A stretch of DNA of 44,352 bases, from assembly GCA_024403275.1 (NCBI GenBank), contig JAKSSD010000015.1, positions 1 through 44,352 of the forward strand, written 5' to 3'. Source of the DNA: Lachnospiraceae bacterium. Lineage in GTDB: Bacteria; Bacillota; Clostridia; Lachnospirales; Lachnospiraceae. Under the pieces are notes generated by a model. That model saw only the letters and a list, made by a program, of their open reading frames with translations. It searched no databases and was not told the DNA's origin. The first letter of the stretch is position 1, and the number at the start of each line of letters is the position of its first letter. The position numbers and the translations under genes are program-made. Positions 1 to 44,352 of the stretch are shown one piece after another.

Positions 1-2
1 GT

Positions 3-104
3 TGTATAAATTGTCACAGTTGTGAAAAGGTATGTCCTCAGACGATTCATATCCCAGAGGAACTTAAGAAGTTTGCAGTGAAGATGGGAAGAGTAATTTA
101 TTAA
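3..104 (+). CDS. C-terminal end of an Fe-S aldo/keto reductase (partial)
   Basis: Only the last 33 residues and the stop codon are present; the gene runs off the left edge. The visible part opens with a CxxCxxCxxxCP ferredoxin motif (cysteines at visible residues 1, 4, 7 and 11), the ligand set of a [4Fe-4S] cluster, followed by an IPEELKKF-type helix. In my knowledge this Cys motif followed by PQ-x-I-x-IPE is typical of the C-terminal tail of aldo/keto reductases that carry a small ferredoxin-like extension. The catalytic barrel cannot be seen, so another Fe-S oxidoreductase remains possible. A strong terminator follows 6 bases after the stop. Confidence 0.6.
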   Translation, partial: CINCHSCEKVCPQTIHIPEELKKFAVKMGRVIY

Positions 105-110
105 ATGTTG

Positions 111-151
111 CCCCTTGAGGAGATGATTAAAAGTCTTCTTAAGGGGTTTTT
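111..151 (+). terminator. Rho-independent terminator
   Basis: Arms at 111-123 and 134-146 pair over 13 positions (two G-U pairs), with a 10-base loop and a T5 tail. It closes the partial oxidoreductase gene. Confidence 0.9.
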
Positions 152-270
152 ATGTGGAAATATAGAATAAAATACTAGAGAATGTCATTAAGTTTGAAGT
201 GTGATAAAATGATTATGGTAATGATTAAAATTAAATAATTAGTAATAAAATTGAAAGGCTTAATTGGAAG

Positions 271-1413
271 ATGAATAAAAATATAGTGCCAGATAACTTC
301 ACAATGTCTATGGTTATAGTAGATAGTTTTCCTGTGATTTTTTTCTCAGGAACAGCAATACTTGTTGGAGTGATGCTTAAGAATCCAGTATTTATAATAG
401 GGGCTATCATCTCGGCTTTGTCTGGAATTCTTAAGGTATTATGGAAATTAATAGTGGTTAAGAAAAAGAAAAATGTTTGGCCATTATTTATCCAGATGAG
501 AATAGCTATGCCAATAGGTTTCGTATTAATGATTGCTGGTGTAATTATTTCGAGAAGAACAATTCACTTATTAGACGTATTTAAATATGTGACTGGATTT
601 CCACTTGTGATATTTTTTGGAATAGGTCTAGCATCCATGGTGGCCATGATGGTGCTTGCAATAACGCTAGATAGTAGTAAGGCTAAGAATAACTGGATTG
701 AGCAATTGGTAAATGGTATAGGACAGTTTAGTATATTTATAGGAGTATTAGCTTCCTTATATTTCCTTGATTATTATCATGCATGTAATTCGCTTGATGT
801 ATACAAGGAAACATATAATTATTCGCAGATTGAAGATAATAATGATTATATATATCTAAAGGGTATCGATAGTGACAAGCTTATTATATTCTACCAGGGT
901 GCCAAGGTGGAGCCTATGGCTTATATTCCGTCTCTTGTTGGTTTGAATCAAGAGGGCGTGGATGTGGTTATAGTTAAGTCACCTTATAATTTCGCTAATT
1001 TTAATTCCAATGGGGCTGATGAGATAATAGATATTTATGGAGATAAATATGAGGAGATTTATATAGCGGGCCATTCCTTTGGTGGCTTCGTAGCTTCAAG
1101 TTATGCAAGCAAGAATGCGGGTAAAATCGATGGTCTTATAATGGAGGGCGCATATTCAACTGATGATTTGACGAATAGCGGTCTTAAGGTATTATCGATG
1201 CAGGGAGAAAACGATAAAGTATTGCATAAAAACATTGCGGATAAATGTGACGCAAACCTGCCAGCTGATTATATGAAGGTTATTATAAATGGTGGCAATC
1301 ATAGCCAGTTTGGAGATTATGGTTTCCAGGCTAAAGATGGGGAGGCAACTATTACAAAAGAAGAGCAATGGGAAGAAATTAAAAATAATATTAAAATTTT
1401 TGTAACGAAATGA
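271..1413 (+). CDS. Membrane-anchored alpha/beta hydrolase
   Basis: This 380-residue protein has an N-terminal membrane part with about five hydrophobic segments (roughly residues 15-36, 40-62, 75-95, 105-132 and 145-168), then an outside or cytoplasmic alpha/beta hydrolase domain. The nucleophile elbow is GHSFGG with Ser269. Asp315 (GEND) and His344 (GGNH) complete a plausible triad. The layout fits the alpha/beta hydrolase_5 group (PF12695-like), whose members lack an assigned substrate. The start is the ATG 12 bases after GAAAGG at 253-258. It stands alone: a terminator lies upstream, and an ECF sigma operon begins 36 bases downstream with its own strong ribosome site. The domain call is firm; the substrate is unknown. 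Confidence 0.8.
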   Translation: MNKNIVPDNFTMSMVIVDSFPVIFFSGTAILVGVMLKNPVFIIGAIISALSGILKVLWKLIVVKKKKNVWPLFIQMRIAMPIGFVLMIAGVIISRRTIHLLDVFKYVTGFPLVIFFGIGLASMVAMMVLAITLDSSKAKNNWIEQLVNGIGQFSIFIGVLASLYFLDYYHACNSLDVYKETYNYSQIEDNNDYIYLKGIDSDKLIIFYQGAKVEPMAYIPSLVGLNQEGVDVVIVKSPYNFANFNSNGADEIIDIYGDKYEEIYIAGHSFGGFVASSYASKNAGKIDGLIMEGAYSTDDLTNSGLKVLSMQGENDKVLHKNIADKCDANLPADYMKVIINGGNHSQFGDYGFQAKDGEATITKEEQWEEIKNNIKIFVTK

Positions 1414-1449
1414 TATATAAGTAGGACTTATTAACAGAAAGGAGGTGGC

Positions 1450-1941
1450 ATGGTGAATATTGAAGAAGCATATGAGAAGTATTTTGGAACAGTATATGGA
1501 TATCTGTTCTCATTAACTGCTGGCAATCAGTATCTTGCAGAAGAACTGACTCAGGAAACATTTTATCGTGCCACGAACAAGATTAATGAGTTCAGAGGAG
1601 ACAGTAAAATGTCTACCTGGTTATGTCAGATTGCCAAATATGCTTTTTATCAGACAATAGATAAAGAAAAGAGACGTAAAGAAGTAACTTTAGATGAAGC
1701 AGTTGAAATTGCCATGGATGAAGAGATTGAGAAATCAATCGAGGAATCTGAAGGTAAGCTACATATTTACAGAGCCATTCAGGCATTAAAATCACCCATG
1801 AGAGATGTAGTGATGTTAAGACTTACAGGTGATCTAAGTTTCAAGGAAATTGGTGATGTAATGGGTCAGTCAGAAAACTGGGCGAGAGTTACATTTTATC
1901 GTGCTAAACAAATTCTCGGAAAGGAGCTTGGAAATGAATAA
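1450..1941 (+). CDS. ECF-type RNA polymerase sigma factor
   Basis: This 163-residue protein has the size of an ECF sigma factor. Residues 5-80 match sigma-70 region 2 (ELTQETFYRA, then a basic ..DKEKRRK stretch) and residues 105-155 match region 4 with a helix-turn-helix (DLSFKEIGDVMGQSENWARV). It should direct RNA polymerase to a small regulon, held in check by the zinc-finger protein encoded next. The ribosome site AAAGGAGG at 1438-1445 lies only 4 bases before ATG 1450 but 7 before an in-frame GTG at 1453, so translation may start one codon later. Its last bases overlap the anti-sigma gene by 8, which implies coupling. No target promoter could be recognised with confidence. Confidence 0.9.
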   Translation: MVNIEEAYEKYFGTVYGYLFSLTAGNQYLAEELTQETFYRATNKINEFRGDSKMSTWLCQIAKYAFYQTIDKEKRRKEVTLDEAVEIAMDEEIEKSIEESEGKLHIYRAIQALKSPMRDVVMLRLTGDLSFKEIGDVMGQSENWARVTFYRAKQILGKELGNE

Positions 1942-2221
1942 TATTGATTGTGAAATTATCATGGATTTACTTCCACTCTATGCCGACGGAATGGTAAGTA
2001 ATGATACAGGAGAGATTGTAGAAAGTCATTTGAAGGAATGTGAAGAGTGCCAAGAAATTTATAGACAAATGACCGGTAAGATAGATTTTTCCTTTGAGAA
2101 AAAACCTATGAAGAAGAGAAAATTAAAAAGAAAAAATATTCTTATTTTGATGGTACTTTTTTATATTCTGCTTCTGTTGCTTATTAACATAGCAGCGATT
2201 GCGTATATTGGTTTTATTTAA
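1934..2221 (+). CDS. Small zinc-finger anti-sigma factor, single membrane segment
   Basis: This is a 95-residue protein with an N-terminal zf-HC2-type anti-sigma zinc finger (Cys6, His32, Cys36, Cys39, the HxxxCxxC arrangement) and one C-terminal membrane segment at about 72-93, leaving almost nothing outside the cell. I chose ATG 1934 because AAGGAG lies at 1921-1926 and it gives the usual 8-base overlap with the sigma gene; an earlier in-frame ATG at 1901 lies deep inside the sigma gene and has no ribosome site. By family it should bind and inhibit the upstream ECF factor. Having no sensor domain, it probably relies on the two membrane proteins encoded downstream. Confidence 0.85.
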   Translation: MNNIDCEIIMDLLPLYADGMVSNDTGEIVESHLKECEECQEIYRQMTGKIDFSFEKKPMKKRKLKRKNILILMVLFYILLLLLINIAAIAYIGFI

Positions 2222-2233
2222 AGGGAGATAAAA

Positions 2234-3031
2234 GTGAGTAATTATAAAGATTGCAGTCTGGTTCAGAATTTGTTGCAATTATATAAAGATGATCTGCTTA
2301 GTCAAAAATCCATTGATTATGTAGAGAAGCATTTATCAGAATGTGATAAATGCAGAAAGGCTTTAGAAGAACTTGAACAGACTAGATTATTAGAAAGTGA
2401 AAAAGAGAAAACAAATGATAAATTGTTAAAGCGTGCTCTTAGAAAATGGAAGTACGAATTAATAGGATTTGTTTTGGGAATAATAATTGTTGTAATAGCT
2501 ATTATTTCTTTGATGTTTGTGCCAACTATTATAAATATAACTGGTCATGTAAATGTTACAGCGGACTCACCAGCAGACTATGGAAAGCAAAAATTCAAGG
2601 GATTTTCTGAGCTTTTATTGTTCCCGGAAAATGTAGAAATAAATGGTGAGATAACTGATTATTATTATCATTGTGAGGGTGAGAGAATCTATCAGAATTA
2701 TCAGATTTATCTAGAAGTACAATATGATGCTAATGCATATGAAGAAGAGAAGGATAGATTAAATAGCATTTATAACGATAAGACAATGAGAAATAGCAAG
2801 TATACTGAAGATGAATTTATACTTCCAGCAGTTTATACAATGCTTTATGCAGATGCTTATGAGTATGCTTTATTAGATGATGAGAATAGATCAGTTATGT
2901 ATATTTATCTTCAGGGTATAAATAGGAATGAGATTATGTTTGATAAGGATTATCTTCCAAAATCTTATGGTAGATCAGGAAACAGTTATGAAACTGAGAG
3001 AAAGCCTTATAGCATATATCCTGAAGGGTAA
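2234..3031 (+). CDS. Zinc-finger membrane protein with extracytoplasmic domain (anti-sigma-like)
   Basis: This 265-residue protein starts at a GTG preceded by AAGGGAG. It has an N-terminal zinc finger (Cys7, His33, Cys37, Cys40), a linker, one membrane helix at about residues 76-100 and a roughly 160-residue domain outside the membrane. The zinc finger marks it as a second candidate anti-sigma factor in the operon. The outer domain shares a residue pattern with the next gene product (FPE/D near its start, a Y-H/Y-rich strand, YALL, and K-x-YLP near its end), so the two are paralogues over this part. I do not recognise the outer domain as a named family. Function as a sensor is inference from position. 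Confidence 0.75.
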   Translation: MSNYKDCSLVQNLLQLYKDDLLSQKSIDYVEKHLSECDKCRKALEELEQTRLLESEKEKTNDKLLKRALRKWKYELIGFVLGIIIVVIAIISLMFVPTIINITGHVNVTADSPADYGKQKFKGFSELLLFPENVEINGEITDYYYHCEGERIYQNYQIYLEVQYDANAYEEEKDRLNSIYNDKTMRNSKYTEDEFILPAVYTMLYADAYEYALLDDENRSVMYIYLQGINRNEIMFDKDYLPKSYGRSGNSYETERKPYSIYPEG

Positions 3032-3045
3032 AAAAGAGGATTATT

Positions 3046-4005
3046 ATGGCGAGTAATAAAAAGGTTGCAAAAATAAAAAGTAAGAAAATTATTACAGGAA
3101 TAATTATTGGTATAGTTTTAGCCGGATTAACAGTATTTACACTTGTTTTTGTATTGTTAGTTTTATTTATAGCGGGCCCACCTGCGAAGGTTACTAAGGA
3201 TATTAATGATTATTCAAAGATTTATGAGGAGATGGGAGTTCAGTCAGGCCTTATCGTATTTCCAGATGAGATATCGGCAAATGCCAGCGACGTGAAGTTT
3301 TATCACTATTATCGTGATACATTATTTGATCCTACTGTCGAGACGTTTTTACAGTGCACTTACTCTGATGAGGAATACGCAAAAGAGATTGGCAGATTGG
3401 AGAATGCCCATAAAACATATAGCGGCAGAACGGAATATTTACAAAAGGATAAGAAAAACAGATTTAATTACCCAGCATATATAGCTATTGATTATGCACC
3501 AATTTCTTATGAATATGCCCTGTTAACAGGAGATAATCAGATAACATATTTCTTTGTGATGTTTAAAAATAATACACATACAGATAAGAAATATTTACCT
3601 AATGATTTCATGGTGGATAAGACACCGGAAAGCTCATATGATGTGGATTATAGTATTTATATAGTGAGTGAGTCTGGATATTCAAGAGATTTAGATTATA
3701 CAAAGGATGAGTATATTACAGTTACCAATTGCCATTATAAGGAAGTTGGAGATTATGCGGAAAGCTTCTTAGTAAGGACTGAATATAATGAAAGAAATGA
3801 AGAAATAATCACCTCTTATGAATATTCATATCCATGGACAGATAATAATTCAGAGAATCCAGATGTGGATGAGTACCATGATTTGGATGGTTATGAGTTC
3901 GTTTCATTAGATATTAACTACGATACAAAAGAAGCTTATATTGAGTATAAGGTTAATGGGGAGAATGAGATTTTAACAGTAAAAATACCTGATGGGGAGA
4001 AATAG
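3046..4005 (+). CDS. Membrane protein with the same extracytoplasmic domain, no zinc finger
   Basis: This 319-residue protein has a basic N-terminus, one strongly hydrophobic helix at about residues 15-43 and a long outer domain. The region around residues 60-190 resembles the outer domain of the preceding protein (FPDEI, FYHYY, LQCTYSDEEYAKEIGRLEN, YEYALL, KKYLP), but the zinc finger is absent and about 130 extra residues follow. It lies 14 bases after the preceding gene with GAGG before the ATG, so it belongs to the sigma operon. A likely role is a partner or signal receptor for the anti-sigma complex; this is inferred from context only. Confidence 0.65.
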   Translation: MASNKKVAKIKSKKIITGIIIGIVLAGLTVFTLVFVLLVLFIAGPPAKVTKDINDYSKIYEEMGVQSGLIVFPDEISANASDVKFYHYYRDTLFDPTVETFLQCTYSDEEYAKEIGRLENAHKTYSGRTEYLQKDKKNRFNYPAYIAIDYAPISYEYALLTGDNQITYFFVMFKNNTHTDKKYLPNDFMVDKTPESSYDVDYSIYIVSESGYSRDLDYTKDEYITVTNCHYKEVGDYAESFLVRTEYNERNEEIITSYEYSYPWTDNNSENPDVDEYHDLDGYEFVSLDINYDTKEAYIEYKVNGENEILTVKIPDGEK

Positions 4006-4006
4006 A

Positions 4007-4627
4007 ATGAAGAGCAGGGAAGAAGCATTAAAATATGGATTATCCTTTAAAGGAAGTTATCAAGAAGCTCCTTTTCATGATCCGAACTGGCAACTCGTAA
4101 GATATAAAGCGAATAAAAAAGCATTTCTATGGACCTATGAAAAAGATGGATTTATCAATCTCAATGTTAAGACGGATCCAGAATGGAGAGATTTTTGGCG
4201 TGGAAGATATGAGGCAGTTAAACCTGGTTATCATCAGAATAAGGAACACTGGAATACTATAGTTCTTGATGGAAGTATACCTGATGAGGAAATCAAAAGA
4301 ATGATAGCCGAAAGTTATGACCTGATAGCAGATAGTCCAAGCAAAAGAATCTATGAGGCAGTTAAGAAGATTCCAAAAGGAAAGGTAGCGACATACGGCA
4401 AAGTGGCAGAGATGGCAGGAGATAAGAAAATGGCCAGGGCGGTTGGAAATGCTCTCCATAAGAATCCTGATCCAGATTCTATTCCTTGTTATAGAGTAGT
4501 TAATTCAAAGGGTGAACTTGCAGGTGAATTCGCTTTTGGTGGAAAAGGAGCACAAGCAAAGCTTTTAATGGCTGACGGAATAGAGGTAATTGATGGTAAA
4601 GTGGATTTGAAAAAATATGGGATATAA
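4007..4627 (+). CDS. YjbR/MmcQ domain fused to an MGMT-type DNA alkyltransferase
   Basis: This 206-residue protein has two parts. Residues 1-100 look like the YjbR/MmcQ fold (FKGSYQEAPFHDPNWQLVRY, KKAFLWTYEKDGFINLNVKTDPE). Residues 110-206 are an O6-methylguanine-DNA methyltransferase domain with its helix-turn-helix (KGKVATYGKVAEMAG), the active-site PCYRVV containing Cys161, and the SKGELAGEFAFGG loop. Because the acceptor Cys is kept, this is not an alkyltransferase-like protein with Trp at that position, and suicidal repair of alkylated guanine is expected. The usual PCHRV His is Tyr here. I chose ATG 4007 over an upstream ATG at 3992 because GGGGAG is at 3993-3998. The stop of the preceding gene is 1 base before the start, so it is probably cotranscribed. 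Confidence 0.85.
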   Translation: MKSREEALKYGLSFKGSYQEAPFHDPNWQLVRYKANKKAFLWTYEKDGFINLNVKTDPEWRDFWRGRYEAVKPGYHQNKEHWNTIVLDGSIPDEEIKRMIAESYDLIADSPSKRIYEAVKKIPKGKVATYGKVAEMAGDKKMARAVGNALHKNPDPDSIPCYRVVNSKGELAGEFAFGGKGAQAKLLMADGIEVIDGKVDLKKYGI

Positions 4628-4758
4628 ATTTACAATTTTCAGACCTTAAATCTCCTATTATTTATTAAGCTTAAAAATGTATAACTAATATAGGCTTATT
4701 TGTTTGTAAAGAACAAAAAATATTGCAAAGTTATGTAAACTATACGGAGGTTATTGAA

Positions 4759-6753
4759 ATGATTTATTACGTTGATGCCAATGCACTTCGTGCTGGAAAT
4801 GGAAGCAAGGAAGCACCATTTAAATTAATTAATGATGCAGCCAAAATAGCAGTAGCTGGTGACGAGATTGTTGTAGCTGATGGTATTTACAGAGAATATG
4901 TAGACCCTGTAAATGCTGGTAGAGAGGATGCCAGAATTACTTATAGATCTGAAAATCCTTTGGGTGCAGTTATAACTGGTGGTGAAGTTATAAAAAACTG
5001 GCAGCAGTATCAAAAAGATGTATGGGTATGTAGAGTGCCTAACAGCTTATTTAACGGATATAATCCATATACAATTTTTGTATATGGTGACTGGTATTTT
5101 GCAAAGGCAGACAAGCATATTGGATGCGTATATGTAAATGATAAGGCACTTTACGAAGCTTCGTCACTTGAGGATGTGATTAAAGCAGAGATATATCCTT
5201 GCAGCTGGGTTCCAGAAGAATCAAAATATAAATGGTATACAACTCAGGATGAGGAAACAGACGAAACAATTATTTATGCTAATTTTAATGGCAAGAATCC
5301 AAATGAAGAGAATGTTGAAATTAATGTGAGAAGAAGATGTTTCTTCCCAACAAAGACAGGTGTTAACTATATTACAGTGACTGGATTTAACATTAATAAA
5401 GCAGCGACTAACTGGGCACCACCTGCCGCTTTTCAGGAGGGAATGATTGGACCTCATTGGAGCAAGGGCTGGATTATTGAGGACTGCGAGATTTCTAATA
5501 GTAAATGTGCAGGTATTTCACTTGGTAAATATTTAGATCCGGAGAATGACCATTATTTCACATATAAATATTTCAAGAGCCCAACTCAGATGGAAAGAGA
5601 TGCTGTTTGCCGTGGTCAGTATCATGGCTGGCTTAAGGAAAATATTGGTGGTCACATAATCAGAAGAAATAATATTCATCACTGTGAGCAGGGTGGAATT
5701 ATCGGACGTATGGGTGGCGTATTCAGCTTGATTGAAGATAATCATATTCATCATATTAATAACATGATGGAACTTGGAGGAGCTGAAATCGCTGGTATCA
5801 AAATGCATGCAGCCATTGATGTAGTAATGAGAAGAAATTACATTCATCATTGCACAATGGGTATCTGGTGTGACTGGGAAGCTCAGGGTACAAGAATCAC
5901 TCAGAATTTACTTCATGACAATCAGAAGCCTGCATTTTCTGAACGTCTTAAAGGCGGTATGATGAGTCAGGATTTATTCGTAGAAGTAAGTCACGGCCCA
6001 ACACTTGTTGATAATAACATTCTTCTTTCAGAAGTAAGTATGAGACTTGCAACTCAGTCAGTTGCTATGGTTCACAACTTGATTTGTGGCTCAATATCCT
6101 GCGTAGGAGCAGGTACAACATGGAGATACACTCCATATCATATGCCACATAGAACAGAAGTTATGGGATTTATGACTATTCTTCATGGTGATGACAGATT
6201 CTATAATAATATATTCGTACAGAAATGGGATTCAGCAGATGTTGAGATTCCAAATGATAACAGAGATTTTATTGAAATAGAGAACCGTGTAGCAGGAACA
6301 GGTGTATTTGACGGATTCCCTAATGAGAAGGAATGGCTTGATCAGTTTGATTTTACTAAGCCTGCTAATATGGCTGAGCTTGAACCAGTTCATTTTGGAT
6401 ATCTTCCAGTATGGACAGAAGGTAATGCATATCTTAATGGTGCAAAGGCTTGTTGCAAGGAAGTAAATGCATTTGTAAATGATGCAGCAGACATCAAGGT
6501 TGAACTTGTAGAGAAAGATGGAAGTCTTTATCTTGATACTAATATCTATGATGTTATCGGAGAATTTGAGAACAGAATGGTCAATTCAGATATTCTTGGT
6601 AACGCATTTGAGCCACAGCAGAGATTTGAAAGTGCTGATGGAACTGAAATAATATTTGATAAAGACTATTTCGATGAGCATCGTGGAGCAAAGGTAATTC
6701 CTGGACCACTTGCCGACAAGAAAGATTTATGTAAACCAGTATACACGTTTTAA
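4759..6753 (+). CDS. GH120-type beta-xylosidase (right-handed beta-helix)
   Basis: This 664-residue protein without a signal peptide matches what I know of family GH120, typified by the Thermoanaerobacterium beta-xylosidase. It has an N-terminal beta-helix start (YVDANALRAGNGSKEAPFK), the block W-APPAAFQEGMIGPHWSKGW, and the two active-site blocks CDWEAQGTR and FVEVSHGP. By analogy, Asp372 would be the nucleophile and Glu409 the acid/base. Between them about 14 extra residues (ERLKGGMMSQ region) are present relative to the reference spacing I remember. It should cleave xylo-oligosaccharides in the cytoplasm. ATG 4759 is chosen because GGAGG sits 8 bases upstream; an in-frame ATG at 4723 lacks a site. 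It is a single gene closed by a terminator. Confidence 0.85.
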   Translation: MIYYVDANALRAGNGSKEAPFKLINDAAKIAVAGDEIVVADGIYREYVDPVNAGREDARITYRSENPLGAVITGGEVIKNWQQYQKDVWVCRVPNSLFNGYNPYTIFVYGDWYFAKADKHIGCVYVNDKALYEASSLEDVIKAEIYPCSWVPEESKYKWYTTQDEETDETIIYANFNGKNPNEENVEINVRRRCFFPTKTGVNYITVTGFNINKAATNWAPPAAFQEGMIGPHWSKGWIIEDCEISNSKCAGISLGKYLDPENDHYFTYKYFKSPTQMERDAVCRGQYHGWLKENIGGHIIRRNNIHHCEQGGIIGRMGGVFSLIEDNHIHHINNMMELGGAEIAGIKMHAAIDVVMRRNYIHHCTMGIWCDWEAQGTRITQNLLHDNQKPAFSERLKGGMMSQDLFVEVSHGPTLVDNNILLSEVSMRLATQSVAMVHNLICGSISCVGAGTTWRYTPYHMPHRTEVMGFMTILHGDDRFYNNIFVQKWDSADVEIPNDNRDFIEIENRVAGTGVFDGFPNEKEWLDQFDFTKPANMAELEPVHFGYLPVWTEGNAYLNGAKACCKEVNAFVNDAADIKVELVEKDGSLYLDTNIYDVIGEFENRMVNSDILGNAFEPQQRFESADGTEIIFDKDYFDEHRGAKVIPGPLADKKDLCKPVYTF

Positions 6754-6764
6754 ATAAACATTAA

Positions 6765-6826
6765 ACGGGGGATGACGATCTTGGTCCATTTTGAAAGAAT
6801 GGTCAAAAAATCACCCCCGTATTTTT
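6765..6826 (+). terminator. Terminator after the GH120 gene, with internal hairpin
   Basis: ACGGGGG (6765-6771) pairs with CCCCCGT (6814-6820), extended by TGA/TCA past one bulged A, and is followed by ATTTTT. The loop holds a second inverted repeat (CCATT/AATGG). It also carries the string GGTCCATTTTGAAAG, which recurs in the tandem repeat near 15.09 kb. Confidence 0.85.
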
Positions 6827-6869
6827 ATGCTTTGAAATCATGAAAATTAAAATCAGCTTATTATTTTAT

Positions 6870-6897
6870 TTGACAGATAAATTGATTATAATAATAC
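6870..6897 (+). promoter_or_regulatory. Possible sigma-A promoter before yfcE-like gene
   Basis: A perfect TTGACA at 6870-6875 is followed after 16 bases by TAATAC at 6892-6897. The -10 is poor, so the exact box is uncertain. Confidence 0.4.
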
Positions 6898-6922
6898 GAG
6901 ATAAAAGAACGAGAAATAGCTT

Positions 6923-6997
6923 ATGAAAAAAGACAGACTTATCAAAGGGTGTTCAGCGTGGCAAAAGGAACGTCCCCACTGCAAGGAGGAAATATGA
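6923..6997 (+). CDS. Possible 24-codon upstream open frame overlapping the yfcE-like start
   Basis: An ATG at 6923 opens a 24-residue frame (MKKDRLIKGC...) whose TGA at 6995-6997 overlaps the ATG of the phosphodiesterase gene as ATGA. No convincing ribosome site precedes it. The frame runs through the ACGTCCCCAC element. It could couple translation to the next gene or be chance. Confidence 0.2.
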   Translation: MKKDRLIKGCSAWQKERPHCKEEI

Positions 6998-7536
6998 GAA
7001 TTATGGTTGCTTCAGACCTTCATGGGTCTGCATATTATTGTGAAAAAGTGCTTGAATGCTTCAAGGAAGAGAAGGCGGATCGACTCTTGCTTCTTGGCGA
7101 TCTTTTATATCATGGACCAAGAAATAATCTGCCAACAGGTTATGATCCTAAGGCAGTAATAGAGCTTCTAAATGAAGCTAAAGAAAATCTCATGTGTGTA
7201 AGAGGAAACTGTGATGCAGAAGTGGATCAGATGGTTCTTAAGTTTCCTATTATGGCGGATTATTGTGTGATTCCAATGGGAGAGCAGCTTATATATGCGA
7301 CACATGGGCATATCTATAATGAGAATAATATGCCTCCTCTTAAGACAGGGGATATATTACTTCATGGACATACACATATTCCTAAATGTGTTGATGTTAA
7401 TGGAATTAAGGTAATGAATCCAGGCTCTGCTTCTTTGCCAAAGGAAGATAGTCATCATGGATATATGATTATAGATGATGGGCATTTTGAATGGAAGGAT
7501 TTCGATGGTAATGTGATTTCCGTCGAAAAATTATAG
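6994..7536 (+). CDS. YfcE-type metallophosphodiesterase
   Basis: This 180-residue protein is close to the length of E. coli YfcE. It carries the full calcineurin-like metal motif series: ASDLHG (residues 6-11), LGDLLYHGP, GNCD, ATHGH and HGHTH. These ligate two metal ions and define the YfcE/MJ0936 phosphoesterase group, which hydrolyses phosphodiesters in vitro. The start is the ATG following AAGGAGGA at 6983-6990; frames starting further upstream have no such site. The next gene begins 1 base after its stop, so the two are one operon. The natural substrate is unknown. Confidence 0.9.
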   Translation: MRIMVASDLHGSAYYCEKVLECFKEEKADRLLLLGDLLYHGPRNNLPTGYDPKAVIELLNEAKENLMCVRGNCDAEVDQMVLKFPIMADYCVIPMGEQLIYATHGHIYNENNMPPLKTGDILLHGHTHIPKCVDVNGIKVMNPGSASLPKEDSHHGYMIIDDGHFEWKDFDGNVISVEKL

Positions 7537-7537
7537 A

Positions 7538-8284
7538 ATGAAGAAGTTATTATTTGTTTTATTGTTAATAATGTCTATGCTTAGTTTCTTATATGGAATT
7601 ATGGTAATGTTTGGTGGTACAGGAACCTTCTTTTTTGTGATTTGGATTATGATTGCCATAGCATTAACTGGTCTTGCTTTCTTGGTAAAGTTTGATGTTT
7701 TCAAAAAGATTCCTAAACCTGTACGCATTATTGGATTAATAACTGGAAGTTTGGGTGTTCTTGTATTGCTCTTTGTTATGGGACTAGTATTAAGTGGATT
7801 CACTCAGACAGGCAAGGATAATCTGGATGTTATTATAGTGCTTGGTGCACAGGTTCATAAGACAAGACCGAGTGTAGTATTACAATACAGGCTTGATAAG
7901 GCAGTTGAATATCTAAATGATAATCCTAATACTATATGTATAGTTTCTGGCGGTCAGGGACCAGATGAACCCTTTTCAGAAGGATATGGAATGAGTGAAT
8001 ATCTTAAGAATAAGGGTATAGATGAGAGTAGAATTATTATTGAAGACAAATCTACCAGCACTAAGGAGAATATTATTTATAGCAGAAGATTCATAGAAGA
8101 TGGCGCTAGTGTAGGAATAGTAACTAATAATTTTCATATGTATAGAGCATTGAAGGTAGCCAAGAAACAAGGACTTGAAAATGCTAGCGGAATTGCAGCA
8201 TATTCGGTCTGGACATTTCTTCCTAACAATGTGTTGAGAGAGGTGTTTGGCGTTATCAAGTATTTCATATTTGGTGAAATATAA
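7538..8284 (+). CDS. YdcF/SanA-family membrane protein (DUF218)
   Basis: This 248-residue protein has three hydrophobic segments (about residues 3-23, 28-50 and 66-90) followed by a DUF218 domain: the VIIVLGAQV start, SGGQGPDEPFSE, E-Y-L--GI, STSTKEN and the VTNNFHMYRAL block. The family includes E. coli YdcF, SanA and ElyC, linked to envelope processes but without an agreed reaction. There is no clear ribosome site, and the ATG lies 1 base after the stop of the phosphodiesterase gene, so translation is probably coupled. Confidence 0.85.
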   Translation: MKKLLFVLLLIMSMLSFLYGIMVMFGGTGTFFFVIWIMIAIALTGLAFLVKFDVFKKIPKPVRIIGLITGSLGVLVLLFVMGLVLSGFTQTGKDNLDVIIVLGAQVHKTRPSVVLQYRLDKAVEYLNDNPNTICIVSGGQGPDEPFSEGYGMSEYLKNKGIDESRIIIEDKSTSTKENIIYSRRFIEDGASVGIVTNNFHMYRALKVAKKQGLENASGIAAYSVWTFLPNNVLREVFGVIKYFIFGEI

Positions 8285-8304
8285 AAACATAGATTACAAA
8301 TAGA

Positions 8305-8316
8305 GGGGACGTCCCC
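8305..8316. repeat. 12-bp palindrome GGGGACGTCCCC
   Basis: A perfect palindrome lies between two genes. Its ACGTCCCCAC half recurs exactly at 6970-6979, just before another gene start. It resembles short GGGACG-type elements seen in intergenic DNA of clostridia; whether it is a protein site or a repeat remnant cannot be decided here. Confidence 0.45.
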
Positions 8317-8338
8317 ACGGAAAAGCCGGGAGATTATT

Positions 8339-9274
8339 GTGTGGTTTGAAATAGTATTTGGTGTTGTATTAGCATTAGTGGCAAGATGTGCAATAGCATA
8401 TCTTGCTTATTATCTAGTAAAGAAAAAGGGATATAAAGCTGGAATATGGTTCCTAATAGGACTCTTATTAGGATGGATAGGAGTTTTTCTAGCAATATTA
8501 AAAACTGAAAGTAGAAGAAATTATGAGAATGATGATGCTAAACACTATGTGGATCAGTTAGCTAGAGAAAAAGTTAATTATGCTATATATAAAATGCATA
8601 ACTTTGTAATTGCTAACGGATTGGTTTTGGGAATAAGTGGACCTTTTATTTTTTCTTTAGCGTCGTCAATCATATTTGTTATTTTTGAAACAAGATTTCC
8701 CTATATGGAAAGGCTTAAAGCCCTAGTAGTAATTATTGGAATTATTATGCTTGTGGTGGCTATTGACTTTATTATTTTATATCTTATTTTCTACCAGTGG
8801 AAAAAGGTAAATCATATAAATGCGGTTCTTCATAATGCCAAGGAACTTAAGTTATATGGAGATATCATTGAAGGCAAAGAGTATACAGACAGCGATTATT
8901 TATGTGATATAGGAGCTGATGTACAAAAGGGAATGCTTTATCAGAGTACATATCTTTCAATTTCAGAAAATTATATTTTTGGAATAGTATGGGCCGATGA
9001 GAATACATTTACATTTATTCCAGTAGTAGTTCCTAGAAAAATGATTACAAAAATTTATTGTGATTATAGAGGATACTGGGCAAGTGTTCCAGGTGGTGGA
9101 GGAAATCTGATAAGTGCAGTAGCAGGTAATAGGACTTATAGATATACAGGAGGCTATAATGTATATCTAAATAATGGTAAAAAAGTAGTTATTGCCTATG
9201 GTAATAAACATGCTATGGGAAGAACAAGAAAAGAATTAGAAAAAACAGGGATTTTAGTTGATTCTATTTATTAG
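8339..9274 (+). CDS. Membrane protein of unknown function
   Basis: This 311-residue protein starts at a GTG 6 bases after GGGAG (8328-8332). It has hydrophobic segments at about residues 3-24, 33-52, 87-117 and 128-152. A short motif, KKGYKAGIWFLIGLLLGWIG, in the first hairpin resembles small membrane modules that often precede soluble domains. The C-terminal 150 residues are hydrophilic and contain a glycine-rich PGGGGN loop. No named family is recognised. The next, interrupted gene starts 10 bases after the stop with its own ribosome site, so the two may be cotranscribed. Confidence 0.6.
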   Translation: MWFEIVFGVVLALVARCAIAYLAYYLVKKKGYKAGIWFLIGLLLGWIGVFLAILKTESRRNYENDDAKHYVDQLAREKVNYAIYKMHNFVIANGLVLGISGPFIFSLASSIIFVIFETRFPYMERLKALVVIIGIIMLVVAIDFIILYLIFYQWKKVNHINAVLHNAKELKLYGDIIEGKEYTDSDYLCDIGADVQKGMLYQSTYLSISENYIFGIVWADENTFTFIPVVVPRKMITKIYCDYRGYWASVPGGGGNLISAVAGNRTYRYTGGYNVYLNNGKKVVIAYGNKHAMGRTRKELEKTGILVDSIY

Positions 9275-9284
9275 GGGTGAATTT

Positions 9285-9820
9285 ATGCAAACAGTTTTTA
9301 TAGCGTCATCTTCATTCAATTGGATATATATCATTTATCTTTTGGCAATGATTTTACCATGGGCATTGGTACCTATTATGGCGAAGGAAAAAAAAAAAAT
9401 TTGTCAAAAAAGCAAAAGAAGATAGCTAATTCTATTATAATGGGATTTTGTTCATTGTTTTCTTTTGTTTTGCTATTAGTGATATTATTTACAGGTTTAA
9501 GAGAGCTAAATACATACAAAAATACATTATATAAATATAATCACGGAGAGTATAAAGAAGTTGAAGGCTATATTAGTGGGTTTAAGATGTTAGCAGACAA
9601 TGAAGGTCGCACAATGGATGAAGAATTTTATGTAGATGATGTGTTTTTTAGAGTATATGCTAGTGAAATAGGTGCGAAATGGTATTCACCTAAATCTAAT
9701 GGAAATGGTATTATTTATAAAGATGGACAGTATGTTAAAGTAAAATACAATATTTCCAAAGGCCATAATCATAAAGATAGAAATTATATAATGCAGATTG
9801 ATATTCTAAATAATAATTAA
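9285..9820 (+). CDS. Membrane protein interrupted by a frameshift at an A12 run
   Basis: AGGGGTG followed by ATG 9285 opens a frame with one membrane segment (NWIYIIYLLAMILPWALVPI) that ends at a TAG at 9423-9425. At a run of 12 A (9388-9399) the reading passes naturally into the -1 frame, which continues with KKNLSKKQKK, a second membrane segment and a roughly 95-residue soluble tail ending at 9820. One extra A, or a -1 slip, would give a single protein of about 178 residues. The downstream frame has no convincing start of its own. The tail recalls DUF3592-like domains (weak). The shift may be a sequencing error, a real mutation, or productive slippage. Confidence 0.55.
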
Positions 9821-9837
9821 TAATGGTAAAAAAGATT

Positions 9838-9875
9838 TCACCAGGCGGATCTAATTAATCAGCCTGGTGATATTT
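9838..9875 (+). terminator. Hairpin terminator with weak T tract
   Basis: TCACCAGGC (9838-9846) pairs perfectly with GCCTGGTGA (9862-9870). The following TATTTG is a weak tail, but an A-rich stretch precedes the stem. Confidence 0.6.
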
Positions 9876-10090
9876 GTATCATAGAATTTCATTTGGATCA
9901 ATTCGTAATTAGTCTGCCATAAGATTTTGTTCTTTCTTTAAAATAATGCTTTAAAGCGTGAACAATGGTTTATAAATACAATTAAAACTAAATAAAAAAA
10001 ACCGCATTAAGTATATAACATAAATATTAGAAATATGATATAAAAATAATATAAACTAAAATAATATAAATCTATCACGTAATTGGAATT

Positions 10091-10119
10091 CTTATGAGAG
10101 CATTAATGCAATTCATAAG
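10091..10119. promoter_or_regulatory. Interrupted palindrome just before the esterase ribosome site
   Basis: CTTATGA (10091-10097) and TCATAAG (10113-10119) are perfect inverted repeats enclosing a perfect 10-bp palindrome GCATTAATGC (10100-10109). It ends 2 bases before the GGGGGG ribosome site. It could be an operator or a 5' hairpin affecting translation. Confidence 0.45.
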
Positions 10120-10130
10120 TGGGGGGAAGT

Positions 10131-11003
10131 ATGTCATTTTATTCAAAAAGGTTTGTTTTTCATTGCCAGCTTTCTGATACTATTAGGGATTTAGGTCTCA
10201 AAACTCCGGAAAGTATAGAAAGATTTGATAATATTAGATATGGTGAGGATAAAAAGTGGCAGGTATTGGACGTATATAGGCCTAAGAAGGCAGAAGGTAA
10301 ATTGCCAGTTATTATCAGTAATCATGGAGGCGGCTGGGTGTATGGAAGCAAGAAGACATATCAATATTATTGTATGAATCTTGCAGAAAGAGGATTTGTA
10401 GTTATTAATTTTAGTTATAGACTGGCTCCTAAGTTTAAATTTCCAGCAGCTTTAGAAGACACCAATCTGGTTTTTGATTGGCTAATGAAAAATGCGGATA
10501 AATATAATATTGATATTAACAATATTTTTGCAGTAGGAGATTCAGCAGGTGCCACTAACATGGGCTTATATGCCGCTATGTTAGTGAATGAAGAATATGC
10601 AGGCAAATTCAAGTTTAAACTTACAGACAATGTGAAGATTAAAGCCCTTGGACTTAATTTTGGAATCTACGATATGTTTGTTGGAAGTGAACATTGTTTT
10701 GTTAAAGATATATTTGAATATGGCGGAAATATACCTGAATTGGATCAAATGTCACTTGTATTTAATCTTAATGATAAGTTTCCACCAACCTTTATTATGA
10801 CAGCAAATGAGGATTTTCTTAATAAGCAAGTTCCATATTTGACAAAGGTTTTCGATGAAAAGAAGATTCAATATGTATCAAGACAGTATGGAAGCGATGA
10901 GATGCCTCTTTATCATGTTTTCCATTGTAATATAAGAACTGAGGAAGCTAAGGTAGCTAATGATGATGAAATAGCATTTTTCAATAAATTTATAGTTAGT
11001 TAA
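10131..11003 (+). CDS. HSL-family alpha/beta esterase
   Basis: This 290-residue cytoplasmic protein is of the hormone-sensitive-lipase type (Abhydrolase_3). The oxyanion motif HGGG is at residues 65-68 and the nucleophile motif GDSAG has Ser138. Asp228 (ANED) and His262 (YHVF) complete the triad. Such enzymes hydrolyse short acyl or acetyl esters; together with the xylosidase upstream it could deacetylate xylan-derived sugars, but this is speculation. The start is ATG 10131 after a G6AA ribosome site; an upstream in-frame GTG at 10119 is part of the palindrome and is rejected. It is a single gene with a strong terminator. Confidence 0.85.
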   Translation: MSFYSKRFVFHCQLSDTIRDLGLKTPESIERFDNIRYGEDKKWQVLDVYRPKKAEGKLPVIISNHGGGWVYGSKKTYQYYCMNLAERGFVVINFSYRLAPKFKFPAALEDTNLVFDWLMKNADKYNIDINNIFAVGDSAGATNMGLYAAMLVNEEYAGKFKFKLTDNVKIKALGLNFGIYDMFVGSEHCFVKDIFEYGGNIPELDQMSLVFNLNDKFPPTFIMTANEDFLNKQVPYLTKVFDEKKIQYVSRQYGSDEMPLYHVFHCNIRTEEAKVANDDEIAFFNKFIVS

Positions 11004-11092
11004 GCTTCGCTTTAATGGCTTATTAATACAGACACAGGCACGATATGTTTAATAATTTAATTATAGTTTGGATGATACATTTTAAAGATTAG

Positions 11093-11129
11093 AAAAACGC
11101 TTAGGCAGATATCATACCTAAGCGTTTTT
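11093..11129. terminator. Bidirectional terminator between convergent genes
   Basis: AAAAACGCTTAGG (11093-11105) and CCTAAGCGTTTTT (11117-11129) form a perfect 13-bp stem with A5 on the left and T5 on the right. It can stop transcription from the esterase on the + strand and from the MATE gene on the - strand. Confidence 0.9.
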
Positions 11130-11177
11130 AATTTATTTATAGATAATATATTTGAGTAACCTCTCTTATAATCTTTT

Positions 11178-11249
11178 TTGCGTAGAAAATCGGAAATATT
11201 ACCGATTCACATACCCTTACATTGTGGGAAATAAAGTATAGTTACGCAA
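11178..11249. other. Nested inverted repeats in the MATE 3' region
   Basis: TTGCGTA (11178-11184) and TACGCAA (11243-11249) enclose a second repeat AATCGG/CCGATT with an 8-base loop and a short CCC/GGG pair. An RNA from either strand could fold as a multi-branched structure. No known RNA family is recognised. Confidence 0.3.
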
Positions 11250-11277
11250 GATAAAGACAAGGTCAAAGAGAATAAAA

Positions 11278-12615
11278 TTATGGGGTTTTAGAGTTGCGAC
11301 CAAGTGAAGTTTTATAAAAGAAAACAGAAATTACAGTAGCAATGCACCATCCAATTGGCCAAGCACACCAAATGCCTGTAGAACCAAGGATAGTTTTAGC
11401 GAATAGAATAGCTAATACTACACGTAAAATAAGGTCTGTAAATGTACCTACCATGAATTGCTTCATAAGTCCGCCGCCACGAAGAACTCCGTCGGATATG
11501 AGTTTAACAGATACTACAAAATAAAATGGTGCAAGGATTCTTAGGTAGATAGAACCGGCAGCAATTGCTTCTACTGTAGGTTCGTCAATAAAGAAGGCAA
11601 CCATATATTTAGTTAATAGCATATAAATAATGAAAAATGGTAAGGTAAGAAGCCATACCATTTTGATTCCAGCTTTAAAGCCATCCTTGATTCTCTCGTT
11701 TTTGCCTGCACCGAGATTCTGGGAGGCGAAATTAGAGATACCATTACCAAGAGTGGTATATGAGGTAATAACAAGGTTATTTAATTTAACACCTGCTGCA
11801 TAACCTGCGATAACATCACTACCGAAATTATTAATTACACCCTGGATAATAATGTTACCAAGAGAGATGAAGCTTTGCTGCAAAATACTTGGAACTGCAA
11901 TGGTCAAAAATGATTTAAGCATTTCTAAGGAAAAAACAATAAAGGATTCCTTAAGATGCATTTTATATAAGCGAATAAATAAAACAATCATTGAAGCAAT
12001 ACAGCTTAATCCCTGGCAAAGGAAAGTTGCCCATGCAACTCCGTCAACCTGCATAGGTGTGTATTTAACAAAAAGAATATCCACTAAAATATTAGAAGTG
12101 GAAGATATTATAAGGAATATAAATGGAGTCTTGGAATCTCCGAGAGCAGAGAAAATGCCAGTCGTAATATTGTAAAAGAATACGAATGGAAGTCCATAAA
12201 TATAAATGTCAAGATAAAGCTTGGAATCTGCCATGAGATTAGCAGGAGTGTGGATAGCATTAAGTAGAAAACCACCAAAGATAAGGCCAAGAAGCATAAG
12301 TACTCCACAGATTGCGCCACTTGTAATAAGTGATGTGGAAATGGCAGTCTTCATTTTACCATAATTTTTAGCACCGAAGAAACGGGAAGTAATAACAGAA
12401 CATCCGATATTACAACCGAAAGCAAAGGCAATGAAAATTAGTGTGATTTCATAACTATTTCCTACAGCTGCAAGGGCATTTTGATTGATGAAATTGCCTG
12501 CAACCCAGGAGTCAGCCAGATTATACAATTGTTGAAAAATAACACTGCCAAATAAAGGCAGGCAAAATCTCCAAAGAACCTTTTGTGGATTCCCAACAGT
12601 TAAATCTTTGTTCAT
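11278..12615 (-). CDS. MATE-family multidrug/sodium antiporter
   Basis: This 445-residue protein on the minus strand has about twelve membrane helices and the two-fold MatE repeat. It shows PLFGSVIFQQLYNLADSWVAG in helix 1, the GNSYE and GCNIGCSVITSRFFGAKN segment in the first half, and the matching SLGNIIIQGVINNFG and NFASQNLGAGK segment in the second. MATE proteins export cationic drugs or metabolites using Na+ or H+ gradients. The start is the ATG at 12615 (AGGAG lies 10 bases upstream); an in-frame extension to 12684 is rejected. It is the only minus-strand gene here. A TATAAT at 12654-12649 would suit its promoter. Confidence 0.9.
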   Translation of the reverse strand: MNKDLTVGNPQKVLWRFCLPLFGSVIFQQLYNLADSWVAGNFINQNALAAVGNSYEITLIFIAFAFGCNIGCSVITSRFFGAKNYGKMKTAISTSLITSGAICGVLMLLGLIFGGFLLNAIHTPANLMADSKLYLDIYIYGLPFVFFYNITTGIFSALGDSKTPFIFLIISSTSNILVDILFVKYTPMQVDGVAWATFLCQGLSCIASMIVLFIRLYKMHLKESFIVFSLEMLKSFLTIAVPSILQQSFISLGNIIIQGVINNFGSDVIAGYAAGVKLNNLVITSYTTLGNGISNFASQNLGAGKNERIKDGFKAGIKMVWLLTLPFFIIYMLLTKYMVAFFIDEPTVEAIAAGSIYLRILAPFYFVVSVKLISDGVLRGGGLMKQFMVGTFTDLILRVVLAILFAKTILGSTGIWCAWPIGWCIATVISVFFYKTSLGRNSKTP

Positions 12616-12737
12616 TTGAATCACGCTCCTTGTCGAATGTTTCACGGAATTATATAATAAATATGTTGTGATTATTCGCAACAAGTATATTCCCTACTAA
12701 ATCAGTAGTCAATGAGTTTAGTTAAGATGGAGTTAAA

Positions 12738-13574
12738 ATGAGTAAAAAAGTAAATGGTGTACTTTCGTATTTATTTATAATATTAGGCGCTTTAATGGCA
12801 AGCTTTTCAGTTGCCTGTATTTTGCTTCCGAATGATGCAATAGATTATGGCACAGCAGGTATTGCTATCATTATTAATAAGTTAACGGGTTTTAACCTGT
12901 CGCTATGTGTGGTATGTGTAATGACGCCTTTTTTGTTGGCAGCATTTCTATTTATGGGAAAAAGATTCTTTTTCAAGGCTTTAATAGGTGCGATTTTTTA
13001 TACTATAGGACTTGAATGCTTTGAAAAAATACCTTTTACCCTCAATACAGAGCATTTCTTAGCAGTTGCTTTTGGTGGTGCTATATTAGGTGCAGGTCTC
13101 GCTTTGATTCTTAGATATGGCGGATGTATTGATGGTTCTGAAATATTGGCCAACATTATAGTAAGAAAATTAAGTGATAAGACAGGAAGAAACTATAGTC
13201 TTACTTATATATTGGTAGCCTTCAATGCGCTGGTTTACATAACTGCATTTTTGCTGATTGACAGGGACTCTGCTATGCTTAGTTTGTTAGTATATGTAAT
13301 AGCGACAGCTATAATTGACCATTTCACTGATCATTTCGAGGCGATAAAGCAGGTTACAATTATAACCAAGAACCCAGACCAGCTTATTGAATGTATCAAG
13401 AAAGAACTGAATAAGACCTGTACAATTATTGATTCTGAGGGAGCCATTGCGGGTGAAAATAAGACTTTGATCTGCTATGTTACTTATTTTGAACTACAGC
13501 ATATGAGAGAGATTATTCAGAAAAACAAGGGTACTTTCAGTACGGTATCAACTGTAGATGAAATTATCAGATAA
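12738..13574 (+). CDS. YitT-family membrane protein (DUF161 + DUF2179)
   Basis: This 278-residue protein has five to six membrane helices in residues 1-200, with the family signatures DAIDYGTAGIAIIINKLTGFNL and GGAILGAGLALILRYGGCIDGSEILA. A cytoplasmic DUF2179 domain follows at about 205-278 (KQVTIITKNPDQL, TTID/STV). The family (B. subtilis YitT, YxkD, YqfU, YpjC) is widespread in Firmicutes with no proven transport role. It is divergent from the MATE gene; GGAG lies 6 bases before the ATG. It appears monocistronic. Confidence 0.9.
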   Translation: MSKKVNGVLSYLFIILGALMASFSVACILLPNDAIDYGTAGIAIIINKLTGFNLSLCVVCVMTPFLLAAFLFMGKRFFFKALIGAIFYTIGLECFEKIPFTLNTEHFLAVAFGGAILGAGLALILRYGGCIDGSEILANIIVRKLSDKTGRNYSLTYILVAFNALVYITAFLLIDRDSAMLSLLVYVIATAIIDHFTDHFEAIKQVTIITKNPDQLIECIKKELNKTCTIIDSEGAIAGENKTLICYVTYFELQHMREIIQKNKGTFSTVSTVDEIIR

Positions 13575-13714
13575 ATAGGGTAAAAATAGATAAAATGGAC
13601 AATCAAATTCTGTTAGTATTTTAGGCAAAGAATGTTTGAAAAAATGCACTTTTCGTATTAAAATTAAAGGGATAAATACAATTTGTCCATAAAAACATAA
13701 ATGGGGGTTTCATT

Positions 13715-14467
13715 ATGAAGATAGCTGACTTTTGCGATATGGAAAAATTAGAGGATCTTGTAAATAATTGGTCTAAGGCTACTGGTATGGTAGTGACAGT
13801 TTTGGACGAAGCAGGAACTCATCTTACAGAGAATTATCAGAATACAGATTTTTGTAATTATACACAGGGAACACATAAGGGAAGAGAAATATGTGACAGA
13901 TGCCAAAGAGAAGGCAAGGGAGCTTATACATGTGATCTTGGATTATATGAATTTAAGGTACCTATTACTCTTTCAGATGGCAAAGTTCTTGGAACTTTAG
14001 TTGGTGGTCAGGCATTCCCTGGACAGCCAGATAAAGATAAGCTTTCAAGAAAAGCAAGAGAGTTTGGTATAGATGAAGATAAATATTCTGATGCAGCATC
14101 CAGAGTATGTGTAAGAAGCAAAGAAGAGATTGAAGCATCTGTTAAGCTTTTATCTGATATGGTAAATATGTTTGTTGATTCAAGCTATGAGACAGATTAT
14201 AACAAGAAGCTTCGTGAAGACCTTAAGAAGAGAATTGCTAATACATCACAGAATGTAGTTAAGATCAATGAGAATATTGCTGGTCTTTCAAACAGACAGA
14301 AGATGTTAGCTCTCAATGCTTCAATTGAGGCAGCTAGAGCTGGCGAAGCAGGAAGAGGATTCGTTGTAGTAGCAAACGAAGTTAAGAACCTTGCTGCTGA
14401 TATGAAGGTAGCTTCAGATAAGATTACAGTAATGTTTAATGAACTTACAGAGAATCTTACAATGTAA
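13715..14467 (+). CDS. Short soluble chemoreceptor-like protein with PocR sensor domain
   Basis: This 250-residue protein has no membrane helix. Residues 1-155 are a PocR-type ligand-binding domain ([33 protein letters not shown]). Residues 165-250 are the hairpin tip of a methyl-accepting signalling domain, including [20 protein letters not shown] and NEVKNLA. Canonical receptors have a far longer coiled coil; here only about 35-40 residues remain on each side of the tip. PocR domains sense small molecules in propanediol and related pathways. It may talk to CheA/CheW or act as a soluble scaffold. GGGGG before ATG 13715 is the ribosome site. An 8-bp inverted repeat (ATGGACAA at 13595-13602, TTGTCCAT at 13683-13690) lies upstream. 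Confidence 0.85.
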
Positions 14468-14519
14468 TTCAAATTCATAAGGCTTTAATGAAATTTTGAG
14501 ATATTAATGAATTTTGGAA

Positions 14520-14610
14520 TTTGTTCGAAATTTTAAGCTTGATGTATTTATATATAGCTATTTGTTTGGAATTATAAGCTTGATGTTTTAATATATAGCT
14601 GTTTGTTCGA
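14520..14610. repeat. 41-bp tandem repeat, two copies plus a partial third
   Basis: Copies at 14520-14560 and 14561-14601 share TTTGTT, AAGCTTGATGT and ATATATAGCT at matching places. A third copy begins at 14602 with TTTGTTCGA and then breaks off. Confidence 0.8.
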
Positions 14611-14661
14611 CATCACTAATTATTTAGTACTTATTGATTAGTAAGATATCAACATTAAATC

Positions 14662-14703
14662 AAAAGATCACCAAATCGATGGATTGGTGGTCTTTTTCTT
14701 TTT
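14662..14703 (+). terminator. Rho-independent terminator
   Basis: AAAAGATCACCAA (14662-14674) pairs with TTGGTGGTCTTTT (14684-14696), with one wobble and a 9-base loop, followed by more T. It probably ends the PocR receptor transcript. Confidence 0.85.
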
Positions 14704-14834
14704 GTGTGGGTATTAAGTGCGTTGAATTTATGGATTATGTAAAGAATTATTTGTGTGCAGATAAGGGGAAAAATATTGGGTGTACATCTGATAGTAGAAA
14801 TAATAAGAATACTCCCTATTTACAAAAGTGTTCC

Positions 14835-15131
14835 TATGGTCCATTTCTTACGGGAGTTACAATTATAGACCATTTCGCACTATATATTTTGGTTATTTAT
14901 GGTCCATTTCCAATGGAAGTTACAATTTTGGACCATTTCGCACTATATATTTTGGTTATTTATGGTCCATTTCTTACGGGAGTTACAATTTTGGACCATT
15001 TCGCACTATATATTTTGGTTATTTATGGTCCATTTCTTACGGGAGTTACAATTATAGACCATTTCGTACTATATATTTCACTTATTTATGGTCCATTTTG
15101 AAAGTATATTTAGATTTTAAGACCATTAGAC
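14835..15131. repeat. 63-bp tandem repeat, four full copies plus a diverged fifth
   Basis: Units begin with TATGGTCCATTT at 14835, 14898, 14961, 15024 and 15087, exactly 63 bp apart. Each unit contains ATGGTCC and, about 32 bases later, GACCAT, so each can fold into a hairpin; copies 2 and 3 have the full GGACCAT match. Copy 5 keeps the inverted ends (GGTCC...GACCAT) but has a different interior beginning TTTTGAAAG, the same string as inside the terminator at 6.79 kb. Confidence 0.9.
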
Positions 15132-15192
15132 ATGTATGCAAATATATAAACCATAATGTCAACAGTCTGCATTATAAAACACAGGAATGCAA

Positions 15193-15217
15193 AAAGGGAC
15201 TAAGAATAAGTCTTTTT
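15193..15217 (+). terminator. Weak terminator-like hairpin after the 63-bp repeats
   Basis: A stem at 15193-15201 and 15209-15217 (GACT/AGTC core, A/T ends, two G-U pairs) ends in a T run that is part of the stem. Confidence 0.4.
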
Positions 15218-15385
15218 ATATTTGTGTGTCATATAATATAGACAGATTAAAACTTGAAAATTGAGCTGAATAAAAAAATATAAAAAATACAAAAAATAAT
15301 AGAAATGACTATTGCATTTATGGTAAAATAATCAGGTGCGAAAGCATAAATTAAGAATAAAATTACGTAGGAGGAAGGAATTCAA

Positions 15386-16063
15386 ATGAAGTACGAATTA
15401 AAAGGTGGAGAATTTCCAGTTGTAGAAGTTAAGCTTGAAGCTGAAGAAACAGTAAAATGCCAGGCAGGTGCAATGTGCTGGATGACATCAAATATGGAGA
15501 TGAAAACATCAAGCGGCGGACTTGGTAAAATGTTTGGAAAGGCTCTTACAGGCGAGTCACTTTTCGAGAACAACTATACAGCTAAGGGTGGAGAAGGTAT
15601 GATCGCTTTCTCATCAGGTGTTCCTGGAAATATCCTTGCAGTAGAAATTGGTCCTAACAAGACTATTGTTGCACAGAAGAAGGCATTTCTTGCTTCTGCT
15701 CCAACAGTAAACTATGAAACAACATTCCAGAAAAAGCTTGGTGCAGGCTTCTTTGGTGGTGAAGGTTTCATTATGCAGAAGTTTACAGGCGAAGGTATTG
15801 TATTCCTTGAGATCGATGGTTCAATCGTTGAATATGATCTTGCTGCTGGAGAGAGCATGATTCTTGATACAGGTGCTCTTGCTGCTATGGATGCAACAGT
15901 ATCAATGGATATTGAATCAGTTAAAGGCCTTGGAAACAAGCTTATCGGTGGTGAAGGCTTCTTCAACACAAAGGTAACAGGTCCTGGTCACATTTGGTTA
16001 CAGACAATGCCAGTTTCATCACTTGCTGATGCTGTTAGACCATACATTCCAACAGGTAAATAA
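15386..16063 (+). CDS. AIM24/TIGR00266-family protein
   Basis: This 225-residue soluble protein is rich in glycine and beta strands, with the family blocks AGAMCWMTSNMEM, GGEGMIAFSSGVPGNI, GGEGFIMQKFTGEG and GPGHIWLQTMP. It matches the TIGR00266/AIM24 group, a beta-helical fold named after a yeast mitochondrial biogenesis protein; bacterial members have no assigned function. The AGGAGGAAGG ribosome site and biased codons suggest high expression. It is a single gene with its own terminator. Confidence 0.9.
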   Translation: MKYELKGGEFPVVEVKLEAEETVKCQAGAMCWMTSNMEMKTSSGGLGKMFGKALTGESLFENNYTAKGGEGMIAFSSGVPGNILAVEIGPNKTIVAQKKAFLASAPTVNYETTFQKKLGAGFFGGEGFIMQKFTGEGIVFLEIDGSIVEYDLAAGESMILDTGALAAMDATVSMDIESVKGLGNKLIGGEGFFNTKVTGPGHIWLQTMPVSSLADAVRPYIPTGK

Positions 16064-16084
16064 TTTAACTAATATTTATTGCAA

Positions 16085-16117
16085 AGGCGCTTCTTTATAT
16101 AAGAGGCGCCTATTTTT
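16085..16117 (+). terminator. Rho-independent terminator
   Basis: AGGCGCTTCT (16085-16094) pairs with AGAGGCGCCT (16102-16111), followed by ATTTTT. It separates the AIM24-like gene from the cysteine operon. Confidence 0.9.
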
Positions 16118-16192
16118 ATGTTAAGAATTTATATAGAGACAATAAGTTTAAATTTGAGAAAATAAAAAATATAAAAAATTTAACAATTCCTA

Positions 16193-16221
16193 TTGACATA
16201 GTAGGAAAAGTAGGATATAGT
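16193..16221 (+). promoter_or_regulatory. Strong sigma-A promoter of the cysteine operon
   Basis: TTGACA (16193-16198), 17-base spacer, TATAGT (16216-16221). Transcription should start near 16228 and run into the leader open frame at 16255. Confidence 0.88.
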
Positions 16222-16254
16222 TTGAAACATCGAAAGGAAAGGAGATTATTGAAC

Positions 16255-16344
16255 ATGAAAAAATCTATGAGTTGTTTATATCTTAATAAAGATAGCATGT
16301 GTTGTTGCTTATGTCGAATGCGAAATTTAGGGCAAGTGAACTGA
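16255..16344 (+). CDS. Cys-rich 29-residue leader peptide (putative attenuator peptide)
   Basis: A 29-codon frame starts at ATG 16255, preceded by AAAGGAG at 16238-16244 (an in-frame TTG at 16249 is closer to the site). It encodes five cysteines, with UGU UGU UGC in tandem at 16300-16308 and another UGU at 16312, in the context MCCCLCRM. It lies directly after a strong promoter and before overlapping antiterminator and terminator stems. Placed ahead of a CjaA-like cysteine-type transporter and a C-S lyase, it is best explained as a sensor of charged Cys-tRNA, analogous to TrpL. No evidence can be given that the peptide itself acts. Confidence 0.75.
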   Translation: MKKSMSCLYLNKDSMCCCLCRMRNLGQVN

Positions 16345-16428
16345 CAGAGTGCGTAGATTTGTTGTCATGCACTCGATAATCTTTTTGATGAAAAGTCATT
16401 TGCCTGGATTGCTAATCCGGGCTTTTTT
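16331..16428 (+). promoter_or_regulatory. Cysteine attenuator: antiterminator/terminator switch
   Basis: GGCAAGTGA at 16331-16339, in the last codons of the leader frame, pairs over 9 positions (one G-U) with TCATTTGCC at 16396-16404. That stem uses the first 3 bases of the terminator's left arm (16402-16404), so the two are exclusive. A separate hairpin GAGTGC/GCACTC (16347-16352, 16369-16374) nests inside. A ribosome stalled at the Cys codons (16300-16314) would leave 16331-16339 free and allow read-through; one that reaches the stop at 16342 would cover it and let the terminator form. Confidence 0.72.
16402..16428 (+). terminator. Attenuator terminator before the SGNH hydrolase gene
   Basis: GCCTGGATT (16402-16410) and AATCCGGGC (16414-16422) form a 9-bp stem with a 3-base loop and a T6 tail. 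It lies 61 bases before the next gene, within the same transcription unit as the promoter at 16193. Confidence 0.88.
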
Positions 16429-16489
16429 ATTGAAAAAGAAGAAAGCCTTTTAAATAAAAATGTTGATTTACAACAAAGAAGGTGGTTAA

Positions 16490-17113
16490 ATGAAAAGAGT
16501 GTTGTGCTTTGGCGACTCAAATACATATGGTTATTCTCCATTTGATGGAACAAGGTTTCCTAAGGAAGTAAGATGGTCAGGAATTTTGGCTGACAGATTT
16601 TCAAAGGATGACGTACAGGTGATTGAAGAGGGTTTGGTTGGAAGAACCACAGTCTTCGAGGACAGCATTAGAGTTGGAAGAAAGGGTACAGATTTTCTTC
16701 TTCCTCTGATAGAAAGCCATTATCCAATTGATACACTTGTATTGATGCTTGGAACCAATGATTGTAAAACGATATACAAAGCATCGCCCTATATTATAGG
16801 TAGAGGAATTGAAATCCTGATTCAACAGGTTAAGGATTTTAATTCAAATATTAAGATTTTGCTGGTTTCTCCTATATTCTTAGGTGACAGAGTCTGGGAA
16901 GACGGCTTTGATCCAGAATTCAACGAAGAAGCAGTAGAAAAATCACATAAGCTTAAAGATGTCTACAAAGACATAGCGAATAAATACGGATGTTCATTCC
17001 TGGCAGCATCTGATTATGCGAATCCTTCAGAAGCAGATCAGGAACATATGAACGAAGAGGGACACAGAGCTCTCTCAAATGCAATTTATGAAAAACTAAT
17101 TAATGAAAAGTGA
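16490..17113 (+). CDS. SGNH/GDSL-type hydrolase
   Basis: This 207-residue cytoplasmic protein has all four SGNH blocks: GDSN with nucleophile Ser10, the glycine block GLVGRT (Gly48), GTND with Asn90, and DQEH with Asp183 and His186. It resembles arylesterase-like acylhydrolases. It is the first full gene after the cysteine attenuator; AAGGTGG precedes the ATG. The lipoprotein gene starts 11 bases after its stop. Its presence in this operon suggests a thioester or O-/S-acyl compound as substrate, but that is inference. Confidence 0.85.
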   Translation: MKRVLCFGDSNTYGYSPFDGTRFPKEVRWSGILADRFSKDDVQVIEEGLVGRTTVFEDSIRVGRKGTDFLLPLIESHYPIDTLVLMLGTNDCKTIYKASPYIIGRGIEILIQQVKDFNSNIKILLVSPIFLGDRVWEDGFDPEFNEEAVEKSHKLKDVYKDIANKYGCSFLAASDYANPSEADQEHMNEEGHRALSNAIYEKLINEK

Positions 17114-17124
17114 GGATAAAGATT

Positions 17125-17994
17125 ATGAAAAACAATTGGTTAAAGAAATTATTAGCAACTGTAGCAACTGTAGCTTTAGCAGGAAGCTTTTTAGTAGGTT
17201 GCGATTCAGCTGGTGGATCAACAGATAATACAAGTGGTGTTAAGTACAGAACTCTTGATGAGATTAAGGCAAGCGGAAAGATTAACATCGGTGTATTCTC
17301 AGATAAGAGTCCATTCGGATATGTAGATGAAAATGGTAAGTATGCAGGATATGATGTTTATTTTGCAGAGAAGATTGGTGAAGACCTTGGTGTTGAAATC
17401 AATTATGTATCAACAGAAGCTGCTAACAGAATTGAGTACCTTCAGACAGGTAAGGTTGATATTATCTTAGCTAACTTCACAGTAACTCCTGAAAGAGCTG
17501 AAGAAGTTGATTTTGCTTTACCATACATGAACGTAGCTCTTGGTGTTGTATCACCTTCAGATGCAGTTATTACAAGTCTTGATGAGATTGGTGCAGATGA
17601 TGAAGTAATCGTTATTTCTGGTACAACAGCTGAAACATATCTTACAAAGAATTATCCAAATATCAAGCTTCAGAAGTATGATGCTTATGCACAGGCTAAG
17701 ACAGCATTCGAAAACAGAAATGGTGTTGCTTGGGCTAACGATAATACAGAAGTTATCGCATTTGCAATTGAGAACGAAGGATATACAGTAGGAATTCCTT
17801 CTCTTGGTGATCAGGATACAATTGCTCCAGCAGTAACAAAGGGTAATGAAACATTACTTAAGTGGTTAAATGATGAAATCGTTGCTATCGGTGCAGATAA
17901 TTTCTTCCATGCAGATTATGAAGCAACATTACTTGATACATATGGCTCAGATTACGAGGATGAACTTGTAGTAGAAAGCGGTATCGTAAAATAA
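17125..17994 (+). CDS. CjaA-like cysteine/amino-acid ABC transporter substrate-binding lipoprotein
   Basis: This 289-residue protein has a lipoprotein signal peptide with lipobox LVGC and lipidated Cys26. The mature part is a family 3 periplasmic-type binding protein: INIGVFSDKSPFGYVDENGKYAGYD, EAANRIEYLQTGKVDIILANFT, TPERAEEVDFALPYM and ISGTTAETYL. These blocks closely match what I recall of Campylobacter CjaA, a cysteine-binding protein, so cysteine is the most likely ligand. The start is the ATG 8 bases after GAGG (17112-17115); in-frame codons from 17110 are rejected. The signal-peptide cysteine is outside the membrane. Cys preference agrees with the leader peptide upstream. Confidence 0.88.
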   Translation: MKNNWLKKLLATVATVALAGSFLVGCDSAGGSTDNTSGVKYRTLDEIKASGKINIGVFSDKSPFGYVDENGKYAGYDVYFAEKIGEDLGVEINYVSTEAANRIEYLQTGKVDIILANFTVTPERAEEVDFALPYMNVALGVVSPSDAVITSLDEIGADDEVIVISGTTAETYLTKNYPNIKLQKYDAYAQAKTAFENRNGVAWANDNTEVIAFAIENEGYTVGIPSLGDQDTIAPAVTKGNETLLKWLNDEIVAIGADNFFHADYEATLLDTYGSDYEDELVVESGIVK

Positions 17995-18017
17995 TTAATA
18001 AATAGAGGACAGACAAC

Positions 18018-18677
18018 ATGGATATAAAAGTACTTATTGATTATCTGCCTTTGTATAAGGAAGCACTTTTATTAACATTAAAAATTGGATGGCTCGGTAT
18101 ATTAGCAGCGCTTGTGATTGGTATTGCAGGCGCTGCCATCTTGCATTTTAAAATACCTGTTTTAAAGCAGATATTCGGAGTCTATATTGAAATATTCAGA
18201 AACACACCATTATTGGTTCAATTATTTTTTATTTACTTTGCTTTACCAAAGATTGGAATAAAAATCAGTGCTGAAATGTGTGGTGTTCTTGGACTTGGAC
18301 TTCTGGGTGGAGCTTATATGATTGAGACATTTAGAAGTGGACTTGAATCTATAGCAAAGATTCAGACAGAGAGTGCGCTCAGTCTTGGAATGACAAAAGG
18401 ACAGGTATTAGTTCATATTATCCTGCCACAGGCACTTTCAATCAGTGTGCCTGGTATTCTGGCAAACTTAATTTTCCTTCTCAAAGAAACATCAGTGTTC
18501 TCAACTATCAGTTTGATGGACCTTATGTTTACAGCAAAAGATTTGATTGGTATGTATGCTAAGACTATTGAATGTCTTTTCATGCTTGTTGTTTTCTATT
18601 TGATTATGCTGCTTCCGGTGTCTATAATCGGTTCAATTATAGAAAGGAGGGTACGTTATGCAGAGTTTGGGGATTGA
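18018..18677 (+). CDS. Amino-acid ABC transporter permease 1
   Basis: This 219-residue polar-amino-acid permease of the HisM/GlnP type has about five membrane helices, the EIFRNTPLLVQLFFIYFALP segment and the EAA loop (ESALSLGMTKGQVLVHIILPQAL) that contacts the ATPase. It starts 23 bases after the lipoprotein gene with AGAGGAC as its ribosome site, and its end overlaps the second permease by 20 bases. It should form a heterodimer with that permease. Confidence 0.9.
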   Translation: MDIKVLIDYLPLYKEALLLTLKIGWLGILAALVIGIAGAAILHFKIPVLKQIFGVYIEIFRNTPLLVQLFFIYFALPKIGIKISAEMCGVLGLGLLGGAYMIETFRSGLESIAKIQTESALSLGMTKGQVLVHIILPQALSISVPGILANLIFLLKETSVFSTISLMDLMFTAKDLIGMYAKTIECLFMLVVFYLIMLLPVSIIGSIIERRVRYAEFGD

Positions 18678-19332
18678 TGTATTATTCAAAGGAACCAATA
18701 TGCTACGACTTCTCCAGGGATTATGGGTATCTGTAGCAATCAGTTTGATTTCAGTAGCTTTTAGTATTGTTCTTGGTTTTATTGTGGGTGTATTAATGAC
18801 CTCAGAAAATAAAATCATTAAGGCTATACTTAGAGTATATCTTGAAATCGTAAGAATTATGCCTCAGATGGTTCTTTTATTTATAGTTTACTTTGGAACC
18901 ACACGAGTATTTGGTTGGAATTTATCGGCAGAGGTTTCTGCGATTATTGTATTTATTTTCTGGGGAACTGCTGAAATGGGCGATCTTGTAAGAGGATCAC
19001 TTAAGAGTATTCCAGTCATTCAGTATGAATCGGCTAAAGCCTTGGGACTTAATAATTTTCAGGTGTATTTCCATATTATAGTTCCACAGACAATACGAAG
19101 ATTAATACCTTTATCAATTAACCTTATTACAAGAATGGTTAAGACAACATCTTTGGTTATGATGATTGGTATTGTTGAAGTATTGAAGGTAGCACAACAG
19201 ATTATTGAAGCAAACAGAAAGGCTTCACCGAATGCGGCATTTGGCGTATTTTTGGTAGTATTTATTCTTTATTTCTTAATTTGTTGGCCAGTAAGCAGAC
19301 TTGCGAAGATTCTTGAAAAGAGGTGGGCATAA
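18658..19332 (+). CDS. Amino-acid ABC transporter permease 2
   Basis: This 224-residue permease is paralogous to the preceding one, with EIVRIMPQMVLLFIVYFGT and the EAA loop ESAKALGLNNFQVYFHIIVP. The ribosome site AAGGAGGG lies inside the end of the preceding gene, 20 bases of which overlap. In CjaA-like systems two permeases and one ATPase form the membrane complex. Confidence 0.9.
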   Translation: MQSLGIDVLFKGTNMLRLLQGLWVSVAISLISVAFSIVLGFIVGVLMTSENKIIKAILRVYLEIVRIMPQMVLLFIVYFGTTRVFGWNLSAEVSAIIVFIFWGTAEMGDLVRGSLKSIPVIQYESAKALGLNNFQVYFHIIVPQTIRRLIPLSINLITRMVKTTSLVMMIGIVEVLKVAQQIIEANRKASPNAAFGVFLVVFILYFLICWPVSRLAKILEKRWA

Positions 19333-20076
19333 ATGAGCGAACTTTTAAAGGTAGAACATTTACACAAAGAATTTGATAAAAATGTTGTAATTAAAGATAT
19401 GGATCTCACAGTTAAAAAAGGTGAGGTTGTAGTTATCATTGGCCCATCAGGTTGTGGTAAAAGTACATTTTTAAGATGCTTAAATGGGCTTGAAGAGATT
19501 CAGGGCGGAAGCATCACAGTAGATGGTTCTTTAGTTGAACCTAAGAAAAAGGATATTATTAAAATCAGACAGAAGGTGGGAATGGTATTTCAGTCATATG
19601 AGCTTTTCCCACATAAGACAGTGCTTGATAATATAATTCTTGCTCCAATGAAGGTGCAAAAAAGAAATAAGGCAGAGGTTACCAAGGAAGCTTTAGAATT
19701 ACTTGAAAAGGTTGGCCTCTCAGAGAAGAAGAATTTCTATCCAAGACAGTTATCTGGTGGACAAAAACAGCGAGTAGCTATTGTAAGAGCACTTTGCATG
19801 CATCCAGAAGTTCTTTTATTTGATGAAGTAACTGCTGCACTTGATCCAGAAATGGTTCATGAAGTTTTAGAGACAATGATTGAGTTAGCAAAATCAGGTT
19901 CAACAATGCTTATTGTTACTCATGAAATGGCATTTGCAAGAGCAATTGCTGACAGAATTGTATTTCTTGATCAGGGAGAAATTGTCGAAGAAACAGATAA
20001 GGTTAAGGAGTTCTTTGATCATCCGCAGACTGAAAGAGCACAGAAATTCCTTAAGACATTTACATTCGATGAATAA
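19333..20076 (+). CDS. Amino-acid ABC transporter ATP-binding protein
   Basis: This 247-residue ATPase has Walker A GPSGCGKST (residues 37-45), Q-loop VFQSYELFP, signature LSGGQKQRVAIVRAL and Walker B VLLFDEVTAALDPE. The DEVTAALD form, instead of DEPTSALD, is a known variant of the polar-amino-acid group. The H-loop is VTHEMAFAR. It starts immediately after the permease stop, with AAAAGAGGTGGGC before the ATG. Confidence 0.93.
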   Translation: MSELLKVEHLHKEFDKNVVIKDMDLTVKKGEVVVIIGPSGCGKSTFLRCLNGLEEIQGGSITVDGSLVEPKKKDIIKIRQKVGMVFQSYELFPHKTVLDNIILAPMKVQKRNKAEVTKEALELLEKVGLSEKKNFYPRQLSGGQKQRVAIVRALCMHPEVLLFDEVTAALDPEMVHEVLETMIELAKSGSTMLIVTHEMAFARAIADRIVFLDQGEIVEETDKVKEFFDHPQTERAQKFLKTFTFDE

Positions 20077-20084
20077 TTTATACT

Positions 20085-21275
20085 ATGGCTATATTTGATT
20101 TTGACAAAGAGGTAAACAGAAAAAATACAGGAGCGATTAAATTTGACTGGGATGTCAAAATGGGTAAGGAAGGACTTATTCCACTCTGGGTTGCTGATAT
20201 GGATTTTGAAACTCCTGATTTTATTATTGATGCTATTAAAGAAAGAGCATCACAGGGTGTTTTTGGTTATACAGAGCCACTTGATGATTACTACGAAGCT
20301 GTTATAGATTGGTTTAAAAGAAATCATAACTGGTCAATTGATAAAGAAGCCATACTTACTGCTCCAGGAGTTGTATATGCACTTACTATAGCAATAGAAG
20401 CATTTACCAAGCCAGGAGATGCTATTATTATTCAGGAGCCTGTTTATTATCTTTTTAGAAAAATGAGTGCTCATAATAATAGAAAAGTAGTTAATTCAGA
20501 GCTTCTATATAAAGAAGGTCAATATGAAATGAATCTTGACGATTTTGAGAAAAAAATTGTTGAGAACAACGTTAAAATGTATATTCTTTGTAATCCCCAC
20601 AATCCAGGAGGAAGAGTTTGGACAAAGGATGAGCTGATTGCGGTAGGTAATATTTGTAAGAATCATAATGTTTTGGTATTTGCAGATGAGATTCACTGCG
20701 ATTTGACCTATGAAGGTCATGATTATACACCATTTGCCAGCATATCAGAAGAATTTGCAAACTTTTCGGTAGCTGGAACTTCAGCCAGCAAATCTTTTAA
20801 TCTTGCGGGATTACAACTTTCCAATACTATTATTCACAATAAAGAATTACGAGATAAATATAAGAAGGCCTTTGACGCTTCTGGTTATTCTGAACCATCT
20901 ATTTTTGGAGTTGTTGCTACAAAAGCTGCCTATACTAAAGGCGATGAATGGTTAAAAGAAGCAAAAGAGTACATAAAAGGAAATATTGATTTCGTTAAAA
21001 ATTATATTGATGACAATATTCCTGGCGTGGAAATGATGGTTCCACAAGGAACTTACCTTGTATGGCTTGATTTCAGTAAGATAAGTGATAATTATCGTGA
21101 GATTGAGAATCTTATTGAAAAGAAAGCAAAGCTATGGCTTGATTCAGGCCTTATGTTCGGGCATTCTGGAAGATTGTGGCAACGTATAAATGTAGCCTGC
21201 CCAAGAAGCATTGTAGAAAAAGCTATGAATCAATTAGCCTTCGCGGTAAATGAATACATGAAAAATGAAATGTAA
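20085..21275 (+). CDS. MalY/PatB-type PLP C-S lyase (cystathionine/cysteine lyase)
   Basis: This 396-residue class-II PLP enzyme shows LWVADMDF, the FGYTEP block, CNPHNPGGRVWTKDEL, FADEIHCDL and the PLP-binding SASKSFNLAGLQ with Lys236. These blocks are typical of the MalY/PatB branch, which cleaves the C-S bond of cystathionine or cysteine to thiol, ammonia and pyruvate. It starts 8 bases after the ATPase gene without a clear ribosome site, so it is probably coupled. The context of a cysteine transporter and Cys attenuator supports a role in cysteine breakdown or interconversion; ordinary aminotransferase activity is the alternative. Confidence 0.9.
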   Translation: MAIFDFDKEVNRKNTGAIKFDWDVKMGKEGLIPLWVADMDFETPDFIIDAIKERASQGVFGYTEPLDDYYEAVIDWFKRNHNWSIDKEAILTAPGVVYALTIAIEAFTKPGDAIIIQEPVYYLFRKMSAHNNRKVVNSELLYKEGQYEMNLDDFEKKIVENNVKMYILCNPHNPGGRVWTKDELIAVGNICKNHNVLVFADEIHCDLTYEGHDYTPFASISEEFANFSVAGTSASKSFNLAGLQLSNTIIHNKELRDKYKKAFDASGYSEPSIFGVVATKAAYTKGDEWLKEAKEYIKGNIDFVKNYIDDNIPGVEMMVPQGTYLVWLDFSKISDNYREIENLIEKKAKLWLDSGLMFGHSGRLWQRINVACPRSIVEKAMNQLAFAVNEYMKNEM

Positions 21276-21311
21276 ATTTATAACAAGTACTTTGTTTTCT
21301 ATTTACATTTT
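21266..21311. other. Long imperfect inverted repeat between the C-S lyase and PPi-PFK genes
   Basis: AAATGTAAAT (21268-21277) and ATTTACATTT (21301-21310) are perfect inverted repeats that include the lyase stop codon. The interior 21282-21296 is itself nearly palindromic around AAGTACTT. A T-tract is lacking, so it may be a weak terminator, an RNA-end stabiliser or an operator for the next gene. Confidence 0.45.
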
Positions 21312-21368
21312 CACAAAATGATGTAAAAATATATAGGTATGAAAATTTTTAAATAAAGGAGATATATT

Positions 21369-23027
21369 ATGAATCTTTCACCACTTCAGAAAGCAAGATA
21401 TGAGTATAGCCCAAAGTTACCTGGCATGCTCAGAAATGGTATCGCTGAAATCTGTGTTAAAGAAGGCGCAGCTACATCTTCAGTAGCAGATCAGGATAAG
21501 ATCGCAGCTCTTTTCCCTAACACATATGGTAAGCCAGAAGTTACATTTGAAAAAGGACAGAACACATCTGCACCTAAGAAGCAGGTAGTAGGTGTTATTC
21601 TTTCAGGTGGTCAGGCTCCTGGTGGACACAACGTAGTAAGCGGTCTTTACGATGCACTTAAGGCTACAAACAAGGACAACGTTCTTTTAGGATTCAAGGG
21701 TGGCCCAGACGGACTTCTTAAAGATGACTATGTTGTATTTGATGATGCATTTATCGATGCTTACAGAAACACAGGTGGTTTCGATATTATTGGTTCAGGC
21801 AGAACAAAACTTGAAACAAAAGAGCAGTTCGCTATCGTTGCTGAGAATGCAAAGAAGAACGGACTTACAGCAGTTGTTATCATCGGTGGTGATGACTCTA
21901 ATACAAATGCTGCAACACTTGCAGAGTACATGGCAGCAAACAATACAGGTGTTCAGGTTATCGGATGTCCTAAGACAATCGACGGTGACTTAAAGAACGA
22001 AGATATCGAAGCATCATTCGGTTTTGATACAGCAACAAAGACATACTCAGAGTTAATCGGTAACATCGAAAGAGATGCTAACTCAGCTAAGAAGTATTGG
22101 CATTTCATTAAGGTTATGGGTCGTTCAGCTTCTCACGTTGCACTTGAATGTGCTCTTGAGACACAGCCAAACATCTGCCTTATCGGTGAAGAAGTAGCTG
22201 CTAAGAAGATGTCACTTGCTGAAATTACAAATTACATCGCTGACGCAGTTGAGAAGCGTGGTAACAATGGTAACAACTTCGGTGTTGCTATTATCCCAGA
22301 AGGTATCGTAGAATTCGTACCTGAGTTCTCAAAGCTTATTGCAGAAATCAATGAACTTCTTGCAGGTAGCAAGACAGAAGAATTCAATGCACTTCCAGAT
22401 TGGAACGCTAAGTATGATTACATCAAGGCTGGTCTTACAGCAGAGTCATTCGCAGTATTTGATATTCTTCCTCAGTTCGTACAGCAGCAGCTCTTCCTTG
22501 AGAGAGACCCACATGGTAACGTACAGGTTTCACTCATCGAGTCAGAAAAGCTCTTCTCAGAAATGGTTAAGACAGAGCTTGCTAAGAGAAAAGCAGCTGG
22601 AACATTCAAGGGTAAATTCGGTGCTCAGCATCACTTCTTCGGTTACGAAGGAAGATGTGCATTCCCATCTAACTTCGATGCTGACTACTGCTACTCACTT
22701 GGTTACAACGCATTCATGCTTATTCAGTATGGTTACACAGGATACCTTTCAAAGGTTTCTAACATTTCTAAGCCAGCTGAAGAATGGGTTGCAGGTGGTA
22801 TGCCTATCACAAAGATGATGAACATGGAAAGAAGAAATGGTGAAGATAAGCCAGTTATCAGAAAGGCTCTTGTAGAGCTTGATGGCAAGCCATTCCAGTA
22901 CTTCGCAGCACACAGAGATACATGGGCTGTAGAAACAGCATTTACATTCCCAGGTGCTATCCAGTACTATGGTCCAGCAGAAGTTTGTGATCTTACAACA
23001 AGAACACTTGCTCTTGAGAAGAACTAA
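21369..23027 (+). CDS. pfp: PPi-dependent 6-phosphofructokinase, long form
   Basis: This 552-residue enzyme phosphorylates fructose 6-phosphate with pyrophosphate in glycolysis, reversibly. The long PFP type is shown by [21 protein letters not shown] (Asp175, Asp176) and PKTIDGDL (Lys202, Asp205, Asp207), where the second Asp of GGDD and the Lys of PKTIDGD are the PPi signature in place of the ATP-type Gly residues. [14 protein letters not shown] and the [12 protein letters not shown] block also fit. Strong codon bias and the AAAGGAGA ribosome site point to high expression. It stands alone, ahead of a terminator; an inverted repeat lies in its leader. Confidence 0.95.
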
Positions 23028-23056
23028 TTAATTAGTATATTAAATTTTTAAATATG

Positions 23057-23089
23057 ACCCTCTTTGCTGAATAAGTGAAGAGGGTTTTA
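23057..23089 (+). terminator. Terminator after PPi-PFK
   Basis: ACCCTCTT (23057-23064) and AAGAGGGT (23078-23085) form an 8-bp stem with a 13-base loop, followed by TTTATC. Confidence 0.8.
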
Positions 23090-23120
23090 TCTTATTAAAT
23101 GGATATAAACAGGGGTAGAC

Positions 23121-23837
23121 ATGCAATTAATAAAAAACAATAAGTTAGGATCAATATATATAGATGTTTCAGGAAATCTGTCAGCAATCGGGGCAGTAAT
23201 GTTGGTTGAAGAAGCAGTAACAGAACTTCTTGGAAACATGGAATTAGACGGCATTTCTTTGGAAAGGAAATATGGCGCAGTCTGGGTGTATACTAAAACA
23301 AGAGTAAAGCTTTTGAAAGATATCAAATGGGATGCTCCATATACACTCACTTCATTTATTTCCAGAAAATCACGAGCAGGCATTAATATTGATGTTGCAA
23401 TTGAGAATGAGAATAAAGAATTATGCAGTTACGCACGTGTAGAATTATGCGCTATTGATGTTAAGGAGTTAAAGATTCGAAGAACTAATGAGGTTGGAGT
23501 GGATGATTCGATAGAAGCTCATGAGCCATGGATTGATTTTTCTTTTGCCAGATATACAAAGGTTGAGTATGAGAAGGTTGATGAAGTGAAAATCAAATTC
23601 TCAAATATTGATTTCATGAAGCATACTAACAACAAGGAATATGTAAGATTTATCATGGATACTTATACTGTTGACGAATTGTTATGTAAACCAATTAAAG
23701 AACTTGAAGTTGTATACTACAATCAATCTTATGAAGGTAATATTCTTAGTATTTCTAAAACAGTAAATGAGAGTTCAGAATTGTTTACTGTTGATAGAGA
23801 TGAAACTATTATTGTAAAAGCAGAAATTATCAGATAA
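23121..23837 (+). CDS. Acyl-ACP thioesterase
   Basis: This 238-residue protein has a double hot-dog layout: an N-terminal half (GNLSAIGAVMLVEEAVTELL, YGAVWVYTKTRVKL) and a C-terminal half with NIDFMKHTNNKEYVRFIMDT, the usual D-x-N/M-x-H-x-NN-x-x-Y motif of FatA/FatB-type enzymes (PF01643). It releases fatty acids from acyl carrier protein. AGGGGT precedes ATG 23121. It is apparently monocistronic. Confidence 0.85.
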   Translation: MQLIKNNKLGSIYIDVSGNLSAIGAVMLVEEAVTELLGNMELDGISLERKYGAVWVYTKTRVKLLKDIKWDAPYTLTSFISRKSRAGINIDVAIENENKELCSYARVELCAIDVKELKIRRTNEVGVDDSIEAHEPWIDFSFARYTKVEYEKVDEVKIKFSNIDFMKHTNNKEYVRFIMDTYTVDELLCKPIKELEVVYYNQSYEGNILSISKTVNESSELFTVDRDETIIVKAEIIR

Positions 23838-23865
23838 TTTGCACTAGTAGCGATTCTTTACGGTA

Positions 23866-23894
23866 TTCAAAATAGTAGTAAAATATGATATAAT
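23866..23894 (+). promoter_or_regulatory. Sigma-A promoter for the zinc-ribbon/vWA pair
   Basis: TTCAAA (23866-23871), 17-base spacer, perfect TATAAT (23889-23894). The first gene starts 56 bases further on. Confidence 0.7.
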
Positions 23895-23949
23895 ACTTAC
23901 TGAATTTTGATGGTAAAAGCCACTAATAGTGGATGAAAAGAGGAAGCAA

Positions 23950-24837
23950 ATGATTAGTATTAAATGTTCTAATTGTGGGGCTGAAATGTCTGTTGATACT
24001 AAGGGTAATCTTTACTGTCCTTACTGTCAGTCAACAGCTCATTTTTCAGATGATGAATTAAAAGAATATCGTGAGTACAGAATGAATATGCTTCAGTATT
24101 TACGTGCTTCTGCTGATGAAAATGCAACTAAAGCGGATTCAAGATTCTTAAATTATTGCGATTCAATTTATTTTAATAGTGTTGATGATCAGACATTTGC
24201 AATAGATTATCAATTCTTCTATGAAGAGGATAATGTTAAGACTTATATTACTCAAAGCAGTGTCGTTTTTGTTTTTGAGAAAAAAGACATTGATAAGGTT
24301 AGCAAATTTAAAGAAGGAATCGAATTACTTCAGTATCCTTCAGCAGATATGAAAGGATTAAGCAGTTGTTTCCCATCTATTAAGATGGAAGCAGAGCTTG
24401 AAGATGGAAGATATCTTTTAGCAGTATCCAAGGAAGAGAATGCATATCCATTATTTGCTTTTGGAAGCATTGCTCCGGTTCATGTTGCCTGGATTGTTTC
24501 AAGACTTGAAAATATGGCCTGTGTATTTGAATATAGTCAGCTCGTTCATGGTGGTATGTCTATGAATACAGTTTTTATTAATACGAGAACTCATCAGGCA
24601 TTCCTTCTTGGTGGCTGGTGGAAGGCTAGAAAGAAATTCAATATTATGGACAAGAAAGATTTGTACGATATTAGAAAAGTTGCAAATCAGGTAATGGGTG
24701 AATTAAAGGGTGAAGCACCAAAGGAATTTATTAATTTCGTTAAGGGTGCTCCTGCTACAGAGGCCTACAGTGATTTCTCTTTATGGGACACTGTTATTGA
24801 AAAAGGCTTTGGCGGACATAAATTTGTGAAGTTTTAA
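23950..24837 (+). CDS. Zinc-ribbon protein with degenerate kinase-like domain
   Basis: This 295-residue soluble protein begins with a CxxC-x13-CxxC zinc ribbon (Cys6, 9, 23, 26). The later part recalls a kinase C-lobe: a helix, then LVHGGMSMNTVFI (His200, Asn206) in the place of H-x-D-x(4)-N, and FLLGGWW in the place of a DFG-like strand. Both catalytic Asp residues are missing, so it would be a pseudokinase at best. The similarity is from inspection and weak. The start is ATG 23950 after AGGAAG; a GTG at 23929 is rejected. The vWA gene follows 12 bases later, so the two probably act together. Confidence 0.6.
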   Translation: MISIKCSNCGAEMSVDTKGNLYCPYCQSTAHFSDDELKEYREYRMNMLQYLRASADENATKADSRFLNYCDSIYFNSVDDQTFAIDYQFFYEEDNVKTYITQSSVVFVFEKKDIDKVSKFKEGIELLQYPSADMKGLSSCFPSIKMEAELEDGRYLLAVSKEENAYPLFAFGSIAPVHVAWIVSRLENMACVFEYSQLVHGGMSMNTVFINTRTHQAFLLGGWWKARKKFNIMDKKDLYDIRKVANQVMGELKGEAPKEFINFVKGAPATEAYSDFSLWDTVIEKGFGGHKFVKF

Positions 24838-24849
24838 AGGAGAATTATT

Positions 24850-25737
24850 ATGGGATATGGTAGTTACAGAGCAAGCGACTGGACAAAATTAAAAACAAGC
24901 AGAAAGCTTGATACAGCTACAACTAATGAGATTTTTAAGAGCGAAAAGGCAAAGGATAAATATCTTCCTAAGTATTTTGATAAGAGAGAGGCTAGAGATT
25001 CAGAAGAGCATCCAGAGTCAACTCCTATTATGATTGGTGTTGATGTTACAGGTTCTATGGGATATCTTTCAACACAGATTATCAAAGAGTCTTTAAATGA
25101 GCTTATGATGAAGCTTTATTCAACTGATTATATTACAGATCCACAGTTGTTATTTGCAGCAATTGGTGATGCTACTGCAGATGTATATCCACTTCAGGTA
25201 ACACAGTTTGAGACAGATATACGAATTGCTGAGCAGTTAATGGAATTATATCTTGAACAGGGCGGTGGAGATGGTCCTGAAGATTATGATTTATTATGGT
25301 ATTTTGCTGATAAATGTACAGATACTGATAGCTTCAATAAGAGACATAAAAAGGGCTTTTGTTTTACTATAGGTGATGCAAGTAATCATACAAAGCTTAC
25401 AAAGGAAGGCATTAAGAGAACATTTGGAACAGATGTTAAGAGGGATTTAACAGCAAAGGAATTAGCTAAGAACGCAAGTCAGAAGTATGAGCTTTTCCAT
25501 ATTATGATTGATAACTTTGCTTATGATAATATCAAGAGCTTTATTCCAGGCAGAGTAATCTATGTAAATAAGCAGGATATTAAATATCTTCCAGAAATTA
25601 TTATTTCAGTTATTCAGCTTACAAAGGGAACTGATAAGAATACAGTTTTGGAGCAGTGGGATGCTACAATAAGACCTATAATTAAGAATGCAATCGATAA
25701 ACTTACTATTGCTAAGGGTAAGCTTATTCATCTATAA
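24850..25737 (+). CDS. von Willebrand factor A domain protein
   Basis: This 295-residue soluble protein contains a vWA domain from about residue 60. The MIDAS metal site begins DVTGSMG (Asp65, Ser69), with further likely ligands in AAIGDATAD and GGGDGPEDYD. The first 60 residues are basic and hydrophilic. No signal peptide or membrane helix is present, so it works in the cytoplasm. It is translated from AGGAGAATTATT in one unit with the zinc-ribbon/kinase-like gene. Such vWA-kinase pairs recall TerY-type modules, but no PP2C or TerD gene is nearby. Confidence 0.8.
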   Translation: MGYGSYRASDWTKLKTSRKLDTATTNEIFKSEKAKDKYLPKYFDKREARDSEEHPESTPIMIGVDVTGSMGYLSTQIIKESLNELMMKLYSTDYITDPQLLFAAIGDATADVYPLQVTQFETDIRIAEQLMELYLEQGGGDGPEDYDLLWYFADKCTDTDSFNKRHKKGFCFTIGDASNHTKLTKEGIKRTFGTDVKRDLTAKELAKNASQKYELFHIMIDNFAYDNIKSFIPGRVIYVNKQDIKYLPEIIISVIQLTKGTDKNTVLEQWDATIRPIIKNAIDKLTIAKGKLIHL

Positions 25738-25775
25738 AATCTGACTGATTAAATATTTATATTTATTAGATATAA

Positions 25776-25819
25776 AGAGCCATATTTATTTCTTTTAATT
25801 AAATGTGGCTCTGTTTATT
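25776..25819 (+). terminator. Terminator after the vWA gene
   Basis: AGAGCCATATTTA (25776-25788) pairs with TAAATGTGGCTCT (25800-25812) over 13 positions with one wobble, followed by GTTTATTT. Confidence 0.85.
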
Positions 25820-25900
25820 TATCTCGACGAAAAGAAATGATGCTCGCGTAAATTACGTTATGAATGATCTTGAATAAGAATATATTTTGGAGGCAAATGG

Positions 25901-27100
25901 ATGATATATGCCGTAATCGGCTGTAATTATGGTGATGAAGGAAAAGGCCTGATTACAGATTTTTTATCATCAAAATCGAATAGTACTTTAGTTGTTAAGC
26001 ATAATGGTGGAGCACAGGCTGGTCATACAGTTGAAATTGAAGACAAAAGATTTGTATTTCATGAACTGTCTTCTGGTTCGTTTAGAAAAGCTGATACCTT
26101 CTGGGCCAAAACATATTATCCGGACCTTTATAAATTAAGGGATGAAATGGATGATTTTAGAAAAGTTGCAGGATTTGTCCCAGTAGTTAAAGCTTCGGAA
26201 ATTTGTAATATTACAACTATTGATGATGTACTTATAAATATGCTTTTAGAGACTTCCAGAGGCAATGAGAGACACGGAAGCTGTGGTATGGGTATAAATG
26301 AAGCAGATTTGCGTTTAAAAGCTGGTTTTTCATTAAGCTTAGGAGATATAGAGAAGTTAAGTGAAGATGAACTTACAGAGGCTTTGATTACAATTAGACA
26401 GAATTATACTATTAAGAGATTAGCGGAAGAAACAGTAGATATAAATAGTGATTATTATAAACTCTTAAATGATAGAAATGTATTATATAATTTTGCCTGT
26501 GAATTAGTATCAAATATTAAGCTTATAGAGATAGTAAAAGAAGAGGATACTAAAGCATTATTTGAAGCTTATGAGAATATAGTTTTTGAGAATGGACAGG
26601 GTTTGCTTCTTGATTCAGAATATGAGGCAAACTGGCCTAATGTGACTGCATCACGCACAGGTATTATTAATCCAGTTAGGATATTAAACGATTATGGAAT
26701 GAAGCTTGATAAAGCTTGTTATGTTTCAAGAACTTATATTACTAAGCATGGTGCTGGCAGATTAGCCAATGAGGATTCATCTATTGCAAATAGATATGAG
26801 ATTGACGATCAAACAAATATTACTAATAAGTGGCAGGGAAGTATTAGATTTGCATCATTTGAAGATAAGTACGAATTAAGGGACAATATAAAAGAAGACT
26901 TAAAAGATTTATCTAAGAATATTAAATGTGATTTGTACCTGACACATTTAAATGAGACAAATAATGCAATTCTTGTAAATGATAAAGAGATTAAATTAGA
27001 AGAATTTATGGATGAAAAGAACAGGGAATTATTTGATAAGATTCACCTGTCTAACACTAAATTTTCAAAAGATATACATGAACACATTTTATTATTATGA
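25901..27100 (+). CDS. Divergent adenylosuccinate synthetase (PurA)-like enzyme
   Basis: This 399-residue protein has the PurA fold markers: GCNYGDEGKG (Asp12, the catalytic base in PurA), GGAQAGHT (His42, the PurA catalytic His), TSRGNERHGSCGMG, ENGQGLLLD and VSRTY. The recognition parts differ from canonical PurA: GGHNAGHT is GGAQAGHT, the SRGIGPAY block is changed, the T-x-VGEGPFPTE segment is ITKHGAGRLANED, and the aspartate-binding TTGRxRR loop is NITNKWQGSIRF. It therefore probably joins a different amine or purine-like substrate using GTP or ATP. A strong GGAGG precedes the ATG. Its last 23 bases overlap the transglutaminase gene. I do not know its product. Confidence 0.75.
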   Translation: MIYAVIGCNYGDEGKGLITDFLSSKSNSTLVVKHNGGAQAGHTVEIEDKRFVFHELSSGSFRKADTFWAKTYYPDLYKLRDEMDDFRKVAGFVPVVKASEICNITTIDDVLINMLLETSRGNERHGSCGMGINEADLRLKAGFSLSLGDIEKLSEDELTEALITIRQNYTIKRLAEETVDINSDYYKLLNDRNVLYNFACELVSNIKLIEIVKEEDTKALFEAYENIVFENGQGLLLDSEYEANWPNVTASRTGIINPVRILNDYGMKLDKACYVSRTYITKHGAGRLANEDSSIANRYEIDDQTNITNKWQGSIRFASFEDKYELRDNIKEDLKDLSKNIKCDLYLTHLNETNNAILVNDKEIKLEEFMDEKNRELFDKIHLSNTKFSKDIHEHILLL

Positions 27101-28094
27101 ACAACTAAATAAGAAACAGCAAAAAGCCTATTATGCAATAAAAGAAGGTCTGCTAGATATTAAGGATTCTTTTATGGTACCTATGCTTGATCGAAAAGAA
27201 TTATCTGATATCTATTTCATGATAAGAATGGATTGCCCAGAGATTTTTTATTCAGTTAGATTTTCCTATAAATACTATGAGGAATCCTCATTTGTGGAAA
27301 TGATACCAGAGTATTTATTTAAGGCAGATAAGATAAGAGAACACAGGCAGGCAATGAAGTCTCGTATTGAGAAATTAGCCAGGCAGGCAAAGGATTTGGA
27401 TGAGAAGGGTAAGGAAGTCTTTATTCATGATTATCTTGTACAGAATGTAAAGTATGATAAACTGAAAAAAGAATACTCTCATGAAATAATTGGTGCCCTT
27501 GGAAACGGTGTTGCAGTTTGTGAAGGGATTGCCAAGTCTGTTAAGGCACTTTGTGATGCACTTAATATCTGGTGCATTGTGGTTATCGCAGAGGCCAATC
27601 CTGATAATGGAATTAAATATAGACATGCCTGGAATATTGTTAAGATAAATGGTAAATTTTATCATTTAGATGCGACCTTTGATAATAATATTACCAAGGA
27701 TGAAATGGTGAGATATGATTATTTCAATCTGTCAGATAAGCAGATATTCAGAGACCATGAGCCTTTAGTTTGGAAGGCAGTAGAGTGTACGGATTCTGAT
27801 AATTTTTATTATAAGGAGAAAAAGGTTTCCTGGACTACAGTTGAAGAGGTTAGAAAAAGGGCTGCTCAGGCAGTTAAGAAGAATAAGCCTATGCTGTTTC
27901 ACTGGAGAGGTGGCTATTTAACAAAAGAAGTTTTAAAGGAATTAATTGAGGTTATTACTGAAGAAGCTAAGAATAAAGATAAAAATGCACTTGTTTCAGT
28001 CAACTGGCCTCAGGCAGTATTGAAGGTAAGATTTGAAAAAGATGTTGTTAAGGAAGTCGAGATGGAGGATGCTCTAATCTCGGTTGAAGAGTAG
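27078..28094 (+). CDS. Transglutaminase-like cysteine protease
   Basis: This 338-residue protein carries a transglutaminase core with Cys148 (GVAVCEGIAKSV), His183 (YRHAWNIV) and Asp198 (YHLDATFDN), the papain-like triad. The N-terminal 110 residues are helical and highly charged; the C-terminal 90 are unassigned. There is no signal peptide, so it is cytoplasmic, unlike most transglutaminase-like proteases of the wall. I chose ATG 27078, which overlaps the PurA-like gene by 23 bases; a longer frame to 27012 has no ribosome site. It may cleave or modify a peptide in the same pathway as the PurA-like enzyme; this is inference. Confidence 0.75.
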   Translation: MNTFYYYEQLNKKQQKAYYAIKEGLLDIKDSFMVPMLDRKELSDIYFMIRMDCPEIFYSVRFSYKYYEESSFVEMIPEYLFKADKIREHRQAMKSRIEKLARQAKDLDEKGKEVFIHDYLVQNVKYDKLKKEYSHEIIGALGNGVAVCEGIAKSVKALCDALNIWCIVVIAEANPDNGIKYRHAWNIVKINGKFYHLDATFDNNITKDEMVRYDYFNLSDKQIFRDHEPLVWKAVECTDSDNFYYKEKKVSWTTVEEVRKRAAQAVKKNKPMLFHWRGGYLTKEVLKELIEVITEEAKNKDKNALVSVNWPQAVLKVRFEKDVVKEVEMEDALISVEE

Positions 28095-28144
28095 CCTTAA
28101 ATTAAATGAATAGTTATTAATACTATAAGAATGAGAGAATAGAA

Positions 28145-28846
28145 ATGAAAGAAAATAAGGTTGTGCTTACGATTAAAAAGGTAATAATACTCATGGTGGG
28201 TTTAGCAATTGCTCACGCAGGAGTATCACTTTTTATTTCAGCAAATTTAGGATCAGACCCTTTTAATGTTTTTATACAAGGATTATTTAGAACAATAACC
28301 AGATTTCTTCCTTTTGATTTTATAACTCATGGAAGAGTGCATATTGTCATAAGCATATTGATTATTATAATTCTTTTGATAGTGGACAGAAGTTATATTA
28401 AGATTGGAACTATTCTTTGCATGGTTTTTGGTGGACCATTTATTGATTTATTTAATAAGCTTTATGCACCTATGTTTGACCATGAAATATCCTTAGCTAT
28501 GAGAGTAATGTATAATGTAATGGGATGTATTATTCTTGCTAATGGCATGTCTATAGTAATTAAATCACAGGCAGGAACTGGTCCTAATGATTTGGTAGCT
28601 TTGGTTATAAGTGACAAGATAAAAAAGAAATTTAGTATTGTAAGAATTATAGTTGATATCTGTTTTGCAGGTATTGGTTTCGCACTTGGCGGAAAGCTTG
28701 GAATTGGTACAATTATTTGTGCATTCTTAGTCGGACCGGTAGCTGGAATTATGATGCCTGTATACGAGAGAATTATAAATAAGGATATTCTAAAAATCGA
28801 GAGTTATGATCCACCTAAGAAGGAGATGGATGATTTAGGTGAGTAA
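28145..28846 (+). CDS. YczE/YyaS/YitT-family membrane protein
   Basis: This 233-residue protein has five to six membrane helices and the family signatures FISANLGSDPFNVFIQGL near the start and KSQAGTGPNDLVALVIS in the middle. B. subtilis YczE members have been linked to secondary-metabolite systems, but no general role is known. It lies 50 bases after the transglutaminase gene with a weak ribosome site and overlaps the next gene by 8 bases. Confidence 0.85.
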   Translation: MKENKVVLTIKKVIILMVGLAIAHAGVSLFISANLGSDPFNVFIQGLFRTITRFLPFDFITHGRVHIVISILIIIILLIVDRSYIKIGTILCMVFGGPFIDLFNKLYAPMFDHEISLAMRVMYNVMGCIILANGMSIVIKSQAGTGPNDLVALVISDKIKKKFSIVRIIVDICFAGIGFALGGKLGIGTIICAFLVGPVAGIMMPVYERIINKDILKIESYDPPKKEMDDLGE

Positions 28847-29642
28847 GAAAAGATTTTTCTATGGTAAATATTATAAATGCATTGCAGACGATGGTTATTC
28901 TTTTGCATTGATTGATAGTGAATCAAATGATGGTTTAGCTAAGCAGTTTATCACTCCTGATGGAAGCTATCAGATTGAAGATGTAAGTCAGATTAAGGTT
29001 ACCGATAATGAATTGATATTTGATGTTTCAAACGATGATATCACGTTAAAGGGTAGTGTCAAAATGAGTGATTTTCATCCACTTAAACGTAGTGCGATGG
29101 GACCATTTAAAATGCTTGCAGGAATAATGGAGTGCAGCCATGACATTTATTCTATGTATCATAAGCTTGAAGGTAATATAGAGATAAATGGTGTTAATCA
29201 TAGTTTCAAAGAAGCCTATGGTTATATTGAAGGAGATAAGGGAGTTAATTTCCCGGATAAGTATATTTGGTATAACTCAGTCGGTAAGAATTATGGAGTG
29301 ACACTTGCTATAGCCACAATTCCAATTGCATTTATTCATTTTACAGGTCTTCTTGGTTTTGTAAGCTATGAGGGAAAAGAGTATTATATTTGTACATATA
29401 CTGGTGGGAAAAGAGTAAAGGTTAGCCCAGAAGAAATCATTGTAAAAAAGGGAAAATATCAGTTAAGAATCGCTATAGAAGAGCTTGGTGGACATTTATT
29501 AAAAGCTCCTCAAAACGGTTCGATGAAAAGATATATTAAGGAGAATCTGGCTACTCCTACCAAAGTTTATTTAACATATGATGGTAAAGAGATACTAACA
29601 AGAGAAGATAAGATTTCATCGCTTGAATATATGTTTGATTAA
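28839..29642 (+). CDS. Tocopherol-cyclase-like protein
   Basis: This 267-residue soluble protein contains the block FKEAYGYIEGDKGVNFPDKYIWYNS, which matches the GYIEKDWG-x-FP-x-WIW motif of the tocopherol cyclase-like family (PF14249). Bacteria of this kind make no tocopherol, so it probably binds or cyclises another lipid, or is a lipocalin-like binding protein. The GTG start overlaps the previous gene by 8 bases, with a TTTAGG site adjacent and AAGGAG further upstream. It is in an operon with the YczE gene. Confidence 0.75.
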   Translation: MSKKRFFYGKYYKCIADDGYSFALIDSESNDGLAKQFITPDGSYQIEDVSQIKVTDNELIFDVSNDDITLKGSVKMSDFHPLKRSAMGPFKMLAGIMECSHDIYSMYHKLEGNIEINGVNHSFKEAYGYIEGDKGVNFPDKYIWYNSVGKNYGVTLAIATIPIAFIHFTGLLGFVSYEGKEYYICTYTGGKRVKVSPEEIIVKKGKYQLRIAIEELGGHLLKAPQNGSMKRYIKENLATPTKVYLTYDGKEILTREDKISSLEYMFD

Positions 29643-29677
29643 AATTACTAGAAATAAATACTAAAAGGAAAATAAAG

Positions 29678-31411
29678 ATGAAAACTATTTTAAAACTTAC
29701 TAAGGAAGCAGCTCGATATAAAGGTTTTTATTTTGGCGCAATAATGGCAACACTTCTTCTTACAGGAGTTAACCTTGCAGCGCCCAAAGTCCTATCTTCA
29801 GCAACTGGTATTATCAGTGATGGTGTAACAGGAGAAGATGCTAAAAATATTATGATTCTGGCAGCGGTTCTTCTTTGCTTATATTTGGGAAGAGTTTTGT
29901 TCAGATTCCTTAATAATTATTTGGCTCATAAGGCTGCCTGGGAACTGGTAGGCGATTTAAGACAAAGTCTTTATGAGAAGATGCAGTCAATGGATCTTGG
30001 ATTCTTTCACGATAAGCAGACTGGTGATCTGATGAGTCGTGTTGTAAATGATACTAGAGAATTTGAATTGCTATATGCTCATATAATTCCGGAAATGATT
30101 ACAAATGTCCTTACTTTTATTGGAGTTTTAGTAATCCTTCTTCTTATAAATTGGAAACTTGCTTTGCTTACATGCTGTCCAATTCCATTAATACTTGTAT
30201 CAGGTATTATTTTTGCGAAGGTTATAAGACCATATTTTAGAGCCTCACAAAAGATTATGGGTGAGCTGAATGCTTTACTTCAGGATGATTTGTCTGGTAT
30301 TCATGAAATCCAGGCTTTTGGTCAGCAGGAAGAAGAAGCAAAGAAAATGCGTACAGCCAATGACAGACAGGTAGTTGCTATGCTCAAGGCTTTACGTGCA
30401 AGTGCGATTTTTCATCCAACAGTAGAATTCATATCAGGACTTGGAACGGTTTTAGTTATATTCTTTGGTGGTGTAATGGCTGTTAAATTCAATTTATCAG
30501 TTGAAGATATAGTTTCCTTCGTTCTTTATTTATCATTGTTCTATGCACCTGTAACAGGACTTGCTCAGTTGTTGGAAAATCTTCAGCAGGCACTTGCTGG
30601 AGGAGAGAGGGTATCACTTATTCTTAATACTCCATCACAGATTACAGATGAGGAAGATGCTAAGGATTTAGAAAATGTTGAGGGAGCAATTTCTTTTGAA
30701 AATGTAGTATTTCAGTATGAAGAGGATATGCCTGTATTAAAGGATATTTCCTTTGAATGCAAGCCAGGAATGATGGTAGCTTTAGTAGGACCAACAGGTG
30801 TAGGAAAGACTACTATTACTCAACTTTTATCAAGATTTTACGATCCAACATCAGGTGTGGTTAAGATTGATAATAAGGATATTAAGCATGCGACTCTTTC
30901 GAGTCTTAGAAAGAATATAGCGCCGGTTCTTCAGGATACATTTCTATTTAATGCCACAATAGCAGACAATATTGGATATGCAAATGCTAAGGCATCAAGG
31001 GAAGAAATAATTGAGGCTGCAAAAGCCGCTCATATCCATGAGGATATTATGAAGATGCCTGAACAGTATGAAACTATGGTAGGCGAACGTGGATTAAGAT
31101 TGTCAGGTGGTCAGAAACAAAGAGTAGCCATTGCAAGAGCAATACTTAGAAAGAGTCCAATAATTGTTCTTGATGAGGCAACTGCTTCAGTTGATGTGGA
31201 GACTGAGAGTCAGATTCAAAAGGCTATAGATGAAATCGCAGGTACAAGAACTATTGTTGCCATTGCACATCGACTCTCAACAATTAAGCATGCAGATTTA
31301 ATACTTGTAGTAGAAAATGGTGTGATTTCGGAAGCAGGAAATCACGATGAATTAATGGCTAAGAAAGGCTACTATTACCAGATGAATGGAAAGCGTTCTG
31401 TGGAGGCATAG
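29678..31411 (+). CDS. MsbA/MdlB-type ABC exporter (fused membrane + ATPase)
   Basis: This 577-residue half-transporter has six membrane helices in residues 1-320 and an ATPase domain from about 335. Walker A is GPTGVGKTT (371-379), the signature is LSGGQKQRVAIARAI and Walker B is IIVLDEATASVD. It should form a homodimer exporting a lipid, peptide or drug. It is preceded by AAAAGGAAA and lies 35 bases after the cyclase-like gene, so it may be part of that operon. The substrate is unknown. Confidence 0.93.
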   Translation: MKTILKLTKEAARYKGFYFGAIMATLLLTGVNLAAPKVLSSATGIISDGVTGEDAKNIMILAAVLLCLYLGRVLFRFLNNYLAHKAAWELVGDLRQSLYEKMQSMDLGFFHDKQTGDLMSRVVNDTREFELLYAHIIPEMITNVLTFIGVLVILLLINWKLALLTCCPIPLILVSGIIFAKVIRPYFRASQKIMGELNALLQDDLSGIHEIQAFGQQEEEAKKMRTANDRQVVAMLKALRASAIFHPTVEFISGLGTVLVIFFGGVMAVKFNLSVEDIVSFVLYLSLFYAPVTGLAQLLENLQQALAGGERVSLILNTPSQITDEEDAKDLENVEGAISFENVVFQYEEDMPVLKDISFECKPGMMVALVGPTGVGKTTITQLLSRFYDPTSGVVKIDNKDIKHATLSSLRKNIAPVLQDTFLFNATIADNIGYANAKASREEIIEAAKAAHIHEDIMKMPEQYETMVGERGLRLSGGQKQRVAIARAILRKSPIIVLDEATASVDVETESQIQKAIDEIAGTRTIVAIAHRLSTIKHADLILVVENGVISEAGNHDELMAKKGYYYQMNGKRSVEA

Positions 31412-31469
31412 AGGTATGTGGCATCTACAATACTTGTTCCTTACACGTTTAGTTGCTTAACGAAAGGGC

Positions 31470-31497
31470 TTGCAATAATATTAAATCTACGTATAAT
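31470..31497 (+). promoter_or_regulatory. Sigma-A promoter before the SCP2 protein gene
   Basis: TTGCAA (31470-31475), 16-base spacer, TATAAT (31492-31497), with the ribosome site 23 bases downstream. Confidence 0.7.
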
Positions 31498-31534
31498 ATA
31501 ATTCGTTTGATATAAACAAATGGAGGATTTTATT

Positions 31535-31999
31535 ATGACATATGAAGAATTAGTGGCAGCTGCAAAGAAAGAATTTACAAACGCAGACGCAAGCAGAATC
31601 AATGAGCATTTAGCAATTCAGTTCAACGTAACTGGTGAGGCAGCAGGTGCATTTTATTTAGAGATTAAGGATGGCAACATTTCAGTTGAGCCATATGAAT
31701 ATTATGATCGCGATGTTATTGTTACAGCTGATGCTGAAACATTAATCATGATCGCAAGTGGTAAGCTTGGTATCGAAGCTGCATATCTTACAGGTAAGAT
31801 TAAGGCTGAAGGAAATCTTGGTAAGGGATTACTTCTTAAGAACCTTGGTAAGAAAGTAGTTAAGAAGGCAGCTACTAAGAAAGCAGCTCCAAAGAAGGCT
31901 GAGCCTAAGACAGAAAAGAAGGCAGAAGCTAAGAAGACAGAAGCTAAGACAGAAAAGAAAGTTGCAACAAAGAAAGCTGACGCAAAGAAGACTAAATAA
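31535..31999 (+). CDS. SCP2 sterol-carrier-like protein with lysine-rich tail
   Basis: This 154-residue protein has an SCP2 domain at about residues 1-105 (FNVTGEAAGAFYLEIKDG, VIVTADAETLIMIASGKL, YLTGKIKAEGNLGKGLLL), normally a lipid-binding pocket. Residues 106-154 are a repetitive Lys/Ala/Glu/Thr tail with about 21 lysines, of the kind seen in histone H1-like bacterial proteins. The start is ATG 31535 after TGGAGG; an in-frame ATG at 31520 is the ribosome site itself. It has its own promoter and terminator. The tail could bind nucleic acid, polyanions or membranes. Confidence 0.85.
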   Translation: MTYEELVAAAKKEFTNADASRINEHLAIQFNVTGEAAGAFYLEIKDGNISVEPYEYYDRDVIVTADAETLIMIASGKLGIEAAYLTGKIKAEGNLGKGLLLKNLGKKVVKKAATKKAAPKKAEPKTEKKAEAKKTEAKTEKKVATKKADAKKTK

Positions 32000-32021
32000 T
32001 TATTGTATTTAGATAAAGATT

Positions 32022-32050
32022 AAGCGATGACGAAAGTCGTCGCTTTTTTT
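32022..32050 (+). terminator. Rho-independent terminator
   Basis: AAGCGATGAC (32022-32031) pairs with GTCGTCGCTT (32036-32045) around a GAAA tetraloop and is followed by more T. Confidence 0.93.
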
Positions 32051-32112
32051 ATAGCCTTTTTTTATAGCATAAAAGTTAATGTAAACGAAATAAAACAAAA
32101 TGTAAAATATAG

Positions 32113-32141
32113 TTGACAAAAAGTAATATAAGATTTAATAT
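32113..32141 (+). promoter_or_regulatory. Sigma-A promoter for the CPBP-HTH-chromate operon
   Basis: Perfect TTGACA (32113-32118), 17-base spacer, TAATAT (32136-32141). The first gene starts 60 bases downstream. Confidence 0.75.
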
Positions 32142-32201
32142 AAGCTTATCAAATCGGGGACGCCTGATTAATTAGTTATTTATTTACGAGAGGATACGAA
32201 A

Positions 32202-33221
32202 ATGGAAGATAATAAATTAAGAAAAAAAGGTATAAGTGGTATAGGTTTTAGATATTCAATATTTGCGATATTAGTAGTAGCTATACAGATGGGATTATCA
32301 ACAGCTATTCATTTATTCGCTACAAACTTAACAGATAGACAGAATTCATTTTTATCATTCTTATTGATTATTATTTCAATGGATGTTATTGGATTTCCAT
32401 TTGTTTTTCTTTTACATAAGAAGCTTGAGAAGGTTCATATTGAAAAAACAAAATTAGGTTTTTGGAAATATGTTTCAGGTATATTTATTTGTGCAGGCTT
32501 CTGTGGAGTGGGTAGTATTATTGGAGCAGTTTTAAATGCATTGTTTACAGTTCCTTTTGGTGGTCAAATGAATGATACAACTATTGTTACACTTATGATG
32601 GATTCAAATCCATTAATTAGAATTCTCACAGTTGCTATTTTAGCTCCAATATTTGAGGAACTTATATTTAGAAAAGTATTAGTTGATCACCTTGCTAAAT
32701 ATGGCAAGGTAGTTGCAATAGTAGCATCAGGCCTTATGTTTGGTATGTTTCATGGTAACTTTGCTCAGTGCTTCTTTGCATCATTTCTTGGATTTTTCTT
32801 TGCATATGTTTATTTAAAGACAGGAAATATTCTTTATACAATTGGATATCATATGATAATAAACTTTACAACATCAGTATTTACCATGTTCTTTACAACA
32901 AGATTTCTCGCAGTATATACAGAGGAAAATATGAATGCCTTGTCTGCTGGTAGTGTTGATGCAGTGGCTATTATTTTACCTCCAATGTTAATGTATATTG
33001 CATGGATGGGATTTCTTGGTCTTTGTGCTCTTGCAGGAATTGTGCTTTTCTTTATAAATCTTAAGAAATTTAAGGTAAATGAAGAAGAGGGCGCATTAAC
33101 TAAAGGTCAGTCTATTAAAGCAGTAATCACTAACCCAGGAATGATTGTTTTCTTTGTGATTTGTGCAGGCTTATTTTTACAATCATATCTCCCAGGAATT
33201 GTAAATTTCTTTATAAAATAA
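32202..33221 (+). CDS. CPBP/CAAX-type intramembrane metalloprotease
   Basis: This 339-residue protein has about eight membrane helices. The CPBP (Abi) motifs are present: EELIFRKVL with Glu152, Glu153 and Arg157; MFGMFHGN; and YHMIINF. These residues form the zinc site of Rce1-type proteases. Bacterial members cleave membrane peptides, process bacteriocins or give immunity to them. GAGAGGA precedes the ATG. The next gene follows after 11 bases. Confidence 0.9.
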   Translation: MEDNKLRKKGISGIGFRYSIFAILVVAIQMGLSTAIHLFATNLTDRQNSFLSFLLIIISMDVIGFPFVFLLHKKLEKVHIEKTKLGFWKYVSGIFICAGFCGVGSIIGAVLNALFTVPFGGQMNDTTIVTLMMDSNPLIRILTVAILAPIFEELIFRKVLVDHLAKYGKVVAIVASGLMFGMFHGNFAQCFFASFLGFFFAYVYLKTGNILYTIGYHMIINFTTSVFTMFFTTRFLAVYTEENMNALSAGSVDAVAIILPPMLMYIAWMGFLGLCALAGIVLFFINLKKFKVNEEEGALTKGQSIKAVITNPGMIVFFVICAGLFLQSYLPGIVNFFIK

Positions 33222-33232
33222 GGAGTTAGAAT

Positions 33233-34297
33233 ATGAAAAGAAAGATAGTTAATATTATTATTGGAATCGTAATGATTCTTGTAGCGATAGCATTTACTCT
33301 TGTGTATGTTAACACTAATAAAGGTAAAATATTAAAATCTACAGGAACCTGGTATTATACAGATAATTACTCAATTGAAAATGGAGAATTAAATGTATCA
33401 AAAACTAATGCAATAATTGATCTTCCAGGAGAAGGTATATGTAAAATGTCCGTTAAATGGGACAATATTACAATGCCTGGTGCACTTCCACTTATGACTA
33501 TTACCAAAGAAAACGGTGATGTAGTGGCTTGGATTAGTGGTGATTCAGTTAATTCAGAATTAGAATTTAAGGTGGATGAAGCAGCTAATTATATAGTTGA
33601 AAGTAATTATTATATAAGTGGTGATGAATTTAAAGAAGCTATTGAAATAATAGATAAAGAGTCTGCGTCTAAAATAATTATTGAAGAAGATGGTTCTTTT
33701 GATGGATTTACAGATTTTGGTAAAGAGGGTGAGTGGACTACTCAGTATGAAGTTGATGTGAATTTTTCAGCTGCAGGAGGTAATTTTAAGAGAGCAGGAG
33801 CGATAATTGGATTCTTTATAGGATTAGGAATTGCGGTAATTATCCTTGCCATTACTAAAAATAAGGGTGAATATAAAGAGAAGTATGATGAGAGACAGAC
33901 TCTTGTTAGAGGAAAAGCTTTCAAATATGCATTCGCAGTAGCAATAGTATATTTTTCGATGCTTGGAATTTTCGCAGAAGCAGATTTACTTCAGAAATTC
34001 AGTATTAGTGGACTTATAATTAGTGGAATAATAATATCCATTTGTGTATATGCTTCTTATGCTATATGGAATGATGGATATTTTTCATTAAGTACTAATA
34101 AAAGAGGATTGTTGATTAGTTTTGGATTTATAGAAATAGCCAATATTGTATTAATGATTATATCATTTGTTAGTGGTATGATTATAGAAAATGGAAAGTT
34201 TTCATTCTTCTTATGCAATATTGTTAGTTCAGTAGTATTTTTAGTTTTATTTATTATTATTCTGGTTAAATCGATTATTGACAGGAGAGAAGATTAA
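33233..34297 (+). CDS. Membrane protein of unknown function (partner of small HTH regulator)
   Basis: This 354-residue protein has an N-terminal membrane anchor (residues 5-26), a 150-residue outer domain, a helix at about 183-203, and four further helices in the last 130 residues. A conserved-looking turn, YDERQTLVRGKAFKYAF, joins the two halves; this DERQ-x-RGKAF pattern is common in clostridial membrane proteins paired with tiny HTH regulators, as here. AGGAG precedes the ATG, and the HTH gene begins 13 bases after its stop. Function is unknown. Confidence 0.7.
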   Translation: MKRKIVNIIIGIVMILVAIAFTLVYVNTNKGKILKSTGTWYYTDNYSIENGELNVSKTNAIIDLPGEGICKMSVKWDNITMPGALPLMTITKENGDVVAWISGDSVNSELEFKVDEAANYIVESNYYISGDEFKEAIEIIDKESASKIIIEEDGSFDGFTDFGKEGEWTTQYEVDVNFSAAGGNFKRAGAIIGFFIGLGIAVIILAITKNKGEYKEKYDERQTLVRGKAFKYAFAVAIVYFSMLGIFAEADLLQKFSISGLIISGIIISICVYASYAIWNDGYFSLSTNKRGLLISFGFIEIANIVLMIISFVSGMIIENGKFSFFLCNIVSSVVFLVLFIIILVKSIIDRRED

Positions 34298-34310
34298 GAG
34301 AGGCGTTTAA

Positions 34311-34511
34311 ATGAAAAATTTAAAACTTAAATCAGCAAGAGCTGCTCTTGATTTATCTCAACAGGACTTAGCCGATAAAGTAGGAGTATCAAGACAGACT
34401 ATAAATGCAATAGAAAAAGGAGACTATAACCCTACTATTAACCTTTGCAGAGATATATGTAAAGTGCTCGGTAAGACTTTGGATGAGTTGTTCTGGGAAG
34501 AAGAAATATAA
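34311..34511 (+). CDS. Small Cro/CI-type HTH regulator
   Basis: This 66-residue protein is almost only an HTH_3 domain: LSQQDLADKVGVSRQTINAIEKGDYNPTINLCRDICKVLG. It belongs to the YozG-like group of tiny regulators usually encoded next to a membrane protein, as here. It probably controls its own operon. It lies between the membrane protein and the chromate transporter genes, with the next ATG touching its stop codon. Confidence 0.93.
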   Translation: MKNLKLKSARAALDLSQQDLADKVGVSRQTINAIEKGDYNPTINLCRDICKVLGKTLDELFWEEEI

Positions 34512-35081
34512 ATGAAAGACATATTAGAGTTATTTTTAACTTTTGCGAAAATCGGTTTATTTACCTTTGGTGGTGGATATGCAATGATTTCCATAATCGA
34601 AAATATTTGTGTGGAAAAGAAGAAATGGATTACGCATGAAGAAATGATGAATATAACCATTGTTGCCGAATCTACACCTGGTCCAGTTGCAGTTAATTGC
34701 GCAACATTTGTTGGATTTAAAAAGAAGGGCTTTGCAGGTGCTTTAGCGGCAACTTTTGGCGTTATTATTCCTTCTTTTGTTGTAATTTATCTTATAGCAA
34801 TGTTTTTAAATCATTTTCTTGAGATAACATGGATAGCTAATGCATTTAAGGGAATTAAGATAGCAGTCGGAATTCTTATATTTGATGCTGGTCTTAAGAT
34901 GTTAAAGAAAATGAAAAAGCAAAAATTTATGCTAATTGTTTTCATATGTTCCACTCTTCTTATGATATTCATAACTGTTCTTGCATGGAATTTCTCATCT
35001 ATAAGCATGATGTTAATTGCTGGTGCAGTGAGTATGGTGGTCTTTTTGATAGAAAGCAGAAAGGCAGGTGAAAAGAAATGA
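34512..35081 (+). CDS. Chromate transporter subunit, short form (first)
   Basis: This 189-residue CHR-domain protein has the signatures FTFGGGYAMISII and ESTPGPVAVNCATFVGFKKKGFAGA, with about five membrane helices. Short CHR proteins are encoded as pairs that act together as a ChrA-like anion transporter. It begins directly after the HTH stop codon and overlaps the second subunit by 4 bases. The true substrate in gut or rumen anaerobes is uncertain. Confidence 0.9.
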   Translation: MKDILELFLTFAKIGLFTFGGGYAMISIIENICVEKKKWITHEEMMNITIVAESTPGPVAVNCATFVGFKKKGFAGALAATFGVIIPSFVVIYLIAMFLNHFLEITWIANAFKGIKIAVGILIFDAGLKMLKKMKKQKFMLIVFICSTLLMIFITVLAWNFSSISMMLIAGAVSMVVFLIESRKAGEKK

Positions 35082-35638
35082 TTTATTTAGAACTTTTCAT
35101 TGGCTTTTTGAAGGTAGGCCTGTTTTCTTTTGGTGGAGCCTATGCAGCAATACCTCTTATAAGGGATGTGGTATTATCCTATGGTTGGCTGGATGATGAG
35201 ATGCTTACATATATGATTGCGGTTAGTGAGAGTACGCCAGGTCCTATAATGGTTAATCTCGCAACATATATTGGAACTTCGCAGGCAGGAATTATAGGTG
35301 GCATGTTAGCAACTTTTGCAGTAGTGCTTCCTGCATTTATTATTATTCTGATTGTGACCGCAATAATGTCTAAATTTATTAACAATAAATATGTTAAGGC
35401 GCTTATTAGTGGAATAATGCCTTGTGTAATAGGTATAATTCTTGCAACAGGATCATGTATGATAGTGAAAAATATTTTCACAGGATTCACAACAGCAGTT
35501 GATATTAAAGCTGTTATTATATCTGTTATTCTGGCAGGACTATTCTTTGGAATAAAAAAAGATGGTAAGAAATTAATTTCACCTATTGCGCTAATTGCGA
35601 TATCGGCAGTAATTGGAATGGTAGTAAATATAGTTTAG
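35078..35638 (+). CDS. Chromate transporter subunit, short form (second)
   Basis: This 186-residue CHR-domain protein pairs with the preceding one. It has FSFGGAYAAIPLIRDV and ESTPGPIMVNLATYIGTSQAGIIGG and about five membrane helices. The ATGA overlap with the upstream subunit implies coupled translation at similar amounts. The GNAT gene follows 13 bases later. Confidence 0.9.
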   Translation: MIYLELFIGFLKVGLFSFGGAYAAIPLIRDVVLSYGWLDDEMLTYMIAVSESTPGPIMVNLATYIGTSQAGIIGGMLATFAVVLPAFIIILIVTAIMSKFINNKYVKALISGIMPCVIGIILATGSCMIVKNIFTGFTTAVDIKAVIISVILAGLFFGIKKDGKKLISPIALIAISAVIGMVVNIV

Positions 35639-35651
35639 CAGGTATTAATAA

Positions 35652-36089
35652 ATGAACATTAAAATTTTAAGAGCAACTGAATTATGGCAACAGACCGGAG
35701 CTTATTCTGTAAGAATTCAGGGGATGGGAAGACAACATCATATATCCTTAAGAGATGAATTTGATGAACATGACAATGCAGATACCAAATACATAGTATT
35801 ACTTGATGATGAGTATCCAATAGCGACTTGCAGATGGTATGAGCTTGATAATTCAAGTGTAATGATTGGAAGACTGGTTGTATTACCTGAATACAGAGGA
35901 TATAAACTTGGTTTAAAAGTTATGCAAGAAGCGGAAGAATGGATCAAGGAAGCGGGTTATAAAAAGCTTGTTCTTGAAAGTCGTGAAGAAGTAATAGGTT
36001 TTTATGAGAAACTTGGATATACGGCTGATTATAATAGAAGAATTCATGGGGTAACATTTGACTGCGTATATATGGAGAAATTGATTTGA
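35652..36089 (+). CDS. GNAT-family acetyltransferase
   Basis: This 145-residue GNAT protein has IGRLVVLPEYRGYKLGLKVM as its acetyl-CoA-binding motif A and ESREEVIGFYEKLGYT as motif B. The ARG/YKLG form is slightly unusual for the R/Q-x-x-G-x-G/A loop. It resembles ElaA-like members. It is 13 bases after the chromate subunit and overlaps the next gene by 4 bases, so it may modify a product of that pathway. The acceptor is unknown. Confidence 0.85.
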   Translation: MNIKILRATELWQQTGAYSVRIQGMGRQHHISLRDEFDEHDNADTKYIVLLDDEYPIATCRWYELDNSSVMIGRLVVLPEYRGYKLGLKVMQEAEEWIKEAGYKKLVLESREEVIGFYEKLGYTADYNRRIHGVTFDCVYMEKLI

Positions 36090-37450
36090 TACCTTACCCA
36101 ATATTTATGTTTAAAATAATATGGCCTGATGATACGCTTGATGTAAGGGCTCTGGAACCTGTCAATAAAGGTTTTAGTTTCCGTGTTGCAGAAAGCAGAA
36201 GACAGGATTTAAAAAGACTGGCTAAATATGTAGTCAGTTTTTTGAATGTAAAAACAAAGGAATATACTGAATACGAAACCTCAGGATATATAGAAGAGAG
36301 AGAAGAAGATTATATATTTGTTCCAGAGGATGAGCGATTTATAAATGATTTTCAAAATATAACAAAAGATTACATGAAGATTATTTATACTAAACTTGAG
36401 AATGATGATATTGAGGCCATGGAAATAATGTCAGGACTTAAGTTGTCAGATGAGTTTTATAGTGATGTTTATGAATGGAAAAATAGTTTATGTAAACCAA
36501 AATGTAACGTTTCCGGTGATTTATGTCAACCGATTGATAAAAATTGTGTTGAATTATGTAAACTAAACGAATTCGAGATAGCGATTTGTTTAGATAATGA
36601 TAATCTCTATAATGAATATCTGAATATGAGAAAAGAAGAGTTTATTGAATTTTATTGGAAGGAAAACTGCTTAGAGAAATTCGAGATATCAAAATGTAAA
36701 ATCACTCATATTTATATTGGAAATCAGTTTTGTCCATATTTATTCCCAGACAATGATAAGCTTGTAAAGATTATAAATAAATCTATTTTAGACGGATTAA
36801 AGCCTGTAATAGCCTTAGGTCCTCAAAATGAGAGTTTAATGAATGGTTTACATAATATATTGGTTACTTTGGCTAAGTTAGATATTAAAGAAAGAATAGA
36901 ACTTGTAATTAATGATATAGGGGTAGCGGTATTAGTTAAAGATTTACAAAATAAAGGAATATTAAATAAAGATCAATTTATACTCACAGCAGGAATTCTT
37001 TTGAATAAAAGAAAAAAGGATTCAAGAATTTCATTTTTAGCTAATGCCAGAGATATTACTAATTCAAATCTTGATAACTGTTGGAATGATAAAAACTATA
37101 CAGACTATATGATTAAGAATTTAGGAATATCTGCAGTGTCATACGAAGCTTGTGGGGATGATTTACATTTAGGGGATTTAAGCTCAATACTTCATCTTCC
37201 AAGATATCAGACTAATAGTTCTGATTGTGTTATGTATAATCTTTGGGAATATGGAGACAGAGGGACAAGAGGGGATTTGAGTAAATGTCCTCATTTGTGT
37301 AATAATAATTATATTTTATATCCAAAGAATACAGGACTAATGGGGATTGGTAATTCGATATTTGCATTAAGTCAAAAAGAAATAAATGATTTAGATTATT
37401 TAAGTAAGTTAAAGGATAAAGGTCTTAAAAGACTGGTTATCAGATTGTAG
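36086..37450 (+). CDS. Divergent U32-like/UbiV-like Fe-S protein
   Basis: This 454-residue protein starts at TTG 36086 (TTGA overlap with the GNAT stop; GGAG lies 8 bases upstream); the next in-frame ATG, at 36107, has no ribosome site. The first 130 residues are unassigned. The rest shows U32-like pieces: THIYIGNQFCPYLFPDND, LVINDIGVAVLVKDL, SFLANARD-type strands and a C-terminal CPHLCNNNYILYP. Many cysteines occur (a group of six around residues 133-156 and others), suggesting an Fe-S cluster. It sits 5 bases before a clearer U32 protein, as UbiU and UbiV do. The family call is by inspection and moderate. Confidence 0.55.
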   Translation: MIPYPIFMFKIIWPDDTLDVRALEPVNKGFSFRVAESRRQDLKRLAKYVVSFLNVKTKEYTEYETSGYIEEREEDYIFVPEDERFINDFQNITKDYMKIIYTKLENDDIEAMEIMSGLKLSDEFYSDVYEWKNSLCKPKCNVSGDLCQPIDKNCVELCKLNEFEIAICLDNDNLYNEYLNMRKEEFIEFYWKENCLEKFEISKCKITHIYIGNQFCPYLFPDNDKLVKIINKSILDGLKPVIALGPQNESLMNGLHNILVTLAKLDIKERIELVINDIGVAVLVKDLQNKGILNKDQFILTAGILLNKRKKDSRISFLANARDITNSNLDNCWNDKNYTDYMIKNLGISAVSYEACGDDLHLGDLSSILHLPRYQTNSSDCVMYNLWEYGDRGTRGDLSKCPHLCNNNYILYPKNTGLMGIGNSIFALSQKEINDLDYLSKLKDKGLKRLVIRL

Positions 37451-37455
37451 GGAAG

Positions 37456-38304
37456 ATGAAGATTGTTGCAGGTCTTGGGACAATTGAAGATTATGAAGCT
37501 TATGTTGAAGCTGGCGCAGATGAATTATTTATCGGATATGTACCATATAACTGGCAAAAGAATTATGAGTTAGCAATGCCGCTTAACAGACGAGAAGTAT
37601 CTTTTGTAAATGTTAATGTAGGCTCACAAAGTGAGATGGAGATTCTGGCTAAGAAGGTAGATAAATATAAAATTCCAGTTACGATAGCAATAAATGCACT
37701 TAATTATAACCCGAAGCTTTATCCGGAGATTATAAATATTGTTGAAGAGTGTAAAGGATATGGGTTTGAAAGATTTATTGTCGCGGATATAGGATTGTTA
37801 CTTGCGCTTCAGTCATATTTTGAAGCCGATAGCAAAATAAAAAATAGCAGAATCAAAATTCATGCCAGTGGTGAAATCGGAGAGATGAATTCATATCTGA
37901 TATCAATGCTTAGAGAACTTGGTGTGAATCGTATTATTTATCACAGAGGAGCACGGCTTAAGGACATTAAGTCGATGATTGAGAAGAATCCAGATATGGA
38001 GCATGAAGTATTCTATATGAATGAGAATTGTCATTTTACTGGTGGGTATTGCAATTCCATTCACTGCGACGAACTGATTCCAATGTGCAAAATGCCATAT
38101 TGTACTGATTTAAACTCTAAAAATGAATATGGTTTACATAATTCGGATGATTACTGTTTTTATAAAGAAAATAGTATAATTCGTCATGTGTCGAATCTAT
38201 CCCAAATAGGAGTTACGCATATAAAGATTGTTGGAAGAGGCGCTTCAGACGACAGGATGATAGAATGCATAAAAAGTGCAAGAAAAGAAATAGAAGGATG
38301 CTAG
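37456..38304 (+). CDS. U32/UbiU-like protein
   Basis: This 282-residue protein has the U32 barrel: AGADELFIGYVPYNW near the start, INALNYNPKLYPEIINIV, FIVADIGLLLAL, IKIHASGEIGEMN and RGARLKDI. The cysteine block carries Cys192, 199, 204, 211, 216 and 234, the first two six residues apart, as in UbiU, where a [4Fe-4S] cluster supports O2-independent hydroxylation. Collagenase-type peptidase activity, the older U32 name, is less likely. The organism's obligate-anaerobe context and lack of ubiquinone imply another substrate. AGGGA precedes the ATG. Confidence 0.8.
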   Translation: MKIVAGLGTIEDYEAYVEAGADELFIGYVPYNWQKNYELAMPLNRREVSFVNVNVGSQSEMEILAKKVDKYKIPVTIAINALNYNPKLYPEIINIVEECKGYGFERFIVADIGLLLALQSYFEADSKIKNSRIKIHASGEIGEMNSYLISMLRELGVNRIIYHRGARLKDIKSMIEKNPDMEHEVFYMNENCHFTGGYCNSIHCDELIPMCKMPYCTDLNSKNEYGLHNSDDYCFYKENSIIRHVSNLSQIGVTHIKIVGRGASDDRMIECIKSARKEIEGC

Positions 38305-38316
38305 AGGTAATCATTT

Positions 38317-38445
38317 ATGAATGAAAAAGTAATAAAAACATTGGATAAAGTATTATTTGTATTTGATATTGTATTTTTTAGGATTAAAAAATGGGGCAAG
38401 ATATGGTATAATAACCTTTTAATGCTGTCTTACGGACAATATTAG
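38317..38445 (+). CDS. Possible small basic protein, 42 residues
   Basis: An ATG at 38317, 8 bases after AGGT (38305-38308), opens a 42-residue frame with an aromatic, basic sequence (KTLDKVLFVFDIVFFRIKKW). It follows the U32 gene by 12 bases. The promoter-like TGGTATAAT of the next gene lies inside it, which is compatible with either coding or non-coding DNA. Confidence 0.35.
   Translation: MNEKVIKTLDKVLFVFDIVFFRIKKWGKIWYNNLLMLSYGQY
38404..38412 (+). promoter_or_regulatory. Extended -10 promoter of the NSS transporter gene
   Basis: TGGTATAAT is a perfect extended -10 element (TGnTATAAT). No good -35 is present at 17 bases, which fits an extended -10 promoter. Confidence 0.5.
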
Positions 38446-38476
38446 ATTTTTGACTTAAATTTATTAAAGGAGTTTT

Positions 38477-39955
38477 ATGGGGAACACTAACGAAAGAGAA
38501 AAATTTGCATCGAGATTAGGCTTTATTTTAGCCTCAGCTGGTTGCGCAGTAGGATTGGGTAATGTTTGGAAATTCCCATATATATGCGGACAAAATGGTG
38601 GTGCTGCATTTATATTGATTTACCTTGTTTGCCTTTTAATTCTTGGACTTCCAATTCTGATTTGTGAATTTGCAATTGGTCGAGGAAGCGGATTAAGTAT
38701 GGGAGCCGCTTTTGAAAAATTGTCACAGGGCGGTAAAAGATGGAAGCATTATAAATGGTTTGCCTTTGCGGGCAATTATCTGCTTATGATGTTTTATACA
38801 ATGGTTGCTGGATGGATGATTTTCTATGCAGTTAAAAGTGCCTTCGGAGTATTTGGAAGCCTGTCAGTAGATGAAATTGCTGGCGAATTTGATAACATGC
38901 TTGCAAGTCCATTAGTGATGACACTTTTTACACTTATTGTTGTTATTATAAGTATTGGAGTATGTTCTTTAGGCCTTCAAAATGGTGTTGAAAGAATTAC
39001 CAAAATCATGATGATACTTCTTATTATTTTGATGTTAGCTATGGCAGTTCATTCAATTTTCCTTAAAGGAAGTGCTAAAGGCCTGGAGTTTTATCTTGTA
39101 CCAGATTTCAACAAGCTCGTTGAAAGAGGAATAGGAAACGTGGTTTTCGATGCAATGACACATGCTTTCTTTACACTTAGTGTAGGTATCGGTTCTATGG
39201 CTATATTTGGAAGTTATTTGTCAAAGGATAGAAGACTTACAGGAGAGGCGATTAATGTAGTAGTACTTGATACATTTATCGCATTAACAGCTGGTATAAT
39301 AATTATTCCATCATGCTTTGCTTATGGAGTAAGTCCTGATAGTGGACCACCACTTTTATTTATCACACTTCCGAATGTATTTAATCATATGCCAGGCGGA
39401 AGAATCTGGGGATTAATGTTCTTTGTATTTATGTCATTTGCAGCGCTTTCAACAGTTATTGCTGTATATGAAAATATTATTTCTATAAGCATGGATATGT
39501 TTGGATGGAGCAGAAAGAAAGCTTGTATTATCAATATGTTTGGAATAGCGATTCTTTCTCTTCCAGCAGTATTTGGCTACAATATTTTAAGTTTTGTCAA
39601 ACCACTTGGAGCTAATACAAATATTATGGATCTTGAGGATTTCCTTGTATCCTATAACATTCTTCCTCTTGGAAGCTTATTATTTGTATTGTTCTGTACA
39701 AAGAAGAATGGCTGGGGATTTGAAAATTTCGTAAACGAAGTTGATCAGGGCAAAGGAATGCCATTCCCTAAGTGGATTAGATTATATATGAAATATGTAT
39801 TGCCACTTATAATTCTTGTAATTTATTTCAAAGGATATTATGGATTCTTTGAAAACAAAGGTCTTGTAACATTGATTATCTGGATGGTAATAAGTGTTCT
39901 TTTAGTTGCTTATGTTTTCTGGTTGACGATTGGAAAACGTAAATCTGATAATTAA
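38477..39955 (+). CDS. Sodium-dependent neurotransmitter-symporter-family (NSS) transporter
   Basis: This 492-residue protein has about twelve helices and the NSS signature in helix 1, FILASAGCAVGLGNVWKFP, followed by NGGAAFILIYL. These residues bind Na+ and the substrate amino acid in LeuT-type transporters. The GLQNGVERITKIMM and FFTLSVGIGSMAIFGSYL segments also fit. It probably takes up an amino acid with Na+. AAAGGAG lies before the ATG. Confidence 0.93.
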   Translation: MGNTNEREKFASRLGFILASAGCAVGLGNVWKFPYICGQNGGAAFILIYLVCLLILGLPILICEFAIGRGSGLSMGAAFEKLSQGGKRWKHYKWFAFAGNYLLMMFYTMVAGWMIFYAVKSAFGVFGSLSVDEIAGEFDNMLASPLVMTLFTLIVVIISIGVCSLGLQNGVERITKIMMILLIILMLAMAVHSIFLKGSAKGLEFYLVPDFNKLVERGIGNVVFDAMTHAFFTLSVGIGSMAIFGSYLSKDRRLTGEAINVVVLDTFIALTAGIIIIPSCFAYGVSPDSGPPLLFITLPNVFNHMPGGRIWGLMFFVFMSFAALSTVIAVYENIISISMDMFGWSRKKACIINMFGIAILSLPAVFGYNILSFVKPLGANTNIMDLEDFLVSYNILPLGSLLFVLFCTKKNGWGFENFVNEVDQGKGMPFPKWIRLYMKYVLPLIILVIYFKGYYGFFENKGLVTLIIWMVISVLLVAYVFWLTIGKRKSDN

Positions 39956-39993
39956 GAATTAAATGATATGAAAATATATCAAAGGAGAAATAT

Positions 39994-40842
39994 ATGAGAA
40001 TTGCAGTAACTTATGATAATGGAGAAATTTTCCAGCATTTTGGAAGAACAGAGAATTTTAAAATATATGAAGTTGAAGAGGGCAAGGTTGTATCCAGCGA
40101 AGTAGTAAGTGCTAATGGTGCCGGTCATGAAGCGCTTGCTGGTGTTCTTGCTAACAGAAAAGTTGATGTATTGATTTGTGGTGGCATTGGAGGAGGAGCT
40201 CAGAACGCACTTAGTGGTGAGAATATTGAAATCTGTGCTGGTGCTGAGGGTGATGCTGATAAGGCAGTAGAAGATTTCCTTAATGGTAACCTTGTAAATT
40301 CAGGCGTTAATTGTCATCATCATGATGGAGAGCATTCATGCGGACACCATGATGAGGGCGGTTGTGGAGGCTCATGCGGCAGTTCTTGTGGTGGATGTCA
40401 TGCTCCAACTATAGAAGGAAAGAATGTTGGTAAGACATGCAGAACACACTACATAGGAACTTTTAATGATGGAACACAGTTTGATTCATCATATGACAGA
40501 GGAGAACCAATCGAATTCGTATGTGGTGCAGGAATGATGATTCGTGGATTTGATATGGCTGTAGCTAATATGGAAGTTGGCGAGAAGGTAAATATTCATC
40601 TTATGCCAGAAGAAGCTTATGGAGAATCAGATCCTGATGCTATTTTTAGTGTACAAATCGAAGCAATGCCAGGTTCAGAGAATCTTGAGGTTGGACAAAA
40701 AATCGGATTGAGAACTGCCTGGGGACAAAGCTTAATGGCTATTGTAGTTCAAAAGGATGCAGAAACGATAACTTTTGATACTAACCATGAGATGGCAGGC
40801 AAAGAACTTAATTTTGCAATTGAACTTGTGTCAGTAGAGTAA
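39994..40842 (+). CDS. NifX-type domain fused to SlyD-like FKBP prolyl isomerase
   Basis: This 282-residue protein has three parts. Residues 1-100 are a dinitrogenase Fe-Mo cofactor-binding (NifX/NafY-like) domain: IAVTYDNGEIFQHFGRTENF and DVLICGGIGGGAQNAL. Residues 105-137 are a Cys/His-rich linker (Cys107, His108-110, His114, Cys116, His118, His119, Cys124, 128, 132, 135). Residues 140-282 are an FKBP of the SlyD type with an IF insert (FDSSYDRGEPIEFVCGAG, IRGFDMAV, VGEKVNIHLMPEEAYGE). SlyD normally has its metal-binding tail at the C-terminus; here it lies between the domains. It could carry a metal or metal-sulfur centre and deliver it during folding. AAAGGAGA precedes the ATG. Confidence 0.85.
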   Translation: MRIAVTYDNGEIFQHFGRTENFKIYEVEEGKVVSSEVVSANGAGHEALAGVLANRKVDVLICGGIGGGAQNALSGENIEICAGAEGDADKAVEDFLNGNLVNSGVNCHHHDGEHSCGHHDEGGCGGSCGSSCGGCHAPTIEGKNVGKTCRTHYIGTFNDGTQFDSSYDRGEPIEFVCGAGMMIRGFDMAVANMEVGEKVNIHLMPEEAYGESDPDAIFSVQIEAMPGSENLEVGQKIGLRTAWGQSLMAIVVQKDAETITFDTNHEMAGKELNFAIELVSVE

Positions 40843-40911
40843 TTTGGTAATAAATAGGGGAAGGCGAAGAAGTAACTTCATAAGTGCGAAAACAAACGGG
40901 GGTGGCATTAA

Positions 40912-42414
40912 TTGTCAATAAATGATGTTTATACAGTAGATATACAACATTTGAATATTGAAGAGGAAAAGGAAGTCGACGAAGCTTTTGTTTTATTAAA
41001 GTATGAGGATTATCCTGATGAATCAAAAGAGTTCATAGATGAAATAAATAGACGTGGACAATCTGCAAATGAATTGTATAAGCTGTCGAGAGAAAGAGAG
41101 CGAGCTATAGAAGAGAAGATTAAGACTGCAAGCCAGAAGGAAATAATTGAGCAGTATAAGCTTCTCAAGTCGGTTTCAGATATTTATTATAGCATGCATG
41201 AGATTGATCTCGTAAATAATTGTGTCACTGGATATAAGGCATTGGGTGAAGTTAATAAAATCGTAAAAGATACTGCTGGCGCGGATATTATGATGCGAAA
41301 GGCTATAAATTCTTCTACAAGACCTGAGTATCTTAATGCCGCTTTGGAATTTACGGATTTATCTACTGTTGCTGAAAGACTAAAGGGCAGGAAAATGATA
41401 TCTGCTGAATTTGAGGGATACAATCTTGGCTGGTTTAGAGCAATGTTTATAATAGTCGAGAGAGATGACGAGGGAAGAGCCACTAAAGTTGTATTTACAA
41501 CAAATAGCATTGATAAAATCAAGCGTAAAGAGGAAAGTTTGATTTATAAATCTAACACAGATGAACTTACAGGTGCCTATAATCGAAGAGCGTACGAAGA
41601 AGCCATTGCTGATATTGAGAAAAATGGAATGAAGGATGATTTCATTTATTTCTCTATAGATATAAATGAACTGAAGGTAGTAAATGATTCGATTGGCCAT
41701 AATGCTGGTGATGAGTTGATTTGTGGCTCTTATTCATGTCTTATCAGATCGATTGGTACTTATGGTAAGGTTTATAGAACTGGTGGAGACGAGTTTATCG
41801 TATTAGCGAATATTGGTAAAGAACATTTGAATGATGCACTTATAGCTCTTGATACAACGACTGAGAATTGGTCTGGTGATTTAGTAGAGAGTCTGTCTTT
41901 ATCATATGGTTTCGTTACAAGAGATGAGGCTTTAGATAAGAGTGTCCATGATATTGCAATTCTGGCAGATAAGAGAATGTATGAAGAGAAAAACTCATAC
42001 TACCAAAAGAAAGGAATTGACAGAAGAGGACAAAGAGATGCGCATACTGCTTTATGTGCGCTCTATACCAAGATTCTTAAAATCAATATAACTGACGATA
42101 CTTATCAGATTATAAATATGGAAGTCGAAGAGCAAAGTGAAGAAAAAGGATTTTCAGATAAAATATCAACCTGGATTAAAGCTTTTGGAGAAAAGGGATA
42201 TGTTCATCCAGATGATTTAAATGAATATCTGAATAAGACCAGTCTTACCTACCTTAATGATTATTTCTCTCGTAACAAGACATCACTTCATATATTCTAT
42301 AGAAGAAAATTTGAAGATGGATTTAAGCAGGTAATGATGGAATTGATTCCTGCAAATGATTACAAGGAAGATAATAAGAGTTTATTCTTATATGTTAAAA
42401 ACATTGATAAGTAA
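40912..42414 (+). CDS. GGDEF diguanylate cyclase with flanking unassigned domains
   Basis: This 500-residue soluble protein starts at TTG, with GGGGGTGG upstream; no earlier in-frame ATG is found. Residues 1-200 are a charged helix and a PAS-like region. Residues 205-370 are a GGDEF domain (TDELTGAYNRRAYEEAI, then RTGGDEF with residues 291-295), so the active site is intact. The RxxD inhibitory site, normally 5 residues before GGDEF, is absent. Residues 380-500 form a further PAS-like domain. It should make cyclic di-GMP in response to an internal signal. Confidence 0.85.
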   Translation: MSINDVYTVDIQHLNIEEEKEVDEAFVLLKYEDYPDESKEFIDEINRRGQSANELYKLSRERERAIEEKIKTASQKEIIEQYKLLKSVSDIYYSMHEIDLVNNCVTGYKALGEVNKIVKDTAGADIMMRKAINSSTRPEYLNAALEFTDLSTVAERLKGRKMISAEFEGYNLGWFRAMFIIVERDDEGRATKVVFTTNSIDKIKRKEESLIYKSNTDELTGAYNRRAYEEAIADIEKNGMKDDFIYFSIDINELKVVNDSIGHNAGDELICGSYSCLIRSIGTYGKVYRTGGDEFIVLANIGKEHLNDALIALDTTTENWSGDLVESLSLSYGFVTRDEALDKSVHDIAILADKRMYEEKNSYYQKKGIDRRGQRDAHTALCALYTKILKINITDDTYQIINMEVEEQSEEKGFSDKISTWIKAFGEKGYVHPDDLNEYLNKTSLTYLNDYFSRNKTSLHIFYRRKFEDGFKQVMMELIPANDYKEDNKSLFLYVKNIDK

Positions 42415-42556
42415 TTAAAGGTTAATGTATTTTGACTTGTTACAATGTTCATAGATACAGGAGGTTTTATACTTAGATTAGCTGGATATTAAAATGAGGT
42501 TAAAATATATTATATAAGAGAAGGAGTTATCCTTAAATATTTTGGAGGTATATATT

Positions 42557-43024
42557 ATGGGTAAAACATTAGTAGCATATTTTAGTGCAAGCGGCGTTAC
42601 TAAGAATAAAGCAGAAATGATAGCTGAGGGACTTGGAGCTGATATTTATGAAATCGTTCCAAAAGTGCTTTATACAAAAGCAGATTTAAACTGGATGGAT
42701 AAGAAATCCAGAAGCAGTGTAGAAATGAATGATAAAAGTATCAGACCAGAATTAAAGGATAAGGATGCTAATATTGATGCTTATGATAAGATTGTTTTAG
42801 GCTTCCCAATCTGGTGGTATGTTGCACCTACTATTATTAATACATTTCTTGAAAGCTATGATTTTTCAGGAAAGAAAATTATTCTTTTTGCAACATCAGG
42901 TGGAAGCTCATTTGGCAATACTGTTAAGGAACTTGTTCCTTCTGCTAAGGGTGCGGAGATTGTGGAAGGAAAGCTTGTAAATGGTAAGCTTACAGAAGCT
43001 GAAATAAAGCAGATATTTGAATAA
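42557..43024 (+). CDS. Flavodoxin
   Basis: This 155-residue protein has the FMN phosphate loop FSASGVTKNKAEMIAEGL, the VLGFPIWWYVAPTIINTFLES loop that stacks on FMN, and FATSGGSSFGNTV. It matches the flavodoxin_4-like group common in clostridia, carrying electrons at low potential. GGAGGT at 42544-42549 precedes ATG 42557; an in-frame TTG at 42542 is within the ribosome site and is rejected. Confidence 0.9.
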   Translation: MGKTLVAYFSASGVTKNKAEMIAEGLGADIYEIVPKVLYTKADLNWMDKKSRSSVEMNDKSIRPELKDKDANIDAYDKIVLGFPIWWYVAPTIINTFLESYDFSGKKIILFATSGGSSFGNTVKELVPSAKGAEIVEGKLVNGKLTEAEIKQIFE

Positions 43025-43071
43025 ATATTTGCATATTTGCAATTAAGTAAATACTAATAGATAAGTAATAA

Positions 43072-43188
43072 ACCAGTATCATTGATGATATGTCCAAGTT
43101 AGAGAGGGGTGTAGCTAATCCGTCAGTAAATATACTGAAAAGAATAGCGGATGCCTTAGATATGAAACTAAATATTACTATAGAGTAA
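43072..43188 (+). pseudogene. Truncated Cro/CI-type HTH fragment
   Basis: A frame of about 38 residues ends at a TAA at 43186-43188 and reads SKLERGVANPSVNILKRIADALDMKL, the second half of an HTH_3 domain. The first half, with the recognition helix, is missing: a stop codon lies directly upstream at 43069. It looks like the relic of a HigA- or repressor-like gene. Confidence 0.6.
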
Positions 43189-43192
43189 TGGG

Positions 43193-43220
43193 AAGAGTGC
43201 TAAATTAGCACTCTTTTCGT
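43193..43220 (+). terminator. Terminator after the HTH remnant
   Basis: AAGAGTGCT (43193-43201) pairs with AGCACTCTT (43207-43215), followed by TTCGTTT. Confidence 0.7.
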
Positions 43221-43387
43221 TTATATTAATATATATAATATGATATAATTCTATAATAAAAGGTATTAAGGGGTTAGCTTTGCAATATAGAAAAGAAGTC
43301 ATAAAAGAATATATGAAAAATCAAAAGTATGATTTTGATTATACGGTCTATTAAAAGTCTGATTTATAAGGCTTAGGAGATTTGATA

Positions 43388-44221
43388 ATGAGAGAAAAGA
43401 TTCGAAAATATATTGTGCCAATAGTAATGTTTATTATATTTGAAACTATAGCAATATCATTGTGGCTATCAAAAGATAATATTTTTTATTTGTTCAATTT
43501 TAGTTATATAGGAATTTCAATTACTTTAGGAATAGGCTTAATGACAGCTAAAAACAAATATGGAAGGCGTGTAACACAGCTTCTAGTTGGAATGTATATG
43601 CTTATATATTTGGGAATTATTAGCAACGAAAATATGCAAATAGAAGGATTTTGGTATTATCTATTTACGGGCGTTTTTGAGGCGGCAACTATTCATTATG
43701 CTGTTGCTAAAATATTTGGGCCACTTGTTTTTGGAAGAGGTTGGTGTGGTTATGCATGCTGGACTGCAATGATACTAGATTTTCTTCCTTATAAGGAACC
43801 TGTTAGCCATGAAAGAAAGAAAATTGGCTGGTTAAGATATGTTATATTTGTTATTTCTCTTATTTTTGTAGCTTCTTTATTTTTAGCAAAAGTAGGAAAC
43901 ATTGAGAGAATCATGTTTGTTGCCTTTATTGTTGGAAATGTTTTTTATTACTTATCGGGAATAATATTAGCGTTTGTTTTTAAGGATAATCGGGCATTCT
44001 GCAAATATTTGTGTCCAATTACTTTATTTTTAAAGCCGATGAGTTATTTTGCATTATTCAGAGTAAAGTGTGATAAAAACAAATGCGTTTCTTGCGGAAA
44101 ATGCAAGAAGGTATGTCCAATGGATGTTGATGTCACTGATAATTCAAGAAAACGAAAAAATGGAACAGAATGTATTTTATGTTTTGAGTGCAAGCGAAAT
44201 TGTCCAAAAGGGGCCTTATAA
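43388..44221 (+). CDS. NapH-like membrane polyferredoxin
   Basis: This 277-residue protein has about six membrane helices, a GRGWCGYACW motif between helices and CKYLCPI near the last one, both typical of the NapH/CcoG/MauN group. At the C-terminus (about 230-277) come two [4Fe-4S] motifs, CVSCGKCKKVCP and CILCFECKRNCP. It should pass electrons across or along the membrane, although the partner enzyme is not in view. ATG 43388 is preferred because GGAG lies 8 bases upstream; an in-frame TTG at 43382 is too close to the site. Confidence 0.85.
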   Translation: MREKIRKYIVPIVMFIIFETIAISLWLSKDNIFYLFNFSYIGISITLGIGLMTAKNKYGRRVTQLLVGMYMLIYLGIISNENMQIEGFWYYLFTGVFEAATIHYAVAKIFGPLVFGRGWCGYACWTAMILDFLPYKEPVSHERKKIGWLRYVIFVISLIFVASLFLAKVGNIERIMFVAFIVGNVFYYLSGIILAFVFKDNRAFCKYLCPITLFLKPMSYFALFRVKCDKNKCVSCGKCKKVCPMDVDVTDNSRKRKNGTECILCFECKRNCPKGAL

Positions 44222-44299
44222 ATTCCTATTTTTCTTGATTACTGGAAAGATAATGTCGATAATAAATATATAAAAATACAAGAGGGATGGTTAAATAAA

Positions 44300-44352
44300 A
44301 TGGCAGCATATGATACTTATACAGTGGATTCAATAGATAGTAATGTAGGACA
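44300..44352 (+). CDS. Start of a protein resembling the GGDEF protein N-terminus (partial)
   Basis: An ATG at 44300, 13 bases after AGAGGGA, opens a frame running off the right edge. Its 17 visible residues (MAAYDTYTVDSIDS) resemble the start of the GGDEF protein at 40912 (MSINDVYTVDI). It may be a second member of that family. The visible sequence is too short for certainty. Confidence 0.4.
   Translation, partial: MAAYDTYTVDSIDSNVG

Follow-up and report, generated by a model that had tools for sequence, protein, structure and literature searches.

A predicted cysteine-responsive transcription attenuator ahead of a transporter operon in a Lachnospiraceae bacterium, and its relatives in other Bacillota

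The leader locus lies at positions 16193-16428 on the forward strand of a contig from a Lachnospiraceae bacterium (GCA_024403275.1, JAKSSD010000015.1), the whole 44,352-nt stretch of which is referred to here as the window. The gene upstream has its own terminator at 16085-16111, and the elements of the leader and the genes of the operon that follows are collected in Table 1. An earlier reading made from the sequence alone (the sequence-only reading) had placed a sigma-A promoter ahead of the leader frame; the TTGACA-17-TATAGT element is present and has the top score among 24 promoter-like sites between 15000 and 19500, and as shuffled sequences average 17.7 such sites, it is distinguished by its score only. 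The predicted transcript start is ~27 nt upstream of the ATG at 16255, which is preceded by AGGAG. By eye, an inverted repeat (CCTATTGAC...GTAGG, 16189-16214) overlaps the -35 element, and similar repeats (also AATAGGT) occur in loci L044 (~5262-5292), L081 (~5235-5265) and L121 (~4990-5020). The repeat is found in operons with and without the attenuator, and we take it to be probably a repressor operator, for which an Rrf2/CymR-like protein is perhaps a candidate.

Table 1. Positions of leader elements and operon genes in the window.
Feature	Position	Strand	Basis
Sigma-A type promoter, TTGACA N17 TATAGT	16193-16221	+	11/12 consensus matches
Segment 0, leader ribosome-binding site and spacer, complementary over 14 nt to 16373-16386	16239-16252	+	own-versus-cross test, 63 leaders
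Leader ORF MKKSMSCLYLNKDSMCCCLCRMRNLGQVN, 29 codons plus stop (ATG 16255, TGA to 16344)	16255-16344	+	sequence, R1 family member
Putative regulatory Cys codons	TGT TGT TGC 16300-16308; TGT 16312-16314; further TGT 16273-16275	+	
Segment 2, antiterminator 5' half, GGGCAAGTGA	16330-16339	+	sequence, covariation, folding
Inner hairpin, segment 4 GAGTGC (16347-16352) with segment 5 GCACTC (16369-16374)	16347-16374	+	covariation, folding
Partner of ribosome-binding-site helix (pairs with 16239-16252)	16373-16386	+	own-versus-cross test, folding
Segment 6, antiterminator 3' half, TCATTTGCCT	16396-16405	+	sequence, covariation, folding
Intrinsic terminator (stem 16402-16422, 9 pairs, 3-nt loop, then T6)	16402-16428	+	
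GDSL/SGNH hydrolase gene, first after attenuator	16490-17113	+	PF13472, E 1.5e-19
ABC transporter substrate-binding protein (SBP), family 3	17125-17994	+	family-model matches
ABC transporter permease	18018-18677	+	
ABC transporter permease	18658-19332	+	
ABC transporter ATPase, closest to TcyN	19333-20076	+	302 bits, under cut-off of 406
PatB-family C-S lyase	20085-21275	+	TIGR04350, 441 bits, cut-off 340

The operon was described earlier as a CjaA-like cysteine-type transporter followed by a MalY/PatB lyase. The lyase is of the PatB type, scoring above the cut-off of its family model, and the transporter is an ABC system with a family-3 SBP; the specificity for cysteine is only suggested by the sequence, as the best NCBIfam match of the SBP is to a lysine/arginine/ornithine subfamily (100 bits) with cystine at 77 bits, both below cut-off. 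The transporter is not directly below the attenuator, an SGNH hydrolase gene overlooked in that description being the first gene. In three members of the genus (G019:C36, G004:C129 and G026:C254) an SGNH hydrolase gene is located several kb after the SBP gene, and in loci L044, L081 and L121 there is no room for a leader between a promoter-like site and the SGNH gene. The window operon is probably devoted to sulfur amino-acid transport.

The predicted leader peptide has 29 residues and five Cys (codons 7, 16-18 and 20), four of them within five codons, in agreement with the 29-codon frame bearing UGU UGU UGC and another UGU that had been reported; it runs from 16255 to 16344. It is the one ORF of 10-60 residues in the window with at least four Cys in five codons; 60 Markov-simulated windows contain on average 0.1 such Cys-dense ORFs, with a maximum of 1. 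The Cys-rich frame alone is unusual and not decisive, the decisive evidence being comparative. That the frame arose by chance within an unremarkable terminator region separating two operons, as the terminator of the upstream gene and the possibility of a Cys run arising by chance (0.1 per simulated window) would allow, is in our view refuted by the independent match to a covariance model and by the comparative tests described below, and we consider it scarcely credible.

The final codons of the frame and the terminator are connected by complementarity. As originally proposed, GGCAAGTGA at 16331-16339 is complementary to 16396-16404 at 9/9 positions, including one G-U pair, and the strong T6 terminator said to be overlapped by this pairing has a 9-pair stem, of which just the first 3-4 nt of the left arm are shared. 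Two further elements, both missed by the sequence-only reading, are an inner hairpin enclosed by the antiterminator and a helix that would hide the leader ribosome-binding site.

These elements recur in other genomes. A covariance model (R1) was constructed from 28 leaders of other genomes with the window excluded, and when searched up to E 10 it matches the window only at 16300-16428 (E 3.8e-7); at 36.5 bits, the window leader is a divergent copy. Because R1 includes the Cys-codon columns, Cys conservation among its matches is partly by construction. Covariation was analyzed in two alignments. Alignment A1, produced by MAFFT without reference to structure and again without the window, contains 28 of 33 core-carrying leaders (L112 and L120 were omitted for their length and L128, L134 and L137 as near-duplicates; L054, L130 and the loci with MCMCMMCC leaders had been set aside beforehand). 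In A1, 97.0% of the cells in the antiterminator and inner hairpin are paired and 8 of 16 pairs are changed on both sides; none of 500 shuffles reaches any of five measures, and sliding the partner reduces pairing to 24-55%. Counting only the antiterminator, pairing is 98.9%, and 6 of 10 pairs show changes on both sides. Alignment A3 comprises 63 leaders including the window, aligned to R1 and thus leaning towards the model; it omits L212, L089 (both strands), the near-duplicates L061, L093, L098 and L136, and the later R1 matches L055, L068, L071, L082, L096 and L114, among which only L114 was read. Here 96.7% of cells are paired, 14 of 16 pairs are compensatory (46 cells), and 0/500 shuffles match the data on all five measures, the shuffles and permutations in these tests leaving the relatedness among leaders in place.

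Terminators with T-runs are visible in the alignments, and the arms also prefer the partners with which they occur. Across the 63 leaders, the duplex energy of the antiterminator is -24.5 kcal/mol for own and -22.1 kcal/mol for cross pairs, and that of the terminator arms -15.3 versus -13.4 kcal/mol, each difference being reached in 0 of 20000 permutations. The own antiterminator partner is best in just 6 of 63 rows (median rank 16); in the case of the window, it is equalled or bettered by 7 of the 62 3' arms and 18 of the 62 5' arms taken from other leaders. Leader starts in the own-versus-cross, geometry and folding tests were assigned automatically, and a few are visibly incorrect (for example those of L083, L105 and L130). 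The proposed check for compensatory changes in both stems yielded such changes in the antiterminator and a preference for own partners in both the antiterminator and the terminator arms. Two other candidate off-state helices are unsupported: a CGAATG:CATTCG helix lacks covariation, and a pairing between segment 2 and the RNA that follows it is equalled in 5859 of 20000 permutations. Downstream of the Cys cluster, the codons CGA ATG are near-invariant at the nucleotide level and have no co-varying partner (A1 columns 16-21); CGA TGT followed by a stop codon closes several leader tails (L239, L242, L245 and L246).

Conservation is also visible in the peptide, whose core C-R-M-x-x-S-R-A is kept in many leaders over a wide taxonomic range, as would be expected if the ORF encoded a working small Cys-rich protein (e.g. 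metal- or redox-binding) and the RNA pairing were incidental. We regard this as highly improbable, as it is the antiterminator arm, co-varying with the terminator, that encodes the S-R-A residues, and the window lacks S-R-A yet keeps the pairing with other letters. Moreover, the distance from segment 2 to the end of the ORF varies between 7 and 69 nt (58 of 63 leaders having at least 30 nt), and the Cys-rich frames sit ahead of a terminator. A GQV likeness between the window and the larger group was taken for coincidence; the pairing-equivalent segment is S-R-A.

The window operon has relatives in which the leader could be followed. Scanning genome contigs with the window SBP, we kept the best 80 of 511 loci, 24 of which carry a leader ORF with the Cys-Arg-Met core pattern; typical peptides of the relatives are MYRTNTSYESIMCCSRMLFSRAYQYGQVHSSALCCTDV. 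R1 matches 32 of the 80 transporter loci at E<=1e-3 (35 matches, some elsewhere in the locus), and at this threshold 48, some with little upstream DNA, have no match. A leader-like ORF ~1.5 kb upstream in L054 was dropped, and it has no significant R1 match. Within the genus of the window, the SBP is present in 18 of 31 genomes, its own included (E<=1e-60), and a Cys-rich short ORF is located within 1000 nt upstream in 18/18 and within 600 nt in 17/18 of these loci; a control run for the 600-nt distance found such an ORF in 155 of 2000 random 600-nt stretches from L044-L123. Cys codons upstream of the transporter, whose conservation was suggested earlier as a check, are thereby found at all 18 genus loci with the transporter gene, and all 63 aligned leaders contain Cys.

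The genus leaders are of more than one type. Twelve of the 18 carry the Cys-Arg-Met pattern, five are of the MCMCMMCC type, and one (L125) is short and by eye has no terminator. Leaders of the MCMCMMCC type are unmatched by R1 at E<=0.01; in 4 of 5 the stretch after the Cys codons has 10-13 positions complementary to the left side of the terminator, the longest complementary run in L138 being 8 and located elsewhere. For these five leaders own duplex energies are no better than cross (the own pair of L131 is the worst of five), and that they represent a second solution of like kind is only a suggestion. Other search routes contributed little: direct search with the leader peptide in the genus gave weak matches only besides the window, leader DNA had no match in a phage collection, and the bare Cys codon pattern was too common to be a search tool (119 of 250 genomes). 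ORFs encoding RRMKDGQVFF, considered as Cys-less leaders, were rejected as a shifted frame inside the SGNH gene.

The sequence-only reading had named relatives without Cys codons or without the pairing element as evidence against it. Some relatives are of this kind, namely the 48 unmatched transporter loci and two leaders before metY that keep the architecture, one on the minus strand of L089 (5070-5207) with no Cys in its head (RSGRM) and a near-loss in L114 (4411-4564) with one Cys codon (RCGRM). Both metY leaders are GC-rich relatives. The plus strand of L089 contains a strong R1 match (84 bits).

Whole-genome searches with R1 used strict filters, a model from one operon type and genome sets that include the window's own, and their counts are consequently lower bounds. 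In the order, R1 matches at least 26 of 392 genomes (E<=0.01); the matches number 34, a single genome having as many as four. The class sample gave at least 13 of 391 and the phylum sample at least 5 of 398 genomes (E<=0.001). Good matches in the order fall in three families (f1, f8 and f17), a match in f19 being the doubtful L212, and those outside the order fall in four families of the class sample and, outside the class, in two families of the phylum sample. We took L212, a 25-bit match ahead of an AI-2E transporter, to be a false positive. Named carriers include Butyrivibrio fibrisolvens 16/4 (L081), Butyrivibrio sp. AE3009 (L061), Pseudobutyrivibrio sp. 49 (L055), an uncultured Roseburia (L118) and Candidatus Blautia equi (L105).

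The genes that follow the leaders agree with the target pathway claimed for the window, as the contexts elsewhere are mostly sulfur amino-acid genes. Two of the 34 order matches run off contig ends and L212 is probably false, leaving 31 that can be judged, the window among them; in 29 of these metY, cysK, metQ/metN, the transporter found in the window, a cystathionine lyase or metK lies within the first two ORFs of at least 90 codons after the leader. Most gene names were assigned by blastp against references named by NCBIfam or Pfam (the metY of L191 at 40% identity). In L203, cysK-like genes are third and fourth, after a PepT-like gene. By the same comparison, 15 further matches in the class and 3 in the phylum precede metY, cysK, metQ, a cystathionine lyase or this transporter. 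The leader of L209 (6027-6169, minus strand) precedes metK together with NifH-like and nitrogenase-component-1-like genes, and that of L211 (497-651) a LysR regulator gene with NifH-like and nitrogenase-component-1-like genes; we presume that these nitrogenase-like operons are possibly of the methylthio-alkane reductase type of sulfur salvage. A molybdenum cofactor riboswitch (RF01055) at 467-634 of L058 is unconnected to the leader.

Some contexts bear on which amino acid is read. Four leaders with metN as the first gene are Met-rich (MCMRRM) and have few Cys before RM, with 5-6 Met and 1 Cys in L193, L081 and L198 and 4 Met and 2 Cys in L207, as compared to averages of 1.3 Met and 3.2 Cys in 33 transporter-classed leaders; several genus leaders alternate Met and Cys (MCMCM). 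The family might accordingly sense sulfur amino acids broadly, with both Met and Cys codons regulatory and the codon content tuned to the operon below. We hold this to be possible, with odds short of even: leaders with metQ first (L183 and L192) have 2-3 Met and 3 Cys, Met codons double as start codons and as part of the near-invariant CGAATG, and the four Met-rich leaders seem to be from Butyrivibrio/Pseudobutyrivibrio and hence perhaps reflect one event.

The Cys codons are positioned in a nearly fixed register relative to the RNA segments. At least one Cys codon precedes the CGA codon in 63/63 aligned leaders and at least two in 52/63; over the whole leader ORF, at least two Cys are present in 63/63 and at least three in 61/63. 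In 46/63, the Cys codon that most closely precedes segment 2 ends 11 nt ahead of it, and with the A site at -9, -6 and -3 from the CGA codon, Cys occupies the position in 73, 68 and 86% of the 63 leaders. This register weighs against a ligand- or protein-binding leader (a riboswitch, a T-box or the target of an RNA-binding protein) with an unimportant ORF, an idea that would suit the strong structure of the window RNA (z -3.2) and the near-invariant CGAATG, which no pairing that was tested explains. Rfam 15 yields no match at gathering thresholds in the window or in the leaders of 20 related loci, and T-box RF00230 has no match in the window at its gathering score; the genome has T-boxes elsewhere, none being at the window leader. 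We therefore judge such a leader very unlikely. The T-box matches in the window's own genome number six (C110, C92, C95, C119, C111 and C91), three of them over the cut-off.

The consequences of ribosome position for folding were computed by sliding a 31-nt footprint along each of the 63 leaders and folding the remainder at equilibrium. With the A site at -9 to -3, 6.2-6.8 antiterminator pairs are expected; the figure is 1.95 once the A site is on CGA and 0.0-0.6 over the next eleven codons (+3 to +33), where the terminator has ~8.7. As the antiterminator is lost from CGA on, the Cys codons are the last positions at which stalling frees the arm. Stalls upstream of the Cys cluster produce similar antitermination (5.5-7.0 expected pairs in the 63 leaders), and without a ribosome the terminator and antiterminator are equal (5.15 and 5.16 expected pairs); the scan thus sets the far boundary and does not give a peak. 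A ribosome at the stop codon leaves the terminator at 5.84 versus 3.84 for the antiterminator, which is ambiguous for the group of 63. Until segment 6 has been transcribed, about half of segment 2 is paired whatever the state (group means 0.51-0.68), with small differences, and in leaders with long tails, timing would have to do the switching. In the window, the stop codon is 2 nt after 16339, so that a terminating ribosome covers segment 2 directly.

For the window itself the outcome depends on how the RNA behind the ribosome is treated. When all RNA up to the front edge of the ribosome is masked, the antiterminator probability is 0.03-0.28 while any of codons 1-13 is in the A site, 0.43-0.73 for codons 14-22 (Cys at 16-18 and 20), 0.12 for codon 23 and 0.00 from codon 24 to the stop, and the terminator probability falls to 0.44-0.73 over codons 14-21. 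The lowest-energy structure keeps 9/9 terminator pairs except at codon 21 (5/9), and read-through therefore needs the order of co-transcriptional folding. When only the 31-nt footprint is masked, no switch occurs at any codon (terminator 0.96, antiterminator 0.00) because leader RNA behind the ribosome then pairs with the hairpin region. The upstream-masked treatment would be favoured by a trailing ribosome, or if a helix were hard to close round a ribosome.

A second conserved long-range helix joins the leader ribosome-binding site and spacer to RNA surrounding and following the inner hairpin. In the 63 leaders, own pairs have -15.9 and cross pairs -13.4 kcal/mol (0 of 20000 permutations), and the control pairing of the ribosome-binding site with segment 6 is null (15633 of 20000). 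The gain in uninterrupted pairing is modest (8.2 versus 7.4 pairs), and 5 of 63 leaders pair best with their own partner; the pairing of the window is bettered by no foreign 3' part. An example from L209 is GCAAGACAACAA with TTGTTGTCTTGC. As the helix would cross the antiterminator (a pseudoknot), we read it as part of the off state, in which it possibly limits repeated ribosome loading. In E. coli trpL, too, the leader ribosome-binding site pairs with a downstream segment in a similar manner.

We therefore favour, with a probability of about 85%, the reading of the window element as a ribosome-mediated transcription attenuator that would respond to charged tRNA-Cys. The genus survey, the compensatory changes, the matching of the arms and the sulfur gene contexts support the trp/his-type attenuator tuned to Cys that was originally proposed. 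Transcription would start near 16228 and a ribosome would load on the leader ORF. With ample Cys-tRNA, the ribosome would pass the Cys codons and reach the stop codon at 16342-16344 with its footprint on segment 2, so that segment 6 would be left free, the terminator stem would form and transcription would end before the operon. With scarce Cys-tRNA, it would stall on codons 16-20 with its front edge short of segment 2; the inner hairpin would form, segment 2 and the nascent segment 6 would pair, and the operon would be transcribed. Without a ribosome, the leader ribosome-binding site would be paired with 16373-16386, which fits an off state. On this reading, the Cys-rich leader would very likely gauge cysteine and so decide whether RNA polymerase reads on.

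Amino-acid starvation in Firmicutes is mostly sensed by T-boxes and repressors, and leader ORFs with regulatory codons are familiar from the trp (trpL) and his (hisL) operon attenuators of enterobacteria. The family described here shares with these the regulatory codons in a leader ORF, the mutually exclusive antiterminator and intrinsic terminator and the pathway genes below, and with the his attenuator the several alternative helices. It differs in its Cys codons, its occurrence in Bacillota, the inner hairpin within the antiterminator loop, the encoding of the antiterminator arm by S-R-A codons in most members and the reuse of one family at many operons.

The sequence-only reading named polycysteine leader frames in mycobacteria and no described Firmicutes case with this architecture. 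A literature search of mostly open articles, without preprints, likewise found no Cys leader in Bacillota, nor did a term search of PMC8040213 yield one; attenuators do exist for Cys outside Firmicutes, and for other amino acids in Firmicutes themselves. One of these is the uORFC-8-2 motif (PMC8632094), a predicted Cys attenuator upstream of cysS in Rhodobacterales, which like the present family has tandem Cys codons and an intrinsic terminator and is predicted to be ribosome-mediated. As described there, it belongs to Alphaproteobacteria, is associated with cysS only and has its Cys codons in the first stem, usually as codons 14-15, whereas cysS is not downstream in the window, nor is it among those genes after other leaders that were identified. 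According to PMC1262725, Cys leaders occur in Mycobacterium, Propionibacterium and Bifidobacterium (Actinobacteria), those of Mycobacterium having no conserved terminator hairpins and Cys runs near the stop codon, and the title of Canestrari 2020 presents mycobacterial polycysteine ORFs as leaderless and cysteine-responsive. These likewise have sulfur genes preceded by a short ORF with runs of Cys codons; the leaders here differ in that they possess a predicted ribosome-binding site, a Cys cluster inside the ORF and a terminator that is conserved. Among Gram-positive bacteria, attenuation by leader peptides is represented by His leader peptides of hisS/hisZ in bacilli (PMC2965389, whose authors knew of no earlier case beyond Proteobacteria and Actinobacteria) and by branched-chain amino acid attenuators reported in Listeria and Staphylococcus (PMC5864092, PMC5794164), which employ His, Ile or Leu codons and other genes. 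The mechanism class is thus already known, and the family and its sulfur regulon are apparently undescribed.

On a wider reading, which we offer tentatively and believe in less than we doubt, the leaders would form a modular family in at least two classes of Bacillota that serves as a general cysteine-starvation switch, occurring up to four times in a genome at operons for transport, for biosynthesis or of the nitrogenase-like (perhaps sulfur-salvage) kind, retuned to Met at metN operons by Cys-to-Met codon swaps and equipped with a lock that hides its own ribosome-binding site. If true, a peptide-based gauge of cysteine would operate across several orders, including rumen and gut Clostridia, and would offer a direct handle on the control of cysteine uptake and sulfur amino-acid metabolism in such anaerobes. 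It would also explain many overlooked small ORFs, and would provide a natural series in which to follow the movement of one regulatory scaffold between operons, and perhaps between amino acids.
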